From positions 1-64,000 of the forward strand of contig DASUYB010000029.1 in NCBI GenBank assembly GCA_036377595.1: a DNA stretch of 64,000 nucleotides, read 5' to 3'. The notes under the pieces were generated by a model. It made no database searches. It had not been told where the DNA came from and saw only the letters and a program-made list of their open reading frames with translations. This document shows positions 1 through 64,000 of the stretch, piece by piece; the first letter of the stretch is position 1; every line of letters starts with the position of its first letter. The translations under genes and the position numbers were made by a program. Source of the DNA: Longimicrobium sp. (GTDB lineage: Bacteria > Gemmatimonadota > Gemmatimonadetes > Longimicrobiales > Longimicrobiaceae).

Positions 1-126
1 TCGCTGGCCGAGCTCGAAGCGACGCTGAGCAAGCGTTGCTGCGAGCTCGGCGAGCAGACCGAAATCATCCGAAGTACCACCTGCTTCCGGTGGTGGCCCA
101 CGGACGCAAATGCGTCAACTGTATAG
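1..126 (+). CDS. C-terminal fragment of a probable DUF4253 protein
   Basis: An open frame enters from the window edge and stops at TAG 124-126, giving 41 residues. Its end (an EII-R-S-T-T-C-F-R-W-W stretch) resembles the extreme C terminus of the next gene (EI-R-K-T-Q-S-L-Y-C-W-W-D). That tail is typical of DUF4253 proteins, so this is probably a tandem paralogue cut by the window. The catalytic or binding role of DUF4253 is unknown. The fragment is short, so the assignment rests on one motif and its position. Confidence 0.5.
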   Translation, partial: SLAELEATLSKRCCELGEQTEIIRSTTCFRWWPTDANASTV

Positions 127-267
127 CCGGATTTGGTATAAGACCTTTCTCCTTCTGATCGAGGACGGCACCTCGCGCGGGTTGACGCCGGGGCGCTGCC
201 GCCGCGACATTCTCTGCATCTTCGTTCACACCCCCCCGCGTTGCTTTCCGCTCTCCTCCCGCTCCAC

Positions 268-1971
268 ATGTCCTGGGTGTATCTCTTCCTCCTGCTGTGG
301 CTGCAGGCGATACGGCTGTGGCCGGTCATCGGTGCGGCGATACTCGGGTTTCTGATGGCGCCGCTCTTCAAGCTGCGTCGCCTCCCGACCGCATGCGCGG
401 CGGCGCTCGCGGTGGCCGTCCTGTGGGACCTGTTCTTCGTGACCATCGGCGCGTCGCCGTGGCGCTGGGTGATGCTGCTGCCGCTCGCCGCCGTCTTCCT
501 GGCGCCGTGGGTCGTCACGCCGCTGAAGATGTGGCGGACGCGCACGCCCAACCCGGCCGACTACCCCACCGAGCCGTACGAGCTGAAGCGGCATCCGCTC
601 TCGCCCGTGGCGGCTGAGTGGGCCTCGCGGGCGTGCCGCAAGCTGATGGCCGACGGCTTCGTCCCCGTGGACGACGTCGGGCGGTGGCTGACGGGCGGCA
701 AGGCGATCCGCATGGTGATGCTGGACCACGCCGGCGAGGGTGTGCGCGCGATGGTGCTGGCCGGCGCGGGAGCGCAGCCCGCCGTGGCGACCGACGGCGC
801 GCTGACGTTCTACACGGTGTTGGAGGACGGACGCCAGATCGGGGTCTCGAACTTTTCCGGCCCGCGGACGCACGCCACCCGCCCACCCCACGCCAGCGCG
901 CGCTTCCCGGAGATCCGCGACGCCGACGTGCTGCTGACGGCCTTTCGCGCCTTTGTCGCCTCCGTGGCGGGAGATGCCCCGCGCACGCTGCCGCCCGGCG
1001 CCACGGCGGCGGAGTTCATGGCCGCCAACGCGGGCGACCATGAGGAGGAGATGACGGCACTTGGATGGTACCGCCGCGCGGGCGAGGGCTGCCGCTGGAC
1101 GCTCCGCGGCGCGGTGCTCGCGAACTGGTACCGCCTTTTCCCCCTGCGCCACCTGGGCGTGCGTGCGGCGCTTCGCGAGCAGGACCGGGTGCTGAAGGAA
1201 CTGGGGATCCGGGTGAAGCTATGGCCCTCCGTCACGCGCAAGCCGAAATGGTGGCTCACCGCGGGCGGGGTGAACGCCGCGACGGTGGCGGCGCTGCTGA
1301 TGTTCGGCATCGTCTGGCCGTGGATGGCGGATCGCGGCGGGATCGTGGGGATGGCGCCGCTGCTGGGGCGCCCGGACCGCGTCGTCCCCGAGCCGCTGCC
1401 GGCGGGGTTCGCGGTGCCGCGCGACTACGACGGTGCGGTGGCGGCGCTGTCGCGGCTGGCGGGCGCGCCGGCGCGGCCGCTCGAGGCGAACGATGGCTAC
1501 GCCGGCGGCGACCAGGTGGGGATGCAGGTGCCCGTCGCGAAGAATCGGGTCGACGGGCTGCTGGCCACCGCGCAGCCGGCGTTCGCCGCGCGCGGGTTCG
1601 TGCTGCTGCACACGCAGGACTTCAGCCAGCTGCCGGCCGACCCGGATGCGCTCGCGCTCTTTCCGCTGGGCGATGCGTACGACGTGCTGCGCAAGCTGAA
1701 CACCAACGGCGGGAACTACGGCATCGATCCCGACCGGGTGGTCGCGTGGCTGCACGAGGTCGACCGCGAGCACCCGCTGACGGTGAACCAGGCGGGGTTC
1801 GACTTCGTGGGCGCGCGCTTCCGCGACCCCGTATCGCCCGCCGAGGCGCGGGCACTCGCGGCGCGCGTCACGCGCTTCTGCCCCGACGTGGTGACGCAGG
1901 GCACCGGCAGCGTCCGCGCCCTGGCGGCGGAGATCCGCAAGACGCAGTCGCTGTACTGCTGGTGGGATTAG
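268..1971 (+). CDS. Membrane protein with C-terminal DUF4253 domain
   Basis: 567 residues from the ATG at 268; an in-frame TTG at 241 would add nine residues, and neither start has a clear ribosome site. The N terminus has three hydrophobic stretches (about residues 1-30, 45-65 and 78-95), and another lies near 340-360, so it is predicted membrane-anchored. The last ~150 residues carry DUF4253 features: an FPLGDAYDVLR block, a TNGGNYGI segment, FCPDVVTQGTG and a terminal CWWD. DUF4253 is common in bacteria and has no firm function. The 5' neighbour ends in a similar tail, suggesting a tandem pair. Between this gene and the next lie only repeats and a terminator. Confidence 0.8.
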   Translation: MSWVYLFLLLWLQAIRLWPVIGAAILGFLMAPLFKLRRLPTACAAALAVAVLWDLFFVTIGASPWRWVMLLPLAAVFLAPWVVTPLKMWRTRTPNPADYPTEPYELKRHPLSPVAAEWASRACRKLMADGFVPVDDVGRWLTGGKAIRMVMLDHAGEGVRAMVLAGAGAQPAVATDGALTFYTVLEDGRQIGVSNFSGPRTHATRPPHASARFPEIRDADVLLTAFRAFVASVAGDAPRTLPPGATAAEFMAANAGDHEEEMTALGWYRRAGEGCRWTLRGAVLANWYRLFPLRHLGVRAALREQDRVLKELGIRVKLWPSVTRKPKWWLTAGGVNAATVAALLMFGIVWPWMADRGGIVGMAPLLGRPDRVVPEPLPAGFAVPRDYDGAVAALSRLAGAPARPLEANDGYAGGDQVGMQVPVAKNRVDGLLATAQPAFAARGFVLLHTQDFSQLPADPDALALFPLGDAYDVLRKLNTNGGNYGIDPDRVVAWLHEVDREHPLTVNQAGFDFVGARFRDPVSPAEARALAARVTRFCPDVVTQGTGSVRALAAEIRKTQSLYCWWD

Positions 1972-2060
1972 GGGCGCCCTCTCCGGCTCGCCCAGGCTCG
2001 CCACCTCTCCCGTACCGGGAGAGGTAGGGGTGAGGATGCCCGCGCGGGTGGCGAATATTC

Positions 2061-2322
2061 GCGCGGCCGCAGGCTGGCCCCCTCCCCCGGCCCCTCCCCC
2101 GCTGCGCAGGGGAGGGGAGAACTCAGCGTGGCGACGAGACTCTGCGTGAGGGATGCGCGCCCGGAGGGCCGGGACGCCGCCGCGCGTGCACCGTAGCCGG
2201 CCGTTCGCGGGAATGCCGGGCGCGGCGGTGGCCCGGCGCCGTTGGCCACAGCGGTATCGTGGCCTACGGCGCGCGCAGCCCGTTTGGGCGTCTCAGCGCC
2301 CAACACGCCCAAACCCCGCAGT
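2061..2322 (+). repeat. ~260-bp GC-rich interspersed repeat, copy 1
   Basis: Begins with a pyrimidine-rich palindrome (CCCCTCCCCCGCTGCGCAGGGGAGGGG-like) followed by 'CTCAGCG', then a block reading TGCGTGAGGGATGCGCGCCC, and ends in a region with CGCGCGCAGCCCG. The same order recurs at 48608-48867 (same strand) and, shorter and inverted, at 16777-16959. It fills the gap between the DUF4253 gene and lemA; a separate small inverted repeat sits at 2004-2026. No coding capacity is convincing, although short frames inside the repeat encode a similar Arg/Ala-rich string in each copy. Confidence 0.8.
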
Positions 2323-2335
2323 TCCAAAAAGCTTC

Positions 2336-2367
2336 GGGGCCGCACCTCCGACTGGAGATGCGGCCCC
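2336..2367 (-). terminator. Rho-independent terminator of lemA
   Basis: GGGGCCGCA pairs with TGCGGCCCC around a short loop. Read on the minus strand, the stem is followed after a few bases by a run of five T. It lies just downstream of the lemA stop codon. Confidence 0.6.
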
Positions 2368-2395
2368 GTCTTCATTGCATCGCCTCGACGATCGG

Positions 2396-3013
2396 CTACG
2401 TGGCGCTGTCGAAGTTCACGGTGGGGGCCTGCTCGGAGCCGGCGGGCGCCTGGTACGGCTCCTTGCGCTGCGCGCCCGTGACCTTGGCCGTGACCGCCTG
2501 AGGGAACTGGCGGATGTAGGTGTTGTAGTTGCGCACCGCCTCGTTGTAGTCGCGCCGTGCCACGGCGATGCGGTTCTCGCTCTCGGCCAGCTGGTCCTGC
2601 AGCGCCTGGAAGTTCTGCGTGGCGCGCAGGTTGGGATACGCCTCCACCGCGATGTTCAGGTAGGTGCCGATGGCCCGCGTCTGCGCGGCCTCGGCCTGCT
2701 GCAGCTGGTTCACGTTCTTGCTTTCCACCGCCGTGCGCGTCTGCGCCTGCGCCTGGTTCAGCTGCTGCTCGGCGGCCTGCAGCTGCCCCGCGCGCGCCCG
2801 CGCCACGTCGGTGTAGGTGCCGCGCTCGAAGCTGGCGGCGCCCTTCACGGTGGCCACCATGTTGGGGATGAGCTGGTTCCTGGCCGTCAGCTCCACCCCG
2901 ATGTTGGACTTGGACTGCTCGGCCGTCTCGTCGAGCTGCTGGATGCGGTTGTAGCCGCACCCCGCCAGCGTGAGCGACATCGCCACCGCCACCGCCATCC
3001 GTCTCTGCCGCAT
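2396..3013 (-). CDS. lemA: LemA family lipoprotein
   Basis: 205 residues from an ATG preceded by GGAGGAG. The N terminus is a short lipoprotein signal with lipobox LTLAGC, so the mature protein should be lipid-anchored. The rest is long amphipathic helices with the LemA signature: LDE-EQSKSNI, R-NQLIPNMV-TVKGAA, and a late PNLRA--F--LQDQLAESENRI-VAR-DYNEAVR-YN segment. LemA proteins are small membrane-associated helical-bundle proteins whose biochemical role is not settled; they are often encoded beside TPM-domain proteins, as here two genes upstream. The lemA / nucleotidyltransferase / TPM order on one strand with short gaps suggests a single operon read from about 4750. Confidence 0.93.
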   Translation of the reverse strand: MRQRRMAVAVAMSLTLAGCGYNRIQQLDETAEQSKSNIGVELTARNQLIPNMVATVKGAASFERGTYTDVARARAGQLQAAEQQLNQAQAQTRTAVESKNVNQLQQAEAAQTRAIGTYLNIAVEAYPNLRATQNFQALQDQLAESENRIAVARRDYNEAVRNYNTYIRQFPQAVTAKVTGAQRKEPYQAPAGSEQAPTVNFDSAT

Positions 3014-3056
3014 CGTCTCCTCCGGGAGTGGGAAAGCCCAGGCCTGACGGTTGGGG

Positions 3057-3782
3057 TCAGGCCGGCGCCTCGAACCGGTCCACGTACTCCACCACCCGCG
3101 CCACCGCGTCCAGATACCCCGTGACCACGGGCGAATCCGGCCGCACGTCGAGCTTCGTCTGTCCGGCGCGCGCGCGCAGGATCTCCAGCAGCGGCCCGGG
3201 GTCGAACCCCACGCGCGACGCGGTGGCCGCCACCACCGCCTGCGGGTCACGCGCAACCTCCACGCCCGACAGCCGCAGCACGGTGCGGAACATCACCAGG
3301 AAGGTGGAGAGCGACTTGAGCAGCACGGGCTCGAACTTCAGCGCCTCGCCCGCCTGCGTCAGGTAGCGCGTGCGCAGGCGGATCTGCGCGCCCTTCAGCT
3401 CGCGCTCCAGCTGCATCCGCAGGTCGGCCGGCCGGATCTCGACCCCCGCGAAGGGGTCGGCGCCGTGCAGCACCAGGTGCGCGTCGCGGATGTCGGCCAG
3501 CTCGATGGGAAAGGTGTCGGCGCTGTCGCGGAACTCCGCCTCGCTCATCACCAGCGGCGGGGGATTGCTCTCCGCGGCCCAGGCGCGGGCCAGCGCGCTC
3601 CCGCGGCGCAGCGTGGCGGCCTGCGTGTCGCCCAGCAGCACCAGCAGGTTCAGGTCGCTCACCCCGTCGCGGTACTCGCCGCGCGCGGCCGAGCCGTACA
3701 GCACCACCGAGCGCAGCGCGTCGCCGTACGCGCCGGCCAGGTCGCGCGCGAAGGCCTGCGCGCGCTCAGTCTCCTTCCCCAT
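3057..3782 (-). CDS. Nucleotidyltransferase-domain protein
   Basis: 241 residues. Near residues 28-45 it shows the MNT-type nucleotidyltransferase pattern SVVLYGSAARGEYRDGVSD, i.e. GS followed by a D-x-[DN]-like metal site. The second carboxylate position reads 'SDLNLLV', so one of the usual Asp residues is Asn. The remainder is helical and resembles the C-terminal half of stand-alone nucleotidyltransferases. It sits between the TPM gene (14-bp gap upstream) and lemA (43-bp gap), an arrangement implying co-transcription. Substrate is unknown. The Asp-to-Asn change could reduce or abolish catalysis; a by-eye alignment cannot decide this. Confidence 0.8.
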   Translation of the reverse strand: MGKETERAQAFARDLAGAYGDALRSVVLYGSAARGEYRDGVSDLNLLVLLGDTQAATLRRGSALARAWAAESNPPPLVMSEAEFRDSADTFPIELADIRDAHLVLHGADPFAGVEIRPADLRMQLERELKGAQIRLRTRYLTQAGEALKFEPVLLKSLSTFLVMFRTVLRLSGVEVARDPQAVVAATASRVGFDPGPLLEILRARAGQTKLDVRPDSPVVTGYLDAVARVVEYVDRFEAPA

Positions 3783-3796
3783 CGTCGCTCCCGCGC

Positions 3797-4753
3797 TCAC
3801 CAGTCGCCTCCCGCGCCGCCGCCGCTGAACCCGCCGCCGCCCCCGAATCCCCCGAACCCGCCCCCTCCGCCGCCGAAGCCGCCGCCCCCCCATCCCCCGC
3901 CCCAGCCGCCCCCGCCGTGACGTCCCCCGCCGCCGCCCATGGGGAAGGGGAGGAAGACCGGGAGGCATCCCCGCCGCCGCCCGCCCCCCGAGAGGAGGAG
4001 CATGATCACGATGAAGGCGATGAAGATCCAGATCTGCGACCCGCCGCCGCCGCGGTACCCCCGGTCCCCCGCCGGCTCCCCGCGGGGGACGGAGACGGGC
4101 GCGACCACGGGGGAGAGCTGGAAGCCGAAGTGCTCGGCGTACGCCTGCGCCAGCGCCGACACGGCCAGGTAGATGCCGCGCCCGGGGTTCCCCGCCGCCA
4201 GCTCGGGCACCAGCACCCCGCGCCCGATGCGCCCCGCCTCGCCGGCGGGGATGAAGGTCATGGTGCCGGTGCCGGTCTCGATCCGCCAGTGGCGGTCTTC
4301 CATGGTCACCAGCACCACCGCGCCCGTGTTGCGGTCCGGCGTGTTGGGATCGCCCTTCTTGCCGACCTGCCACTGCCGCCCGATCTCGCGCGCCACCGTC
4401 GACGCGTCGCGCCCCTGCGCGTTGGGAAGGGTGACGACCACGATCTCGCCGCCGCTCTTGGCGCGCACGTCGTCGATCACCGCCTGGATGCTGTCGCGGT
4501 ACTCGGCGGGGATGACGCCGGCGAAATCGTTGACGTACCCCGTGGGCTCGGGGATCTGCAGCTGCTGCGCGCGCGCGGGCGGCGCGGCCGCCCCGGCTGC
4601 CAGCGCCAGGGCCAGCGCGATCCGGCCGCGGCGGCGCGCAAATCGCGTGCATGGCGCGGCGCGGGGGGCGTCCGCGCGCTCGGTGCTCCCGTTCAGTCCA
4701 CCCTCCAGACCGTCATTCCGATACCGGCCGATGAAGCGTTCCGTGTGGGTCAT
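3797..4753 (-). CDS. TPM-domain (YgcG-like) membrane protein, Gly-rich tail
   Basis: From ATG 4753 the product has about 318 residues: an Arg-rich start, a hydrophobic signal segment ending near ARAQ, then the TPM domain (GYVNDFAGVIP, SGGEIVVVTLPNA, NTGAVVLVTMEDRHWRIETG, GRGIYLAVSALAQAYAEHFGF). One transmembrane helix (WIFIAFIVIMLLL) follows, then a tail almost entirely of Gly, Trp and Phe ending GGDW, typical of this family. TPM proteins act at the cell surface; some have phosphatase activity or help membrane-protein repair. The start is uncertain because ATG 4753 lies inside the divergent lipoprotein gene; no other ATG or GTG occurs before the signal segment. Confidence 0.85.
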   Translation of the reverse strand: MTHTERFIGRYRNDGLEGGLNGSTERADAPRAAPCTRFARRRGRIALALALAAGAAAPPARAQQLQIPEPTGYVNDFAGVIPAEYRDSIQAVIDDVRAKSGGEIVVVTLPNAQGRDASTVAREIGRQWQVGKKGDPNTPDRNTGAVVLVTMEDRHWRIETGTGTMTFIPAGEAGRIGRGVLVPELAAGNPGRGIYLAVSALAQAYAEHFGFQLSPVVAPVSVPRGEPAGDRGYRGGGGSQIWIFIAFIVIMLLLSGGGRRRGCLPVFLPFPMGGGGGRHGGGGWGGGWGGGGFGGGGGGFGGFGGGGGFSGGGAGGDW

Positions 4754-5336
4754 CGCCCTGCTCGCGGCCGCCGCGTGCGGCGGCGGCGACAACGTGGTGG
4801 TGCGCGCCTCGCTCGAGGACGGCGGGCGGCAGCCGATCGGCGACCTTCCCGTGCGCCTGCTTCCGTACGACCGGCAGGGCATTCTCGATTCACTCGGCAC
4901 CGAGAACGAGGATCCCGAGCCGAAGTTCGCGCCCGGCACCCTGGCGCGGTTGCGCAGTTTGCAGGCCGCCGAAGCGGCGGTCAAGGCGCGGGGCGACACC
5001 GCGGTGGGCAGGATCCAGGCCCAGCGGCGCGCGCTGCTGCTGGAAGTGGACAGTATCCGCAAGGCGCAGGAGAAGTGGCTGGAGAAAATGAAGGACGACT
5101 TCGAGAAGGCGGTGCAGGATCGCGTGGGCCGCAGCGGGCTGATGGAGAAGGCCGACACCACCGACGCCGCCGGCCGCGCGAGCTTCGAGGCCGAGCCGGG
5201 GAAGTGGTGGGCCGTGGCGCGCTACGTCCTCCCCGACGAGGTGCTGGAGTGGCAGGTGCCCGTCACCGCGCGCGAGGGCGACAGCACCGTCGTGCGCCTC
5301 ACGCGGAAGCGGGCCCGCGAAGAGCCGTTCTTCTGA
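4731..5336 (+). CDS. Predicted lipoprotein with coiled-coil-like middle
   Basis: 201 residues from ATG 4731. A short charged start, a hydrophobic core and LAAAAC form a clear lipobox. Residues ~25-55 look like a beta strand domain (VVVRASLEDG, DLPVRLLPYD), followed by a long Lys/Glu/Arg-rich helix (about residues 75-140) that may form a coiled coil, then another beta segment. The pattern resembles lipoproteins with carboxypeptidase-regulatory-like folds, but I do not recognise the family. It is transcribed away from the TPM/lemA operon, and its start overlaps the annotated start of the TPM gene by 23 bp. It ends at a palindrome separating it from the convergent defensin-like gene. Confidence 0.75.
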   Translation: MKRSVWVIALLAAAACGGGDNVVVRASLEDGGRQPIGDLPVRLLPYDRQGILDSLGTENEDPEPKFAPGTLARLRSLQAAEAAVKARGDTAVGRIQAQRRALLLEVDSIRKAQEKWLEKMKDDFEKAVQDRVGRSGLMEKADTTDAAGRASFEAEPGKWWAVARYVLPDEVLEWQVPVTAREGDSTVVRLTRKRAREEPFF

Positions 5337-5357
5337 AACGATCTTAAAAAGATATAT

Positions 5358-5432
5358 GGCTCACGCAGAGTCAGCAGAGTTAGCAGAGAGAACCGCTGTT
5401 CAACTGCTGACCCTGCTGACTCTGCGTGAGCC
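5358..5432. repeat. Long palindrome, family I (CTCACGCAGAGTCAGCAG), copy 1
   Basis: A ~75-bp imperfect inverted repeat: the left arm GGCTCACGCAGAGTCAGCAG is mirrored by CTGCTGACTCTGCGTGAGCC. It is bordered by an A run on the left and CTTCTTTT on the right, so it could terminate transcription in both directions. It lies between two convergent genes. Related copies occur at 9748-9823 and 53451-53524. Confidence 0.85.
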
Positions 5433-5458
5433 CTTCTTTTCTCCCGATCTCGGGGTGA

Positions 5459-5662
5459 TCAGAAGCAGGTGCACCCCGGGTTGCAGACGCCGCCGTTGAA
5501 GCCGCGGGCGATGCAGGCGCCGTCGCAGCTCTCGTCCACGCACGCGCGCGCGGTGACGGGCGTCTGCGGGGCCGCGACCGCCTGTGCCGCCCCGAACGCC
5601 AGCGCCGCCGCCGCCGTCCACGCGAACGCGCCGTACCGGATGTACTTCGCCGTATGAGCCAT
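5459..5662 (-). CDS. Secreted six-cysteine defensin-like peptide
   Basis: 67-residue precursor starting at ATG 5662, preceded by GAGGAGGG. Residues 1-31 form a signal peptide ending near AQAVAA. The mature part has six Cys at 41, 46, 50, 60, 64 and 66, spaced C-x4-C-x3-C-x9-C-x3-C-x-C. The C-x3-C ... C ... C-x-C order and the segment GFNGGVCNPGCTCF match the cysteine-stabilised alpha-beta pattern of defensins, including a G-x-C gamma-core. Bacterial defensin-like peptides with this pattern are known (for example from myxobacteria). Loops 1 and 3 are shorter than usual, so another disulfide miniprotein is possible. It has no leader of the RiPP-like type found from 8.3 kb. Confidence 0.75.
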   Translation of the reverse strand: MAHTAKYIRYGAFAWTAAAALAFGAAQAVAAPQTPVTARACVDESCDGACIARGFNGGVCNPGCTCF

Positions 5663-5818
5663 ACGTCCCTCCTCGTGAGAGCGTGAATTCCCCAGCCCGC
5701 CATCGGGTACAGGGGACATTGGACGCTTTCAACGTGCCAACGTGATCTTTGATCGGCCGACGGCATTGCGCAAATTACGCGCCCATGCGTCGCGGTGGCG
5801 ATCTATGTCAAAAGGAAT

Positions 5819-5908
5819 TCACACAAAGGCACAGAGAAAAAGAGAGCCACGGAGAACGGCAATCGGTTCTCCGTGGCTCTCTTTTCCCCTTCTGTCCCTC
5901 TGTGTGAG
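5819..5908. repeat. Long palindrome, family II, copy 1
   Basis: A 90-bp imperfect inverted repeat: TTCACACAAAGGCACAGAG and GAGAGCCACGGAGAACGG on the left pair with the reverse order on the right, ending CCCTCTGTGTGAG. Three more copies of the CACGGAGG type occur at 17064-17136, 18383-18446 and 29165-29247. This one lies just 3' of the ftsH operon, where it probably ends transcription. Confidence 0.8.
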
Positions 5909-5917
5909 GCTGTTCCG

Positions 5918-6091
5918 TCAGCGCTCGCCTTCCGCCTGCGACGGCTTGTCGGGCTGGCCGCTGCCCTCGCGCCGCTCGGTGGCCGGCACCGGGCGCTCGG
6001 GCTCGGGCTGCGCCTGCTCGTCCGCGGAGTGCGGGCTCTTGTCGCTGTAGCGCGGGTCCTTCCCGCCGTTGGCATCCATTCGCGTCTCCAT
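5918..6091 (-). CDS. Small hydrophilic protein downstream of ftsH
   Basis: 57 residues, start ATG 6091 preceded by GAAGGAG. The sequence is dominated by Glu, Asp, Pro, Gln, Lys and Ser with no hydrophobic core, so it is probably disordered and cytoplasmic. It begins 14 bp after the ftsH stop and shares the ftsH strand, consistent with translation from the same mRNA. I recognise no family. The strong ribosome site and position are the main support. Confidence 0.6.
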   Translation of the reverse strand: METRMDANGGKDPRYSDKSPHSADEQAQPEPERPVPATERREGSGQPDKPSQAEGER

Positions 6092-6105
6092 CTCCTTCGA
6101 TCGAC

Positions 6106-8130
6106 TCAGTCCGCCGCCGGCTCGTCCGCCGGCGACGTGGCCGCGCGCGCCTGGCTGGCGTCGCCCAGCGGCGCGGCGGGCGGCGGGGTGACCACGCGGT
6201 CCTCGCTGGGCTCGCGCGTGCGCGGCGGCAGGTGCATGATCTCCCGCAGCTCCGACTCGTCCACCACCTCCTTCTCCAGCAGCCGCTGCGCCAGCACCTC
6301 CAGCACGCCGCGGTCCTCGGTCAGCAGCTTGCGCACGCGCTCGTAGGTGCCGTCGATCAGCCCGCGGATCTCGCTGTCGATCTCGCGCGCCGTGTCCTCG
6401 CTGTACTGGCGGCCGCCCGCGTGGTCGCCGTCGGCCTGCAGGAACTGCATCCGCCGCGGGCCGCTGAGGTTCACCGGGCCCAGCTCGCGGCTCATCCCGT
6501 ACTCCATCACCATGCTGCGCGCCAGCTCGGTCACGCGCTCCAGGTCGTTCCCCGCGCCGGTGGAGATCTCGTTGAACACGATCTCCTCGGCCACACGCCC
6601 GCCCAGCAGCACGGCGATGCGGTCCATCAGCTCCTGCTTGGTGAGGAGATAGCGGTCTTCCGTGGGCAGCTGCTGCGTGTAGCCCAGCGCCGCCACCCCG
6701 CGCGGGATGATGCTGATCTTGTGCACCGGGTCGGCCGTGGGCACGCGCTCGGCCACGATGGCATGGCCGGCCTCGTGATAGGCCACGATGGTGCGCTCCT
6801 TCTCGTTGATCAGCCGGTTCTTCTTCTCCAGCCCGGCCACGATGCGGTCCACCGCGTCGTCGATCTCGAGCATGGTCACTTCCGGCTTGTCGCGCCGGGC
6901 GGCCAGGAGCGCGGCCTCGTTCAGCAGGTTGGCCAGGTCGGCGCCCACGAACCCCGGCGTGCGCCGGGCAATGCGGTCCAGGTCCACGTCCTTCGCCAGC
7001 GACACCCCGCGCGAGTGGATCCTGAGGATGTCGAGCCGCCCCTTCCAGTCGGGCCGGTCCACCAGGATCTGCCGGTCGAAGCGACCGGGGCGGAGCAGCG
7101 CGGGATCCAGGATCTCCGGCCGGTTGGTCGCCGCCATGATGATCACGGCGATGCGCGGGTCGAAGCCGTCCATCTCCACCAGGAGCTGGTTCAGCGTCTG
7201 CTCGCGCTCGTCGTTGCCGCCCAGCACGCCGCCGGGGGTGCGCGCCTTCCCCAGCGCGTCGAGCTCGTCGATGAAGATGATGCACGGCGCCTGGCTCTTG
7301 GCCTGCGCGAACAGGTCGCGCACGCGGGCCGCGCCCACGCCCACGAACATCTCCACGAACTCGGCGCCCGAGAGCTGGAAGAAGGTGACGCCCGCCTCGC
7401 CGGCCACCGCGCGCGCCAGCAGCGTCTTCCCCGTCCCCGGCGGGCCCACGAGCAGCACGCCCTTGGGGATCTTGGCCCCCAGCTTGGCGAACTTCTCCGG
7501 GCTGCGCAGGAACTCCACGATCTCCTGCGTCTCCTGCCTGGCCTCGTCCACCCCCGCCACGTCGTCGAAGGTGACGCCGGTGCCTTCCTCGCCCACGATG
7601 CGCGCGCGGCTCTTCCCCACGGTCAGCACGCCCTGCGTGGGGTTCATCCGCCGCATCATGAAGCTCCAGAACACCACGATCATGGCCACCGGGAGGAGCC
7701 AGATGAGAAGGCTCCAGAGCTTCCCCTCCGAGGCGAAGTCGTAGGGCACCTGCCGGGTGTCCAGCAGGCGCATGAGCTCGGGGTCGTCGACGGTGTTGTC
7801 GCGCGTGGCGGTCCACTGGCGCACGCGCGCGCTGTCGCGGATGGCCTTCTTCGGAACCGCCACCACGGCGGTGGGGGTGATGGTGACCTGCTCCACCTGC
7901 CCCGCCTGGATGCGGTTCTTCAGCTCGCTGTACTTCATCCGCCCGCTCCCCTGCATGCCGCCAAAGAGCATGGTCAGGGCGATCAGGGCCATGAAGCCGA
8001 AGAGGAGCGGGCCCACGCCGAAGCGGCCGGGCCCGCCGAGGCCGCCGCCGCGCCTGCGGTCGGAGCCGCGGCGCCTCTCGTTCTGGATGGGGGGTTCCAT
8101 GCCGGCCCGCAGGCGCAAGCTTCGGACCAT
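6106..8130 (-). CDS. ftsH: ATP-dependent zinc metalloprotease FtsH
   Basis: 674 residues from ATG 8130; a second ATG at 8100 would give 664 residues, and neither has a strong ribosome site. Two membrane helices flank a periplasmic domain (helices near residues 40-58 and 138-158). The AAA module has Walker A GPPGTGKT (229-236), Walker [10 protein letters not shown] (284-292) and the arginine-rich second region of homology ([20 protein letters not shown]). The M41 protease site HEAGH is at 452-456, with a third-ligand Asp near 530. FtsH degrades misfolded and regulatory membrane and cytosolic proteins as a hexamer. The C terminus is Ala/Pro-rich. A small downstream gene follows at 14 bp. Confidence 0.98.
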
Positions 8131-8146
8131 GCACGGGGGTTACGGA

Positions 8147-8202
8147 AGTGCTGAGTGCTGAGTGCCGAGAGTCGAGTGCCCAGTGCCCAGTGCCCAGTGC
8201 TG
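8147..8202. repeat. Heptamer array, AGTGCCC/AGTGCTG type
   Basis: Eight consecutive 7-nt units beginning AGTG (AGTGCTG twice, AGTGCCG, one degenerate AGAGTCG, AGTGCCC three times, AGTGCTG). It lies between the ftsH start and the last RiPP-like gene. The same unit makes a longer array at 23177-23267. Confidence 0.85.
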
Positions 8203-8273
8203 GAGATGCGAAGGCGCCGGGCCTGGTGGGAGGCCGGGCGCGCTCGGGGTGGTGCGGGATGGACCGCGGTGGA

Positions 8274-8501
8274 TCAGATCCGCGGCTTCGGCGCGGGGCG
8301 GAAGCGGCAGCAGACGCATCCGCTGGTGCAGTCATCGTCTCCGCCGCCGGGGCCGAAGCGCACGGTGCCGCAGACGCGCACGCACGTGGCGGTGGGCGCC
8401 GCCGCGTTGGCGTCGATGGTGCCGCGCACGTCCTCGTACTCGTCCGTCTCGAACGAGCTGACGCTGACCTGGTCCACGTTCAGGCTGAGCTTCTTCATCA
8501 T
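8274..8501 (-). CDS. RiPP-precursor-like peptide, subtype 1a
   Basis: 75 residues, with ATG-ATG after GGGAGGGAGA. The leader (MMKKLSLNVDQVSVSSFET) carries the motif shared by all eleven small genes of this region: alternating Leu, then V-x-S-F-E-T. After an acidic linker with DVRGT comes a C-terminal region with six Cys and Thr/Ser: CVRVCGT, DDDCTSGCVCC, ending RPAPKPRI. It is nearly identical in its tail to the next gene upstream. The leader resembles those of pinensin-like lanthipeptide precursors described in Bacteroidota and Gemmatimonadota; that link is from memory. No modification enzyme is encoded beside it. It is the last gene of the block read from the promoter at 9688. Confidence 0.8.
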   Translation of the reverse strand: MMKKLSLNVDQVSVSSFETDEYEDVRGTIDANAAAPTATCVRVCGTVRFGPGGGDDDCTSGCVCCRFRPAPKPRI

Positions 8502-8535
8502 TCTCCCTCCCGTGATGGATGGCCCACCCGCCCGG

Positions 8536-8763
8536 TCAGATCTGCGGCTTCGGCGCGGGGCGGAAGCGGCAGCAGACGCACCCGCTGGTGCAGTCGTCGT
8601 CGCCGCCGGGGCCGAACTTCACCGTGCCGCAGATGTGCACGCACGAGACGTAGGGCTTGGTCGCGTCGTCGTTGGCCTCCACGGTGCCGCGCACGTCCTC
8701 GTACTCGTCCGTCTCGAACGAGGCGACGTCGATCTGCTCCACGTTCAGGCTGAGCTTCTTCAT
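8536..8763 (-). CDS. RiPP-precursor-like peptide, subtype 1b
   Basis: 75 residues, ATG 8763 after AGGAGGGGGAAG. The leader MKKLSLNVEQIDVASFET is followed by DEYEDVRGT, exactly as in its neighbour, and the core has CVHICGT, DDDCTSGCVCC and RPAPKPQI. The two are recent duplicates: most differences fall between the RGT and the first Cys. Retained Cys and Ser/Thr positions with a drifting linker fit a ribosomally made, post-translationally modified peptide. It may alternatively be an unmodified Cys-rich or metal-binding peptide. It lies 34 bp upstream of copy 1a and 75 bp downstream of subtype 2. Confidence 0.8.
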   Translation of the reverse strand: MKKLSLNVEQIDVASFETDEYEDVRGTVEANDDATKPYVSCVHICGTVKFGPGGDDDCTSGCVCCRFRPAPKPQI

Positions 8764-8838
8764 CTTCCCCCTCCTGCGGTGAATGGTGCGTCCGTCGCGG
8801 GTGGGGCGGCGGCGTGGGGATCCGCGTGCCGGCGGATC

Positions 8839-9024
8839 TCAGCAATCGTCGATGGTGCAGCCGTTGAAGCACGTTCCCGCCGCGGCGGTGCCGCACAGGG
8901 CGCAGCCGGTGCGGGGGGTGGCCTCGGCGCCGCGCACGGTGCCCCGCGCCGGAACGGCCGCCGCGGTGGGGAACGACTCCACGCGCACCTCGTCGACCGC
9001 CAGCCTCAGCTTCTTCGTCATCAT
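8839..9024 (-). CDS. RiPP-precursor-like peptide, subtype 2
   Basis: 61 residues, start ATG 9024 (a second ATG follows directly), preceded by CTGGAGGC. The leader contains KKLRLAVDEVRVESFPT, so the usual Glu before the Thr is Pro. After ARGTV the core is short: GCALCGTAAAGTC, then FNGC and TIDDC at the end, with five Cys. It is the only member of its subtype in the window. The Gly-Thr pair after the leader (RGT) recurs in subtypes 1 and 3 and could mark the leader-core border; this is inference. Confidence 0.75.
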   Translation of the reverse strand: MMTKKLRLAVDEVRVESFPTAAAVPARGTVRGAEATPRTGCALCGTAAAGTCFNGCTIDDC

Positions 9025-9048
9025 GCCTCCAGGATCGGGTTCACCGGT

Positions 9049-9234
9049 TCAGACGCAGTCCCAGCAGGTCTGCCGCTCGCTGCAGAAGCAGCCGATGTTG
9101 ATCGACGTGCAGTAGCAGGTGTTGGCGCCCTGCGAGACCATCGCGGCGTTCACCGTGCCGCGCCCGGCGCCGTCGCGCGAGGTCTCGAAGCTCTCCACGC
9201 GCAGCGCGTCCATGTCCAGGTTCAGCTTGTTCAT
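9049..9234 (-). CDS. RiPP-precursor-like peptide, subtype 3a
   Basis: 61 residues, ATG 9234 with GGAGACGGAG upstream. Leader MNKLNLDMDALRVESFET, then GRGTV. The core is ANTCYCTS, INIGCFCSE, and a terminal CWDCV, giving six Cys. It closely matches the core of the next gene (NTCYCTS, NIGC, C-S/T-E), with seven extra residues at the C terminus. The Thr/Ser next to Cys would suit lanthionine ring formation, but no dehydratase or cyclase gene is present in the window. Confidence 0.78.
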   Translation of the reverse strand: MNKLNLDMDALRVESFETSRDGAGRGTVNAAMVSQGANTCYCTSINIGCFCSERQTCWDCV

Positions 9235-9280
9235 CGCTCCGTCTCCGGTCCGAAGGGTGGGGGATGCGGCGGGACGCCGC

Positions 9281-9448
9281 TCAGCACTGCTCCGTGCACC
9301 AGCAGCCGATGTTGCGCGACGTGCAGTAGCAGGTGTTGGTGCCGGTGGAGACCCCGCGGGCGTCCACCGTGCCGCGGAACCCGTCGCCGCGCGCGGTGGC
9401 GAAGGTCTCCACGTCCAGCTCCTCGACGTTCAGCGACAGCTTGTTCAT
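9281..9448 (-). CDS. RiPP-precursor-like peptide, subtype 3b
   Basis: 55 residues from ATG 9448 with GAGGAGCGC upstream; the frame remains open further 5', but the leader homology fixes this start. Leader MNKLSLNVEELDVETFAT; the usual S-F-E-T is T-F-A-T. FRGTVD follows, then the core TNTCYCTS, RNIGCWCTEQC. It is first in the block, about 210 bp downstream of a good promoter, and a stem-loop sits in the untranslated leader at 9483-9515. Paralogue of the gene immediately downstream. Confidence 0.78.
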   Translation of the reverse strand: MNKLSLNVEELDVETFATARGDGFRGTVDARGVSTGTNTCYCTSRNIGCWCTEQC

Positions 9449-9482
9449 GCGCTCCTCGCGGTGAAGGGGGATGGAAACGAAA

Positions 9483-9515
9483 CGGACCGCGCACCCGGGA
9501 TGGGCGAGCGGTCCG
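9483..9515 (-). promoter_or_regulatory. Stem-loop in the leader of the first precursor block
   Basis: CGGACCGC pairs with GCGGTCCG around a 17-nt loop, ending 34 bp upstream of the first precursor start codon. It could affect mRNA stability or translation; no riboswitch class is recognised. Confidence 0.4.
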
Positions 9516-9659
9516 TGCGGGCACGAAGGATCGTCATGCGACAGCGACAGGTGCACGCCTGCCGTTGCGCCGTCGCGGCGTCAGCCGGTACCGGAACGAT
9601 TTGCGCGTGACGCATGCGCATGCGCTCTTTCGTGAGCTTAAAGGTGCGGTGTGCGATCC

Positions 9660-9688
9660 AGCATAACCCCCTGACCCTATAGGATCAA
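9660..9688 (-). promoter_or_regulatory. Promoter of the first precursor block
   Basis: On the minus strand TTGATC (9688-9683) and TATGCT (9665-9660) are separated by exactly 17 bp, close to the sigma-70 consensus and much more AT-rich than the surroundings. Transcription would start near 9653 and run through all five genes to about 8270, with an untranslated leader of ~205 nt. The rest of 9516-9747 shows no gene. Confidence 0.6.
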
Positions 9689-9747
9689 GTACCGGGGATT
9701 CGGCTGCTGTGGCTGGTTCCCGCGCCGATAGCAGCATCAAACAGCAA

Positions 9748-9823
9748 GTCTCACGCAGAGTCAGCAGGGTCAGCAGGAGAACGGCTGCAGTTCTCTGCTG
9801 ACCCTGCTAACTCTGCGTGAGAT
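9748..9823. repeat. Long palindrome, family I, copy 2 (asnS terminator)
   Basis: TCTCACGCAGAGTCAGCAGG on the left is mirrored by CCTGCTAACTCTGCGTGAGA on the right, with a short loop rich in CTGCAG. It begins 22 bp after the asnS stop codon and 60 bp before the precursor promoter, so it likely separates the two transcripts. Confidence 0.8.
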
Positions 9824-9844
9824 CAAATCGTTCCAATTCACCGC

Positions 9845-11245
9845 TCAGAAATCGGCGCTCCCGGTGGCGCGCGGATAGGGGATGACGTCGCGGATGTTGG
9901 CGATGCCGGTGGCGTACTGGACCGCGCGCTCGAAGCCCAGGCCGAAGCCCGCGTGCGGCACCGTCCCGTAGCGGCGCAGGTCGCGGTACCACCAGTAGCT
10001 CGCCGCGTCCAATCCCATCTCCGCCATCCGCCGGTCGAGCACGTCCAGCCGCTCCTCGCGCTGCGAGCCGCCGATGATCTCGCCGATCCCGGGCGCGAGG
10101 ACGTCCATCGCCGCCACCGTCCTGCCGTCGTCGTTCTCGCGCATGTAGAACGACTTGATCTCGCGCGGATAGTTCATCACCACCACGGGGCGGCCGACCA
10201 GCTTCTCGGTCAGCCAGCGCTCGTGCTCGCTCTGCAGGTCCACCCCCCACTTCACCGGGAACTCGAACTTCTCGCCGCTCTCCTCCAGCCGCTTCACCAC
10301 CTCGGTGTAGTCCATCCGCTCGAAGCTGCTCTCGATGAACGCCTCGAGCCGGCGGACGCACTCCGGGTCCACGCGCTCGGCGAAGAACGCCATGTCGTCG
10401 GCCCGCTCGTTCAGCAGGTCGGTGAAGATCGACTTCAGGAACGCCTCGGCCAGGTCGGCGTCGTCGTTCAGGTCGGCGAACGCGATCTCCGGCTCGACCA
10501 TCCAGAACTCGGCCAGGTGCCGCGTGGTGTTGCTCCGCTCCGCGCGGAAGGTGGGGCCGAAGGTGTACACGCGGCCCAGCGCCTGGCAGTACGCCTCCAC
10601 GTTCAGCTGCCCCGACACGGTGAGCGAGGCCGAGCGCCCGAAGAAGTCCTGCGCGAAGTCCACCTCGCCCCCGTCGGTGCGGGGGAGGTTCAGCAGGTCG
10701 AGGGTGGAGACGCGGAACATCTCGCCCGCGCCCTCGGCGTCGCTGGTGGTGATGATGGGCGTGTGCACCCAGAAGAACTGGTTGCGGTCGAAGAAGCGGT
10801 GGATGGCCATCGCCATCGTGTGCCGCACGCGGGCGACCGCGCCGAAGGTGTTCGTGCGCGGCCGCAGATGCGCGACCGTGCGCAGGAACTCCATCGAGTG
10901 CTGCTTGGGCTGGATGGGATACGTCTCGGGATCGTCCACCCAGCCGGCGACCTCGATCTTCGTGGCGCGCACCTCCACCGGCTGCGGACGCCCCGGCGTG
11001 GGCACCAGCTCGCCTTCGACCACCACCGAGCAGCCGGCGCTCAGCCGCAGCACCTCGCTCTCGTAGTTCGGCAGCTCCTTCCCGGCGACCACCTGGATCA
11101 TGGCGAAGGCCGAGCCGTCGCTCACGTTGATGAACGAGATGCCGGCCTTGGAGTCGCGGCGGGTGCGCACCCACCCCTGAACGGTGACGGCGCTGCCGGG
11201 CTCCACGGCGCCGGAGAGCAGGTCCTTGATGGTCGGGCGAAGCAT
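9845..11245 (-). CDS. asnS: Asparaginyl-tRNA synthetase
   Basis: 466 residues, usual length for the family. An N-terminal OB-fold anticodon-binding domain ([25 protein letters not shown]) precedes the class II catalytic core. Motif 2 is seen as [25 protein letters not shown]-like and motif 3 as [15 protein letters not shown]. It charges tRNA-Asn in the cytoplasm. It is full-length and shows no sign of conversion into an AsnA-type or amino-acid ligase enzyme, so I regard it as housekeeping although precursor genes surround it. A strong stem-loop at 11278-11309 lies just before its start; a family I palindrome ends it. Confidence 0.97.
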
Positions 11246-11277
11246 GATGCGGGCGATCGTCGGTCCGTTTCGACAAC

Positions 11278-11309
11278 GCGCCCGGCGCGGGGGGTCCCGC
11301 GCCGGGCGC
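11278..11309 (-). terminator. Strong stem-loop between precursor block 2 and asnS
   Basis: A perfect 13-bp stem GCGCCCGGCGCGG / CCGCGCCGGGCGC with a 6-nt loop. It separates the last gene of the second precursor block (stop 11368) from the asnS start (11245). The T-run after it is poor, so it may attenuate rather than end transcription into asnS. Confidence 0.45.
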
Positions 11310-11367
11310 CGGGCTTGCGCCGGAATCATAAGCGATCGGGCCGCCGCCCGCATCCCGCCGGGGTGGA

Positions 11368-11577
11368 TCAGATCCCGCCGGGGACGATGTATCCGTTGTC
11401 GCCGGCGCAGCCCATCCGCGCGTCGGTGCAGCCGGCCTCCACGTCGGTGTCGCACCCGCTGTTGTCCTGCGTGCAGCAGTACGGGCTGTACGGGATCGGC
11501 GACGTCGTGGTGTCCGCGTCCGTCCCCGCGCCCGTCTCGAACGACATCACCTCGAGCTCGTCCAGGCTCAGCGTCAT
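11368..11577 (-). CDS. RiPP-precursor-like peptide, subtype 4a
   Basis: 69 residues, ATG 11577 with GGAGACACGG upstream. The leader is shorter than in block 1 ([18 protein letters not shown]), then DADTTTSP. The core has [24 protein letters not shown] and a Gly-rich end. It pairs with the following GTG-started gene through the shared pattern Y-x-P-x-CCT-x-DNSGC-x-T-x2-E-x-GC-x-D. The tail beyond the last Cys ([12 protein letters not shown]) has no match in the set. Confidence 0.78.
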
Positions 11578-11592
11578 GGCCGTGTCTCCGGT

Positions 11593-11763
11593 TCAGAGTC
11601 CCGTCGCGATGGTGGTGTCCACGCACCCCGTCTCCGGCCCGGTGGCGCACCCACTGTTGTCGTCGGTGCAGCAGTCGGGCGTGTAGCGCGCCAGGAACGC
11701 CGTCGGCGCGCCCGTCTCGAACGCCGTCACCCGGATCTCCTCCAGCCTCAGCTTCTTCGGCAC
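11593..11763 (-). CDS. RiPP-precursor-like peptide, subtype 4b (GTG start)
   Basis: 56 residues. The start is GTG at 11763 with CTGGAGCGC upstream; easily missed because it lacks ATG and is short. The leader [18 protein letters not shown] keeps the motif as T-A-F-E-T. The core reads [16 protein letters not shown], then PETGCVDTT, closely matching the gene immediately downstream, 15 bp away. Four Cys. The conserved leader and core with a ribosome site make it real despite its size. Confidence 0.72.
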
Positions 11764-11836
11764 GCGCGCTCCAGGATCGTAGGAAGGGAGATGGAGAGCG
11801 GGCGGAGCGGCACCCCGGCCGCCCCGCCCGCCACGG

Positions 11837-12025
11837 TCAGTCGACGGCGATGATCGTGCCGTCCTTGCAGAGGAACGGGTCGCCGCTGGCGCTCTCGCAG
11901 CCGCCGGCGGTGGGGTTGATGCCGCAGCCGCTGGTGCAGCCGGTGCAGCAGTTGAGCGTCCCGCCCGTGCTCGGGATGGCCGCGGCCAGGAACGACTCGA
12001 CCTTCAGGTCCTCGGGATTGAGCAT
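11837..12025 (-). CDS. RiPP-precursor-like peptide, subtype 5a
   Basis: 62 residues, ATG 12025 after CGGAGGAGATCG. Leader MLNPEDLKVESFLAA: the MLNP[ED]DL start defines subtype 5, and the usual E-T after SF is replaced by L-A. The core is NCCTGCTSGCGINPTAGGCESASG, here described in two parts: CCTGC, and TSGCGINPTAGGC. A further Cys occurs in FLCKDG. Subtype 5 shares the CCTGC-x-SGCG-x2-PT-x-GGC core across four genes. Confidence 0.78.
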   Translation of the reverse strand: MLNPEDLKVESFLAAAIPSTGGTLNCCTGCTSGCGINPTAGGCESASGDPFLCKDGTIIAVD

Positions 12026-12101
12026 GGGACGATCTCCTCCGGATGGGGGAATGGAGGCTCCGGACGGGGCGGCCCTTCTCCGCCGCCCCACCCATCGCCG
12101 C

Positions 12102-12263
12102 TCAGTACAGCACCGGATCGCCGCCGCCGCTGGCGCAGCCGCTCGCCGTGGGGTTGATGCCGCAGCCGCTGACGCAGCCCGTGCAGCAGCCCAGGGTTCC
12201 GCCGGTCGGCAGGGCGGAAGAGGTCTCGAACGAATCGACCTGCAGGTCTTCGGGGTTCAGCAT
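12102..12263 (-). CDS. RiPP-precursor-like peptide, subtype 5b
   Basis: 53 residues, ATG 12263 after AGGAGCATC. Leader MLNPEDLQVDSFETSS, then GGTLG. The core is CCTGC, VSGCGINPTASGC, followed by a Gly-rich stretch and DPVLY. Six Cys in all. It is one of the shortest complete members and nearly identical to 5a and 5c in the Cys block. Confidence 0.75.
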   Translation of the reverse strand: MLNPEDLQVDSFETSSALPTGGTLGCCTGCVSGCGINPTASGCASGGGDPVLY

Positions 12264-12339
12264 GGCTGATGCTCCTGTGAGGGGACGTGAATCGGCGGAG
12301 CGGCGTCCCTCGCCGCTCCGCCCCTTGGCAGGCTGCCGG

Positions 12340-12522
12340 TCAGTACGCCAGCACCGGCTCCTGCATACAGATGACCTGCCCGCTGGCGCTGGCGCAGCCG
12401 CCCGCGGTGGGGTTGATCCCGCAGCCGCTGACGCAGCCCGTGCAGCAGAAGCCGCCGCCCGGGGCGGCGATCGCGGCGGAGGTGTCGAAGGACTCGACGT
12501 TCAGGTCGTCGGGGTTGAGCAT
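12340..12522 (-). CDS. RiPP-precursor-like peptide, subtype 5c
   Basis: 60 residues, ATG 12522 after AAGGAGACAC. Leader MLNPDDLNVESFDTSA; core FCCTGC, VSGCGINPTAGGC, then a variable tail VICMQEPVLAY with one more Cys. The conserved block is the same as in 5a, 5b and both halves of 5d; only the linker and tail vary, a pattern expected for a family diversifying outside its ring-forming positions. Confidence 0.78.
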   Translation of the reverse strand: MLNPDDLNVESFDTSAAIAAPGGGFCCTGCVSGCGINPTAGGCASASGQVICMQEPVLAY

Positions 12523-12642
12523 GGGAGTGTCTCCTTGCGATGGGGGGAATGACGCCCCAAGCGGAGCGTCGGGTGAACCGGCATCTCGACTACGGCCGGA
12601 AGGGGTCGGGTGGATCTCACCTCACGTCCGGCGAGATGCCGC

Positions 12643-12903
12643 TCAGGCAGGGCCCGCGCTCTCGCAGCCACCCTCGGTGGGGATGTAGCCGCACCCGCTC
12701 ACGCACCCGGTGCAGCAGTCGCCGGCGCCCGGCACCGCTCCCCCGCCCGCGCAGATGAACACGTCGCCGGTGTCGGCGCTCTCGCAGCCACCCTGGGTGG
12801 GGATGTAGCCGCAGCCGCTGACGCAACCGGTGCAGCATTCGCCGTCCGGACCCAGGGGGATGGTGTCGAACGAATCGACCCTCAGGTCATCGGGGTTCAG
12901 TAT
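12643..12903 (-). CDS. RiPP-precursor-like peptide, subtype 5d, two cores, ATA start
   Basis: 86 codons from position 12903. The leader is [ATA]-LNPDDLRVDSFDT, aligning from the first codon with subtype 5, but the expected ATG is ATA; the ribosome site CGGAGATCG is unchanged. The protein carries two tandem copies of the core: ECCTGC-VSGCGYIPTQGGCESA, then after a linker with one Cys, DCCTGC-VSGCGYIPTEGGCESA. No in-frame ATG, GTG or TTG occurs close upstream. Either ATA is used poorly as a start, or the gene is newly silenced; both core copies are intact, which argues against long decay. It is the first gene of block 2. Confidence 0.55.
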   Translation of the reverse strand: MLNPDDLRVDSFDTIPLGPDGECCTGCVSGCGYIPTQGGCESADTGDVFICAGGGAVPGAGDCCTGCVSGCGYIPTEGGCESAGPA

Positions 12904-13146
12904 GGGACGATCTCCGGGACGAGAGTGGGAGATGCAACGCTCCAGACGGACGTGTCCTGGGCGAGGTGCCCGGTACGCGGCCGGAAGGGAGTGGCCGCGG
13001 GTGAGGGGAGAGGGTACGGTGAGAACCGTCCCGTGGTCAGCGCGCCGGATGCAGTCGGTGTGCTCCGGGATCTTTCGTGGCGGGGCGCCAGCGAAGAGCC
13101 CCCGCGCCGCGGGCACACGGCACGGGAACGACGATGATAATGGCGT

Positions 13147-13173
13147 TTTTTAGGGTGCGCAATATGGCGTCAA
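13147..13173 (-). promoter_or_regulatory. Possible promoter of the second precursor block
   Basis: The gap 12904-13191 holds no convincing gene. Its most AT-rich part has, on the minus strand, TTGACG (13173-13168) and TAAAAA (13152-13147) with a 15-bp spacer, shorter than ideal. The rest of the gap is GC-rich with no recognisable structure. A transcript from here would have a leader of ~240 nt. Confidence 0.3.
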
Positions 13174-13191
13174 ATGTTGTTGTAACTGCGA

Positions 13192-13228
13192 CAAAAAACC
13201 GCGTCACGGCGGCTGCCATGACGCGGTT
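13192..13228 (-). terminator. Rho-independent terminator after nth
   Basis: AACCGCGTCA pairs with TGACGCGGTT around a 12-nt loop; on the minus strand the stem runs into a TTTTTT tract. It lies ~155 bp past the nth stop and would isolate the DNA-repair operon from the precursor genes. Confidence 0.75.
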
Positions 13229-13384
13229 GCGAGGTCCCGATGAGGCCGCTGCCCAGCGTCCCATCTCTTTGGATTCACGAATCTACTCGAACATTCCTTG
13301 AATGTGGGGCAATAGGATGTTTCCGGTGCAAGTCATTGCCGCAACATTGACTTCGGTACAAGGGATACGGGCGAGACGGCGGAG

Positions 13385-14107
13385 TCAGGCCGGCACCGGC
13401 TCCATCGCGTCGGATACGGCCGGCGCCGCCGCGGCCTGGCGATAGGCCGCCGGCGCGGAGGGACACAGCTCGGCGACGACGCAGCGCTCGCAGAACGCCC
13501 GGCGCGCGGTGCAGACGGCGCGGCCGTGGTCGATCAGCAGGTGCGTGAAGATCACCCGGCGCTCGGGGGGGAGCAGCGCGACCAGGTCCGTCTCGATCTT
13601 CTCCGGGTCTTCCTCCTTCGTCAGCCCCAGCCGCGCGGCGTTGCGCTTGACGTGCGTGTCCACCACCACGCCCTCGGCGATGCCGAAGCCCACGCCGAGG
13701 ACGACGTTCGCGGTCTTGCGGCCGACGCCGGGGAGTGTGACGAGCGCCTCCATGCTGGCCGGCACCTCGCCGCCGAAGCGCTCCACCAGCGCGCGGCCCA
13801 GGCCGATCAGCGACCGGCTCTTGTTGCGGAAGAAGTTGAGCGTCTTGAGATGCTCCTCCATCTCCTCCTGCGTGGCCTCCGCGAAGTCCGCGGCCGTGCG
13901 GAAGCGGGCGAAGAGCGCGGGTGTCACCCGGTTCACCGCCGCGTCCGTCGTCTGCGCGGAGAGCACCGTGGCCACCAGCAGCTGCAGCGGCGTGTCGTGG
14001 TCGAGCGAGCACCTGCTGTCGGGGTACTCCGCGTGCAGCCGGTCGAGCACACGGATCAGGCGCTCACGCCGGGCGGCCCTGCTTTCTCTGGGCAAGGATC
14101 TCCTCAA
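13385..14107 (-). CDS. nth: Endonuclease III (DNA glycosylase/AP lyase)
   Basis: 240 residues. The helix-hairpin-helix LPGVGRKTA holds the catalytic Lys (131) and VVDTHVKR the catalytic Asp (150). Four Cys at 199, 206, 209 and 215 (C-x6-C-x2-C-x5-C) form the 4Fe-4S site. It removes oxidised pyrimidines in base-excision repair. The gene starts 44 bp inside the end of polX, so the two are translationally linked; a polX-nth pairing makes sense for repair. The C terminus has a ~25-residue Ala/Pro-rich extension. Confidence 0.96.
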   Translation of the reverse strand: MRRSLPRESRAARRERLIRVLDRLHAEYPDSRCSLDHDTPLQLLVATVLSAQTTDAAVNRVTPALFARFRTAADFAEATQEEMEEHLKTLNFFRNKSRSLIGLGRALVERFGGEVPASMEALVTLPGVGRKTANVVLGVGFGIAEGVVVDTHVKRNAARLGLTKEEDPEKIETDLVALLPPERRVIFTHLLIDHGRAVCTARRAFCERCVVAELCPSAPAAYRQAAAAPAVSDAMEPVPA

Positions 14108-15809
14108 CTTCCTCTAATTCGTAGCAGTTCAGCACGTTGCGCGGCCCCAGCCATCCCTTGCGGGCCACGCGCACGCCCCACTGCACGTGGTCGAGCGAGC
14201 TGGTGGAGTGCGCGTCGGGGTCGATGGGAACGAGCACGCCGCGCGACGCCGCGTACCGCGCGTTCTTCCAGTCGATGTCCAGCCGCGCGGGGTCGGCGTT
14301 GATCTCGATACAGACGCCGTGCTCCGCGGCCGCGTCGATCACCGCGACGACGTCCACCTCGTAGCCGTCGCGGCGCAGCAGCAGGCGCCCGGTCGCGTGG
14401 CCCAGGATGGTGAGGTGGGGATTGGAGACGGCGCGCACCAGCCGCGCCGTCATCTCCTTCCGCCCCAGGTTGAACGCGCTGTGGACGGAGCCGACCACGT
14501 AGTCGAACCCGGCCAGCACGTCGTCGTCGTAGTCGAGCGACCCGTCGGCCAGGATGTCGCTCTCCACCCCCTTGAACAGGCGGACGCGCTTCTTCCCCTT
14601 CCCGCCGTGCGCGCGGTTCCAGCCGTCGATGTCCGCCCACTGGTCGCGGACGCGGTGGGGGCTCAATCCCCCCGCGTATGAGGCGGTCTGCGAGTGGTCC
14701 GCGATCCCCAGATAGCTCCACCCGCGCTCGCGTGCGGCCTCGCCCATCTCGGCCAGCGTGGCGCGCCCGTCCGAATACGTCGTATGGCAGTGAAAGGTGC
14801 CCCTGAGGTCGCCGATCTCCACGAGCTCGGGGAGCGTCCCCGCCGCCGCGGCCTCGATCTCCCCCCACCCCTCGCGCAGCTCCGGCTCGATGAACTGCAG
14901 ATCGAGCGCGCGGTAGACGGCCGCCTCGTCGCGCGCGGCGACGCGCTTTCCGTCCCGCCACAGGCCGTCCGCGGAGAGCCGCATCCCCATCTCCTGCGCG
15001 CGCGCCTCGAGCTGGGTCAGGTGCTCCGCGCTTCCCGTGGCGTAGAGCAGCGCCGTCGCCCAGCGCGCGGGGGGGACGCAGACGAGCCGCGCCTTCAGCC
15101 CGTCGGAGAATTGGATCTCCGCGCGATCCTCGTCCCCACCTCGCTTCGACGCCGCGCCGCTCAGCGCGCGGAAGGCGGCGAGGACCGCGGCGGGATCCTT
15201 CGCGGCGGCGACGAGATCGACCGAGTCGACCACCTCGCAGTCGCGCCGCACCTCGCCCGCGGTGTCGGCCTTCGTCACCCCGTCGAGCGTGTCGAGCCAC
15301 TCCAGCAGCCGCTCGGCCACCTCCAGCGCGGCGTAGAGTCTCCGCCTTCCCCGCGCCGCGCGCGCGAAGGCGATGGATTCGAGGATCTTCTGCTCCGTCT
15401 TCGCGCCCATCCCGGGGAGCGAGGCGAGACGGCCGGCGAGCGCGGCCTCTTCCAGCCGGTCGAGCGAGTCGATCCCCATCTCCGCGTAGAGCGTGCGGAC
15501 GCGCCGGGGGCCGAGGCCCTTGATCCGCATCAGGTCGTACAGCCCGATCGGCGTCTCCGCGGCCAGGCGGTCGTACAGCGACGAGCGCCCCGTCTCCACC
15601 AGCTCGCGGATGACCTCGGCGATCCCCGCGCCCACGCCGGGGAGCGAGGTCAGGCGGCCCTCGGCGGCCAGCTGCACGAGGTCGGCGCCGCTGGCCTCCA
15701 GGCGGCGGGCGGCGGTGGCGTACGCCTTGGCGCGGAAGGGGTCGCCCCCCACCACCTCCAGCAGCATGGAGATCTCGGAGAGGACCCCGGCGACCTCCGG
15801 CGCCTTCAT
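14064..15809 (-). CDS. polX: PolX-family protein (polymerase domain degenerate, PHP domain intact)
   Basis: 581 residues, normal for bacterial PolX. Two helix-hairpin-helix regions (LPGVG ~56, LPGMG ~131) precede the palm. In the family the palm has GS-x-RR ... GDID and a third Asp in a QVDLR strand. Here the segment reads GEVRRDCEVVDSVDLV (185-200) and GLKARLVCV (237-245): by eye the first Asp is Ser196, the second is kept (Asp198) and the third is Arg241. The PHP domain is complete: HCHTTYSDG (340-348), IADHS, GVESDIL, GSVHS, INADP, DPDAHST. I expect a PHP nuclease/phosphoesterase with little or no polymerase activity. ATGA overlap with the upstream gene, 44-bp overlap with nth. Confidence 0.88.
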   Translation of the reverse strand: MKAPEVAGVLSEISMLLEVVGGDPFRAKAYATAARRLEASGADLVQLAAEGRLTSLPGVGAGIAEVIRELVETGRSSLYDRLAAETPIGLYDLMRIKGLGPRRVRTLYAEMGIDSLDRLEEAALAGRLASLPGMGAKTEQKILESIAFARAARGRRRLYAALEVAERLLEWLDTLDGVTKADTAGEVRRDCEVVDSVDLVAAAKDPAAVLAAFRALSGAASKRGGDEDRAEIQFSDGLKARLVCVPPARWATALLYATGSAEHLTQLEARAQEMGMRLSADGLWRDGKRVAARDEAAVYRALDLQFIEPELREGWGEIEAAAAGTLPELVEIGDLRGTFHCHTTYSDGRATLAEMGEAARERGWSYLGIADHSQTASYAGGLSPHRVRDQWADIDGWNRAHGGKGKKRVRLFKGVESDILADGSLDYDDDVLAGFDYVVGSVHSAFNLGRKEMTARLVRAVSNPHLTILGHATGRLLLRRDGYEVDVVAVIDAAAEHGVCIEINADPARLDIDWKNARYAASRGVLVPIDPDAHSTSSLDHVQWGVRVARKGWLGPRNVLNCYELEEVEEILAQRKQGRPA

Positions 15810-16708
15810 CCCTCGGCGCCCTCCGCGGGGAACCCGGCGCCGGAGAGGCGCACGCGGTGGTAGGGAAGGCGGCTGAGCGGCACCTGGCCGGGGCGGTCCT
15901 CGGCGCGGCGCTCGGGCGCCGGCTCGGCCTCCACGTCGGCGGGGTGCGCGTCGACGTACCAGAGCGCGCGAGCCAGCAGCTTGAGCGCCTCCGTCGTGGT
16001 GAGGATCGAGTACAGCCCCGCGATCTCGCCGCCGGGGAGGATGTTGTCGAAGTCGCGCGCGCCCTCGCGCCCCGGCGCCTCGGCCCAGGTGGCGGGGATG
16101 CCCGGACCCGCCTCGGTGTCGAAGGGGATCACGCTGAACCCCGCGCGGCCGCGGCGCAGGCCGAGCACCATCAGCACGTTCAGGTCCTGGTACGCGCCGC
16201 CGCCCAGCGGGTCGCGCCCCTCGCACACGGTGGCGAAGAAGCCGTCCACCGGCTCGGGCGGCACGTCGGTGGAGATGCTGGCCCAGAAGAGCTTGGCGGG
16301 CAGCTGCACGTAAACGCTGGGCACGGGGAGGGTGAGCGTCCAGTCCTCCAGCGCCGGCGCGGCCTCCACCAGGTAGCGGGCCACGGGCGCGTCGAGGCAG
16401 TAGATGCGCCGCCCGAAGCGCCAGAAGTTGAACGCGTGGTAAAGCAGCGCGCGGTACTCCTCCAGCATCTCCGGCGGCGCGTCCTGCGGCACCATGTCGC
16501 GCGCGGCGTCGCCGGCCAGCGTCAGGAACCCGAAGCGCTCGCGCGCCAGCGGGTCCTCGCCGTGCATCTCGGCCTCGGCCAGGATGCGCGGGAAGATGCG
16601 GTTCTCGAACGCCGGCTCGCCGAACGCCATCTCGTAGGGCGTCAGGAAGGGTCCCGCCTCGCGCCGCGGCTCGGGGTGCGTGCCCGCGCCGGCTTCCGTC
16701 TCCGTCAA
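15806..16708 (-). CDS. Conserved-looking protein of unknown function
   Basis: 300 residues from a TTG start at 16708 with GGAGG five bases upstream; there is no ATG before the conserved-looking part (PYEMAFGEPAFENRIFPRI). The protein is rich in aromatic and acidic residues, has no signal or membrane helix, and contains RALLYHAFNFWRFG and LTTTEALKLLARALWYVD segments. I do not recognise a family. Its TGA overlaps the polX ATG (ATGA), so it is probably translated with polX-nth and may have a related role; that is only context. An upstream ~260-bp-family repeat and a palindrome occupy the gap to 17155. Confidence 0.65.
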   Translation of the reverse strand: MTETEAGAGTHPEPRREAGPFLTPYEMAFGEPAFENRIFPRILAEAEMHGEDPLARERFGFLTLAGDAARDMVPQDAPPEMLEEYRALLYHAFNFWRFGRRIYCLDAPVARYLVEAAPALEDWTLTLPVPSVYVQLPAKLFWASISTDVPPEPVDGFFATVCEGRDPLGGGAYQDLNVLMVLGLRRGRAGFSVIPFDTEAGPGIPATWAEAPGREGARDFDNILPGGEIAGLYSILTTTEALKLLARALWYVDAHPADVEAEPAPERRAEDRPGQVPLSRLPYHRVRLSGAGFPAEGAEG

Positions 16709-16776
16709 CGCCACCTCCGCTCGCTCCGCCCCGGGGTCAGGAACTGCGCTTCGGGATCGATCCTCCAACAGATGGA

Positions 16777-16959
16777 ACTGCAGGCTTTGGGCGTGTTTGG
16801 CGCCGAGACGCCAAAACGGGCTGCGCGCGCGGTAGGGCACGATACCACCGTGCCCAACCGCGCCAGGCCACCGCCGCGCCCGGCATCCAAGCGGTCCGCG
16901 GCGACGGCGCGCGCGCGGCGGCGTCCCGGCCCTCCGGGCGCGCATCCCTCACGCGCGCG
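16777..16959 (-). repeat. ~260-bp GC-rich interspersed repeat, copy 2 (partial)
   Basis: Reverse orientation relative to copies at 2061-2322 and 48608-48867. It keeps the block read on the minus strand as GTGAGGGATGCGCGCCCGGA and the end with GGCGTCTCGGCGCC and CACGCCCAAA, but lacks the pyrimidine-rich palindrome of the other two. Confidence 0.78.
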
Positions 16960-17063
16960 GCCACATCCTGCAAACCGAGCGCCGAAACACGGCGAGCCAA
17001 GCTACGCGGCCGCTCCTCCGGCGCGCCAGCAAACATCCGCGCCGTCACCGATTCTTTTGAATT

Positions 17064-17136
17064 CTCTCACGGAGGGCACGGAGGTCACGGAGAAAAACCT
17101 TCTGTTCTCCGTGTCCCCCGTGCCCTCCGTGAGAGC
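17064..17136. repeat. Long palindrome, family II, copy 2
   Basis: CTCTCACGGAGGGCACGGAG pairs with CCCCGTGCCCTCCGTGAGAG around a short AT-rich loop (AGAAAAACCTTCTG). It sits 18 bp after the stop of the DUF2071 gene on the minus strand and probably terminates it. Confidence 0.8.
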
Positions 17137-17154
17137 CATCCAGCGATGCCGCCC

Positions 17155-17892
17155 TCAGACGATGCGGCGGGCGCGGCGCACGACGATGGGCGAGCCGTCG
17201 GCCACGAACGCGGACGAGGGCGGCGCGGCCAGCGGCCCGGCGAACTCGGCGCCGTACAGCGCGGCCACGTCGGCGTCGAGCGCGGCCTTGTCGGCGGACC
17301 AGACGCGCCACGACGGGTGCTCCACGCGGTACTCGACCGTGCCGCCGTCGCGCTGGGCCGTGTATCCCCAGTAGTGCTCGGTGATGAACTCCTCCTCCGA
17401 CCCCGCCACCAGCGGCGCCGAGCCGCCGGAGAAGCGGGCGCGCAGCGAGCTCCATCTCCCCCCGAACCTCCAGCCGTACTCCGCCTCGCCGCTGGGGTCG
17501 CTGATCCGCACCGCGTGGCGCATGGGCAGGGCCACGTAGCGCTCGTTGTAGACCAGGCGCGCCAGCGTCGCGATGGCCCAGCGCGGCACGATCTCGCGGA
17601 TGAAGCACACGCCCCGCCGCCACCCCTCCGGCCCCTGCCGCCCGACGTAGAAGCGGAGGTTCACCTCCTCGAAGTTGCGGTGGAAGGGGATGGGAACGCC
17701 CAGCACGCGCGTGTCCAGGAACATGAACCCCACGGCGCTGACGAACGTCCGCCCCTGCCACGCGTCCAGCTCGGTGCCGCGCGGGACGTACGGGCGCAGG
17801 ATGCCCGGGTCCACCTCCCAGTTCAGCATCACCAGCGTACGCCACGCCGCGGTCAGGAAGCGTCCGGGCGCGGCGGGAACGGCGTCGCTCAT
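17155..17892 (-). CDS. DUF2071 (YqjF-like) family protein
   Basis: 245 residues, no signal peptide. It matches the DUF2071 layout: an opening FLTAAWRTLVMLNWEVDPGILRPYVPRGTELD, then VSAVGFMFLDTRVLG-PIPFHRNFEEVNLRFYV, a central REIVPRWAIATLARLVYNERYVALPM, and a late TEHYWGYT. YqjF-like proteins are widespread cytoplasmic proteins of unknown biochemical function with a lipocalin-like fold suggested. Transcribed alone; no partner gene is evident. Confidence 0.88.
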   Translation of the reverse strand: MSDAVPAAPGRFLTAAWRTLVMLNWEVDPGILRPYVPRGTELDAWQGRTFVSAVGFMFLDTRVLGVPIPFHRNFEEVNLRFYVGRQGPEGWRRGVCFIREIVPRWAIATLARLVYNERYVALPMRHAVRISDPSGEAEYGWRFGGRWSSLRARFSGGSAPLVAGSEEEFITEHYWGYTAQRDGGTVEYRVEHPSWRVWSADKAALDADVAALYGAEFAGPLAAPPSSAFVADGSPIVVRRARRIV

Positions 17893-17977
17893 CGCGGCCT
17901 CGCGCGTGGGTGTCGATGGACGCGACGGGCGGCGCCACGTCGCGCGCGGCGCCGCCCGTCGATGCCGCGGATGCGCG

Positions 17978-18253
17978 TCACGGCGTGGTGCCGCCCGGCT
18001 GGCTCATGCGGTTGACCTCGTCCTCCTGCCGCTGGTAGGCTGCGTTGGCGCTGTCGACGCCGCGCCGCGCCACGCCCGGCGCACCGGCCATCCCGGTCGG
18101 AGGCGCGGCCTCGGGTGCGGCGGGAGCCGGCGCGGGGGCCGCGGGCGCGGACGCGTCGGAGGCGGGAGCGGCGCCGGGCTGCGCGTCGTCATTGCCGCAC
18201 GCGGCCAGCACCAGCGCGGCGGCCGCGAGGGCCGCAAAACGTGAGCGGGTCAT
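17978..18253 (-). CDS. Small Ala/Pro-rich lipoprotein
   Basis: 91 residues with the lipobox VLAAC at about residues 15-19. The mature part is low-complexity (Ala, Pro, Asp) with a helical segment VDSANAAYQRQEDEVNRM near the end. Exported and lipid-anchored by prediction; function unknown. Proline-rich spacers like this often place a C-terminal element away from the membrane. Confidence 0.65.
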   Translation of the reverse strand: MTRSRFAALAAAALVLAACGNDDAQPGAAPASDASAPAAPAPAPAAPEAAPPTGMAGAPGVARRGVDSANAAYQRQEDEVNRMSQPGGTTP

Positions 18254-18382
18254 GAGTCCTCGGGGTGGATGGAGCGGATGTAGGGTGTGTGGCTCGCAAT
18301 CTCTGCGCAGGCGCGGCGGCGGGCAAGCGATCCGTCATGCTCGACCAGGAAATCGGACACGCATTAACGACGAACTGAAGTG

Positions 18383-18446
18383 TCACACGGAGGAAACGGA
18401 GGGAAGCCGGTGCGGCACTCCGTTTCCTCCGTTCCCTCCGTGTGAG
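18383..18446. repeat. Long palindrome, family II, copy 3
   Basis: TCACACGGAGGAAACGGAGG pairs with CCGTTTCCTCCGTTCCCTCC then GTGTGA. It lies in the ~290-bp gap between two minus-strand lipoprotein genes; the rest of the gap shows only a GC stem-loop at 18481-18516. Confidence 0.8.
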
Positions 18447-18480
18447 CCTTCTTTGCTGTTCCTCTGATATATGGATGAAT

Positions 18481-18516
18481 CGAGCCCCCGCGCGGCGAAG
18501 TGCCGGCGGGGGCTCG
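18481..18516 (-). terminator. GC-rich stem-loop after the 18.5-kb lipoprotein
   Basis: CGAGCCCCCGC pairs with GCGGGGGCTCG, 26 bp past the stop codon of the lipoprotein gene. The following bases are AT-rich but not a clean T run, so termination efficiency is uncertain. Confidence 0.45.
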
Positions 18517-18541
18517 TATGCGTCTAGGGCGATGCCGCGCG

Positions 18542-19180
18542 TCAGCTGCCGACGTGCTCGATCACGCCGTCGACGGCGAAGCCGCAGAAGTTGCCGGTGA
18601 GCCGCACGTTCTGCGTTCCCGTGACGAGGTCGGCGCTCAGGTCCACGGTGCAGCGCCCGGAGCCGCCGCGGCCGTTGTCCCAGGTGAACCCGCCGATCTC
18701 CGTCAGGTGAAAGTCCGTCACCCCGCTGGCGCCGCTGGCCGCCGCGCGCAGCGTCACGTCGATCTTGGGGTCGCCGCTCAGGGTGAAGACCGCGCCGTCG
18801 TCCGTGCGCACCTTGCAGCCGGTGTGGGCCACGGCCAGGTTCGCGGCCACCTGCGCGGTGCTGGCCTGCGCGTCCACCGCGCCGCCGATGGTGCCGGCCA
18901 CGGCCACGTCGCCGCCCGCCGGGCACTGCTGCCGCGTGTCGAAGGTGAACGAGAAGGTGCTGCTGCCGTTCGCCGACTGCAGTCGCGCCCCGCGCGCGCC
19001 GGCGGGCACGCCGCCGTCGCTGAAGCCGGCGCCCACCGCGAAGACGGCGTGGTTGAGCGCGAGCGCCTGGGCGCGGGTGAGCTGGGCGTCGCTGGGCGCG
19101 GTGGCCGAGCCGCCGTCGCAGGCGGCCGTGGCCACGGCGGCAAGGATCAGGGTCGCGGCGGCGAGCACGCGGTTGCGCAT
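18542..19180 (-). CDS. Predicted lipoprotein, unknown function
   Basis: 212 residues. N terminus MRNRVLAAATLILAAVATAAC is a signal with lipobox ATAAC. The mature protein looks mostly beta: FSFTFDTRQQCPAGG, GTIGGAVD, GCKVRTDDGAVFTLSG, and a final NVRLTGNFCGFAVDG. It has several Cys that could form disulfides. No family recognised; similar-looking extracellular beta proteins are frequent in this lineage. Confidence 0.7.
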   Translation of the reverse strand: MRNRVLAAATLILAAVATAACDGGSATAPSDAQLTRAQALALNHAVFAVGAGFSDGGVPAGARGARLQSANGSSTFSFTFDTRQQCPAGGDVAVAGTIGGAVDAQASTAQVAANLAVAHTGCKVRTDDGAVFTLSGDPKIDVTLRAAASGASGVTDFHLTEIGGFTWDNGRGGSGRCTVDLSADLVTGTQNVRLTGNFCGFAVDGVIEHVGS

Positions 19181-19300
19181 GGAATCGGGCTCCTGCGGGG
19201 TTCACCGGCTCCGGCGGGAAGGAGTTGCCGGACACCCAATCTAACGGCGTTTTCCGTCTGCCGGTAGCAGAGGGGTATTAAGCTGCCAGGGTGATGCAAG

Positions 19301-20011
19301 TCACTCCCCGACGTCCGACGCCTCGGCAACCCGGCGGAGACGCGATTCCACGCGCATGGGCAGCGCCGGGTCGAAGCGGGCGTCGGGAAGCGCGCCGGCG
19401 ATGGCATACGCGGCATCGCTCGAAGCGAGGAAATTCCGGGTCTGCTCGGCGATCCAGCCGCGGAGCTCCGGCTCGGCTGCGGCGACTTCGTCCGGCAGCT
19501 CCGGCCGGCCCGCGAACAGCGACACGATGTCTTCGAGGTCGTGGCTGCCGATGTAGTCGCCGCCGGCGCGTCCTTCCACGGCGCTCCACTTGGTCGCGAG
19601 AAAGACCTCTGCGCGCGGGATGCGGATGCGCATGCCGGACGGAAGCGTGTGAGTGCGTGAGGTTTCGAACGCCAGCGGATACCACCGGTTCGCGAAGCCG
19701 AGCGCGCGCTCGCCTAACGGCATGACATCGAGAATCCCCGCCTCGGAGCGCCACCGGCAGATCGGCGCGCCGGCGGAGGAATCCTCGCGGAAGCCGAGGG
19801 CCCGCAGCCGTTCCGCCACACGCTCGTACTGGACGCGGGTCACGGCGGAGCAGATCACGTCGACGTCCACGGTCACGCGCGTCCGTGCCGCCGCGGGGTC
19901 GGTGAAGAGGAGCCCGGTCACCTGTCCGCCGACGAACACGACTTCGTCGAGAAGAGGCCCAAGCTGGCGCGCCATCGGTTCGAGGAGCCGCGAGTTGGAG
20001 CTCGCCTTCAT
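19301..20011 (-). CDS. Nucleotidyltransferase toxin-like protein (AbiEii-type)
   Basis: 236 residues. It has the VFVGGQVTGLLFTDP motif and TVDVDVIC Asp-x-Asp site that mark AbiEii/DUF1814-type nucleotidyltransferases, and later FLATKWSAVEGR and SHDLEDIV, seen in the same group. Such proteins act as toxins by modifying tRNA or other targets, usually with a cognate winged-helix antitoxin. The ATG overlaps the stop of the upstream regulator (ATGA), the classic order for a type IV toxin-antitoxin operon. Substrate is unproven here. Confidence 0.75.
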   Translation of the reverse strand: MKASSNSRLLEPMARQLGPLLDEVVFVGGQVTGLLFTDPAAARTRVTVDVDVICSAVTRVQYERVAERLRALGFREDSSAGAPICRWRSEAGILDVMPLGERALGFANRWYPLAFETSRTHTLPSGMRIRIPRAEVFLATKWSAVEGRAGGDYIGSHDLEDIVSLFAGRPELPDEVAAAEPELRGWIAEQTRNFLASSDAAYAIAGALPDARFDPALPMRVESRLRRVAEASDVGE

Positions 20012-20526
20012 CGCTGTGCCAGGTAAGAAGCAAGCCACTCCCGCGCCCGCTCGCGCTCGCGCGACTGGCCTACACGCAGCACATCGATGACCGTAAGCGC
20101 ACCGTACAACTCGGGGTCCTCGCCTGCCAGCAGCGGCGCACCGGGGTAGAGCGGCGTGATGCTTTCTCCGCGTACCGTACCGTCCGGACTCGGCCACACC
20201 AGGTCGCCGCCACCCGTGAACGCATCGCGGAGCGGGGGAGCCGAATGCGCCGTCGGCACGCCGCGAGTGATCGCGCCCAACGATGGAAAGAAGACGTACG
20301 GCACGCCAAACAGCAGGAATTCCTTCAGATTCGGGCGATTCGGCAGCCGCGTGCCGGGAATGAGGAGCATCGCCGATTGGAGCCGCCTGACTCCGCCGTG
20401 AACGGCGCCCAGGCTCAGGTGCAAGCGGGCCGAGAGCTCCTCGTAGAGCATGTTCGGCGTTGCCGTGAGCGCAAGCGTGATCACGACATCGGCCGGCCGC
20501 AGCGAAGGTTGGCGCGCGACGTTCAT
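20008..20526 (-). CDS. Winged-helix regulator, probable antitoxin (AbiEi-like)
   Basis: 172 residues from ATG 20526; a GTG at 20544 would add six. The N-terminal region (MLYEELSARLHLSLGAVHGGVRRLQ) is a clear helix-turn-helix/winged-helix. The C-terminal half (FFPSLGAITRGVPTAHSA, LYPGAPLLAGEDPELYGALTVIDVLR) has no known motif to me. It is co-translated with the nucleotidyltransferase. Two near-perfect palindromes surround its promoter, which strongly suggests that it represses its own operon. Confidence 0.72.
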   Translation of the reverse strand: MNVARQPSLRPADVVITLALTATPNMLYEELSARLHLSLGAVHGGVRRLQSAMLLIPGTRLPNRPNLKEFLLFGVPYVFFPSLGAITRGVPTAHSAPPLRDAFTGGGDLVWPSPDGTVRGESITPLYPGAPLLAGEDPELYGALTVIDVLRVGQSRERERAREWLASYLAQR

Positions 20527-20545
20527 AAGAGGCGGTGGTTTCACG

Positions 20546-20633
20546 TTTCACGAATCGTGAAAATCACGTTAGCGTTCCCAGAACCGACAAGTCAAGAAAC
20601 TGGTTTTTCACGTTTCATGAAACGTGAAAAAAC
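20546..20633 (-). promoter_or_regulatory. Promoter flanked by two palindromic operators
   Basis: On the minus strand TTGACT (20595-20590) and TAACGT (20571-20566) are 18 bp apart. Downstream of the -10 lies the perfect 17-bp palindrome TTTCACGAATCGTGAAA (20546-20562). Upstream of the -35 lies a ~31-bp near-perfect palindrome containing TTTCACGTTTCATGAAACGT (20603-20633). Both contain TTTCACG/CGTGAAA half-sites, so one dimeric protein could bind both and occlude or loop the promoter. The likely binder is the antitoxin encoded downstream. Confidence 0.7.
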
Positions 20634-20684
20634 ATCGGACGAAAGGGGAGCAGATCGGCTCCCCCTCGCCTTCCCGGGTGAACC

Positions 20685-23099
20685 CTACTCCCCGTAAGGC
20701 ACCCAGATGTTCTTGATGTGCGTGGCGTGGCGCAGGAACTCGGGGCCCTCGCCCTGCACCGGGTCGAGCCAGTCGCGCGGGCGGCCGTAGCCCACCCAGG
20801 TGCGCTTCATGTTGCCGGCCGAGAGGCGCTCCACCATCTCGCTCCCCTCCGCCGTGCCGAAGTACCACATGGCGTCGACGTCGTCGTGCGCGGCCAGCGT
20901 CTGCGCCAGCTCGTCGCGCTTGCCGGTGACGATGTTCACCACGCCGCCGGGGACGTCGCTGGTGTCGAGCACCTGGTAGAAGTCGGTCGCCGCCAGCGGC
21001 CAGCGCTCCGAGGGGATGGCGACGACGGCGTTCCCCATCGCCATCGCGGGGGCGATGAGGGAGACGAAGCCCAGCAGCGGCGCGTCGTCGGCGCAGGCGG
21101 CGCCGATCACCCCGATGGGCTCGCGCATGGCCAGCGTGACCATGCGGAAGGGGGTGGCGTGCACGTCGCCGTCCCACTTGTCGGCCCAGGCGGCGTAGGT
21201 GTAGAGCCGGCGGATGGTCGCGTCCACCTCGCGCGCGGCGGCGGCCTCGTCGCCCGTCATCGAAGCGATGCGGCGGGCGAGCTCGTCGGTGCGCGCGGCC
21301 AGGTTCTCGGCCATGTAATACAGCACCTGCGCGCGGTTGTGGCCGGTCTGCTTCCCCCAGCCGGCGGCCTTGTGCGCCGCCTCCACCGCGTTGCGCACGT
21401 CCTTGCGGTTCCCCAGCCCCGCCTCGCCCACCAGCCGTCCCCCCGCGCCGTGGACGGGGAGCGAGTAGCCGCCGTCCGGCCGCGCCTGCTTCCCGCCGAC
21501 GTACAGCTTCGCCGTGCGGTCGATGGGCGGCAGCGTCGGCCCCTTCGCCTTCGCGCCCGTATCCCCCTTCGGCGCCCTGGTCTTCGTCTGCTGCGCGCCG
21601 TCGCCCCTCACCTTCCCCAGCGCCTTCTCCCACTTGGGCTTGACATATTCGTACAGCCCCTCGCGGCCGCCCTCGCGGCCGTAGCCGCTCTCGCGGTAGC
21701 CGCCGAAGCCGCTGGCCGCGTCGAACACGTTGGTGCTGTTCACCCACACCGTGCCCGCCTTGACCTTGGGGGCGATGTCGAGCGCCAGGTTGATGTTCTC
21801 CGTCCACACGCTGGCGGCCAGCCCGTACGGCGTGTTATTGGCCAGCTCGACGGCTTCCGACGGCGTGCGGAAGGTCATGGAGACGACCACGGGGCCGAAG
21901 ATCTCCACCTGCGCGATGGTCGACGACGGCGCCACGTCGGTGAAGAGCGTGGGGGGGAAGAAGCATCCCTCCTGCGGGCAGCTCCACGACGGCTGCCACA
22001 TCGTCGCCCCTTCCTCCACGCCCTGCTGTACCAGCTCCTGGATCTTCTGCAGCTGCACGGGGGCCACGATCGCGCCGATGTCCACCGCCTTGTCGAGCGG
22101 GTCGCCCACGCGCAGCGTCTCCATCCGCGCCCGCAGCTTCTCCGTCAGCCGCTGCGCGATCCCCTCCTGCGCCAGGATGCGGCTTCCCGCGCAGCAGACC
22201 TGCCCCTGGTTGAACCAGATCGCGTCGACCACGCCCTCGACCACGGAATCCAGGTCCGCGTCGTCGAAGACGATGAACGGGCTCTTCCCGCCCAGCTCCA
22301 GCGACAGCTTCTTCCCGCTCCCCGCCGTGGCGACGCGGATGATGCGGCCGACCTCGGTCGATCCCGTGAACGCGACCTTGTCCACGTCGGGATGCTCGAC
22401 CAGGAGCGCGCCCGTCCGCCCGTCGCCGGTGATGATGTTGACGACCCCCGGCGGCAGCCCGGCCTCGTCGCAGATCTCCGCGAAGAGGAGCGCGGTCAGC
22501 GGGGTGAACTCGGCGGGCTTCAGCACCACCGTGTTTCCCATCGCCAGCGCCGGGGCGATCTTCCAGCTCAGCATCAGCAGCGGGAAGTTCCAGGGGATGA
22601 CCTGGCCGACGACACCGACGGACGCGTAGTCGCGCAGCTCGGCGTCGGTCTCCATCAGCTGCGCCCAGCCGGCGTGGTGGTAGAAGTGGCGGGCGACCAG
22701 GGGGATGTCGATGTCGCGCGACTCGCGGATGGGCTTGCCGTTGTCCATCGACTCGAGCACGGCGAAGAGGCGCGAGTGCTTCTGCACCTGCCGGGCGAGC
22801 GCGTAGAGGTAGCGCGCGCGGCCGTGCCCGCCCAGCGCCTGCCACCCCTCGAGCGCGCGCCGCGCCGCGCCGACCGCCGCGTCGACGTCCGCCTTCCCCG
22901 CCTGCGCGATGCGCGCGAGCGGCTGGTTGTTCGACGGGTTGACGGAGTCGAAGTATTCGCCGGTTTCGGGATCGCGCCACTCGCCGTCGACGTACAGGCG
23001 CATGGTGCGGTTCCGCTCCTCCAGCCAGCGGACGGCGGGCGAGGCGCTTTCGGGCGCGGGCCCGTACTCCAGCGTCTCGAAGATCTCGGCGATGCTCAT
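20685..23099 (-). CDS. Two-domain aldehyde dehydrogenase (ALDH16-like)
   Basis: 804 residues from ATG 23099 (GAAGGAC upstream). Residues ~1-480 are a complete [35 protein letters not shown] with the general-base Glu, and [12 protein letters not shown] with the catalytic Cys. A Lys/Thr/Pro-rich linker leads to a second ALDH-like domain (~530-800) that keeps the NAD-fold outline ([31 protein letters not shown]) but lacks the Cys. This one-active, one-silent architecture is that of ALDH16. It oxidises an aldehyde to the acid with NAD(P); substrate unknown. Transcribed alone, divergent from the rhomboid gene. Confidence 0.9.
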
Positions 23100-23176
23100 G
23101 GCGGTGTCCTTCTCGCGCGCGGATGTGTTGATCGGCAGGAAGATACACCGATGCGGGGCCGGGCGCATCTAACGGA

Positions 23177-23359
23177 AGTGCCCAGTGCCCAGTGCCCAGT
23201 GCCCAGTGCCCAGTGCCCAGTGCCCAATGCCCAATGCCCAATGCCCAATGCCCAATGCCCAGTGCCCAGCGTGGACACTCGTGCTCTTCGCACTCAGGAC
23301 TTGGGACTCAGGACTTAGGACTTTCTGTTCTGGGCACTGGGCACTTGGCACTGGGCACT
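23177..23359. repeat. Heptamer array (AGTGCCC/AATGCCC) with inverted remnant
   Basis: Thirteen perfect 7-nt units run from 23177 to 23267: seven AGTGCCC, five AATGCCC, one AGTGCCC. From 23289 a diverged 7-nt periodic stretch (ACTCAGG, ACTTGGG, ACTTAGG) leads to four inverted units (GGGCACT) at 23332-23359. It occupies most of the 337-bp gap between two divergent genes, so it overlaps or displaces their promoters. The remaining gap shows nothing clear. Confidence 0.9.
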
Positions 23360-23436
23360 CCTGGAACCCGCGTGCACGCCACGCCGTACCCCCGTACATT
23401 GGTCGCCGCATCCCGAGGCCACACCCGGAGAGCCCG

Positions 23437-24657
23437 TTGAGCGAACCGAACCCCGAAGGGCCCAACGCCGCCGCCGAGCCCGTGCGCGTGCGCGGCGTGG
23501 TGCTGGGCCCCAAGCCGGCCGACACGCCGTACGGCTACTTCGAGCACGAGCCCCACGCCTCCACCCGCGAGGAGCTGGTCGCCCGGCTGCACGAGGGGCG
23601 CCCTACGCCCTACGTGTGGACGCCGGAGACCGACGGCATCGTGCACGCGTGGACGGTTCCCTACCTGTTCGACGCCTTCCGCACGCGGGGGATGCGGCAC
23701 TCGCGGCGCGTGGCCCTCACCTGGGCGGTGATCGCCGCGGCGCTGCTGGGCTACGCGGCCGTCTCCGGGCACTTCCGCTTCGCCAACGGCTTCGTGATCG
23801 GGGGCTTCGTGGCCGCGTCGCTCTCGTTCTACTCGTGGCTCGAGTACGGGCGCTTCCGCCGGCTCACGCCCGAGAGCCTGGCCGCCCGGGTGAAGGAGGT
23901 GCGCGACCGGCTCCCACCCCGCCGCGGGCCCGCGCGCTTCACCCAGGTGCTGGCGGGGAGCGTGGCCGCGGTGGTGCTGGTGCAGGCCATCAGCGCCATG
24001 CTGCACGCCAAGGGGCTCAACATCCCCATCCTTCCCGAGAACTCCGCCATCACCCCCAGCGTGGAGGTGGCGGGAGTGGTGAAGGTGGCCATCCGGCAGG
24101 GGCACGAGTACTGGCGGCTGCTGAGCGGCGCCTTCCTGCACGACGGGCTGCTGCACTTCGCGATGAACGGGATGGCGCTGCTGGCCATCGGGCGCTTCCT
24201 GGAGGGATACGCGCACCGCGCCTACGTCCCTCTCGTCTTCTTGCTGACCGCGGTGGCCGCCAGCACGACGAGCCTCTTCCTCTCCACCGCCGAGGCGTCC
24301 GTCGGCGCGTCGGGGGGGATCCTGGGGCTGTTCGGCTTCCTGGCGGTGATGGCGCGCGTCCGCCGCGACGTGATGCCCCCCGGCTTCGGCCGCGCCATCC
24401 TGGCCGACATCGCCGTCGTCGCGGCGATGGGGATCTTCGGCTGGGGATACATCGACAACGCGGCGCACGCGGGCGGCTTCCTCTCCGGCGCCCTGCTGGG
24501 ATGGCTGATGGTCCCCCGCAGCGGCCGCACGCCCTACTGGGAGCCCTCCAAGCCCATCCGCGTCCTCGGCGACGTCTCGCTGGCGATCCTCGTCCTGGCC
24601 GCGCTGTTCACCATCGCCATGCTCGTCCTGCGCATCTTCGTCTTCCCCACGGGGTGA
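23437..24657 (+). CDS. Rhomboid-family intramembrane serine protease
   Basis: 406 residues from TTG 23437, chosen because CGGAGAG lies six bases upstream; the open frame upstream runs into the heptamer array. A ~100-residue hydrophilic N terminus is followed by two helices, a loop and a six-helix rhomboid core. Key parts are GAFLHDGLLHFAMNGMAL (the H-x3-N side), GASGGILGLFG with the nucleophile Ser, and NAAHAGGFLSGALLG with the catalytic His. It cleaves membrane-anchored substrates within the membrane. The long N terminus with ADTPYGYFEHEPHA is not part of the core and could be regulatory. Confidence 0.88.
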   Translation: MSEPNPEGPNAAAEPVRVRGVVLGPKPADTPYGYFEHEPHASTREELVARLHEGRPTPYVWTPETDGIVHAWTVPYLFDAFRTRGMRHSRRVALTWAVIAAALLGYAAVSGHFRFANGFVIGGFVAASLSFYSWLEYGRFRRLTPESLAARVKEVRDRLPPRRGPARFTQVLAGSVAAVVLVQAISAMLHAKGLNIPILPENSAITPSVEVAGVVKVAIRQGHEYWRLLSGAFLHDGLLHFAMNGMALLAIGRFLEGYAHRAYVPLVFLLTAVAASTTSLFLSTAEASVGASGGILGLFGFLAVMARVRRDVMPPGFGRAILADIAVVAAMGIFGWGYIDNAAHAGGFLSGALLGWLMVPRSGRTPYWEPSKPIRVLGDVSLAILVLAALFTIAMLVLRIFVFPTG

Positions 24658-24952
24658 TTCCCTTTGGTGATTTCGATCGGGAAGGGATGACAGAATCCCC
24701 GCGCGCTCCGCGTTCGATCTGTGCGGGAGACGATCCGGACGGGCCGTGTGGGAGAAGCACGGATTAGCGCCTTCCGCCCGCCGCCAGACTGGACACGAGG
24801 GCACCCGCGCGATTAGGATGTGACCCCGGCGCGGTACTGTCCGTCCTCCGTGCCGCCGGATAAACATCTGACGAACAGCTCCGCCGTTCCGCATCTCCCT
24901 GACCCCGTCCCCCTCGTCCCGCGGTCCACCCTCCATCCCCACCGTTCGACTG

Positions 24953-26176
24953 ATGAACACGAAGGCATTCGCGCTGGCCGCCGCCGCGCTCCTGTCCGTG
25001 GCCGCCGCGGCGCCCGCGCAGCGCGTGCGCGACGTGCCCGCCCGCCCCGCGCTGTGGGCCGGCGCCGACAGCAACAGCGCCAACGTCTACTACCTCCTCG
25101 GCGTGCAGCGGCTGGAGCGCGAGCCCCGCGTGGCCGCCGCCGCGTTCTACTGGGCCGAGCGGCTGAACCCGGGGTGGCCGCAGGCGCTGTACGGCCGCCG
25201 CATCGCGCTGATGATGACCGACGAGCGGCGGCTGGTGGACTACATCGAGGGGAAGCGCTCGCTGGCCAACAACCCCGAGGTGCTGGCCATCGACTCGCTG
25301 GTGCTGCGGGCGCTGCAGCGCGACCCGTTCCTGCACCAGCAGCTCGACCGGCCCTACCTGATGATGTACTTCCGCAAGGTGTTCTCGCAGGGGGTCCAGG
25401 AGTCCACCGGACAGCGGAACGACGCACTGGCCGAGTACGCGCTGAATGACGCGCTGCTCAACGCGGGCCCCGCGTTCAAGGCGTGGATGGATTACGCCAG
25501 CGGCCGCTTTCCCGCCGCCATCCAGGGCTACGAGCGGGCGCTGCGCGGCGAGCCGCACTCCAGCTCGCTGCGCATCGACCTGGCGCGTCTGCACTACCTG
25601 TCGGGCGAGTTCCCGCGCGCCGCGCAGTACCTGCGCGAGGCCATCGACGACGAGCGCGGCCGCGACCGCCGCGACATCGTGCGCGTGTACGAGAGCAAGG
25701 GGGTGATGGAGTTCAGCCGCGCCGTGGCCCTGGAGCAGGGCGGCGACGCGGCCGGCGCGCGCGAGGGGTATGGCCGCGCGCTGACCGAGGACCTGGCGTT
25801 CTGGCCCGCGCACCGGCGTCTCGCGCTGCTGGCGCTGGCCGCGGGCGACACCGCCGCCGCCAACTCCGAGATGGCGCTGGCCGTGGAGATCGCGCCCAAC
25901 GAGGCGGACCTGCGCTACGAGCGCGCCGTGCTGCAGCTGCAGACGCGGCAGATCATGGAGGCCGCGGCCGAGCTGCAGAAGGCGGTGGAGCTCGATCCGT
26001 ACTACGCCGCGCCGCACTACCTGCTGGCGCTGATGCACGACCAGAGCGAGATGCCGCAGGAAGCGCTGGAGCACTACCGCCACTTCCTGGCCCGCGCGGC
26101 GAACGACGATGCGAACCGCGCCCGCGTGGAGGCGCGCGTGGCGGAGCTTTCCCGCCCCGCCGCGCCGACGCCGTGA
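24953..26176 (+). CDS. Exported TPR-repeat protein
   Basis: 407 residues with a signal peptide ending at APAQ. Several tetratricopeptide repeats follow; the clearest is the final one, AAAELQKAVELDPYYAAPHYLLALMHDQSEMPQEALEHY. TPR domains hold protein partners; no enzyme domain is present. The third gene of this cluster (27931-29151) is a paralogue of the same size and layout, and an S41 peptidase lies between them, suggesting a complex. The preceding ~295-bp gap has no gene. An 8-nt inverted array follows the stop codon. Confidence 0.82.
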   Translation: MNTKAFALAAAALLSVAAAAPAQRVRDVPARPALWAGADSNSANVYYLLGVQRLEREPRVAAAAFYWAERLNPGWPQALYGRRIALMMTDERRLVDYIEGKRSLANNPEVLAIDSLVLRALQRDPFLHQQLDRPYLMMYFRKVFSQGVQESTGQRNDALAEYALNDALLNAGPAFKAWMDYASGRFPAAIQGYERALRGEPHSSSLRIDLARLHYLSGEFPRAAQYLREAIDDERGRDRRDIVRVYESKGVMEFSRAVALEQGGDAAGAREGYGRALTEDLAFWPAHRRLALLALAAGDTAAANSEMALAVEIAPNEADLRYERAVLQLQTRQIMEAAAELQKAVELDPYYAAPHYLLALMHDQSEMPQEALEHYRHFLARAANDDANRARVEARVAELSRPAAPTP

Positions 26177-26256
26177 AGTGCGAAAGTGCGAGGGTGCGAA
26201 GGTGCGAAAGTGCACCAACGCACTCTCGCACTCTCGCACCTTCGCACTCTCGCACC
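26177..26256. repeat. Octamer inverted array (AGTGCGAA / TTCGCACT)
   Basis: Four 8-nt units of the AGTGCGAA type are followed, after a short spacer, by five units of its complement (CGCACTCT, CGCACCTT). It forms one long hairpin-capable structure directly between the TPR stop codon and the S41 peptidase, ending 17 bp before the latter's start codon. Confidence 0.88.
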
Positions 26257-26273
26257 CCAGTCCCCACCGTCCG

Positions 26274-27860
26274 ATGAAGCGAACCCTTGCCGCCGCGGCG
26301 GCGCTCGCGCTGATCGCCACCTCGCTGGCTGCGCAGGACGGCGACCCCGGCCGCGCCGTCCGCCCGCGCACCACCTACGAGGACCTGCAGATGTTCAGCC
26401 AGGTCCTCAACCAGATCCGCGTGAACCACCCGGACAGCATCGACACGCACGAGCTGTTCATGGCCGCCATCCAGGGAATGGTGCACGCCGCCGATCCGCA
26501 CTCGTTCGTGATCCAGGCGGCGCGGCTCTCGCCCGAGAAGCAGCGCGAGTACCGGGCGGGGCGCATGTACCCCGTTCCCATCGACTTCCGCTTCGTGGGC
26601 GACCAGCCGGTGGTGGCCAGCGTCGGCGCCGGCTCCGAGGCCGCGCGGCAGGACATCCTCCCCGGCGACGTGCTGGTCTCCATCGACGGGCGCCCGGTGC
26701 AGGCGGAAAGCCCGTTCGAGCTCGACGTCACCCTCGCGGGGGCCAGGAACAGCACGGTGCGGCTGCGCTTCGAGCGCGAGCGGGTGGACGGGTCCGTCGT
26801 GGAGCTCGACCGCGTGGTGAAGCGCGAGCGGGTGGAGGAGGGCACCGCCGTCCCCACGTCGTTCATGCTCGACGGGACGACGGGGTACGTGCGCGTGACC
26901 ACCTTCGCCAACGAGAAGGCGGCGGAAGACATGCACGCCGCGCTGGTCGCCCTCGAGCGGCAGGGGATGCAGCGGCTGGTCTTGGACCTCCGCGACAACG
27001 GCGGGGGGATGGTGGACGAGGCGGCCCGCGTGGCCAGCGAGTTCCTCCCCAGTGGCGCGGTGATCTACAGCGCGTCGGGGCGCAAGGCCGAGATCGCGAA
27101 GACGCAGCGGGTGACGCACTCGTTCCTGAGCCCCGGCGGGCGCCAGTATCCCGTGGTCCTGCTGGTGGATGGGGGGACGGCCAGCGCGTCGGAGATCGTG
27201 GCCGGCGCGCTGCAGGACCACGACCGCGCGCTGGTCGTCGGCCGGCCGACCTTCGGCAAGTCGCTGCTGATGCAGGGCTTTCCGATGACCGACGGCTCCA
27301 TCATCGAGCTGGTGATCGGACACGTGAGCACGCCCTGCGGCCGCGTGATCCAGCGCCAGTACCGCGGCATGGCGCGCGGCGAGTACTTCCGCCTGGCCCA
27401 CGCCGCGCGCGACACCGCCGGCCGCCCCTCGTGCCGGACGGACCGCGGACGGACCGTCTATGGCGGCGGCGGCATCTACCCCGACGTGGTGCTGGAGGAG
27501 AACGAGGGCGCGCCGCTGTGGCTGGCGCGGCTGTACGAGGACGACGTGGTGACGCGCTGGATGAACGCCTGGCTGGCCGCGCACCCCGACGGCCTGGGGA
27601 CGATGGAGGCCTTCGCCGCGAACCCGGTGCTCCCCGCCGGCGCGCTGGCGGACTTCCGCGCCTTCGCGCAGCGCCAGGGCCTCCCCGTCCCCGACGGCGC
27701 GGACGCCGACGCGCGGCTGCAGCGCTCGCTCGCCGCCGCGCTGGCGGGGACGAAGTGGGGCGCGCCGGGCTACTACCGCGTCCGCGCCGTGCTCGACCCG
27801 CAGGTGCGCCAGGCCGTCGCGCAGTTCCCCCGCGCCGCGCAGATCCTCGGCGGGCAGTAA
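26274..27860 (+). CDS. Exported S41-family (C-terminal processing) peptidase
   Basis: 528 residues, ATG 26274. A signal peptide ends near SLAAQ. A PDZ domain (~110-200: SEAARQDILPGDVLVSIDG) is followed by the S41 core: LVLDLRDNGGGMVDEA, GGTASASEIVAGALQDHDRA with the nucleophile Ser, and GRPTFGKSLLM with the general-base Lys. It would cut periplasmic proteins, often at exposed C termini. The C-terminal ~150 residues are an extra helical region. Flanked by two paralogous TPR proteins that may deliver substrates, as adaptor TPR proteins do for other C-terminal processing proteases. Confidence 0.9.
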   Translation: MKRTLAAAAALALIATSLAAQDGDPGRAVRPRTTYEDLQMFSQVLNQIRVNHPDSIDTHELFMAAIQGMVHAADPHSFVIQAARLSPEKQREYRAGRMYPVPIDFRFVGDQPVVASVGAGSEAARQDILPGDVLVSIDGRPVQAESPFELDVTLAGARNSTVRLRFERERVDGSVVELDRVVKRERVEEGTAVPTSFMLDGTTGYVRVTTFANEKAAEDMHAALVALERQGMQRLVLDLRDNGGGMVDEAARVASEFLPSGAVIYSASGRKAEIAKTQRVTHSFLSPGGRQYPVVLLVDGGTASASEIVAGALQDHDRALVVGRPTFGKSLLMQGFPMTDGSIIELVIGHVSTPCGRVIQRQYRGMARGEYFRLAHAARDTAGRPSCRTDRGRTVYGGGGIYPDVVLEENEGAPLWLARLYEDDVVTRWMNAWLAAHPDGLGTMEAFAANPVLPAGALADFRAFAQRQGLPVPDGADADARLQRSLAAALAGTKWGAPGYYRVRAVLDPQVRQAVAQFPRAAQILGGQ

Positions 27861-27930
27861 CGCCTTCCCCGGTCGCCCCGGCGCGCGGGCCGCGCCGGGG
27901 CGATCGCATCATCATCCCGCAACTCCTTTG

Positions 27931-29151
27931 ATGACAATGCGCTCTTCACCCATCCTCATCGCCCTCGCGCTCGCCGCGGCGACGCCGGTCTCGTCTCCCG
28001 CGCAGCAGACCGCGCCGCGCCGGCCGCAGCTTCCCGCGCAGGCAGACACGAACGACGCGTCGGCCTACTATCGCTTCGGGCTCGACCGCCTCTCGGCGGA
28101 GCCGCGGCAGGCGGCGGACGCGTTCTGGTGGGCGTCGCGGCTGGACCCGCACTGGGCCGACCCGCTGTACGCGCGCCGCGCGGCGCTGCTGATGGCCGAC
28201 CGCCGACTGCTGCTGGGCTACTACGCCGGCGTGGAGAGCGTGTGGCGCGACCCCGGCGTGCAGCGCGCCGACTCGCTGGCCGCGCACGCGCTGGAGATGG
28301 ACCCGTTCCTGTCGCGCAACCTCGAGGACGAGCTGGCGCGCGCGTACCTGGCCGCCGCCATCGACCGCGACACCCGCGGCGGCTCCACCTCCGACCGGCT
28401 GACCGACGTGGAGCTGCGGGTGGTGACGGACGAGATCCTGTCGCACCAGACCCCGGGCACGCGCGCCTGGCTGGCCGCGGCCGACGGGCAGCTGGAGACC
28501 GCGCTGCAGTTCTACGAGACGGCCATCCGCCAGGCGCGCTACAAGAGCGACCTGTACGCCGACAAGGCGCGCGTGCTGGTGCAGCTCGGCCGCTTTCCCG
28601 AGGCGCTGGCGGCGCTGAGCTCCGCGGTCGCCGAGCGTACGCGCGAGGATAACCGCCGTCTCGTCGTGCTCTACAACTCCAAGGCGCACTTCCAGCAGAC
28701 GGCGGGCGCCATCCACGCGCGGATCGGGCACGCCGACTCGGCGCGCGCGGCGTACGGCGCGGCGCTGCAGGAGGACCTGTCGTTCGCCTACGCGCACGCG
28801 CACCTGGCGGCGCTCTCCGTCGCCGCGGGCGACCAGGCCGGCGCGTTCGGCGAGCTGGAGCTGGCGGTGCAGATCCGTCCCAGCGACCCCGGCCTGCGCG
28901 TGGACGCGGCGACCGTCCTCGCCGCGGCGGGTCAGATCGAGAAGGCGGTGGAGCACCTGAAGCAGGCGGTGGAGCTGGATCCCTGGTACGCCGACCCGTA
29001 CCTGATGCTGGGCCGCCTCCACGACGCCAGCGGCATGCGCGACGACGCGGTGAAGTACTACCAGGGCTTCCTGGCCCACGCGGCCCTCCGGCACCCGCAG
29101 TACGCCTGGGCGCAGCAGCGTATCGCCGAGCTCCGCGCGGCGGCGCAGTGA
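27931..29151 (+). CDS. Exported TPR-repeat protein (paralogue)
   Basis: 406 residues from ATG 27931. Signal peptide ending near SSPAQQ, then repeats with the same layout and length as the gene at 24953-26176, including a shared opening (YYRFGLDRLSAEPRQAADAFWWASRLDP versus YYLLGVQRLEREPRVAAAAFYWAERLNP) and the last repeat (AVEHLKQAVELDPWYADPYLMLGRLHD). The 71-bp spacing from the S41 gene fits an operon. Ancient duplication around the protease; a role as adaptor or scaffold is inference. Confidence 0.82.
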   Translation: MTMRSSPILIALALAAATPVSSPAQQTAPRRPQLPAQADTNDASAYYRFGLDRLSAEPRQAADAFWWASRLDPHWADPLYARRAALLMADRRLLLGYYAGVESVWRDPGVQRADSLAAHALEMDPFLSRNLEDELARAYLAAAIDRDTRGGSTSDRLTDVELRVVTDEILSHQTPGTRAWLAAADGQLETALQFYETAIRQARYKSDLYADKARVLVQLGRFPEALAALSSAVAERTREDNRRLVVLYNSKAHFQQTAGAIHARIGHADSARAAYGAALQEDLSFAYAHAHLAALSVAAGDQAGAFGELELAVQIRPSDPGLRVDAATVLAAAGQIEKAVEHLKQAVELDPWYADPYLMLGRLHDASGMRDDAVKYYQGFLAHAALRHPQYAWAQQRIAELRAAAQ

Positions 29152-29164
29152 TCTGAAAAACGGG

Positions 29165-29247
29165 TCTCACACGGAGGGAACGGAGGAAACGGAGGAAGAT
29201 CGGTTCCGCACCGTCATCCCTCCGTTCCCTCCGTTTCCTCCGTGTGA
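29165..29247. repeat. Long palindrome, family II, copy 4
   Basis: TCTCACACGGAGGGAACGGA pairs with TCCGTTCCCTCCGTTTCCTC and GTGTGA. It lies 14 bp past the TPR stop codon and probably terminates the TPR-S41-TPR transcript. The rest of the 360-bp gap (29248-29511) has no recognisable feature apart from AT-rich stretches near 29290 and 29355. Confidence 0.8.
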
Positions 29248-29511
29248 TTTCATTCTTTATGTGATCGGGAGATCGGCCGGCGGGTCGCGGTGGTGATACA
29301 AGGATTGTACAGGGAATCCGCGCGCGGGTGTTGCGCGCGGGCCACAGCGGCGGTTATCTGTTTCGGTGCGACCGCGTTGCGCGTCGCATCTCCCCCCGAC
29401 CAACCATCATCCCCCCGCTCGCGGAGGTTTGTCTTTGCGCCGTCCGCCGACCCGCCGCCGCACCCGTATCCCCATCTCCCGTAACGTCGTTCGGCCGGCG
29501 GGGAGGCGCGG

Positions 29512-31653
29512 ATGATCGCGCGCGCCGTCGGCTCCAACGTGCCGCGCAAGGACGGCCAGGCGAAGGTCACCGGCGCCGCGAAGTACATCGACGACCTGCA
29601 CTTCCCGGGGATGCTGCACGGGCGGACCATCCGCTCCACCGTCCCCCGCGGCACCATCCGCTCCATCCGCCCCGCCTTCGGCGCGGAGGACGGCTTCACC
29701 CTGGTCGACCACCGCGACGTGCCGGGGATGAACGCGGTGGCGATGATCGAGCTCGACCAGCCGTTCCTGGCCGAGACGGAGATCCGCCACCTCGCCGAGC
29801 CCATCCTCCTCCTCGCCCATGAGGACCGAGAGACGCTGCTGGCCGCCGAGGTGGAGATCGAGTACGACACGGTGCCGCCGCTCCTCGATCCCCGCGCGTC
29901 GGAGCGCGTCTTCAAGCACATCCGCATCGACAAGGGCGACGTGGACGCCGCGCTGGCCACGGCGGAGATCGTGATCGAGGGCGAGTACCGCACCGGCGCG
30001 CAGGAGCACGTCTACATCGAGACGAACGGCGTGATCGCCGTCCCCGTGGACGACGGCGGGATCACCGTCTACGGCTCGCTGCAGTGCCCGTACTACGTGC
30101 ATAAGGCGCTCAAGGCGCTGCTCGCGCTCCCCGACGAGCGCGTGCGCGTGGTACAGACGGAGACGGGCGGCGGCTTCGGCGGCAAGGAGGAGTACCCGTC
30201 GCTGATCGCCGGGCACGCGGCGCTGCTGGCGATAAAATCCGGCTGCCCGGTGAAGATCGTATACGACCGGGTGGAGGACATGCTGGCGACGACCAAGCGC
30301 CACCCCTCCATCGTCCGCCACCGCACCGGCGTGACGCGCGAGGGGCGGCTGGTGGCGATGGACATCGAGGTGCTGCTCGACGGTGGCGCGTACTGCACGC
30401 TCTCGCCCGTGGTCCTGTCGCGCGGGTGCATCCACGCGGGCGGGCCGTACCGCTGCGACCACGTGCGCATCGACGGCCGCGCGGTGATGACGAACAGCCC
30501 GCCCAACGGCGCCTTCCGCGGCTTCGGCGCGCCGCAGACGCAGTTCGCCACCGAGGTGCACATGGAGCGCATCGCCGAGGCGCTGGGGATGGACCCCGTC
30601 GCCCTGCGCGAGCGGAACGCGCTCCGCCCCGGCGACACCACGGCGACGGGGCAGGTGATGCAGGGCGACTGCTCGGCGATCGAGGTGCTGCACGAGACCG
30701 TGCGCCGCAGCGACTTCCATCGCAAGCGCGGGGAGTTCGCGGGAACGGGGCGGGGGATCGGGCTCGCGCTCTTCTTCCACGGCTCGGGCTTCACCGGCAG
30801 CGGCGAGGTGATGCTGAAGTCGCGCGCCGCGCTGGAGACGTGTGACCGCGGGGTCCGCATCCTCGTCGCATCTACGGAGATCGGGCAGGGGACGCGGACC
30901 ATGCACGCGCAGATCGTGGCCGACGCGCTCGGCATCCCCTTCGACGACGTGGAGCCCGCGCAGCCCGACACCTTCGTCGTCCCCGACAGCGGCCCCACCG
31001 TGGCCTCCCGGACCTGCATGGTGGTGGGGGGGATCCTGCAGCGCTGCGGCGAGGACCTCCGGACGCAGCTGGGCGGCCTCCATCCCGCCGAGCACTTCCG
31101 CCGCTTCGGCCCCGTGCGCATCATCCGCGAGTACGAGAAGCCCGGCGACGTCACCTGGAGCGACGAGACCTACCGCGGCGACGCCTATCCGACGTACGGC
31201 TGGGGATGCGCGGTGGTGGAGGTGGAGCTCGACCCCGACACCTTCGAGGCGCGCGCCACCTCCATCGTCACCGCGCAGGACGTGGGGAAGGCCATCCACC
31301 CCGTCCTCGTCCGCGGGCAGATCGAGGGCGGCACCGCGCAGGCGCTGGGGTGGGCGCTGAACGAGCGCGTGGTGACGCGCGACGGCGCGATGGCCAACGC
31401 GACGCTCACCAACTACACCATCCCCACCACGCTCGACACGCCGCGGATGGAGGTGGTGGTGATGGAGAACCTCAGCAAGCACGGACCTTTCGGCGCCAAA
31501 GGCGTGGGCGAGATGCCGATGGACGGCCCCGCCGCCGCCGTGGTGAACGCCGTCCGCCACCTGGGCCTGGACGTGCGCGAGATCCCCGCCGTCCCCGAGC
31601 TGCTGATGGACGCGCCCCGCATCGAGTCCGCCGCGGAGCCGGTGGCGGCCTGA
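29512..31653 (+). CDS. Xanthine dehydrogenase-type molybdopterin subunit
   Basis: 713 residues. Landmarks of the xanthine oxidase large subunit are present: an N-terminal VPRKDGQAKVTGAAKYIDDL, the molybdopterin loops ETGGGFGGKEE, FRGFGAPQ, EIGQGTRTMHAQI, and FGAKGVGEMPMDGPA, whose Glu is the catalytic base. The enzyme hydroxylates purines (hypoxanthine/xanthine to urate) using water as oxygen donor. Iron-sulfur and FAD subunits are encoded at 32487-33754, and urate-degrading genes follow to 47 kb, which favours xanthine over other substrates. A ~190-bp repeat and a small unknown gene separate it from the partner subunits. No XdhC chaperone is present in the window. Confidence 0.9.
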   Translation: MIARAVGSNVPRKDGQAKVTGAAKYIDDLHFPGMLHGRTIRSTVPRGTIRSIRPAFGAEDGFTLVDHRDVPGMNAVAMIELDQPFLAETEIRHLAEPILLLAHEDRETLLAAEVEIEYDTVPPLLDPRASERVFKHIRIDKGDVDAALATAEIVIEGEYRTGAQEHVYIETNGVIAVPVDDGGITVYGSLQCPYYVHKALKALLALPDERVRVVQTETGGGFGGKEEYPSLIAGHAALLAIKSGCPVKIVYDRVEDMLATTKRHPSIVRHRTGVTREGRLVAMDIEVLLDGGAYCTLSPVVLSRGCIHAGGPYRCDHVRIDGRAVMTNSPPNGAFRGFGAPQTQFATEVHMERIAEALGMDPVALRERNALRPGDTTATGQVMQGDCSAIEVLHETVRRSDFHRKRGEFAGTGRGIGLALFFHGSGFTGSGEVMLKSRAALETCDRGVRILVASTEIGQGTRTMHAQIVADALGIPFDDVEPAQPDTFVVPDSGPTVASRTCMVVGGILQRCGEDLRTQLGGLHPAEHFRRFGPVRIIREYEKPGDVTWSDETYRGDAYPTYGWGCAVVEVELDPDTFEARATSIVTAQDVGKAIHPVLVRGQIEGGTAQALGWALNERVVTRDGAMANATLTNYTIPTTLDTPRMEVVVMENLSKHGPFGAKGVGEMPMDGPAAAVVNAVRHLGLDVREIPAVPELLMDAPRIESAAEPVAA

Positions 31654-31689
31654 GGATCTCACGGGCGGAGATGCTCGTGACGCGAGCGG

Positions 31690-31878
31690 TGTCATCCTGA
31701 GGGAGCGCCGCACCGCGCCCCGGTCGGCGCCGAATCAGAGCGCGACCGAAGGATCTGCTCGACCCACGGAGATGCCGGTACTTCGGGCAGATCTCGAGGT
31801 GGCCCGGCAAGATCCTTCGGGCGCGGCAAGCATCGGTGCGGACGCGCGTTACGGCGCCCGCGCCCTCAGGATGACATC
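31690..31878. repeat. ~190-bp interspersed element with CATCCTGAGG terminal inverted repeats, copy 1
   Basis: Starts TGTCATCCTGAGGGAG and ends CCCTCAGGATGACA, giving inverted termini. The interior includes GACCGAAGGATCTGCTCG and AGATCCTTCGGG. Related copies: 38867-39061, a diverged one at 55431-55614, and a half copy at 61289-61388. It splits the xanthine dehydrogenase genes and has no coding capacity. Confidence 0.85.
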
Positions 31879-31978
31879 CGACGGGGTGTCGCGCGTCCGG
31901 ACCCTCTCCGGACGATGTCGGAGACGGCTTCCGGTGCGCGATAATCCGTGGTTCGGACACAGTTTCCCCGAGGACAGC

Positions 31979-32455
31979 ATGAGCGACCCGTTGATGGAGA
32001 TCCCGGAGCCGGCACGGTCGGAGCTCTTCGCGCTGTCCACCACCATCATGCCGCCGGCCCGGCAGCTCCTGGAGAACAACCACGCGATCTTCCCCTTCGG
32101 CATCGAGCTGCGCGCCGACGGCAGCAGCGGCGTGCTGATGACGGGGCTGACGGAGGAGGAAGAGCAGGACCCCGCCGCCAGCCGCGAGCTGCTGCGCGAG
32201 CTGGTGCGCCGCAAGGCCGCCGAGGGCACCGTCCGCGCCGCCGCCATCGCCTTCGACACCCGGACGCTGCAGGCCGAGGCCGACGTGGCGCTCGACGCCG
32301 TCTGCGTGAGCCTGGAGCACGTCGACGGCCACGCGCTGGACGTCTTCGTCCCCTTCAAGAAGGGCTGGTTCGGCTACAGCTACCGCAACATCTTCATGCT
32401 CGGCGCCTCCTGCCGCATCTTCGCCCCCGCCGCCGCCGCGGAGAACGGCCGGTGA
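31979..32455 (+). CDS. Unknown protein within the xanthine dehydrogenase operon
   Basis: 158 residues starting at ATG 31979, preceded by GAGGACAGC. It has no signal or membrane helix; mixed alpha/beta character with AIFPFGIELRADGSSGV and ALDVFVPFKKGWFGYSY segments. I do not recognise the family. Position, 31 bp before the 2Fe-2S subunit, suggests co-expression with the dehydrogenase, but similar small stress-type proteins can occur anywhere. Confidence 0.65.
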   Translation: MSDPLMEIPEPARSELFALSTTIMPPARQLLENNHAIFPFGIELRADGSSGVLMTGLTEEEEQDPAASRELLRELVRRKAAEGTVRAAAIAFDTRTLQAEADVALDAVCVSLEHVDGHALDVFVPFKKGWFGYSYRNIFMLGASCRIFAPAAAAENGR

Positions 32456-32486
32456 CGGTGCGATCCACATCTCCATCCACGACCTG

Positions 32487-32932
<446 letters not shown>

Positions 32933-32936
<4 letters not shown>

Positions 32937-33754
32937 AGACCGCCGTCACCCCCCTCACCCTCCTGCAGCCCGGGACACTGGCCGACGCGCTGGCCATGCT
33001 GCGCGACGAGGGCCCGCTGGTGCCGCTGGCCGGCTGCACCGACGTGTACGTGACGCTGAACTTCGGCACCCAGCCCGCGACGCGCTTCGTCGATCTCTGG
33101 GGATTGGACGAGCTGCGCGGGATCGCGGAGATGGACGGCGGCGTGCGCGTGGGCGCGCTGGCGACGCACACGGAGCTGCAGCGCTCGCCGCTGATCCGGG
33201 AGCGCCTGCCGATCCTGGTCGACGCATGCAGCCAGGTGGGCGGCGTGCAGATCCAGAACCGCGGCACGCTGGCCGGCAACGTGGCCAACGCCAGCCCCGC
33301 GGGCGACACGCTGCCCGTGCTGGCGGTGGCCGAGGCTATCGTCGTGCTGCGCAGCGCGGAGGACGAGCGGCGCGTGCCCTTCACCGGCTTCTACACGGGC
33401 TACCGGGCGACGGTGATGCGTCCCGACGAGCTGATCGTGGCCATCGAGATCCCGCGCGTGGACGGCGCGCAGTGGTTCCGCAAGGTCGGCACGCGCGCCG
33501 CGCAGGCCATCAGCAAGGTGGTGATGGCCTGCGTGCGCGGCGATCAGCCCCGCGTCGCGCTGGGCAGTGTCGCGCCGACGGTGGTCCGCCTCCCCGGCAC
33601 CGAGGCCGCCCTCGCCCGCGGCGCGGGGATCGACGAGGCGCGGCGCATCCTCATGGACGAAGTCACCCCCATCGACGACCTCCGCTCCACCGCCGACTAC
33701 CGCAAGCGCGTCTGCGCCAACCTGCTGGCGCGCTGGTGGACGGAGACTTCCTAG
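32933..33754 (+). CDS. Xanthine dehydrogenase-type FAD-binding subunit
   Basis: 273 residues from GTG 32933 (four-base overlap with the 2Fe-2S gene). The FAD-binding PP-loop region is seen as PLAGCTDVYVTLNFG and the second as NRGTLAGNVANASPAGDTLP. The C-terminal CO-dehydrogenase-flavoprotein-like domain follows. It accepts electrons from the 2Fe-2S centres and passes them to NAD or another acceptor. Completes the three-subunit enzyme with 29512-31653 and 32487-32936. Confidence 0.93.
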
Positions 33755-33770
33755 CCGCGGAGCGTTCGGG

Positions 33771-34367
33771 ATGCAGCCGCCGCCTCCGCTCCAGCCGGAG
33801 CCGCTCACGCTGCGCGAGGCGCGGGCCCGCTTCTTCGCCGAGCACGGCTTCGACGCGGACGGCGGCTACGGCAAGCGCTGGTTCCGGATCGAGACACGAC
33901 CCATCCCCATCTACCTGCCAAACCTCGCATCACGCGTTGCGGCGGTTAAGCTCCACGACCTCCATCACATCGCCACCGGCTACGGCACCGACTGGCGCGG
34001 CGAGGCGGAGATCGGCGCCTGGGAGGTGGCCGGCGGGTGCGGCCGGTACTGGGCGGCGTGGCTGCTGAACTTCGGCGCGTTCGTGATCGGGCTGGTCATC
34101 GCGCCGCGGCGGACGTACCGCGCGTTCGTGCGCGGGCGGCACAGCAGGAACCTGTACGGCGGCCGCTTCCACGATTCGCTGCTGGACGAGACGGTGGGCG
34201 CGCTACGTGGGAGGCTGCAGCTCGATCGGCGGATCAACGACGCTTCGCCGGGAGATGTGGCTGCGTTCGCGGGATGGAGCGCGGTGGTGACCGCGTATCA
34301 CGTGGCGGGCGTGGCGGTTGGGCTAGCGGTGATATACATGCTTTTCCGCTGGCTGCGCAGGCATTAA
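33771..34367 (+). CDS. Membrane protein with Coq4-type HDxxHx11E zinc motif
   Basis: 198 residues. Residues 62-78 give H-D-L-H-H, then eleven residues, then E: the HDxxHx11E signature of the Coq4 family, which binds zinc and takes part in ubiquinone synthesis. After it come a hydrophobic helix (WAAWLLNFGAFVIGLVIA) and another at the C terminus (AGVAVGLAVIYMLFRW), so it is membrane-embedded. The overall sequence is not obviously a full Coq4, so a family link is tentative. It begins 16 bp after the FAD subunit and may be part of that operon. Confidence 0.7.
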   Translation: MQPPPPLQPEPLTLREARARFFAEHGFDADGGYGKRWFRIETRPIPIYLPNLASRVAAVKLHDLHHIATGYGTDWRGEAEIGAWEVAGGCGRYWAAWLLNFGAFVIGLVIAPRRTYRAFVRGRHSRNLYGGRFHDSLLDETVGALRGRLQLDRRINDASPGDVAAFAGWSAVVTAYHVAGVAVGLAVIYMLFRWLRRH

Positions 34368-34430
34368 GTATGGGAAGGAGGATGGCGCCTCTCGCTACCG
34401 GAACCCAGATCTCGCGCGAAATCCTGCACT

Positions 34431-35123
34431 ATGAAGATCGTCTGCCCCTCGTGCCACGTGCCGGTGGCCGCCGAAGACGTGGAGCTGTCCACCGGGCTGG
34501 CCAAGTGCCGCACCTGCAACAATGTCTTCCGCTTCAGCGACCTCCCCGGGCTGGCGCCCTCGGCGGCGCGGCCACGCCCGCCGATCGAGAAGCCGCGCAG
34601 CGTGATCGCCACCGACGCGAACGGCGAGCTGACGCTGCAATACCGGTGGTTCTCGTGGAAGTACGCCTTCCTGGCCGTCTTCTGCATCATCTGGGACGGG
34701 TTCCTGGCGTTCTGGTACACGATCGCCTTCAACATGGGGAACCCGCTGCTGATCCTCTTCCCCATCCTGCACGTGCTGGTGGGGATCTTCATCACCTACG
34801 CGACGATCGCCGGATTCGTGAACACCACATCGGTGCGGATCGACGGCACCCGGCTGCGCGTGCACCATCACCCGCTGCCGTGGGGCCGCCCCGTGGACCT
34901 GGGCATTGTCGAGGTGAAGCAGCTCTTCTGCGAGCAGAAGGTCTCGCAGACCCGCAACGGCGTGTCGGTCACGTATAACCTGAACGCGCTGATGCACGAC
35001 GGCACGCGGAAGAAGATCCTCTCCAACCTCGACACGCCCGAGCTGCCGCTGTACCTGGAGCAGCACGCCGAGGCCTGGCTCCGGATGCGCGACGAGCCCG
35101 TGATCGGCGAGTTGGCGCGATAA
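34431..35123 (+). CDS. Zinc-ribbon membrane protein
   Basis: 230 residues. The N terminus has CPSC ... CRTC (C-x2-C, then C-x2-C), a small zinc ribbon of the type found at the start of many cytosolic-facing membrane proteins. Then come two hydrophobic helices (AFLAVFCIIWDGFLAFWYTIAF; LLILFPILHVLVGIFITYATI) and a ~100-residue soluble domain with beta character (SVRIDGTRLRVHHHPLPW, VDLGIVEVKQLFCEQK). Function unknown. Followed directly by a strong terminator. Confidence 0.7.
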   Translation: MKIVCPSCHVPVAAEDVELSTGLAKCRTCNNVFRFSDLPGLAPSAARPRPPIEKPRSVIATDANGELTLQYRWFSWKYAFLAVFCIIWDGFLAFWYTIAFNMGNPLLILFPILHVLVGIFITYATIAGFVNTTSVRIDGTRLRVHHHPLPWGRPVDLGIVEVKQLFCEQKVSQTRNGVSVTYNLNALMHDGTRKKILSNLDTPELPLYLEQHAEAWLRMRDEPVIGELAR

Positions 35124-35155
35124 AACGGAAGTGCGGAAGTGCGTGAGTGCGAAGT

Positions 35156-35183
35156 GCGCCGGCTCCCGAGTGGGAGCCGGCGC
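35156..35183. terminator. Bidirectional stem-loop between convergent genes
   Basis: A perfect 12-bp stem GCGCCGGCTCCC / GGGAGCCGGCGC with a 4-nt loop lies between genes ending at 35123 (+) and 35211 (-). Upstream bases 35128-35155 contain four AGTGC units at 8-nt spacing, related to the arrays at 26177 and 39077. Confidence 0.65.
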
Positions 35184-35210
35184 ATCTTCATCCGGTTTCG
35201 GAGAATCCCT

Positions 35211-35825
35211 TCACGGCGGCGAGGGATGTCCTTCGACGCGGACCATCTCGGTCAGGCGGGCCAGTGCCTCGGTCCGAGGGTCGCCGAGCGAAAAGTAGCC
35301 GTGCGGACCCCTGCCGTCGTTCCCGGGATCCGGCTCGCTGGCCACGGAGCGGAGGAGCGCTATGGCGGCTGCGCGTTCCGCCTGGAGGGGCAGCTGGTCG
35401 AGAATGGGGCTGCGGACGTCCGCGTGCGCTGTTGAATGGTAGATTCGCGCAAGGCGATGTACGACTCCCGGTATCGGCATACGGTTACCGCCACGCTCTC
35501 CGGCGAACGCAATTTCGTATGCGGCATAAACTCGCACACGCTTATCGGGATTCGAAACGACCAGATGCTCCAGGCGATCCAGCAGCGAGTCCTTTCGGGC
35601 CGTGTGGGACGCTGATAGTCGGGCGATCTCGAACATGATTTCGGATCCGAGGTTGTTCGCAGCGTTTGCGCGAACACCTGCCTCGAAGCGGGACACGATG
35701 CTGTCGAGCGGCCATGTTCGCGCCGCGATCACCCGTACGCCTTGGGCTGGAAGGGACTTGGAGGCGACGAGCAGTGAAAGCAATCCCAAGGCACAGCAGC
35801 GCAGCGCGAGAGCCCGTTTGTCCAT
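35211..35825 (-). CDS. Exported helical-repeat protein, unknown function
   Basis: 204 residues with a signal peptide ending near LPAQG. The mature protein is a series of helices (SLLDRLEHLVVSNPDKRVRVYAAYEIAF; RAAAIALLRSVASEPD) resembling HEAT-like repeats. Codon use and base composition are visibly less GC-rich than neighbours to the left and right, as is the next gene; the pair may have been acquired together. It starts 6 bp after the stop of 35832-37487, so the two form an operon. Confidence 0.65.
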   Translation of the reverse strand: MDKRALALRCCALGLLSLLVASKSLPAQGVRVIAARTWPLDSIVSRFEAGVRANAANNLGSEIMFEIARLSASHTARKDSLLDRLEHLVVSNPDKRVRVYAAYEIAFAGERGGNRMPIPGVVHRLARIYHSTAHADVRSPILDQLPLQAERAAAIALLRSVASEPDPGNDGRGPHGYFSLGDPRTEALARLTEMVRVEGHPSPP

Positions 35826-35831
35826 GCTGCC

Positions 35832-37487
35832 TCAGTCGTTTCGGTAGTGGCTCAAGAACGTTCCTTCCCGAGCGTAATAGCCGTAGTAGATCCCTGAATA
35901 GTTTCCGGTGACGATCGTTCCACCGTTGAGAAGATCCTGGGTAGCTTCATCTACCATCTTCGCACGCGGGAAAAATCCGCGTCGGACATCCTCGACGAAT
36001 GTGCCCCAATTGATAGTGTTAACGCCGATCATCCGATCCAGATAGATCATCAGGTCGTTTGCCGGATCCACTGCGGCATCGTAAGCAGCCGAGTAGTGGC
36101 CGTTGTGACCCGTGCTCCCATAGCCCTCGTGGTTGTGTACCCCCCGGATATAACCCTCGGGGTCGACTCCCTGGCAGAGCGTGAACTGATACCAATTGAT
36201 CAGGTTGGTGCTGCATGAACGCTGGTTCAGGCCCAGCCGCAACAGGGGAACCTGAGGAGCGTCCGGCCGCAGGCCGACGTTGACCGACGATTCTCGCTTG
36301 ATGTTCAGCCGGGCAGATTCGATGTAGTGGAACCCCTGGTTCGGTCCGCTCTGAACCGTTCTGGCGACAAAGCCGTCGCCCGCGGGCGAGTATGAGTCCG
36401 GCTGCACGAAGCGCTTGGTCTCCGCACAACTCGCTGCGCCTTGCGGCAGGTTGATGCCGTTCGAGCCGCCTTGATCCGGCGTACCCCAGTAGGAGCACTG
36501 TACGCCGGTGTTTTCGCTGAAGACGGATTCGGCGTTCCGGGCCCAGCTCCATCCCCGATCAGTCACCATGAAGCTGGACACGATCTCCCGCGCGCCGCTC
36601 CCGTCGTCGAAGCGGACGGTCACCGTCCCTCCGACCACTGCCGTACCCGACCACGTCACCACCGGATCCAGGTTCTGGGAGGTGTTCCCATCCGCGTCCA
36701 CGAACGTCCACGAGTGCACGACGAGATTCGCTTCTCCCTGCTTTGCGGTGTTGATGGAGCAACTGACGGTGCCGCCGCGCTGAACCGAGGCGGTGCAGGC
36801 GAGCGTCCCGGAGTTGTTGTACTCGCACGTGTAGCACGGCCCGTCGCCGCCACCCGGGGTGTCGGTACCGATCGTCGTCTCGCCGGGCGGAGGGGCGGGT
36901 TCCGGCGGCGGCGGAGGAGGCGGGGCGGGCTTGGAGATCGCGATGATCTCGTCCAGGCCGAAGCAGGTCTTGTTCTCGTCGTAGAGGTCGCCCACCTGCG
37001 AGTCGCACGGGTCCCCATTGACGGAGGTGGCCATCGTCGTCACCGTGCCGGTACGATCGGGGGTATGCGTCACCGTGTATCGCACATCCTTCGGCACGCG
37101 CAGCCACTGCTCCAGGAACCGGACGCCCGTTTGGGTGCGCGGGATGAGGCAGTTGGCGACGTACACGGGTTCCTCTCCTGGATTCTGCAGACGCAGCCGG
37201 TACTTCAGCGTACTGCCGTCGGCCGCCAGCGCTGTGGCCGGGAAGTGAAGCTCTCGGCGGGTGTAGCGATAGCGATAAAGGGGAGTCCGCACAGCTTCGC
37301 TGATATAGCAGCCGTAAGGACTCTCCGACTCACTGGCGGCCGCGCGAAGCTGCGGGCGGGCCGGTTGGGAGGCGGGCACCGACGAGGTGAACGGTTCGTC
37401 CGTGCAGGCCGAAAGTGCCGCCGCCAACGCGAGGGTGAGGAGGCGCAGAGCGCTCGTTCCGGCTGCCGCTGGTGAGAGAGTCGCCAT
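35832..37487 (-). CDS. Large surface lipoprotein with Pro-rich linker
   Basis: 551 residues. The N terminus has a lipoprotein signal ending LSAC. An N-terminal beta domain (YRLRLQNPGEEPVYVANCLIP; QWLRVPKDVRYTVTHT) leads to a Pro-only stretch and a Gly/Asp linker near 190-215, followed by an immunoglobulin-like beta region (SWTFVDADGNTSQNL, TVTVRFDDGSGA) and a C-terminal domain with many Tyr, Trp and Cys. I do not recognise the family; a role on the outer surface is likely. Composition is less GC-rich than the surroundings. Confidence 0.65.
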   Translation of the reverse strand: MATLSPAAAGTSALRLLTLALAAALSACTDEPFTSSVPASQPARPQLRAAASESESPYGCYISEAVRTPLYRYRYTRRELHFPATALAADGSTLKYRLRLQNPGEEPVYVANCLIPRTQTGVRFLEQWLRVPKDVRYTVTHTPDRTGTVTTMATSVNGDPCDSQVGDLYDENKTCFGLDEIIAISKPAPPPPPPPEPAPPPGETTIGTDTPGGGDGPCYTCEYNNSGTLACTASVQRGGTVSCSINTAKQGEANLVVHSWTFVDADGNTSQNLDPVVTWSGTAVVGGTVTVRFDDGSGAREIVSSFMVTDRGWSWARNAESVFSENTGVQCSYWGTPDQGGSNGINLPQGAASCAETKRFVQPDSYSPAGDGFVARTVQSGPNQGFHYIESARLNIKRESSVNVGLRPDAPQVPLLRLGLNQRSCSTNLINWYQFTLCQGVDPEGYIRGVHNHEGYGSTGHNGHYSAAYDAAVDPANDLMIYLDRMIGVNTINWGTFVEDVRRGFFPRAKMVDEATQDLLNGGTIVTGNYSGIYYGYYAREGTFLSHYRND

Positions 37488-37662
37488 GTTTCAATTGGGA
37501 CGAGATGAAGAAAGACGGGCAAAGCAGGATCAGGTGCGGTACTGGCAGGTCAATCTCAATATGAATGTGACTTCTCAGCCCAGAGTAACGTTCGTTCTTC
37601 TCCTCGACAAGATTGGCGTTAGCTGTGCTGCGGTGGGTCCGCTGAACACGACACCGGCGGAC

Positions 37663-37965
37663 TCACACCTCCTCCGCGATCTTCTGCTTGATCTCCGCGA
37701 TCCGGGCTTCGTCGCGCTTGTAGAAGGTCCACTGCTTGATGCGCTTGGCGCGCACCAGGCCGGCGCTCGTGAGCACGCGCATGTGCTCGCTGAGCGTGGG
37801 CTGGCTCACGCCCAGCTTGTCGGCGAGGAACACCGCGCACACGCCGTCGTCCACCAGGTCGCCGTCCACCTGCGGCGGGAAGTTGGCGACGGGGTCCTTC
37901 AGCCACTCCAGGATCCGCAGCCGCCGCTCGTTCGCGAGCGCCCGGAGCGCAGACTCGATAGACAT
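37663..37965 (-). CDS. ArsR-family transcriptional regulator
   Basis: 100 residues. Winged-helix protein: SALRALANERRLRILEWL is the first helices, then VSQPTLSEHMRVLTSAGLVRAKR is the recognition helix-wing of ArsR regulators. The metal-binding C-V-C box of the metal sensors is absent; a single Cys occurs in GVCAVFLAD. It is divergent from the SDR gene; the ~76-bp gap holds the 8-bp palindrome TTAGCTAA (37974-37981) near its start. The likely target is the adjacent SDR and itself. Confidence 0.82.
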   Translation of the reverse strand: MSIESALRALANERRLRILEWLKDPVANFPPQVDGDLVDDGVCAVFLADKLGVSQPTLSEHMRVLTSAGLVRAKRIKQWTFYKRDEARIAEIKQKIAEEV

Positions 37966-38041
37966 ATTGCCAATTAGCTAAGTGACGTTTATCCTTTCGG
38001 AAGATGATGCCGGACGGGCGCTGGAGACAAGGGGGGAGACG

Positions 38042-38830
38042 ATGGAGCTGGGGCTGCGGGACAGGGTGGCGCTGGTGACGGGCGCCTCGTCGGGGCTGGG
38101 GCTGGCGATCGCGCGGGAGCTGGCGGCCGAGGGCGCGCGCGTGGCGATGGTGGCGCGGCGCGGCGAGATGCTCCGCGCCGCGGCGGACGAGATCGCGGCG
38201 GCGGGCGGGCGCGCGCAGCCCATCATCGGCGACGTGCGCGAGCCCGGCGAGGCGGAGCGCTTCGTGCGCGAGGCGGAGGCGGCGCTGGGGCTGGTCGAGA
38301 TCCTCGTCGCCAACGCGGGCGGGCCGCCGTCGACCACGTTCGAGACCACGACCGACGAGCAGTATCGCGCCGCCATCGAGCTGAACCTGCTCGGCTCCAT
38401 CCGCCTGGCCCAGGCCGCGGTGCCGGGGATGCGCGCGCGGCGCTGGGGGCGGGTGATCTTCCTGACCTCGATGACCGCCAAGCAGCCGATCGCCGGGCTG
38501 ATCCTGTCGAACACCGCGCGCGCCGGGCTGCTGGGCTTCGCCAAGACGCTGGCCAACGAGGTGGCGGCCGACGGCGTGCTGGTGAACACCGTGCTTCCGG
38601 GCCACTTCGACACCGACCGCGCCGTCGAGCTGGCCCGCATGCGCGCCGAGCGCGAGGGCCGCAGCGTGGACGAGCTGCTGCACAGCCGCACCGCCGGCAT
38701 CCCCTTGGGCCGCAGCGGCGACCCGCGCGAGATGGCGGCGGTGGTCGCGTTCCTCGCCTCGGAGCGCGCGAGCTTCGTCACCGGCACCGCCCTCCAGGTC
38801 GACGGCGGCCAGATCGCCGGCCTGTTCTGA
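38042..38830 (+). CDS. Short-chain dehydrogenase/reductase with altered catalytic residues
   Basis: 262 residues from ATG 38042 after GGGGGGAG. Rossmann motif TGASSGLGLA at the start and NAG in the middle identify a short-chain dehydrogenase. The active site normally reads S ... Y-x3-K thirteen residues after the Ser. Here the segment is TSMTAKQPIAGLILSNTARAG, placing Ser at the Tyr position and Arg at the Lys position. Some SDR subfamilies (often called 3-oxoacyl-ACP reductase-like) share an SN-x2-R pattern; their chemistry is unclear. Divergently regulated by the ArsR protein. Confidence 0.85.
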   Translation: MELGLRDRVALVTGASSGLGLAIARELAAEGARVAMVARRGEMLRAAADEIAAAGGRAQPIIGDVREPGEAERFVREAEAALGLVEILVANAGGPPSTTFETTTDEQYRAAIELNLLGSIRLAQAAVPGMRARRWGRVIFLTSMTAKQPIAGLILSNTARAGLLGFAKTLANEVAADGVLVNTVLPGHFDTDRAVELARMRAEREGRSVDELLHSRTAGIPLGRSGDPREMAAVVAFLASERASFVTGTALQVDGGQIAGLF

Positions 38831-38866
38831 TGTGATGATGTGATAATGGGCGGATACGCGCCTCGG

Positions 38867-39061
38867 TGTCATTCCGAGGGAGCCCGCACGCCGCGATCGC
38901 GTCTGCGCCGAAGCATGCGGGCGACCGAGGAATCTACTCGCCCCCGCGGAGATGCCGGCTCGTCGTGCAGATCACCTGGCGGGGGAAAGTAGATCCTTCG
39001 GTCGGCGCCAGAGTTTGGTCCGTACGCAGGATTCGGTGAGGCGCCTCCCTCAGGATGACAT
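38867..39061. repeat. ~190-bp interspersed element, copy 2
   Basis: Begins TGTCATTCCGAGGGAG and ends CCCTCAGGATGACA; the interior contains GACCGAGGAATCTACTCG and GTAGATCCTTCGGTCGG. Close relative of the copy at 31690-31878. Fills the 293-bp gap before RidA together with an 8-nt array at 39077-39108. Confidence 0.85.
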
Positions 39062-39076
39062 CGGGGTGGGCTCCGT

Positions 39077-39108
39077 CGCACTCACGCACTCACGCACTTT
39101 CGCACTTT
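39077..39108. repeat. Octamer array (CGCACTCA/CGCACTTT)
   Basis: Four consecutive 8-nt units, the complement of the AGTGCGAA units at 26177-26210. Ends 15 bp upstream of the RidA start codon. Confidence 0.8.
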
Positions 39109-39123
39109 GACGGAGAGTCCGGC

Positions 39124-39501
39124 ATGCCACGGGAGAGCTTCACGAGCGAGCGGCTGGGTCCGCCGGCGGGGCCGTTCTCGCAGGCGGTGAGCGGGCCGGG
39201 GGATGCGGTCTACCTCAGCGGCCAGGTGGGCACCGACGCGTCGGGGCGGCTCGTCGACGGCGGCGTGGCGGCGCAGACGGAGCAGGCGCTGCGGAACCTC
39301 CAATCCGTGCTCGAGGCCGCCGGGCGCACGCTGGATGACGTGGTGCGCGTGGGCGTCTACCTCGCCGACATGAGCGACTTCTCCGCGATGAACGCGGTCT
39401 ACGCGCGCTGGTTCGCCGAGCCGTATCCCGCGCGCACCACTATCGGCGTGGCGGCGCTGCCGCTGGGCGCGGCGGTGGAGATCGACCTGGTGGCGCGATG
39501 A
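39124..39501 (+). CDS. ridA: RidA/YjgF-family enamine/imine deaminase
   Basis: 125 residues. Family landmarks: PFSQAVSGPGDAVYLSGQVGTD near the N terminus, QTEQALRNLQSVLEAAG in the middle, and YPARTTIGVAALPLGAAVEIDLVA at the end, where the Arg binds the substrate carboxylate. RidA hydrolyses reactive enamine/imine intermediates made by PLP enzymes. In purine-degradation clusters related proteins can act on ureido intermediates, so a link to the pathway genes is possible but unproven. Its stop overlaps the next start (ATGA). Confidence 0.88.
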   Translation: MPRESFTSERLGPPAGPFSQAVSGPGDAVYLSGQVGTDASGRLVDGGVAAQTEQALRNLQSVLEAAGRTLDDVVRVGVYLADMSDFSAMNAVYARWFAEPYPARTTIGVAALPLGAAVEIDLVAR

Positions 39502-40004
39502 GTGGCGGCGGCGCGTACGAGCGCCTCATCTCCCTCCTCAACACGGAGGGCGCGGCGTACCGGCTGATCGACCACGCGCCCGAGGGGCGGACGGAGATCG
39601 TCAGCGCGATGCGCGGCAACGAGCTGGCGGCCGCGGCCAAGTGCATCGTGCTGATGGTAAAGATCGGGAAGAAGACCACGCGCCACGTCTTGGCCGTCGT
39701 CCCCGGCGACGCACGGCTGGACCTGGGCGCGGTGAAGGCGCTGCTCGGCGCCACCTACGCCGCGTTCGCCAGCGCGGACGTGGCGGAGGAGCTGGCGGGG
39801 AGCGTCGTCGGCACCGTGCTGCCGTTCGCGTTCGACGCGCGGCTGGAGCTGATCGCCGACCCCGCGCTGCTGCGGCACGACGAGCTGTTCTTCAACGCGG
39901 GGCGGCTGGACCGCTCCATGGCCCTGCGCACGCGCGACTACGTGCGCATCGCGCGGCCGCGCTTCGAGCGGATCGCGCTGGAGCCGGCGGCGGCGCCGGC
40001 CTGA
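39498..40004 (+). CDS. YbaK/EbsC-type aminoacyl-tRNA deacylase
   Basis: 168 residues, one YbaK-like domain. Residues include YRLIDHAPEGRTEIVSAMRG, AAAKCIVLMVKIGKK and VVPGDARLDLGAVKALLGA, matching the fold that removes mischarged amino acids from tRNA. The final segment (TRDYVRIARPRFERIAL) is normal for the family. Probably cytoplasmic tRNA quality control. Co-translated with RidA by a four-base overlap; why these two sit inside a purine region is not obvious. Confidence 0.8.
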   Translation: MSGGGAYERLISLLNTEGAAYRLIDHAPEGRTEIVSAMRGNELAAAAKCIVLMVKIGKKTTRHVLAVVPGDARLDLGAVKALLGATYAAFASADVAEELAGSVVGTVLPFAFDARLELIADPALLRHDELFFNAGRLDRSMALRTRDYVRIARPRFERIALEPAAAPA

Positions 40005-40033
40005 CCATCACCCTCCACCGGCGGGAGACGCCC

Positions 40034-40936
40034 ATGGCGCACCGTTTCGTCATCGCCGACGTGTTCACCGACCGCGCGTTCGGCGGCAACCAGCTGGCCG
40101 TCATCCCCGATGCGCGCGGCATCTCCGACCGCGCCATGCAGACGCTGGCGCGCGAGTTCAACTTCTCCGAGACCACCTTCGTGCTCCCGCCGCGCGCGTC
40201 CGGGCACGCGTACCAGCTGCGCATCTTCACCCCCGCCACCGAGCTGGCGTTCGCCGGGCACCCGACCGTGGGCACCGCGGCCGTGCTCGCGCGGCTGGGG
40301 CGGATCGAGACGCAGGACGGCGCGGCGAGCATCGTCTGCGAGCTGGGCGTCGGCCCCGTCTCCGTCGACGTGCGGCTGGACGGCGAGCGCACCTTCGCGC
40401 GGCTGAGCCTGGAGGCGACGATCGAGATGCCGCCGACGCATCCCTCTCCCGCGGACGCGGCGGCGGCGCTCTCGCTTCCCGCGGACGCGGTGCGCGAGGC
40501 ATGGTTCGCCACCGTCGGCACCGCCTTCGCCTTCGTCCACGTCGCCGACCGCGAGGCGGTGGACGCGGCCGTGATCGACCGCGCGGCGTGGTCGCGGCAC
40601 TTCGAGCGCGCGTTCTCGTCGGCCATCTTCTTCTTCGCGGGCGACCTGTCCGCGGGGAGCCGGCTGTACGCGCGAATGGTGGCGCCGGGGTTCGGCGTCG
40701 AGGAGGACGCGGCCACGGGCTCGGCGGCGGCCACGCTGGCCGGCTGCCTGGCGGACCGGCTGCCGGAGCGCGACGGCGTCTTCGCCTGGACCATCAATCA
40801 GGGGGTGAAGATGGGGCGCCCCAGCTTGATCGAGGCCGCGGCGGAGAAGCGCGATGGGCGCGCGGTGCGGGTGATGGCGGGCGGGGGGACGGTGGTCGTG
40901 GCCGAGGGGAACATCTCCCTGCCCGAGGGGTTTTGA
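40034..40936 (+). CDS. PhzF-family isomerase/epimerase-like protein
   Basis: 300 residues from ATG 40034. It has the two-half PhzF fold with the catalytic Glu in REFNFSETTFVLPP, GHPTVGTAAVLA in the first half, and EEDAATGSAAATLAGCLAD in the second. Relatives include isomerases and diaminopimelate-epimerase-like enzymes; no phenazine genes are near, so the name does not imply phenazine synthesis. It follows the YbaK-type gene after 29 bp. Confidence 0.85.
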   Translation: MAHRFVIADVFTDRAFGGNQLAVIPDARGISDRAMQTLAREFNFSETTFVLPPRASGHAYQLRIFTPATELAFAGHPTVGTAAVLARLGRIETQDGAASIVCELGVGPVSVDVRLDGERTFARLSLEATIEMPPTHPSPADAAAALSLPADAVREAWFATVGTAFAFVHVADREAVDAAVIDRAAWSRHFERAFSSAIFFFAGDLSAGSRLYARMVAPGFGVEEDAATGSAAATLAGCLADRLPERDGVFAWTINQGVKMGRPSLIEAAAEKRDGRAVRVMAGGGTVVVAEGNISLPEGF

Positions 40937-40984
40937 GAAGAGCCGCGCGGCTGCGGGTGATGTAAGTGCTGGACGCACCCGCAG

Positions 40985-41013
40985 TTGCGCGGAACCCGAG
41001 AAGGTGATATCTT
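40985..41013 (+). promoter_or_regulatory. Promoter of a small transcription unit
   Basis: TTGCGC (40985-40990) and TATCTT (41008-41013) are exactly 17 bp apart in AT-rich surroundings after the PhzF stop. Transcription would begin near 41020 and end at the terminator at 41257-41294. The 41020-41105 stretch can fold into two stable stem-loops (CGCCGG-TG-CGCCGGCG and GGGGC-GCTGA-GCCCC). Confidence 0.5.
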
Positions 41014-41119
41014 TATCGCCATTGGTTGGAGGGCCGCCGGTGCGCCGGCGGACTCGCGGGGCGCTGAGCCCCACGGTGTCCACGCCCGATGTCGAACCTG
41101 CAACGAAGGAGGTGATCCC

Positions 41120-41182
41120 TTGTCCAATACGACTGCTGCCTGCATCCTGACCCGGGCAAGCGATCGCCGCTCCGGCCTCTGA
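41120..41182 (+). CDS. 20-codon ORF with a perfect extended Shine-Dalgarno
   Basis: Start TTG 41120 is preceded by AAGGAGGTGATCC (41106-41118), a 13-nt perfect complement of the 3' end of bacterial 16S rRNA, seven bases from the start codon. The product would be MSNTTAACILTRASDRRSGL, with no known family. The unit has its own promoter and a strong terminator, and lies in a 497-bp gap. It could be a leader peptide, a small regulatory peptide, or a non-coding RNA that pairs with 16S rRNA. Which of these is right cannot be told from sequence alone. Confidence 0.45.
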   Translation: MSNTTAACILTRASDRRSGL

Positions 41183-41256
41183 GCCGAGCAACGAGCGAAC
41201 TTCTCCGCGCGACGCGGGGTGCCAAGCGGCATCGCGTCGGGAAGCGGCAGAACAAG

Positions 41257-41294
41257 GCACCACCGGCCACACGGCCGGTGGTGCTTTTTCTTTG
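41257..41294 (+). terminator. Strong Rho-independent terminator
   Basis: A perfect 12-bp stem GCACCACCGGCC / GGCCGGTGGTGC with a 4-nt loop is followed by TTTTTCTTTG. It ends the small unit starting near 41020. Confidence 0.88.
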
Positions 41295-41344
41295 CTGTCG
41301 CGGCGCCGGGCGATATCATCTCCGCGTCGGGCAGGTTCGGAACG

Positions 41345-41399
41345 ATGCGAGTGAACTCGCGGCTAAAACGGCACGCAGTCCGCCTTCGCGGACTTCCCC
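41345..41399 (-). repeat. ~56-bp element (GAAGTCCGCGAAGGCGGACT), copy 1, inverted
   Basis: Read on the minus strand it is GGGGAAGTCCGCGAAGGCGG, ACTGCGTG, then GCCGCGAGTTCACTCGCATC. The copy at 43502-43559 is in the opposite orientation, so the pair brackets the lysoplasmalogenase and allantoinase genes. A diverged third copy is at 52106-52162. Confidence 0.8.
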
Positions 41400-41433
41400 A
41401 GGCCAATTCCCCTTCGTCTCCCCCAGTCCTCCC

Positions 41434-42120
41434 GTGGACTTCGTCCTGATCGCCCCGTCCCTCTACACGATCGTTCTCCTCGCCACCATCGCTGCCTGCG
41501 CGATCGCTTCGATCGTGGCGACGGAGCGAGGGTGGAAGCGCGGCGTCTACGTCTTCAAGCCAGTGACGACGCTGCTGATCATCGCGCTGGCGGCGTTCCA
41601 GCACAGCTCATTCTCCACGTATCAGATTCTCATCATCGGCGGGCTCGTCTTCTCGCTGGCGGGCGACGTGTTCCTGATGCTGCCGCGGGACCGCTTCGTG
41701 GCGGGCCTCGTCTCCTTCCTCGTCGCACACCTGCTGTACATCCGTGCGTTCGTGTACTTCGGGTTCGCGGCGACGTGGTGGGTCATGCTGCCGCTCGCCG
41801 TCTACGCGGCGGTGCTGCTGCGGGTGCTGCTGCCGCACGTCGAGCGCAAGCTGAAGGTGCCGGTGATCGTCTACGCCTCCGTGCTGCTGGTGATGGCGTG
41901 GCAGGCCGTGGAGTGCGCGCTGGCGGGTGGAGACCTGGACGTTCCCGGCCCCATCCTCGCGCTGCAGGCATGGCTGGCGGCGGCGGGCGCGATGCTGTTC
42001 GTGGCGTCGGACTCGGCGCTTGCGGTGAACCGCTTCGTCCGGCACTTTCGCGGTGCGGACGCCCTGGTGCTGGCCACCTACTTCGCCGCGCAGACGCTCA
42101 TCGCCCTCTCCATCCGCTGA
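41434..42120 (+). CDS. YhhN/TMEM86-family lysoplasmalogenase
   Basis: 228 residues from GTG 41434; no ATG exists before the first helix. Seven to eight predicted helices. The family motifs are visible as GDVFLMLPRDRFVAGLVSFLVAHLLYIRAF (in parts) and the late SDSALAVNRF. Members cleave the vinyl-ether bond of lysoplasmalogens at the membrane. The stop lies one base before the allantoinase start codon, so they may be co-translated, though functions are unrelated. Confidence 0.82.
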   Translation: MDFVLIAPSLYTIVLLATIAACAIASIVATERGWKRGVYVFKPVTTLLIIALAAFQHSSFSTYQILIIGGLVFSLAGDVFLMLPRDRFVAGLVSFLVAHLLYIRAFVYFGFAATWWVMLPLAVYAAVLLRVLLPHVERKLKVPVIVYASVLLVMAWQAVECALAGGDLDVPGPILALQAWLAAAGAMLFVASDSALAVNRFVRHFRGADALVLATYFAAQTLIALSIR

Positions 42121-42121
42121 C

Positions 42122-43492
42122 TTGAATCGACCCCCCCGCGAAACCGTGCTCCGCTCCGCGCACGTGGTGACGCCCGACGGCGTGGCCGCGGCCGCGGTGT
42201 GGGTGAAGGACGGCCGCATCGCCGCCGTGCGCGCCTTCGCCGACGTGCCCGCGGGCGTCGAGGTGGTCGAATGCGGCGACGAGGTGCTGATGCCGGGGCT
42301 GGTGGACACGCACGTCCACGTCAACGAGCCCGGCCGCACCGATTGGGAGGGGTGGGACACGGCCACGCGCGCCGCCGCCGCCGGCGGGGTGACCACGCTG
42401 GTGGAGATGCCGCTCAACAGCATCCCCGCGGTGACCGACGCCGCCGCGCTGCGCGAGAAGTGCGATGCTGCCGAGGGACGCGTGCACGTGGACGTGGGAT
42501 TCTGGGGCGGCGTGGTCCCCGGCAACGCGGGCGAGCTGCGGGAGATGTGGGACGCGGGCGTGCTCGGCTTCAAGTGCTTCCTCTCCCCCTCCGGCGTGGA
42601 CGAGTTCCCGCACGCATCCGAGGCCGACCTGCGCCGGGCGATGCCGATCCTGCGCGAGCTCGGTGCCCCGCTCCTCGTCCACGCCGAGGACCCGCGCGTG
42701 CTCGACGCGGCCGCGGCGGGGCTGGGCGATGCGGATCCGACGCGCTACGAGACCTGGCTCGCGTCGCGCCCGCCTGAGGCGGAGGTCGCGGCGGTGGAGA
42801 TGCTGGTGCGGCTGGCGCGCGAGACCGGCGCGCACGTGCACGTGGTCCACGTCTCCGCCGCCGAGGCGCTGCAGGCGATCCACGCCGCGCGCGACGAGGG
42901 CGTCGCCATCACCTGCGAGACCTGCCCGCACTACCTGCACTTCGCGGCGGAGGACGTGCCCGACGGCGCGACGGAGATGAAGTGCGCGCCGCCCATCCGC
43001 GGCGCGGGGAACCGCGAGGACCTGTGGACGGCGCTCGGCGCGGGGTGGATCGACCTGGTGGCGACGGACCATTCGCCCTGCCCGCCGGAGATGAAGCTGC
43101 GCGAGCAGGGCGACTTCGTGCGCGCGTGGGGCGGGATCGCGTCGCTGCAACTGGGGCTGGCGGCCGTCTGGCGCGGCGCGCGGGAGCGCGGCTACACTCC
43201 CGCGCACCTGGCGCAGTGGATGTCGGCCGCGCCGGCGCGGCTGGCGGGGCTGCACGCGCGCAAGGGCGCCATCGCCCCCGGCCGCGACGCCGACCTGGTG
43301 GTGTGGGAGCCCGACGCCGAGTTCCTGGTGGAGCCCGGCCGCCTCTTCCATCGCCACAAGCTGTCGCCGTACGTGGGCTCCGTGCTCCCCGGCGTCGTCC
43401 ACCAGACCTGGGTGCGCGGCGCAAAGGTGTTCAATGCCGGCGAGATCGTCTCCCCCGCGACGGGGCGATTGCTGCTGCGCACGGAGATCTGA
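42122..43492 (+). CDS. allB: Allantoinase (dihydroorotase-family amidohydrolase)
   Basis: 456 residues from TTG 42122; a GTG at 42146 would give 448. The metal ligands of cyclic amidohydrolases are present: VDTHVHVNEPGRTDWEG, GFKCFLSPSG with the carboxylated Lys, a His in HAED, HVVHVSAAEAL, and LVATDHSPC with the Asp. Closest in outline to allantoinase (long length, TPEDL-like MPLNSIPAV, CPHYL). It opens the allantoin ring to allantoate. Neighbours downstream (allantoicase, uraD, uraH, uricase) strongly support this over dihydroorotase. Confidence 0.9.
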   Translation: MNRPPRETVLRSAHVVTPDGVAAAAVWVKDGRIAAVRAFADVPAGVEVVECGDEVLMPGLVDTHVHVNEPGRTDWEGWDTATRAAAAGGVTTLVEMPLNSIPAVTDAAALREKCDAAEGRVHVDVGFWGGVVPGNAGELREMWDAGVLGFKCFLSPSGVDEFPHASEADLRRAMPILRELGAPLLVHAEDPRVLDAAAAGLGDADPTRYETWLASRPPEAEVAAVEMLVRLARETGAHVHVVHVSAAEALQAIHAARDEGVAITCETCPHYLHFAAEDVPDGATEMKCAPPIRGAGNREDLWTALGAGWIDLVATDHSPCPPEMKLREQGDFVRAWGGIASLQLGLAAVWRGARERGYTPAHLAQWMSAAPARLAGLHARKGAIAPGRDADLVVWEPDAEFLVEPGRLFHRHKLSPYVGSVLPGVVHQTWVRGAKVFNAGEIVSPATGRLLLRTEI

Positions 43493-43501
43493 GCCGCGCC
43501 G

Positions 43502-43559
43502 GGGTGAAGTCCGCGAAGGCGGACTGCGTGTGGTTGTAGCCGCGACTTCAGTCGCATCG
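43502..43559 (+). repeat. ~56-bp element, copy 2
   Basis: GGGGTGAAGTCCGCGAAGGC, GGACTGCGTG, then GTAGCCGCGACTTCAGTCGC. Inverted relative to the copy at 41345-41399. It begins ten bases after the allantoinase stop and could fold as a terminator. Confidence 0.8.
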
Positions 43560-43598
43560 TCCGACCCCGATCCGCCGTTGAGAGTTGGAGATGAGCAG

Positions 43599-44000
43599 AT
43601 GAGCACCGTGCGCAACATCACCGCCGAGTACGGCCGCATCGGCGAGCACTGGTCGCCGCGGGTGATCGCGGCGGCCAACGGACAGTTCATCAAGCTGGCC
43701 AAGGTGCAGGGCGAGTTCGTCTGGCACGACCACGCGGCCGAGGACGAGGTCTTCATCGTCTTCCGCGGCCGCCTCACCCTGAAGTTCCGCGACCGCCCCG
43801 ACGCCGTGCTCGGCGAAGGCGACCTCTACGTCGTGCCGAAGGGCGTCGAGCACTGCCCCGTGGCCGAGGAAGAGACGTGGGTGATGCTGGTCGAGCCCGC
43901 GCAGACCACGCACACCGGCGACGTCGAATCGCCGATGACGAAGTCGATCGAGGACCAGATCCGCGACGGCGGGATCGCCATCTCCAGCGCTGCTTCGTAA
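43599..44000 (+). CDS. Single-domain cupin protein
   Basis: 133 residues from ATG 43599 after GGAGATG; an ATG at 43591 is followed at once by a stop. One cupin barrel: motif 1 is WHDHAAEDEVFIVFRGRLTLKF (H-x-H-x3-E) and motif 2 is VPKGVEHCPVAEE with the final His. Short metal-binding cupins occur in many pathways. It lies between allantoinase and allantoicase; a role on an allantoin/allantoate intermediate is possible, but the two-domain ureidoglycine aminohydrolase is twice this size. Confidence 0.85.
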   Translation: MSTVRNITAEYGRIGEHWSPRVIAAANGQFIKLAKVQGEFVWHDHAAEDEVFIVFRGRLTLKFRDRPDAVLGEGDLYVVPKGVEHCPVAEEETWVMLVEPAQTTHTGDVESPMTKSIEDQIRDGGIAISSAAS

Positions 44001-45002
44001 ATGATCGACTTCACCGAGATGGTGGACCTGGCGTCCGAGCGGCTGGGCGGCGCGGTGGTGGCGGCGAACGACGAGTTCTTCGCGCCGAAGGAGAACCTGC
44101 TCAAGCCGTCCGAACCCGAGTGGCGCGAGGGCGAGTACACCGAGCGCGGCAAGTGGATGGACGGCTGGGAAACGCGCCGCCGCCGCGAGCCGGGCTACGA
44201 CTGGGCCATCATCCGCCTGGGCGTGCCCGGCGTGATCCACGGCGTGGTCGTCAACACCGCCTTCTTCCGCGGCAACTATCCCGAGGAGTTCTCGCTCGAG
44301 GCGTGCGACCTCTCCGGCGTCCCCTCGCCCGAGGCGCTGGCGGCGGCGGAGTGGACGGAGATCATCCGCAGGACGCCGCTGCAGGGGAACGCGCCCAACC
44401 CGTTCATCGTCGGCGACGGCCGCCGGTGGACGCACCTGCGGCTCAACATCTTCCCCGACGGCGGCGTGGCGCGGCTGCGCGTGCACGGCGTGGCGCGTCC
44501 CGACTTCCCCGCCTTCGTCCGCGCCGGCGGCGAGATCGACCTGGCGGCGATGGAGAACGGCGGCTGGGTGGAGATCTGCAGCGACATGTTCTTCGGGCAC
44601 CGCCAGAACCTGATCCTCCCCGGCCGCTCGCGGTTCATGGGCGACGGATGGGAGACGCGCCGCCGCCGCGGCCCCGGCCACGACTGGACCATCGTCCGCC
44701 TCGCCGCGCCCGGCACCATCCACCGGGTGGAGATCGACACCGATCACTTCAAGGGGAACGCTCCGGACCGCTGCACGCTGGAGGGGATCTACGCGCCGGA
44801 GCTGGACGGTGACGCTCTCGCCGCGGCGGACTTCTGGCGGCCGCTCCTCCCCGAGCGGAAGCTGCAGCCGCACGCCCGGCATCGCTGGGAAGACGAGCTG
44901 GCGGAGACGGATTCGGTGACGCACGTGCGCCTCTCTATCTTCCCCGACGGCGGCGTGGCGCGGCTGCGGGTGTTTGGCACGCTGGAGGAGCCCGAGCGGT
45001 GA
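44001..45002 (+). CDS. alc: Allantoicase
   Basis: 333 residues. Allantoicase is built from two similar beta-sandwich repeats, and both are evident: WMDGWETRRRREPGYDWAI with VVNTAFFRGNYP, and FMGDGWETRRRRGPGHDWTI with EIDTDHFKGNAP. It hydrolyses allantoate to ureidoglycolate and urea. It begins directly after the cupin stop codon, and its own stop overlaps the GTG of uraD, showing a tight operon. Confidence 0.95.
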   Translation: MIDFTEMVDLASERLGGAVVAANDEFFAPKENLLKPSEPEWREGEYTERGKWMDGWETRRRREPGYDWAIIRLGVPGVIHGVVVNTAFFRGNYPEEFSLEACDLSGVPSPEALAAAEWTEIIRRTPLQGNAPNPFIVGDGRRWTHLRLNIFPDGGVARLRVHGVARPDFPAFVRAGGEIDLAAMENGGWVEICSDMFFGHRQNLILPGRSRFMGDGWETRRRRGPGHDWTIVRLAAPGTIHRVEIDTDHFKGNAPDRCTLEGIYAPELDGDALAAADFWRPLLPERKLQPHARHRWEDELAETDSVTHVRLSIFPDGGVARLRVFGTLEEPER

Positions 45003-45505
45003 CGCTCGCCGAGCTGAACGCGCTCCCGGACGACGAGGCTGCCGCGGCGCTGCTCACCTGCTGCGGCTCGCCCCGCTGGGCGCGCGGGATGGCGGCGCGG
45101 CGCCCGTTCGCGGGGATGGACGATGTGCTGGCCGCGGCGGACGAGACCTGGTGGGCGCTGGACCCGGCGGACTGGGACGACGCCTTCGCCGCGCACCCGC
45201 GCATCGGCGAGCGCAAGGCGGCGCCGGCGCAGACCGCGCAGGCCGCCGCGTGGTCCGCGCAGGAGCAGGCCGGCGCCGCCTCCGCGGGCGAGGACGTGGC
45301 CGCCGCGCTGGCGGAGGGGAACCGCGCGTACGAGCGGCGCTTCGGCCGCATCTACATCGTCTGCGCCACGGGAAAGACGGCGGAGGAGATGCTGTCCATC
45401 CTCCGCGCGCGCCTCGATAATGATCCCCGGACGGAGTTGCGCGTGGCCGCGGGCGAGCAGGCGAAGATCACCCGCCTGCGGCTGGATAAGCTGATCGCGG
45501 GGTGA
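44999..45505 (+). CDS. uraD: OHCU decarboxylase
   Basis: 168 residues from GTG 44999, the family's usual length. The active-site segment HPRIGERKA provides the catalytic His and Glu; FGRIYIVCATGKTAEEML is the conserved C-terminal strand-helix. It decarboxylates 2-oxo-4-hydroxy-4-carboxy-5-ureidoimidazoline to S-allantoin, following uricase and hydroxyisourate hydrolase encoded just downstream. The start overlaps the allantoicase stop (GTGA). Confidence 0.94.
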   Translation: MTLAELNALPDDEAAAALLTCCGSPRWARGMAARRPFAGMDDVLAAADETWWALDPADWDDAFAAHPRIGERKAAPAQTAQAAAWSAQEQAGAASAGEDVAAALAEGNRAYERRFGRIYIVCATGKTAEEMLSILRARLDNDPRTELRVAAGEQAKITRLRLDKLIAG

Positions 45506-45694
45506 TGGCGGGGGCTGCATTCGTGCTTTGGGCGGAGATTTGCGCGGCCGCGGGCGCCCTCACCCCGTGCCTTAGAGCACTCGCCCTCTCCCGATAACGG
45601 GAGAGGGTAGGGTTTCGAGCAGCGGTTTGGCCGTGGGAGGGGTCGCGTGGCAGGTACGATGCATCCCCCCAACCCGCCGAAGCCTTTCCCCGAG

Positions 45695-45784
45695 CTGAGG
45701 TCTCCCCCCTTCTCCCGTTATCGGGAGAAGGGGGGCCAGGGGGGTTGAGGGCCCTCGCGCGCAGCGCGACCCCGCTGTTCTGGA
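45695..45784 (+). repeat. ~90-bp element, left copy flanking uraH-uricase
   Basis: Contains CTGAGGTCTCCC, the palindrome CTTCTCCCGTTATCGGGAGAAG, a G-rich stretch, then GAGGGCCCTCGCGCGCAGCG and CCCCGCTGTTCTGGA. An almost exact inverted copy lies at 47016-47107. The gap 45506-45694 before it also holds a CTCTCCCGATAACGGGAGAG palindrome near 45585 and no gene. Confidence 0.88.
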
Positions 45785-45810
45785 TCATCACCACCTAACC
45801 CACGACCACG

Positions 45811-46155
45811 ATGAGCGCGATCACCACGCACGTGCTGGACACCATGCGCGGGCTGCCGGCGATGGGCATCGCCGTTCTGCTGGAGCGCGCCGACGAGAAC
45901 GCGCAGATGCAGACCGTCGCGCGCGGCATCACCAACAGCGACGGGCGCGTGCTCGACCTCCTCCCCGCGGGCGAGACGCTGGAGCCGGGGACGTACCGCC
46001 TGAGCTTCGACACCGGCGCGTACTTCACCGCCACGGGCGGGGAGGGCTTCTATCCCGAGGTGTCCATCGTCTTCGCCGCGCGCGAGGGCGAGACGCACTA
46101 TCACGTGCCGCTGCTGCTGAGCCCGTACGCCTACTCCACCTACCGCGGGAGCTGA
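45811..46155 (+). CDS. uraH: 5-hydroxyisourate hydrolase
   Basis: 114 residues, transthyretin-like. ITTHVLDTMRGLPAMGI at the start carries the active-site His; the mid-part has Arg residues of the site; the C terminus ends YRGS, the hallmark tetrapeptide. It hydrolyses 5-hydroxyisourate made by uricase to OHCU. Three bases separate its stop from the uricase start. Confidence 0.96.
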   Translation: MSAITTHVLDTMRGLPAMGIAVLLERADENAQMQTVARGITNSDGRVLDLLPAGETLEPGTYRLSFDTGAYFTATGGEGFYPEVSIVFAAREGETHYHVPLLLSPYAYSTYRGS

Positions 46156-46158
46156 CGC

Positions 46159-47004
46159 ATGCCCGCGGCGCTCGGCCCCAACAACTACGGCAAGTCGCGC
46201 GTGCGCCTGTTCCGCGTCACGCGCGACGGCCCGCGGCACGACGTCAGCGACCTCACCGTGGACGTCGCCGTCGAGGGGCGCTTCGAGGCCGTCCATCTCC
46301 AGGGCGACAACGCCGAGGTGCTGCCAACGGACACCATGCGCAACACCGTCTACGCGTTCGCGAAGCTGCATCCCGTGGAGCCGGTCGAGGGGTTCGGGCG
46401 CGCGCTGGCGCAGCACTTCCTGGGTGAGGCGCGCGAGGCCGAGCGCGTGCGCATCCGCATCGCCAAACATGGATGGGGGCGGATGACGGTGGGCGGGCGG
46501 CCGCACACGCACAGCTTCGTGCGCGGATCGGGCGAGCGGCGGATGGCCTGGGTCTTCGCCGACCGTGGCGCGGTGCGCTTCGAGGCGGGGATCGAGGAGC
46601 TGGAGGTGCTCAAGACCACCCAGTCCGCGTTCGAGGGCTACATCCGGAACCAGTACACGACGCTGCCGGAGACGAAGGACCGCATCTTTGCCACCATCGT
46701 CTCCGCGCGCTGGAAGTACGCGAGCGAGCCGGCGGACCTCGACGCCACCTTCGAGGCCGTCCGCACGGCGATGCTGGAGACGTTCGCGGACCACGACTCC
46801 AAGTCCGTGCAGCAGACGCTCTACGCGATGGGCGCCGCAGCCATCGACGCCGCGCCGGAGGTGAGCGAGATCCGCCTCTCCCTTCCCAATCGCCACCACC
46901 TGCTGTTCGACATCGGGCGGTTCGGGCTGGAGAACCCCAACGAGGTGTTCGTCCCCACCACCGAACCCTACGGCCTGATCGAGGCCACGGTGCTGCGGAC
47001 GTAA
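46159..47004 (+). CDS. Urate oxidase (uricase)
   Basis: 281 residues. The family landmarks include NNYGKSRVRLFRV (catalytic Lys), GDNAEVLPTDTMRNTVYAFAK (catalytic Thr, twice-conserved Asn), and a second-half LKTTQSAFEGYIRNQYTTL, then SLPNRHHLLFDIGRFGLENPNEVF. Cofactor-independent oxidation of urate to 5-hydroxyisourate. With uraH it forms a two-gene unit bounded by inverted ~90-bp repeats. Confidence 0.95.
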   Translation: MPAALGPNNYGKSRVRLFRVTRDGPRHDVSDLTVDVAVEGRFEAVHLQGDNAEVLPTDTMRNTVYAFAKLHPVEPVEGFGRALAQHFLGEAREAERVRIRIAKHGWGRMTVGGRPHTHSFVRGSGERRMAWVFADRGAVRFEAGIEELEVLKTTQSAFEGYIRNQYTTLPETKDRIFATIVSARWKYASEPADLDATFEAVRTAMLETFADHDSKSVQQTLYAMGAAAIDAAPEVSEIRLSLPNRHHLLFDIGRFGLENPNEVFVPTTEPYGLIEATVLRT

Positions 47005-47015
47005 TCCGGCGACAG

Positions 47016-47107
47016 TCCAGAACAGCGGGGTCGCGCTGCGCGCGAGGGCCCCTCATCCCCCCCGGCCCCCCTTCTCCCGATAACGGGAGAAGGGGGGAGA
47101 CCTCAGC
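47016..47107 (-). repeat. ~90-bp element, right copy flanking uraH-uricase
   Basis: Reverse complement of 45695-45784: starts TCCAGAACAGCGGGGTCGCG, then CTGCGCGCGAGGGCCC, the palindrome CTTCTCCCGATAACGGGAGAAG, and ends GAGACCTCAGC. The rest of the gap to 47205 has no gene. Confidence 0.88.
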
Positions 47108-47205
47108 GCGAGGATGCGAGCTTCGGTCTTGACGATGGTCCGGGGCGGGGCGCCCGGCGGGGTGTCTCCATCGATCGAAACGTTGAACCTCAACCGCATC
47201 TGGAG

Positions 47206-47652
47206 ATGAGAACTCCTTCGCGAATCCTGAGATCGGCGTGCGTCGCGCTCGTCGTCGCGGTGGCGGCGGGGCGGGCGGAGGCGCAGCGGGTGCACACGCC
47301 CGAGCCGGGGTCGCCCGAGCGGCGGCTGCTGATGGACGCGCTGCGCATCCGCATGCAGCGCGAGCTGAACCGGCCGATGATCTTCCAGGTGCGCCAGCTG
47401 CGCGTGCTGGGGAGCTGGGCGTTCGCCGAGGTGGTGCCGCGCAAGCCCGACGGCTCGCCGTTCGACTACCGCGGCACGCGCTACGAGGAGGCCCGCAACG
47501 AGGGGATGATGGACGACGCCAGCGTGGCCGTCCTCCACCGCACCGGCGGCCAGTGGCGCGTCGTGCGCATCGCCATCGGCCCCACCGACGTGGCGTGGCT
47601 GGGATGGGACAGGGAGCTCGGCGCCCCGCGCGCCGTCTTCCCGTACCCCTGA
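47206..47652 (+). CDS. Small secreted protein
   Basis: 148 residues with a signal peptide ending near AEAQR. The mature part has PERRLLMDALRIRMQRELNRPMIFQVRQLRVLGSWAFAEVVPR (here a helix then a strand pair) and ends with TDVAWLGWDREL. I do not recognise a named family. It is transcribed alone, with a terminator 27 bp after the stop. Confidence 0.72.
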   Translation: MRTPSRILRSACVALVVAVAAGRAEAQRVHTPEPGSPERRLLMDALRIRMQRELNRPMIFQVRQLRVLGSWAFAEVVPRKPDGSPFDYRGTRYEEARNEGMMDDASVAVLHRTGGQWRVVRIAIGPTDVAWLGWDRELGAPRAVFPYP

Positions 47653-47679
47653 CGCGATCGGACGAAAACGATCAATGGA

Positions 47680-47715
47680 GAGGCGCCCCCCCGGTCGGCG
47701 CCTCTTTCGCTTTCC
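47680..47715 (+). terminator. Rho-independent terminator
   Basis: GAGGCGCC pairs with GGCGCCTC around a C-rich loop, followed by TTTCGCTTT. It ends the transcript of the preceding secreted protein. Confidence 0.75.
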
Positions 47716-47821
47716 CGCCCGCCGCGTAGGTTGGCGGGGCCTGCGGATTGCATCGGCGCGCGGGGCACGAATCCGCCGGTGGAGCCCGCCGACGCACGAC
47801 CCTTCCGGAGATGGACTGACG

Positions 47822-48541
47822 GTGAACCGAGAGTACCACCGCTGGTACAGCCCGTCGCTCGGCCGCGACATGGAGATGCTGGTGTTCGGCTGGGGCGGCG
47901 CGCGGCTGCTGGTGTATCCCACCTCGATGGGGCGCTACTTCGAGTGGGAGGACCGCGGGATGATGGACGCGCTCGGCGAGCACATCGACCGCGGCTGGCT
48001 GCAGGTGTTCTGCGTCGACAGCGTCGACGCGGAGAGCTGGTACGCCAAGGGAAGGCATCCGCACGACCGCGCGGTGCGGCAGGGGCAGTACGAGGACTAC
48101 ATCCTCCGCGAGGTGCTCCCCTTCAGCCAGGGCCGCAACGGCAACTCCTACCTGATCGCCACCGGCGCCAGCTTCGGCGCCTACCACGCCGTCAACATCG
48201 GCCTGCGCAACCCGTGGACGTTCAACCGCGTGCTGGGGATGAGCGGCCTGTACGACATCCGCGAGCAGACCGACGGCTACTACGACGACGCCATCGCGGC
48301 GCAGAACCCCTCGCACTACGTCAGCCGCATCGACGACCCGCACCGGCTGGAGGCGATGCGGCGGATGGACGTCATCCTGGCCACCGGCCGCGACGACAGC
48401 TTCGTGGGCAACAACGAGTACCTGTCGCGGATCCTGTGGGAGAAGGGGATCGGCAACGCGCTGCGCCTGTGGGACGGCTGGGCCCACGACTGGCCCTGGT
48501 GGAAGGACATGGTGCGGATGTACGTCGGCGGGCACGATTAG
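47822..48541 (+). CDS. Alpha/beta-hydrolase esterase-like protein
   Basis: 239 residues from GTG 47822. It resembles the putative-esterase fold: LLVYPTSMGRYFEWEDRGM near the start, GNSYLIATGASFGAYHAVNIGLRNP with G-A-S-F-G as nucleophile elbow, GRDDSFVGNN for the acid, and GWAHDWPWW for the His. Likely a serine hydrolase acting in the cytoplasm; it lacks a signal peptide. Substrate unknown. It lies upstream of the three-ligase cluster after a repeat. Confidence 0.82.
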   Translation: MNREYHRWYSPSLGRDMEMLVFGWGGARLLVYPTSMGRYFEWEDRGMMDALGEHIDRGWLQVFCVDSVDAESWYAKGRHPHDRAVRQGQYEDYILREVLPFSQGRNGNSYLIATGASFGAYHAVNIGLRNPWTFNRVLGMSGLYDIREQTDGYYDDAIAAQNPSHYVSRIDDPHRLEAMRRMDVILATGRDDSFVGNNEYLSRILWEKGIGNALRLWDGWAHDWPWWKDMVRMYVGGHD

Positions 48542-48607
48542 GGGACAGGGCACAGGGGACAGGGACAGCAGGGAGGGGACGGACGGAGGCTGCTGCGAGG
48601 GGCGCCG

Positions 48608-48867
48608 GCGCGGCCGCGGGCGGCCCCCTCCCCCGGCCCCTCCCCCGCTGCGCAGGGGAGGGGAGAACTCAGTGCGGGGCGGGCATTTGCGTGAGGGATG
48701 CGCGCCCGGAGGGCCGGGACGCCGCCGCGCTTGCACCGTCGCCGCGTGACGCGAGGATGACGGGCGCGGCGGTGGCCCGGCGCGGTTGGGCACAGTTGTA
48801 TCGTGCCCTACCGCGCGCGCAGCCCGGCCCCCGCGCAGCGGGGGACACGCCCGAACCACGAAGTCCA
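48608..48867 (+). repeat. ~260-bp GC-rich interspersed repeat, copy 3
   Basis: Same order as 2061-2322: pyrimidine-rich palindrome CCCCTCCCCCGCTGCGCAGG-type, CTCAGTGCGG, TGCGTGAGGGATGCGCGCCC, and CGCGCGCAGCCCGG near the end. Fills most of the 360-bp gap before the ATP-grasp gene. Confidence 0.8.
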
Positions 48868-48908
48868 ATCAGTTTCTCGTAGATCGTAACTCGCACGGGG
48901 GGATGAAG

Positions 48909-50486
48909 ATGACGCTGAAGGTCGGCCTGATCGTGGGGCGCGAGTGGTCGTTCCCCCCCGCGTTCATCGACGAGGTGCAGCGGCGCGACCAGGGCGTCGT
49001 GGCCGAGTACATCAAGCTCGGCGCGCCGCGTATGGACGAGCCCTGCGAGTACGCGGTGATCATCGACCGCATCTCGCACGAGGTGCCGTTCTACCGCACC
49101 TTCCTCAAGCAGGCGGTGCTGCAGGGGTGCACCGTGGTCAACAACCCCTTCATGTGGACCGCCGACGACAAGTTCTTCGGCGCCGCGCTGGCCACCAGGC
49201 TCGGGATCGCGCACCCGAAGACGGTCGTGCTGCCGAACAAGGAGTACATCCCCGGCATCGTGCACGAGGAGTCGCTGCGCAACCTGCAGTATCCGCTCGA
49301 CTGGCAGGGGATCGTGGAGTACGTGGGCCTCCCCTGCGTGCTGAAGGACGCGCATGGCGGCGGGTGGAAGGACGTGTACGTCTGCCGCTCGCTCGAGGAG
49401 CTTATCCACCACTACGACACGTCGGGGCTGCTGACGATGGTGGTGCAGGAGTTCATCGAGTGGGACCAGGTCATCCGCTGCATCTGCATCGGGCAGGACA
49501 AGGTGATGCCCATCAAGTACGACCCGCGCGAGCGGAAGTACCACGTGGAGCACGAGCACCTGTCGCCCGAGCTGGGCTCGCGCGTGGTGGCCGACTCGCT
49601 GAAGCTGGTGCGCGCGCTGGGATACGACATGAACTCGATGGAGTGGGCGGTGCGCGACGGCATCCCCTACGCCATCGACTTCATGAACCCCGCGCCCGAC
49701 ATGGACATCTACTCGCTGACCCCGCACTACTTCGAGTGGGCGGTGAGCGCGATGGCGGACATGGCGATCGATCTCGCGAGGAACCCTCGCCGCCAGGTCC
49801 GCGACCTCCGCTGGGACGCGCTCTTCTCCGGCTCGCGGGAGGCTGGTGCTTCGAGCGCCGGCGGCGGATCGCCCAGCGCCGCGGGTCCCGGCTACCTGGG
49901 CGGCGGCGGGTTCGAGGGCGGGGGAGATGACGAGGAGGAGGGCGGTTCGGGCGGTGGCGGCACCGGCGCGACGGCGCCCAGCACTGCCCCGGAGGCACCG
50001 GGTGGGCAGCAGGGGTCCGGCAGCGGCGGCCGCGCGGCCGGCACCTCCGCGGCGGATACGGGCCAGGTCGGCTCGTCTGCCGGCCGGGTGGACACCACTT
50101 CGAGTGCGTCTACGGACCCGTCCGGCGGGGGCCATGGGTCCGGCACCGGCGGGCGTGCCCAATCCACGACGGCCGACGCGGACAACGGCGGGACGGTGGG
50201 TTCCGGCGGCCGCGCAGCCGCCACGTCCGACGCCGGGGGCGGTGGCTACAGCGGCTCGACGGCCGAGGCGCTCGGCGGCACGGAGCCCGGATCGCCGGTG
50301 TCGGATCGCGCGCCGGGCGTGTACGTGGACGAATCGCCCGCGGCGGACCTGGAGCCGCCCGCCGTCTCCGAACCGCCGCGCGGCACGGGCGCGATCGGCG
50401 CTTCGGCGTCCGGCGAGGGGACGGAGCGGGCGGGGGAGGACACGTCGCCCGACGCGGCCTCGCGGTCGGCGCGGGAGCAGGCGTGA
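48909..50486 (+). CDS. ATP-grasp ligase with long Gly/Ser-rich tail
   Basis: 525 residues from ATG 48909, chosen because GGGGGGA lies five bases upstream (ATG 48903 is also in frame). Residues ~1-305 are an ATP-grasp enzyme: LPCVLKDAHGGGWKDVYV with the nucleotide-binding Lys, VVQEFIEWDQVIRCICIG, and AIDFMNPAPDMD with the metal ligands. From about 310 to the end is a low-complexity tail rich in Gly, Ser, Thr, Ala, Asp and Glu with three copies of G-[ST]-GGRA. Such enzymes join a carboxylate to an amine using ATP. The tail is unlike any catalytic domain and could be a linker, a substrate or a targeting region. Overlaps the next start (GTGA). Confidence 0.8.
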   Translation: MTLKVGLIVGREWSFPPAFIDEVQRRDQGVVAEYIKLGAPRMDEPCEYAVIIDRISHEVPFYRTFLKQAVLQGCTVVNNPFMWTADDKFFGAALATRLGIAHPKTVVLPNKEYIPGIVHEESLRNLQYPLDWQGIVEYVGLPCVLKDAHGGGWKDVYVCRSLEELIHHYDTSGLLTMVVQEFIEWDQVIRCICIGQDKVMPIKYDPRERKYHVEHEHLSPELGSRVVADSLKLVRALGYDMNSMEWAVRDGIPYAIDFMNPAPDMDIYSLTPHYFEWAVSAMADMAIDLARNPRRQVRDLRWDALFSGSREAGASSAGGGSPSAAGPGYLGGGGFEGGGDDEEEGGSGGGGTGATAPSTAPEAPGGQQGSGSGGRAAGTSAADTGQVGSSAGRVDTTSSASTDPSGGGHGSGTGGRAQSTTADADNGGTVGSGGRAAATSDAGGGGYSGSTAEALGGTEPGSPVSDRAPGVYVDESPAADLEPPAVSEPPRGTGAIGASASGEGTERAGEDTSPDAASRSAREQA

Positions 50487-51847
50487 GCGCCGACGCGCTG
50501 CGCCGGGCGATCGACGCCTGGCACGCGCTGCTCGACGACGCCGACCTCGCGGGCGAAAGCGCGGAGCGGCTCGACCAGGAGCACCGCAGCCTGGGGATGT
50601 ACTTCGGCGACCGGGCGCTCTGCACGGTGATCCGCCCGCGCTTCTTCACCCACGCGCAGTGGGCGGGGATCCGCCGCGGCGTGGAGACGCTGATGCGCGC
50701 CTTCCGCCGCGCGCACGTGGCCGCGATGCACGAGCCCGCGCTGCTGGAGCAGTTCCGCCTCCTCGACTGGGAGCGCGAGCTGATCGGCCAGGACCCGGGC
50801 TTCGAATCTCCCTGCCCCACCTCGCGGCTCGACGCGTTCTTCAACCCCGACGACGGGTCGCTCCGCTTCACCGAGTACAACGCCGAGACGCCGGCCGGGC
50901 CCGCGTACATGGACACGCTCAGCGAGGTGTTCCTGGCGCTTCCCGTCACCGGCGAGTTCCTGCGCACGCACGTGGTCCATCCGCTCCCCGCGCGGCACGG
51001 GGTGCTGCACGCGCTGCTCGGCGCGCACGCGCAGTGGAGCGGGCGCCGCGAGCCGCCGCGCATCGGCATCCTGGACTGGGCCGAGGTGCCCACCTACAGC
51101 GAGTTCGTCTTCTTCCGCGACTACTTCCGCGCGCACGGCGTGGCGTGCGAGATCGCCGATCCCCGCAACCTGGAGTACCGCGACGGGAAGCTGATGGCGG
51201 GCGACTTCCACGTCACCCTCATCTACAAGCGCGTGCTGATCGACGAGCTGGTGCTGCGGATGGGGATCGACAACCCGGTGGTCCGCGCGGTCCGCGACGG
51301 CGCCGTGTGCATGGTGAACCCGTTCCGCTGCAAGGTGCTGTACAAGAAGGCCTCGCTGGCCGTGCTCGGCGACGAGCGCAACGACCGCCTGTTCACCCCC
51401 GACGAGCAGGCGGCCATCGAGGCGCACGTGCCGTGGACGCGCATCGTGGAGGAGCGGCGCACGCGCTTCCACGGCACGGAGATCGACCTGCTGCCGTGGG
51501 CGGAATCGAACCGCGAGCGGCTGGTGCTGAAGCCGAACGACGACTACGGCGGGCGGGGGATCGTGCTCGGGTGGCTGGTGTCGGACGACGCGTGGCGGGC
51601 GGCGCTGAAGACGGCGCTGGAGACGCCGTACGTGCTGCAGGAGCGCATCATCCTCCCCACGGAGCCCTTCCCCAGCTGGGTGGACGGGAAGGTGGAGATC
51701 TACGACCGGATGGTGGACGTCGCCCCCTTCGTCACCCGCACGGCCACCATCGACGGCGCGCTGACCCGCATCGCCACCGACCCGCTGCTGAACGTGACCG
51801 CCGGCGGCGGCTCGTCCGTGGCCACGATGCTGGTGGAGCGGCGGTAG
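50483..51847 (+). CDS. Circularly permuted ATP-grasp protein
   Basis: 454 residues from GTG 50483. Features of the circularly permuted ATP-grasp group related to glutathionylspermidine-synthase-like proteins: RFTEYNAETPAGPAYMD early, VNPFRCKVLYKKASLAVL in the middle, then RLVLKPNDDYGGRGIVLG with the nucleotide-binding loop, and a C-terminal VYEG-like VEIYDRMVDVAPFV. It likely forms an amide bond on a peptide or polyamine. Translationally coupled to the tailed ATP-grasp protein; a third ligase follows at 52286. Confidence 0.8.
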   Translation: MSADALRRAIDAWHALLDDADLAGESAERLDQEHRSLGMYFGDRALCTVIRPRFFTHAQWAGIRRGVETLMRAFRRAHVAAMHEPALLEQFRLLDWERELIGQDPGFESPCPTSRLDAFFNPDDGSLRFTEYNAETPAGPAYMDTLSEVFLALPVTGEFLRTHVVHPLPARHGVLHALLGAHAQWSGRREPPRIGILDWAEVPTYSEFVFFRDYFRAHGVACEIADPRNLEYRDGKLMAGDFHVTLIYKRVLIDELVLRMGIDNPVVRAVRDGAVCMVNPFRCKVLYKKASLAVLGDERNDRLFTPDEQAAIEAHVPWTRIVEERRTRFHGTEIDLLPWAESNRERLVLKPNDDYGGRGIVLGWLVSDDAWRAALKTALETPYVLQERIILPTEPFPSWVDGKVEIYDRMVDVAPFVTRTATIDGALTRIATDPLLNVTAGGGSSVATMLVERR

Positions 51848-51889
51848 GGGCCCTCTCCCTGCCGCTTCGGACAGATCCTGCCCGCCCGG

Positions 51890-52058
51890 CGCGGAGGCCC
51901 TCTCCCCCCGGCCCCCTCCCCCAAAACCGACTGGGGGAGGGGGAGACCTCAGCGTGGAGAGAGGCGGCGGCTCGCGAAGGATGCATCCCGCCCGCCGCGG
52001 CTGGCCCCCTCCCCTGGCCCCTCCCCCGCTTCGCAGGGGAGGGGAGACCTCAGCGCGA
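51890..52058. repeat. Tandem pyrimidine/purine palindromes ending GAGACCTCAGCG
   Basis: Two adjacent elements, each a C-rich run folding on a G-rich run and ending GAGACCTCAGCG: one near 51897-51953, another near 52002-52055. They resemble the first part of the ~260-bp repeat. The 438-bp gap between the two ligase genes contains these, a ~56-bp element, and no gene. Confidence 0.7.
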
Positions 52059-52105
52059 AGATCACCTTCGGTGCGGCGAGCTTGGTAGAGTCGCCAGATG
52101 CCTGG

Positions 52106-52162
52106 GCGGCAGTCCCGCAGGGACTTCGTGCAGTTGTTGCCGCGAATTCCATTCGCCCGTCT
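52106..52162 (+). repeat. ~56-bp element, diverged copy 3
   Basis: Shares GGCAGTCC-x-GCAGGGACTTCGTGCAG and TTGTTGCCGCGA with the copies at 41345 and 43502, but about a third of the bases differ. Confidence 0.5.
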
Positions 52163-52285
52163 CCCCTCCGAATCCCCATCCCCTCACGGCGGTAAACATT
52201 TTGCGGCTGGCGCGGGCGTGAGGTGTGGTGCATCATCCCGACAGGATTCGTTCGTCTCCATCTCCACCCGCGGAGAGGACCCGCC

Positions 52286-53437
52286 ATGATGCAGGCCCCG
52301 TCGCTGACGCTCGGCATCGAGGAAGAGTACCAGATCATCGACCCCGAGACGCGCGAGCTGCGCTCGTACATCACCGAGATCCTGGACCACGACCACCTGA
52401 TCCTGGGCGAGATCAAGCCCGAGCTGCACCAGAGCATCGTGGAGGTGGGCAGCCAGATCTGCCAGACGCCGGCCGAGGTGAAGGCCGAGCTGGCGCGGCT
52501 GCGCGGGATGGTGATGGACCTGGCCGCGCGGAAGGGATTGAAGGTGGCGGCCGCGGGCACCCACCCGTTCAGCAGCTGGATGACGCAGGAGATCACGCCG
52601 CTGGAGCGCTACCTGGGCGTGAAGCAGGACATGCAGGACCTCGCCCAGCAGCTGCTGATCTTCGGCACGCACGTGCACGTGGGGATCGAGGACCGCGAGT
52701 TCATGATCGACGCCATGAACGTCGCGCGCTACTTCCTTCCCCACATCCTCTGCCTGTGCAGCTCGTCGCCGTTCTGGATGGGTCGCTCGACGGGGCTGAA
52801 GAGCTACCGCAGCGTGATCTTCCGCAACTTCCCGCGCACCGGCGTGCCGCGCGTGATGCGCGACTGGCGCGAGTTCGAGTCGCTGCAGAGCACCCTCGCG
52901 GCTACCGGCTGCATCCCCGACGGGAGCAAGATCTACTGGGACGTGCGGCCGCACCACAAGTTCCCCACGCTTGAGTTCCGCTTCCTGGACGTGTGCACGC
53001 GCATCGACGAGGCGGTGTGCGTGGCGGCGCTGCTGCAGGCGGTGGTGCTGAAGCTGTGGAAGCTGCGGCGCGACAACATGACCTTCCGCGTGTACGCGCA
53101 CGACCTGATCGAGGAGAACAAGTGGCGCGCGGTGCGCTACGGCTTCGACGGCAAGCTGATCGACTTCGGGAAGAAGGCGGAGTGCCCCGCGCGCGACCTG
53201 ATCCGCGAGATGCTGGAGTGGTTCCTGGACGACGTGGTGGACGAGCTGGGGAGCCGCGACGCGATCGAGTACGCCTTCCGCATCATGGACGAGGGCTCCA
53301 GCGCCGACCGCCAGCTGGCCGTCTACGAGCGCACCGGCAGCCTGGAGGCCGTGGTCGACCACCTGATCGCCGAGACGGAGGAAGGCGTCTTCCCCGCCGC
53401 CAAGTCCGCTCCCGAGGCCGCCGAGGCGACGGCCTGA
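52286..53437 (+). CDS. YbdK-type carboxylate-amine ligase (GCS2)
   Basis: 383 residues from ATG 52286 after GGAGAGGA. It is of the glutamate-cysteine-ligase-2 group: [13 protein letters not shown] at the start (metal-binding Glu), a middle [13 protein letters not shown], and [15 protein letters not shown]. Members make gamma-glutamyl or other amide bonds using ATP. In known genomes this family often neighbours circularly permuted ATP-grasp proteins, as here. The product of the three-enzyme group is not known. Confidence 0.88.
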
Positions 53438-53450
53438 CAGAAACAGAAAG

Positions 53451-53524
53451 TCTCACGCAGAGTCAGCAGGGTTAGCAGAGAAAAACAGCTGTTCTCTGCT
53501 AACCCTGCTGACTCTGCGTGAGCC
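53451..53524. repeat. Long palindrome, family I, copy 3
   Basis: TCTCACGCAGAGTCAGCAGG pairs with CCTGCTGACTCTGCGTGAGC around a loop with AACAGCTGTT. It lies between convergent genes, 14 bp from each stop codon, and is followed by CTTCTTTTTG, so it probably terminates both. Confidence 0.85.
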
Positions 53525-53538
53525 CTTCTTTTTGTGAC

Positions 53539-55275
53539 TCAGCCCTGCGGCGCGGGCTCGGCTACCGGCTGGGCGATCTCCACCGCGATGGGCGGCTGGC
53601 CGGCGGCGGGGATGGTCTCGTGGAAGAGGTGTCCGAAGCCCGTGTCCGTGCGCGGCGCCTTCTGGTACTTCTCCCAGTCGTCCGTGCCCGACGAGGGGAA
53701 CTGGTAGTAGTCCACCTCCATCGCCGTCGGGCCCAGCTTCGCGATGGCGTAGCCGTGCCAGAAGTAGCCCTTCCGGTTGGTCAGCCGCACCGCGTTGAAG
53801 CTCACCGACGGGAACTTCTGCGCGTACGGGTCCTCGAACCTGGTCTCCTCGTAGGCGCTCGAGCCGACCAGGCGCCCCGGCGGCAGTGCGCGCCCGTCGT
53901 CGGTCCGCACCGGGTCGTAGATCACCAGGTTGTGCTCGTGTCCCCAGAACCAGGCCACCACCCGCCCCAGCGCGCCGCCGAACTGCTGCAGCAGGTTGGG
54001 ATTGACGTTCACCGGCGTCTGCTGTCCCGCCTGCGCGTCCGGGTTCACCTTGCCGTTGGAGGAGAAGAGCTGGTGGTGCGAGAGGAGAACGCTGCTCCCC
54101 TTGAAGTTGGCCAGCTTGTCCAGGTGCCAGTCCAGCTCGCTGTCGCGCACGCCGGGGCTGCTGTTCCCCTTCAATGGATCGCGGTCGTTGATTCCGGTGT
54201 CCATCCCCAGGAACTGCCAGGCGTCGTCGGCCGTGCGCAGGCAGAAGTAGCTGGCCTTCTGGTGCCGGTCAGGCTGCCCCGGCGCGGTGGCGTTCATCCG
54301 GTCGATGGTCTCGTAGAAGCCGGGGCCGCGCGAGTAGTAGCAGTGGTTGCCGGGAATCTGGTAGAACGGCGGGCAGCTCTCCGGCTTCGGGCAGAGCTTC
54401 CTGTAGACCTTCTGCACGTTGTTGCGGAATTCGCCGCGCGTCCCCGAGTAGTACACGTCGCCCAGGTGCAGCACCGCGTCGACCTTGTGCACCGCCAGCG
54501 TGTGCCGCAGCAGGGCGATGGCGTCCGGCATCCCCGTCCCCCAGTCGCCCACGATGGCCACGGTGGCGTTGGCGGGAAGGCGCTGCTCGACCACGGAGTA
54601 GTGCGAGTTGCCGCCGCCGTCCGTCTTCCAGTCGCGGTACATCGGCTGGCGGGTGCCGAACGAGTAGGTCTTGATGTACTGCGTGACGGTGGTGATCCAT
54701 CCCGTCAGATCGCCGGTGCTGTACTTCCGGATCCCCCACCAGAAGATGGTCTTGAAGAGCAGCGCCAGCGCGTGGATCCAGTGCCCGGTGCGCGCCGACT
54801 CGGCCATGTCGTAGAAGTGAGCCGAGAGCACTGCCTGCTTCTTCACCTCCGTCTCGTCCGCCTCCGTGGCCGACTCGGTGACCTGCGCGGCGGCGGACTC
54901 CAGCGTCTGCGGCGCGGGCTGCTGGTTGGCGGCGGGCGCGCCGGGAAGCTCGGCCGCCGCCGGCGCGGACATCAGCCCCTGCGGCGCGGCGGCGCCGTCC
55001 ACGCTCTTCATCGCCCGCGGGCCGCCCGTCGCCGCCGGGATGGCGAGGCCTTCCTCGGTGAGCACCGCGCCGCGCGTTCCCGGCGCGTGCGCCAGCGCGA
55101 AGGCGGTGGTGCCCAGCAGGCGCGCGTCGCCCGCGAGGAGGTCGGTGGGAACGGGCGTGTTCTCGGCGGCCGCGGCGGGCTGCTCCTTCTCGGCGCGGCG
55201 CCGCAGCGTCTCCTGGACGGCGGACTGCCAGGCCGAGAGCTTGGGGTCTCGGACCGTCCGAATGGGTGCGGGCAT
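53539..55275 (-). CDS. Metallophosphoesterase with long N-terminal extension
   Basis: 578 residues. The C-terminal ~350 residues hold the calcineurin-like metal sites: VGDWGTG, LHLGDVYYSGT, IPGNHCYYS, LLSHHQLF and GHEHN. The N-terminal ~190 residues are Ala/Pro/Thr-rich with a repeated Ala-rich block, then SAHFYDMAESARTGHWIHALALLFKTIFWWGIRK which may touch a membrane. No signal peptide. It would cleave a phosphoester or phosphoanhydride; substrate unknown. A ~615-bp gap lies upstream (55276-55890): apart from a diverged ~190-bp element at 55431-55614, I see nothing there. Confidence 0.85.
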   Translation of the reverse strand: MPAPIRTVRDPKLSAWQSAVQETLRRRAEKEQPAAAAENTPVPTDLLAGDARLLGTTAFALAHAPGTRGAVLTEEGLAIPAATGGPRAMKSVDGAAAPQGLMSAPAAAELPGAPAANQQPAPQTLESAAAQVTESATEADETEVKKQAVLSAHFYDMAESARTGHWIHALALLFKTIFWWGIRKYSTGDLTGWITTVTQYIKTYSFGTRQPMYRDWKTDGGGNSHYSVVEQRLPANATVAIVGDWGTGMPDAIALLRHTLAVHKVDAVLHLGDVYYSGTRGEFRNNVQKVYRKLCPKPESCPPFYQIPGNHCYYSRGPGFYETIDRMNATAPGQPDRHQKASYFCLRTADDAWQFLGMDTGINDRDPLKGNSSPGVRDSELDWHLDKLANFKGSSVLLSHHQLFSSNGKVNPDAQAGQQTPVNVNPNLLQQFGGALGRVVAWFWGHEHNLVIYDPVRTDDGRALPPGRLVGSSAYEETRFEDPYAQKFPSVSFNAVRLTNRKGYFWHGYAIAKLGPTAMEVDYYQFPSSGTDDWEKYQKAPRTDTGFGHLFHETIPAAGQPPIAVEIAQPVAEPAPQG

Positions 55276-55430
55276 GGTGCTGCTCCTGCGTGGCGGGAAA
55301 GTTCGGGAGGATGATGGAGATCGGCGTGTGCGGCGGAAGGGGTGCCGCGTCGAAGACGTTGTGGCGTAAACACATTAATTGTCGGGAGCGCTCCGGGCAA
55401 CGCCGCGGATGCGCTCCCTCTTCCCGGAAA

Positions 55431-55614
55431 TGTCATTCCGAGGTCGCCAGACCGACCCAGCGTCCGCACCGTCGTCCGCCGCCGAGAATTTGATAGCCGG
55501 CAAACGCGCGACCGGCCGTCTGTTGCTCGTAGGCGGAGTATAGACTCCTCACGGAGCCGCCCGACATCGGTGCGGTGGATAAGGACGGTGCAGCGGCTCC
55601 GTTCGGAGTGACAT
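55431..55614. repeat. ~190-bp interspersed element, diverged copy 3
   Basis: Starts TGTCATTCCGAGG and ends TCGGAGTGACA, keeping the inverted termini in shortened form; the interior is much changed. Lies in a 615-bp intergenic gap. The flanks 55276-55430 and 55615-55890 show no gene. Confidence 0.6.
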
Positions 55615-55890
55615 GCTCGCAGGATGCGTAGCTCGTAGTCAGCCACAACGCAAACGTCTGTTCGTCCGGAGGATTCCCCATCACACCGGTGTGATCCATC
55701 CCTCAACGGTCGCATCCAACTGCCGACGTGGGGTTCGCGTTGCAAGGAGTATCGTGGGAGCATCCCCCGGCCCTGCCGCGCCCGCGGACGTGCGGCCGCC
55801 GTGCTCGTCTCCCCCCAGCGAGCATGCCGGCGCCGGCTCGCACGCGGGGCGGCGGGGCGCGTCCCGCAACCCCTCACGCCAGGAGCCCCG

Positions 55891-57441
<1,551 letters not shown>

Positions 57442-57459
57442 TCGATCGAACCTTCCACC

Positions 57460-57496
57460 GCGGGGGCGCCGGCGCACGGCGCCCCCGCAGCGTTTT
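57460..57496 (+). terminator. Stem-loop between aldehyde dehydrogenase and DUF779
   Basis: GCGGGGGCGCC pairs with GGCGCCCCCGC around a 7-nt loop and is followed by AGCGTTTT. It may attenuate rather than stop transcription into the DUF779 gene 19 bp further on. Confidence 0.6.
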
Positions 57497-57514
57497 CCGC
57501 GAGAGGAGGGGGCG

Positions 57515-57907
57515 ATGGAGGCGACGCGCGTGGACGTGACGCCGGCCGCGGCGGAGATGCTGCGCGAGCTGGAGCGGAAGCACGGGCCGCTGCTGTTCCA
57601 CCAGTCGGGCGGCTGCTGCGACGGGAGCGCGCCGATGTGCTACCCGCGCGGCGAGTTCCGCGTCGGCCAGCGCGATGTGTACCTGGGGAGCGTGGCGGGG
57701 ACGCCGTTCTACATCGGCGGGCAGCAGTACGAGTACTGGAAGCACACGCACCTGACGGTGGACCTGGTCCCCGGCCGCGGCGCCGGCTTTTCGCTCGAGG
57801 CGCCCGAGGGCGTGCGCTTCCTCACCCGCTCGCGCCTGTTCACCAACGAGGAGCATGCCGCGCTGGAGGCAGCAGGCGACCCGCCGCGGGGAGAGCAGGC
57901 GGGGTGA
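57515..57907 (+). CDS. DUF779 family protein
   Basis: 130 residues. Family pattern visible: HGPLLFHQSGGCCDGSAPMC near the N terminus, then VYLGSVAGTPFYIG and YWKHTHLTVDLVPGRG with conserved His and Trp. Its function is not established; it is repeatedly found next to acetaldehyde dehydrogenases, as here. The Cys-Cys and Cys residues could bind a metal or be redox-active. Confidence 0.88.
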   Translation: MEATRVDVTPAAAEMLRELERKHGPLLFHQSGGCCDGSAPMCYPRGEFRVGQRDVYLGSVAGTPFYIGGQQYEYWKHTHLTVDLVPGRGAGFSLEAPEGVRFLTRSRLFTNEEHAALEAAGDPPRGEQAG

Positions 57908-57928
57908 GTGGCTTTCCGCCTCCGCGGG

Positions 57929-59152
57929 TCACCCCGTCCGCCCGGCGATGATGCGGCGGATCTCGCGCATCCGCTCCTCAGGCACGCCTGCCTCGTCCGC
58001 GAAGCGCGGCCACTGGGCCACCGCGCCGCGCACCTCCGCGATGATGCTTTCCGCCTTCCCCGCGTCCAGGTCGCATGTGGCGGCCACGCGCAGCATGTCG
58101 CGGTCGCCGGGGCGGCTCGCCTCGCCCGCCACGTCCATCGTGTGCTCGCGGCCGGGGCCCTCCGAGAACACCAGGTCGTAGGCGGGCGCCAGCCTCCACT
58201 CCCCGCCGCTCCCCATCAGGTACGAGAAGTTCTTCACGTGGTCGTCGCGGTTGTGCGCGGCCACGTTGAAGGCCATGCGCCGGAACGCTTCCTCGACCTG
58301 CCGGACGTCGCGCGTCAGAATCAGCGTCGCGCGAAGGAATCCTTCGTAGCCGAGCGACGCGATGCGGTGGCTGGCGTGCAGGAGCCCTCCCAGACTGTGC
58401 ATGTGCAGCCGCCGGGCGCCGCGGCGGTCGAATCGCTCCGCGGCGAAGTGGCGGTCGCCGTCCGGAGTCTCGAACACGCGTGTAGGCGGGACGTCGATGC
58501 CCACGGCACGCGCCATTCGCGCATACGCCTCCTCCACCACGCCGATCTCGGCGGCGTCGACCGGTGCCGAGAACTTCACCAGGTACGCGCGATACTCCGG
58601 AGGCAGCTCGGCCGGGCCGGCGATCATCGCCCCGTCGTCGCGGACACCGACCAGCACCTTGGGGCGTGCGCCTCCGGGCGAGCCGCCGGCGAGCCGGAGC
58701 GCGGGAAGCACCTCCTCGACGCTCCCCTCCAGCACGCGCTCCGCTTCGCGCGCCAGCGTGCCGAGCTCCACCTCGAGCGGTCCCGCCAAGTCCGTTCCGG
58801 CGGGGGGATGGTAGGTGAGCGCGCCCATCCCCCGTGTGCCGATATACGCCAGCCGATCGAGTGGGGAAATGCCGCCAAGGTCGCGTCCCTGCCGTCTGAA
58901 CTCGCGATCCATCAGGAGCAGTCCCCAGCTGTCCGGCAGCGAATCGTCGAACACCCCGAACACGGGCGCGAACTCGCGGTCCAGGTGCTCGAACAGTCCG
59001 GGCCTCACTGGAAGCTTGAACGGTGAGATTGGTAGCGGGGCCTCCAGGAACGAGAGTGCGTACTCGAAGAAGACGCGGCGTCCCTCCTCGGCCAGCGTAC
59101 CGACGACGGCCTGCCTGTCGCCCCAGTCGAGACGGACCTCAAGTGTCCGCAT
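57929..59152 (-). CDS. hipA: HipA-family serine/threonine kinase toxin
   Basis: 407 residues from ATG 59152. HipA motifs: an N-terminal subdomain (LPDSWGLLLMDREFRRQGRD), the Gly-rich loop GGSPGGARPKV, the catalytic loop HNRDDHVKNFS, and DLVFSEG for the metal-binding Asp. HipA phosphorylates glutamyl-tRNA synthetase or other targets to cause dormancy. It overlaps hipB by 14 bp on the same strand, the usual order with the antitoxin first. Confidence 0.9.
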   Translation of the reverse strand: MRTLEVRLDWGDRQAVVGTLAEEGRRVFFEYALSFLEAPLPISPFKLPVRPGLFEHLDREFAPVFGVFDDSLPDSWGLLLMDREFRRQGRDLGGISPLDRLAYIGTRGMGALTYHPPAGTDLAGPLEVELGTLAREAERVLEGSVEEVLPALRLAGGSPGGARPKVLVGVRDDGAMIAGPAELPPEYRAYLVKFSAPVDAAEIGVVEEAYARMARAVGIDVPPTRVFETPDGDRHFAAERFDRRGARRLHMHSLGGLLHASHRIASLGYEGFLRATLILTRDVRQVEEAFRRMAFNVAAHNRDDHVKNFSYLMGSGGEWRLAPAYDLVFSEGPGREHTMDVAGEASRPGDRDMLRVAATCDLDAGKAESIIAEVRGAVAQWPRFADEAGVPEERMREIRRIIAGRTG

Positions 59153-59459
59153 GGAGCCGCCTTCCACGCTTGCGGGGGCGTTGCCGTGAGCGCGCGGCGA
59201 GCTCCGCCAGCGACTGGGCGGCGGGAAGCGCGAAGAGTTGGTCGAACCCCCCCCGCGCATCGAGAATCGCGGCGATCCGGAGCAGCCGCTCCAGCGCGAT
59301 GCGGCCCGTGCGCTCGAAACGGCGGTAGGTCGCCAGCGTCAGCCCGGCGCGCGCGGCGAGCTCTTGCTGCGTCCAGCCCCGTTGGAGCCGAAGCGCCCTC
59401 ACCCTCTCCGCCAGCGACCGCGCGATTTCGCCGGGAGTCTGCAGTTCAATCGGAAACAT
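59139..59459 (-). CDS. hipB: HipB-family antitoxin
   Basis: 106 residues. A single helix-turn-helix: GWTQQELAARAGLTLATYRRFERTG, the standard XRE fold. The C terminus is Arg-rich. It should neutralise HipA and repress the operon. An inverted GATCC ... GGATT element at 59463-59479, just upstream, resembles the known HipB operator. Confidence 0.88.
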   Translation of the reverse strand: MFPIELQTPGEIARSLAERVRALRLQRGWTQQELAARAGLTLATYRRFERTGRIALERLLRIAAILDARGGFDQLFALPAAQSLAELAARSRQRPRKRGRRLHADT

Positions 59460-59462
59460 GTT

Positions 59463-59504
59463 GATCCTAACGTGGGATTAGATGATTCAACCGACAATAT
59501 AATA
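59463..59504 (-). promoter_or_regulatory. hipBA promoter and HipB-type operator
   Basis: GATCC (59463-59467), seven bases, then GGATT (59475-59479) gives an inverted site close to the published Escherichia coli HipB operator pattern TATCC-N8-GGATA. On the minus strand TATTAT (59504-59499) is a good -10 element upstream of it; the -35 is weak. The region is unusually AT-rich. Confidence 0.55.
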
Positions 59505-59549
59505 GCGCTTCCTAATCAGAATAGTCGCAGGCTCACGAGATGCCCGGTG

Positions 59550-60236
59550 CTACCCTGGCTGTACCTCGAACACCCCGATCGCGCGGCGGTCCTTCCCCTC
59601 GCCGATGCTCCACTTCGTCATGGTGATCTTCCAGCCGTCCGCCTCCAGCGCCTCCAGCAGGCCCAGGCCGATGGGGCGGAAGGGATCGGAGAGGAGGATG
59701 CGGCCGCCGGGCGCCAGGTTCGTCTCGAAGATGCGGCGGAGGTGCGGGTGCATCGACTCGCCGTAGAGGACGTCCGCGCCGATGATCCAGTCGTAGTGCT
59801 CGCTGTCTTCCCACTCCCCCCAGTCCACCAGCCGGTGGTCGATGGTGTCCGCGCCGTTCCGCTGGCCGTTGCGGCGGCAGAGCTCCATCGCCACCTCCTG
59901 TTTGTCCGTCTGCACCACGCGCGCGCCGAGCGCCGCCGCCACGATCCCCGGCAGCCCCGTGCCCGCGCCCAGCTCCAGCACGCGCGCGCCGCGGAGCACA
60001 TCTCCACGCGCGGCGATCTCCTGCGCTAGCGCGATCGCGGCGGGCCAGAGCGCGATGCCGTAGGGGACGATGTGCTTGAACTCCATCAGGAAGTCCGCCT
60101 CGGCCGCGTTCGACAGGAGCGCGCTGGTGTGCAGGATCGCGATCTCCCGGCTCCCCAGCGGCAGGCGGAACTCGTTCAGCGGGAAGTCGCCCGCGGAGGT
60201 ACGCAGTACTTCGGCTTCAAGCGTGGCGTCGCTCAT
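59550..60236 (-). CDS. SAM-dependent methyltransferase
   Basis: 228 residues. The SAM motif VLELGAGTGLPGIVAAALGA with the acidic Asp later (VVQTDKQEVAMELC) and a post-motif region VDWGEWEDSEHYDWIIGADVLY match the lysine methyltransferase-like (METTL21-type) group of class I methyltransferases. The substrate could be a protein lysine. It is transcribed alone, divergent from the lipoprotein gene. Confidence 0.85.
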   Translation of the reverse strand: MSDATLEAEVLRTSAGDFPLNEFRLPLGSREIAILHTSALLSNAAEADFLMEFKHIVPYGIALWPAAIALAQEIAARGDVLRGARVLELGAGTGLPGIVAAALGARVVQTDKQEVAMELCRRNGQRNGADTIDHRLVDWGEWEDSEHYDWIIGADVLYGESMHPHLRRIFETNLAPGGRILLSDPFRPIGLGLLEALEADGWKITMTKWSIGEGKDRRAIGVFEVQPG

Positions 60237-60409
60237 GTCCTCGTGATCGGTCGAATGCGGATACGGCGTGCTCGAATCTCGGCACGATTCCGTGGCGCCT
60301 ACAAGATCCCTGCCTCGCGCGATACAGCTTGTGAGGGGATGGAGATGCCGGTATCGTGCGCCGTCGACCGCGCTTCCGGCATCTCCACCCCGCCACGCGA
60401 GCCTTCCCG

Positions 60410-60937
60410 ATGATTCCCATCAAACCAAGCTCCCGGCGATCCTGGCGTCCAGCGCGCGCGATCCGGATCCTCGCCTCGGTTGCGGTGATGGCGGGGTGCG
60501 GCGGCCGCGCGGAAGCCACGCAGCCCGACCCCGCCGCGGTGGTGAGGACGCTGTACCAGGACCACTTCGCGCACGAGCAGAACTGGACCGGCACGTACGG
60601 GCGCCAGCACGCGCTCTTCGCGCCCGAGCTCGCGGCGATGCTCGACGCGGACGACAGCGCGTCCGCCGCCAACCAGAACGAGGTCGTCGGCCTCGACTTC
60701 GACCCGCTTACTTACGCGCAGGAAGAGATGACGAGCTTCGACGTCGGCGCCGCCACGCGCGACCGCGGCGATGCGCTCGTTCCCGTGGTCATGCGGCTGG
60801 ATACCTTCCGCACGAACCTGCGCGTGCGCCTCTCGCGCTCGGACACGGGCTGGCGCGTGAAGAACATCCACTACCCCGAAAGCGACCTCGTCGCGCTCCT
60901 TCAGCAACTCGCCGCGGACCGACGAAAAAATCCGTAG
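60410..60937 (+). CDS. Lipoprotein with DUF3828-like domain
   Basis: 175 residues from ATG 60410. A long Arg-rich start precedes a signal with the lipobox VAVMAGC. The mature part has VRTLYQDHFAHEQNW near the N terminus, a helical middle and a TDFRTNLRVRLSRSDTGWRVKNIHY strand pair; this matches the layout of DUF3828. Upstream at 60345-60387 GGAGATGCCGG and CCGGCATCTCC can pair. A terminator follows at 60956. Confidence 0.72.
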   Translation: MIPIKPSSRRSWRPARAIRILASVAVMAGCGGRAEATQPDPAAVVRTLYQDHFAHEQNWTGTYGRQHALFAPELAAMLDADDSASAANQNEVVGLDFDPLTYAQEEMTSFDVGAATRDRGDALVPVVMRLDTFRTNLRVRLSRSDTGWRVKNIHYPESDLVALLQQLAADRRKNP

Positions 60938-60955
60938 GGCGTGGAGATGACGAGC

Positions 60956-60989
60956 AGAGGGGCGGCACCGGTCACGGGGCCGCCCCTCT
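60956..60989. terminator. Terminator between convergent genes
   Basis: AGAGGGGCGGC pairs with GCCGCCCCTCT around a short loop, followed by GATTTGTT on the + strand. It separates the lipoprotein and the convergent AbrB gene. Confidence 0.7.
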
Positions 60990-61007
60990 GATTTGTTAGC
61001 ACCAGGC

Positions 61008-61244
61008 TCACGACTCACCGCGGGTGAGCTCCATGATCTCGTCGGTGCTCATCCTTATGGTCCCGCGTCCCCGCGTGTGCTCGATCAGGGCTCGGCCGCG
61101 ACGCTCACCGCCCTTCCGGGCTTTCTGCAGTATCGCGATACCGTCGCGCAGCTCCCATTCGACCTCGGTGTGCGGCAGAAGTCCCAGCTGCTCACGGATG
61201 TGCTGCGGGATGGTAACCTGCCCCTTCGACGTGATCTTCATCAC
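61008..61244 (-). CDS. AbrB/SpoVT-type antitoxin-like protein
   Basis: 78 residues. The N-terminal half is a swapped-hairpin AbrB domain: KITSKGQVTIPQHIREQLGL, then VEWELRDGIAILQK. The C-terminal half is Arg-rich with STDEIMELTRGE. In VapB-type antitoxins such a protein precedes a PIN-domain toxin; no toxin gene follows here (the convergent lipoprotein ends 70 bp away). It is either an orphan or acts elsewhere. Confidence 0.82.
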   Translation of the reverse strand: MMKITSKGQVTIPQHIREQLGLLPHTEVEWELRDGIAILQKARKGGERRGRALIEHTRGRGTIRMSTDEIMELTRGES

Positions 61245-61288
61245 CGCCTCCGCGTGAGCATTCTACCAAGTCCGGGTGAAGCATTCGC

Positions 61289-61388
61289 AGGCCCGACCGA
61301 ATCTCGTGCTGACGCGATGATAGATCCTTCGGCCTGCAAACGCTTGCACAGACGCCGATTACGGTCTGGCTGGCCTCAGGATGACGTC
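61289..61388. repeat. ~190-bp interspersed element, right-half remnant
   Basis: Keeps CCGACCGAATCTCG, TAGATCCTTCGGCC and the closing CCTCAGGATGACG of the ~190-bp element. The left terminus is missing, so it is a fragment. Confidence 0.6.
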
Positions 61389-61444
61389 AGTGTTGGATCG
61401 GCTTGGGCGCATCGACCAGATTCCCGGGATTTCGCATCTGCACC

Positions 61445-62983
61445 TCACTCCGGATTGCCCGGCTCGCCGCCACCGAGGTACGCGAGCGCCCGCTCGGCCG
61501 CGGTGACGCCGCGGGACTGCGCCTCCTCGAACAGGGACAGGCCGCTCAGGTCGGAGTGGGCGTAGAACACGGGCCCGGCGGCGGCCCGCAGCCGCAGGCG
61601 GGCGGGGGAGGCGAGGAACCCGGGGGTGGGCCTCACCATGGCGTGGCCCAGGCGCATGACGTCGATGCGCCGCACGCACCGGCGCAGGTCCGGGTGCGCG
61701 CGCTCGAGGTCGGCCAGCACCATCTCCGCCGCGTCGCGCCAAGTGCCGGCGAGGAGCGCACGGCGCGCGGCCGAAGGGGCCGTATCGGCCAGGGCGCGGT
61801 AGTAGGTCCACACCCAGCGGTCCTGGAAGGTGCGCAGCGACTGGTGGTTGGCCACCACGTAGCCCAGCCCCGGCGAATCGGCGATCACGTTGTCCCACGC
61901 CGGGGGAAAGCCGTCCTCTACAGGCCAGCGGTCGAGCGTCAGGTTCGCGGTCAGCCAGGGCGAGTAGACGAAGTCCACCGGCGGCGCACCCTCTACCACG
62001 CGGGCGGCGACGAAGGAGGGCGCGGCCCACACCACCGCGTCGCACAGGTACTCCGCGTCGCCCGCCAGCACGCGCATCCCCCGCCCGCGCGGCTGCACGC
62101 GGTGCACGGGCGCGCCGGTGACCACGTGAGCGCCCAGCCGCTCCATCAGCCGCCGCACGATCCACCCGTTCCCCTCGGGCCAGGCGAGGGGACCCAGCTC
62201 GTCGTCCTCGGGCGGGCGGCTGGCGAAGTAGTGGACGCCCGCCCACGCCGAGACGTCGCGGGCCAGCGCGCCATAGTCGTCGCGGCAGGCGTAGTCCACG
62301 TACCAGCGCAGCGCGGGCGAGCGGTAGCCGCGCTGGTCCAGCCACTGCGCCATCGACACACCATCCAGCGGCGACGGGCGCGCACCCGCGGAGAGCGGCA
62401 GGGTGAAGCCCCCGGTGGCCCGCATCTCCACCATCTCCTGGTCGAAGCGGCGGAACTCGGCGCGGTCGGCGGCGGAGTCCATCAGCGGCTCGCGCAGCCC
62501 CTCGCGCCAGGTGCCGAAGCGGTACAGCCGCTCCTTCGGCGCCTGCACCAGCACGGTCTCGTCCCACTCGCCGTCCCGCCACACCCCCAGCTCCTCGAAC
62601 AGCTCGCGCGCCAGCACCGTCTCGCGGCCGGGGACGGGGACGTAGTGCGCGGCCCACGGATACGCCGACACCTCGTTCTCTCCCCAGCGCGCGTTGCCGC
62701 CGGCGCGGTCTTCCAGCTCCAGCAGCACGAAACGGTCGAAGCCGCGCTTGCGCAGACGCCAGGCGGCCGAGAGCCCCGCCACGCCGCCGCCCACGATCAC
62801 CAGTGGCACGCGCACGGTGCGGCGGGGCGCGGGAAAGCGGCCGCCGTCGCGGAGGCGGTGCCCGCGCGCGCCGCCGTCGTCCACGAAGCCGCCGGCGAGG
62901 GCGCGCTCCGTCTTCGGCGCGCAGCCGACGATCGCCGCCGCGGCGATCCCCGCCGCGGCGGCCACGAACCCGCGCCGGGACAT
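61445..62983 (-). CDS. Tat-exported FAD-dependent amine oxidase
   Basis: 512 residues from ATG 62983. The start is chosen because a twin-arginine signal (MSRRGFVAAAAG) immediately follows, ending at a lipobox-like IVGC; an in-frame GTG at 63142 would add 53 residues. Residues ~65-100 hold the FAD dinucleotide motif VPLVIVGGGVAGLSAAWRL and ELEDRAGGNARWGE. The C terminus (GPVFYAHSDLSGLSLFEEAQSRG) is the second FAD contact of amine oxidases. It could oxidise a polyamine or other amine in the envelope; the neighbouring spermidine-synthase-like gene makes a polyamine plausible. That is inference. Confidence 0.82.
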   Translation of the reverse strand: MSRRGFVAAAAGIAAAAIVGCAPKTERALAGGFVDDGGARGHRLRDGGRFPAPRRTVRVPLVIVGGGVAGLSAAWRLRKRGFDRFVLLELEDRAGGNARWGENEVSAYPWAAHYVPVPGRETVLARELFEELGVWRDGEWDETVLVQAPKERLYRFGTWREGLREPLMDSAADRAEFRRFDQEMVEMRATGGFTLPLSAGARPSPLDGVSMAQWLDQRGYRSPALRWYVDYACRDDYGALARDVSAWAGVHYFASRPPEDDELGPLAWPEGNGWIVRRLMERLGAHVVTGAPVHRVQPRGRGMRVLAGDAEYLCDAVVWAAPSFVAARVVEGAPPVDFVYSPWLTANLTLDRWPVEDGFPPAWDNVIADSPGLGYVVANHQSLRTFQDRWVWTYYRALADTAPSAARRALLAGTWRDAAEMVLADLERAHPDLRRCVRRIDVMRLGHAMVRPTPGFLASPARLRLRAAAGPVFYAHSDLSGLSLFEEAQSRGVTAAERALAYLGGGEPGNPE

Positions 62984-63120
62984 CGTCCCATCCCCCGTCC
63001 CTTCGATCGTTATCGGGGAGATCGGGGACGCGCCGGTGTCTTCCGAGCTCTCTCCGCGTCTCCGCGTCTCCGCGTGAGATGCGCGAATCAGCGGGTCCGC
63101 GCCCGTGTCATCATCCTCCC

Positions 63121-64000
63121 TCACCGTTCGATCTGCTTCCACTCGTCGCTGTAGTAGCGCACGAGCGCCTGGTCGTCGAGCCGGTTGGGACGCGCGGGCA
63201 CCGGCTGCAGGTCGGCGGGAAACTGGAAGAGCGGGGGGAGCGAGGCACGCGTCAGGAAGCGCAGTCCGTCAGGAAGGGACTCGGGAAGGGTGTAGCCGCC
63301 ACGGCCGGCCAGCACGAACCCCCACTCGCCGAACGAGGGGACGTAGAGATGATACGGCCAGGTGCGCAGCCCCGACGCGGCCAGCGTGCGCTCGATGCTC
63401 CAGAACGCGGTGCGCGCGAACATCGGCGACGTGCTCTGCACCACTACCAGCCCGTCGCGGGAGAGGTGGGCCTGCAGCGCGCGGTAGAAGGCGGTGGTGT
63501 AAAGCTTTCCCACCGCGTAGTTGCTGGGGTCGGGAAAATCGACCACCACGAAGTCGAACATCTCGCGGTTGGAGCCAAGCCACACGAAGGCGTCGTCGTT
63601 GATCACCCGCACGCGGGGCGAGTTCAGCGAGCCGCGGTTCAGCCCCACCAGCGTGCGGTTGGTGCGGAAGAGGCGGGTCATCTCCGGGTCCAGGTCCACC
63701 AGCGTGACCGAGACGCCGGGGTAGCGCAGGATCTCGCGCACGGCCAGCCCGTCGCCGCCGCCCAGGACGAGCACGCGGCGCGCGCCCGGGAGCGCGGCCA
63801 GCCCCGGGTGCACCAGCGCCTCGTGGTAGCGGTACTCGTCGCGCGAGCTGAACTGCAGGTGCCCGTTCAGGAACAGGCGCAGGTCGTCGCGGAAGGCGGT
63901 GAGCACGATGCGCTGGTAGCGCGAGTCGCGCGTGAAGATCACCGGGTCGGCGTAGATGTCGGCCTCGGCCGAGCGCGTGATCCGCTCCGCCGCGGCCACG
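63121..64000 (-). CDS. Spermidine synthase-like protein, 5' end outside window
   Basis: About 293 residues are visible; the frame continues to the window edge, so the N terminus is probably missing. The methyltransferase-fold core has VLVLGGGDGLAVREIL, VTLVDLDPEM and DDAFVWL, with DFPDPSNYAVGKLYTTAFYRAL, all of the spermidine synthase group; the opening segment DPVIFTRDSRYQRIVLT is typical of the long, membrane-anchored forms. The C-terminal part keeps the family fold through to RYYSDEWKQIER. It transfers an aminopropyl group from decarboxylated SAM to an amine, or a related reaction. Confidence 0.82.
   Translation of the reverse strand, partial: VAAAERITRSAEADIYADPVIFTRDSRYQRIVLTAFRDDLRLFLNGHLQFSSRDEYRYHEALVHPGLAALPGARRVLVLGGGDGLAVREILRYPGVSVTLVDLDPEMTRLFRTNRTLVGLNRGSLNSPRVRVINDDAFVWLGSNREMFDFVVVDFPDPSNYAVGKLYTTAFYRALQAHLSRDGLVVVQSTSPMFARTAFWSIERTLAASGLRTWPYHLYVPSFGEWGFVLAGRGGYTLPESLPDGLRFLTRASLPPLFQFPADLQPVPARPNRLDDQALVRYYSDEWKQIER

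What the first reader, a model, noticed from the sequence alone, without database searches (positions are those of the whole stretch)
5459..5662. Bacterial peptide with cysteine-stabilised alpha-beta defensin spacing
After a clean signal peptide the mature ~36 residues show C-x4-C-x3-C-x9-C-x3-C-x-C with a G-x-C gamma-core, the layout of invertebrate and fungal defensins. Few bacterial examples are described. It is secreted, next to no obvious immunity gene.
Basis: partly seen in the sequence, partly recalled or inferred. Interest (0 to 1): 0.75.

Follow-up and report, generated by a model that had tools for sequence, protein, structure and literature searches.

The report
Expanded defensin-like peptide family in Gemmatimonadota
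This bacterium carries a real gene for a small exported peptide predicted to fold like the defensins and scorpion toxins of animals, plants and fungi, and it is one of about two dozen related but very differently sequenced copies in the same genome, a larger set than the bacterial examples in the literature I could search.

Summary
Window 5459-5662, minus strand, encodes a 67-aa precursor: Shine-Dalgarno, Sec-type signal peptide, 10-residue tail, then C-x4-C-x3-C-x9-C-x3-C-x-C. The CS-alpha-beta interpretation is well supported. A profile of 35 relatives hits solved structures at E 6e-7, and all 60 listed hits are CS-alpha-beta peptides. A reversed-sequence control hits nothing. AlphaFold gives helix plus two strands (pLDDT 74; 80 for a homologue, core about 90).

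The gene is not an isolated oddity. The genome holds about two dozen relatives, some in a tandem array at a place that is syntenic in three species. Genomes of the same taxonomic family hold 0-28. Signal peptides are conserved; mature residues other than Cys are hypervariable (within-genome paralogue pN/pS 1.05 in the mature region, 0.54 in the signal). No transporter or immunity gene travels with the family, and mature charge averages -0.5.

Bacterial defensins are already described, and the architecture matches Cardoso's class II (xanthusin type). What looks new is the phylum (Gemmatimonadota) and the scale. Most likely function: exported antagonistic peptides, about 50%. Activity is untested, and the one class II peptide tested elsewhere was inactive.

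The parts
5459..5662 (-). Gene of the defensin-like precursor, 67 aa, ATG to TGA
   Evidence: third-position GC 94%; member of family A1, E 1.6e-18
5667..5674 (-). Shine-Dalgarno GAGGAGGG, 4 bases before the ATG
   Evidence: sequence directly; 33 of 35 family members have one
5570..5662 (-). Sec-type signal peptide, residues 1-31 (basic N-region, hydrophobic core, LAFGAAQAVAA); cleavage after A30 or A31 is inferred
   Evidence: conserved in family, mean pairwise identity 54% over residues 11-31
5462..5569 (-). Predicted mature peptide, residues 32-67, net charge -1
5465..5542 (-). CS-alpha-beta core C41-C66 (C41, C46, C50, C60, C64, C66; gamma-core GVCNPGC)
   Evidence: profile against PDB, reversed control, AlphaFold helix 12-21, strands 27-30 and 32-35 of the mature peptide
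5358..5432 (.). Palindromic intergenic repeat downstream of the gene; genome-wide repeat, probably not part of the system
5833..5890 (.). Second palindromic intergenic repeat upstream of the gene; probably not part of the system
   Evidence: 25-nt arms

Best explanation
The gene encodes a bacterial cis-defensin (CS-alpha-beta fold). The precursor goes through Sec, is cut after AxA, and forms three disulfides in the oxidising periplasm (expected C1-C4, C2-C5, C3-C6), giving a flexible 10-residue tail and a 26-residue helix-plus-hairpin core. It is one member of a lineage-specific, diversifying multigene family of Gemmatimonadota: a conserved leader attached to a hypervariable six-Cys core. I think the products are most likely released as a mixture of narrow-spectrum antagonistic peptides against competing microbes, with diversification driven by changing targets. 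Supported by computation: gene, export signal, fold class, family, diversification pattern. Inferred: cleavage site, disulfide pairing, release across the outer membrane, antimicrobial role, target. The stated confidence is for the whole chain including the antagonistic role; for the fold class alone it is above 0.9.
For: Fold: a single-sequence PDB search returns 17 weak hits, 15 of them CS-alpha-beta. The family profile gives a best E of 6.4e-7 with all 60 listed hits CS-alpha-beta; a ten-sequence profile gives 94 hits, best 2e-7, and the same ten sequences reversed give 0. Helix-strand-strand AlphaFold models and Foldseek hits (BmBKTx1 1r1g TM 0.70/0.80, rmsd 1.0). Independent families ring weakly: Pfam Defensin_2 in 18 of 35 members, best 2.6e-4; actinodefensin in 14 of 35, best 9.3e-5. 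Family: about two dozen loci in own genome, 0-28 per genome in the host's taxonomic family, syntenic tandem array. Diversification: signal identity 54% against 20% in the core without Cys; paralogue mature pN/pS 1.05 (bootstrap 0.96-1.15) against signal 0.54. Precedent: actifensin and actinomycesin are antibacterial and inhibit cell-wall synthesis (PMC12284004, PMC8819291); actinomyces defensins show positive selection (PMC8819291).
Against: Mature peptides are on average slightly acidic (mean -0.46, range -3 to +3; target -1). No immunity gene, transporter or protease recurs beside the family. The class II peptide xanthusin-1, with the same architecture, showed no antimicrobial activity when tested (PMC11561630). 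No expression data. The target's own AlphaFold model is only moderately confident and its five models vary (46.7-73.9). Foldseek E-values are weak (0.15 at best), as expected for chains this short.
Confidence: 0.5

Rival explanations
1. Same fold and export, but the peptides are recognition or signalling ligands, for example kin recognition or cell-cell communication, as some polymorphic plant CS-alpha-beta peptides (SCR/SP11 type) are. Diversity then serves specificity rather than killing.
For: Acidic to neutral charge, no immunity genes, hypervariable cores on a constant leader with paralogues partly conserved between species (orthologue mature pN/pS 0.71). Pfam SLR1-BP, a pollen-coat CS-alpha-beta family, rings weakly in 14 of 35 members. 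Xanthusin-1 lacks antimicrobial activity (PMC11561630).
Against: No receptor or sensor family recurs beside the genes. Copy number differs from 0 to 28 between close relatives, odd for a core signalling system.
Confidence: 0.2
2. Same fold and export, but the peptides inhibit extracellular enzymes (proteases, amylases) or block channels of predators such as protists or nematodes; the family is a defence against grazers or foreign enzymes.
For: Closest solved folds and loop lengths are potassium-channel toxins and nasonin. Fast diversification fits an arms race.
Against: Similarity to channel toxins is at the level of scaffold and loop length; no functional residue was tested. CS-alpha-beta function is poorly predicted by fold.
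Confidence: 0.15
3. A periplasmic or cell-envelope structural role, or a disulfide or metal buffer, in the producer itself; the defensin fold is incidental.
For: Only a Sec signal is seen and Gemmatimonadota are diderm (general knowledge), so the default destination is the periplasm; no dedicated exporter recurs.
Against: Absence from nearly complete genomes of the same genus (G009, 98% complete, none), hypervariable cores and copy-number swings argue against a housekeeping role.
Confidence: 0.1
4. Not a real peptide gene: a chance ORF with six cysteines.
For: Short ORF; GC-rich genomes are full of spurious ORFs, including one overlapping on the opposite strand at 5469-5657.
Against: Shine-Dalgarno, signal peptide, homologous family across species with conserved Cys, and constraint between orthologues.
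Confidence: 0.01

Closest known systems
Class II bacterial defensins (xanthusin-1 of Myxococcus xanthus), Cardoso et al. 2024, PMC11561630
   Same: Signal peptide, 9-13-residue unstructured N-terminal tail (10-13 in all 35 aligned members here), six Cys, GxC gamma-core, helix and two strands at nearly the same positions (xanthusin helix 13-19, strands 25-28 and 32-35; here 12-21, 27-30, 32-35).
   Different: Described class II members are all from Cystobacterineae; the 74 catalogued peptides come from Proteobacteria, Acidobacteria and Actinobacteria. Here: Gemmatimonadota, up to 28 copies per genome, tandem arrays.
Actifensin / actinomycesin / actinodefensins (NF038042; PMC6989792, PMC8819291)
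   Same: CS-alpha-beta fold (actinomycesin 2ru0 found by profile and Foldseek), multi-copy arrays, diversification, weak HMM similarity (best 22.9 bits).
   Different: Curated cut-off of 65 bits not met; actifensin has a leader with a GA-type cleavage motif and an operon with ABC transporters; at most seven copies reported in an operon; longer first loop.
Scorpion short toxins (alpha-KTx 19.1 BmBKTx1, alpha-KTx 5.4, cobatoxin) and nasonin-1
   Same: Closest solved sequences by profile (E 2e-7 to 3e-6) and fold; same short N-loop and Cys spacing.
   Different: Eukaryotic peptides; the similarity may be convergence on a small scaffold. No functional residue tested.
Plectasin and insect defensins
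   Same: Same six-Cys framework and gamma-core; found by the profile (plectasin E 0.0014, insect defensin A 8.7e-4).
   Different: Longer loop between C1 and C2, longer C4-C5 loop (three residues in the target).

Membership tests
CS-alpha-beta (cis-defensin) superfamily | Cys framework C-xn-C-x3-C-xn-C-xn-C-x-C with GxC | tested here: met
   Target and the 35 aligned members
CS-alpha-beta (cis-defensin) superfamily | Helix followed by a two-stranded sheet | tested here: met
   Predicted only: pLDDT 74; pLDDT 80, core about 90; Foldseek
CS-alpha-beta (cis-defensin) superfamily | Significant sequence similarity to solved members | tested here: met
   Profile E 6.4e-7 and 2e-7, reversed control 0 hits; single sequence alone not significant, E 0.099
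CS-alpha-beta (cis-defensin) superfamily | Disulfides C1-C4, C2-C5, C3-C6 | not testable with these tools
Class II bacterial defensins (Cardoso 2024) | 9-13-residue N-terminal tail, signal peptide, three disulfides without a fourth | tested here: met
   Tail 10-13 in all 35 members, six Cys in the target's mature peptide; cleavage site inferred
Class II bacterial defensins (Cardoso 2024) | Sequence relationship to Cystobacterineae members | not tested
Actinodefensin NF038042 | Score over curated cut-off (65 bits) | tested here: not met
   Target no hit; best family member 22.9 bits
Pfam Defensin_2 PF01097 (arthropod defensin) | Score over gathering cut-off (20.4 bits) | tested here: not met
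   Target 11.7 bits, E 0.25; other members up to E 2.6e-4
Antimicrobial defensin (functional sense) | Growth inhibition or target binding | not testable with these tools
   No assay; net charge -1

The most novel reading that the evidence does not exclude
Gemmatimonadota of this taxonomic family run a venom-like system: a large, lineage-specific, diversifying repertoire of exported CS-alpha-beta peptides (up to 28 genes per genome, constant leader, hypervariable core) without dedicated transporter or immunity genes, unlike the actifensin operons and the few-copy bacterial defensins described so far.
Probability: 0.5. Interest if true: 0.75.

Novelty: new variant of a known kind. Interest (0 to 1): 0.6.

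Why it matters
[quoted passage not shown] A multi-copy, diversifying family in Gemmatimonadota adds a large new branch to that question. It also gives dozens of natural variants on one scaffold from a poorly cultured phylum, useful for asking what bacterial defensins do (kill, signal or inhibit). In the papers searched here I found none that reports defensins from Gemmatimonadota, though most subscription literature was not searchable.

Tried and rejected
Known families: no NCBIfam match for the target and only sub-threshold Pfam defensin matches. Mobile-element origin: no match in phages or plasmids by single-sequence search or in viral contigs. Biosynthetic operon: all-against-all comparison of predicted genes around 22 stretches found no family recurring with the peptides except the FKBP and NYN genes of the syntenic array, and one large protein near three loci that was not pursued. 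Repeat-borne cassette: the palindrome downstream of the gene is a genome-wide repeat of about 40 or more sites, so flanking by it is not specific. Synteny of the target locus: the neighbouring lipoprotein and TPM genes are conserved in relatives, but no peptide gene was seen there and FtsH is not adjacent within the stretch held, up to about 1.5 kb; whether the target was inserted here or lost elsewhere is undecided.

Full report
Observation. The ORF lies at 5459-5662 on the minus strand and translates to MAHTAKYIRYGAFAWTAAAALAFGAAQAVAAPQTPVTARACVDESCDGACIARGFNGGVCNPGCTCF. A GAGGAGGG Shine-Dalgarno precedes the ATG, and third-position GC is 94% against 62% and 66% at the other positions. In six frames no other ORF of the window carries the six-Cys pattern, and 100 shuffled windows gave none.

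Host. A close homologue lies on a contig titled Gemmatimonadetes bacterium isolate RYN_364. The host is therefore a Gemmatimonadota member; its assembly has 208 contigs, 96% completeness and 4.8% contamination. A Longimicrobium-like affiliation is my inference from genome size and was not tested.

A large family. Searching the peptide against its own genome gave 19 matches at E up to 0.1. A profile of 35 six-Cys members (alignment A1) gives 27 matches at E up to 0.1, 23 of them at E up to 0.001. In the host's taxonomic family 11 of 21 genomes have members, from 0 to 28 per genome. In 395 genomes spread over the phylum, 16 have a match, mostly weak ones outside the host's family. Some more distant members keep the kind of signal peptide but carry other Cys arrangements. 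Several members form a tandem array that is adjacent to FKBP-like and NYN-like genes in three species. I named FKBP and NYN from sequence by eye, without a profile search. No other gene family recurs beside the peptides apart from one large protein near three loci, not pursued.

Fold. The single sequence gives only weak hits, but 15 of 17 PDB matches are CS-alpha-beta peptides. The profile of mature cores (A2) gives 143 matches at E up to 10; the best is E 6.4e-7, and all 60 listed are scorpion toxins, nasonin, insect, plant and fungal defensins, designed derivatives of them, or actinomycesin. A ten-sequence forward profile gives 94 matches at E up to 1. The same ten sequences reversed, with the same composition and number of cysteines, give none. 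AlphaFold with a two-sequence alignment gives helix 12-21 and strands 27-30 and 32-35 for the target's mature peptide, pLDDT 74, though the five models vary from 47 to 74. For the homologue all five models reach pLDDT 77-80, with the core near 90, helix 14-23 and strands 28-31 and 37-40 in the best. Foldseek against the PDB lists CS-alpha-beta structures almost throughout for both, best BmBKTx1 (TM 0.70/0.80, rmsd 1.0), with modest E-values as expected for 36 residues. Disulfide pairing could not be measured.

Evolution. Mean pairwise identity is 54% in the signal peptide (residues 11-31), 25% in the tail and 20% in the core without Cys. Nearest within-genome paralogues have mature pN/pS 1.05 (bootstrap 0.96-1.15) and signal 0.54; between-genome best pairs have 0.71 and 0.55. 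The pattern is diversification after duplication and moderate constraint between species. It is a counting method on short, GC-rich sequences, not a codon-model test, so it does not prove positive selection.

Function. Net mature charge averages -0.46 and the target's is -1. No transporter or immunity gene travels with the family. Actifensin binds lipid II and is active on Gram-positive bacteria (PMC12284004), while xanthusin-1, the tested class II peptide, showed no antimicrobial activity (PMC11561630). I put the antagonistic reading at about one half, signalling at 0.2, inhibitors or channel blockers at 0.15 and an envelope role at 0.1. The fold itself I hold at above 0.9.

Known versus new. 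Bacterial cis-defensins are described from Actinobacteria and myxobacteria (PMC8819291) and from Proteobacteria, Acidobacteria and Actinobacteria (PMC11561630). The architecture here, signal peptide, 10-13-residue tail and six Cys, matches class II of the latter paper. The target fails the curated cut-offs of actinodefensin and arthropod defensin, so it is not filed under either. No Gemmatimonadota defensin paper turned up in the library searched. The actifensin paper reports an operon with seven copies as the most in one genome (PMC6989792); here up to 28 loci occur in one genome. The verdict is a new variant of a known kind.

Noticed in passing
window 8274-9556 and 11837-13116, minus strand: A run of small ORFs, several with pinensin-like lanthipeptide leaders (MKKLSLNVEQIDVASFET..., MNKLNLDMDALRVESFET...) and Cys-rich tails; one scores 20.7 bits against NF038180 (cut-off 24). 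The genome holds 52 such leader matches at E up to 0.1, about nine over the cut-off.
   Followed up: partly
window 5358-5432: A 75-bp palindromic intergenic repeat (CTCACGCAGAGTCAGCAGAGTTAGCAG...) present at about 40 or more sites in this genome and many in relative G001, but not found in several other close relatives; REP-like.
   Followed up: partly
window 5833-5890: A second palindrome (AGAGAAAAAGAGAGCCACGGAGAAC with inverted copy) between the peptide gene and ftsH.
   Followed up: no
G000:C34 5604-6054, G000:C34 24415-24991, G000:C15 55014-55507, L086, L089: Relatives with the same kind of signal peptide but different mature Cys patterns (for example C-C-x-C endings), so the leader seems shared by more than one kind of mature domain.
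   Followed up: partly
L036, L037, L038: The tandem defensin-like array lies beside an FKBP-like and an NYN-like gene in three genomes, near a gyrB-like gene in L036 (named by eye).
   Followed up: partly
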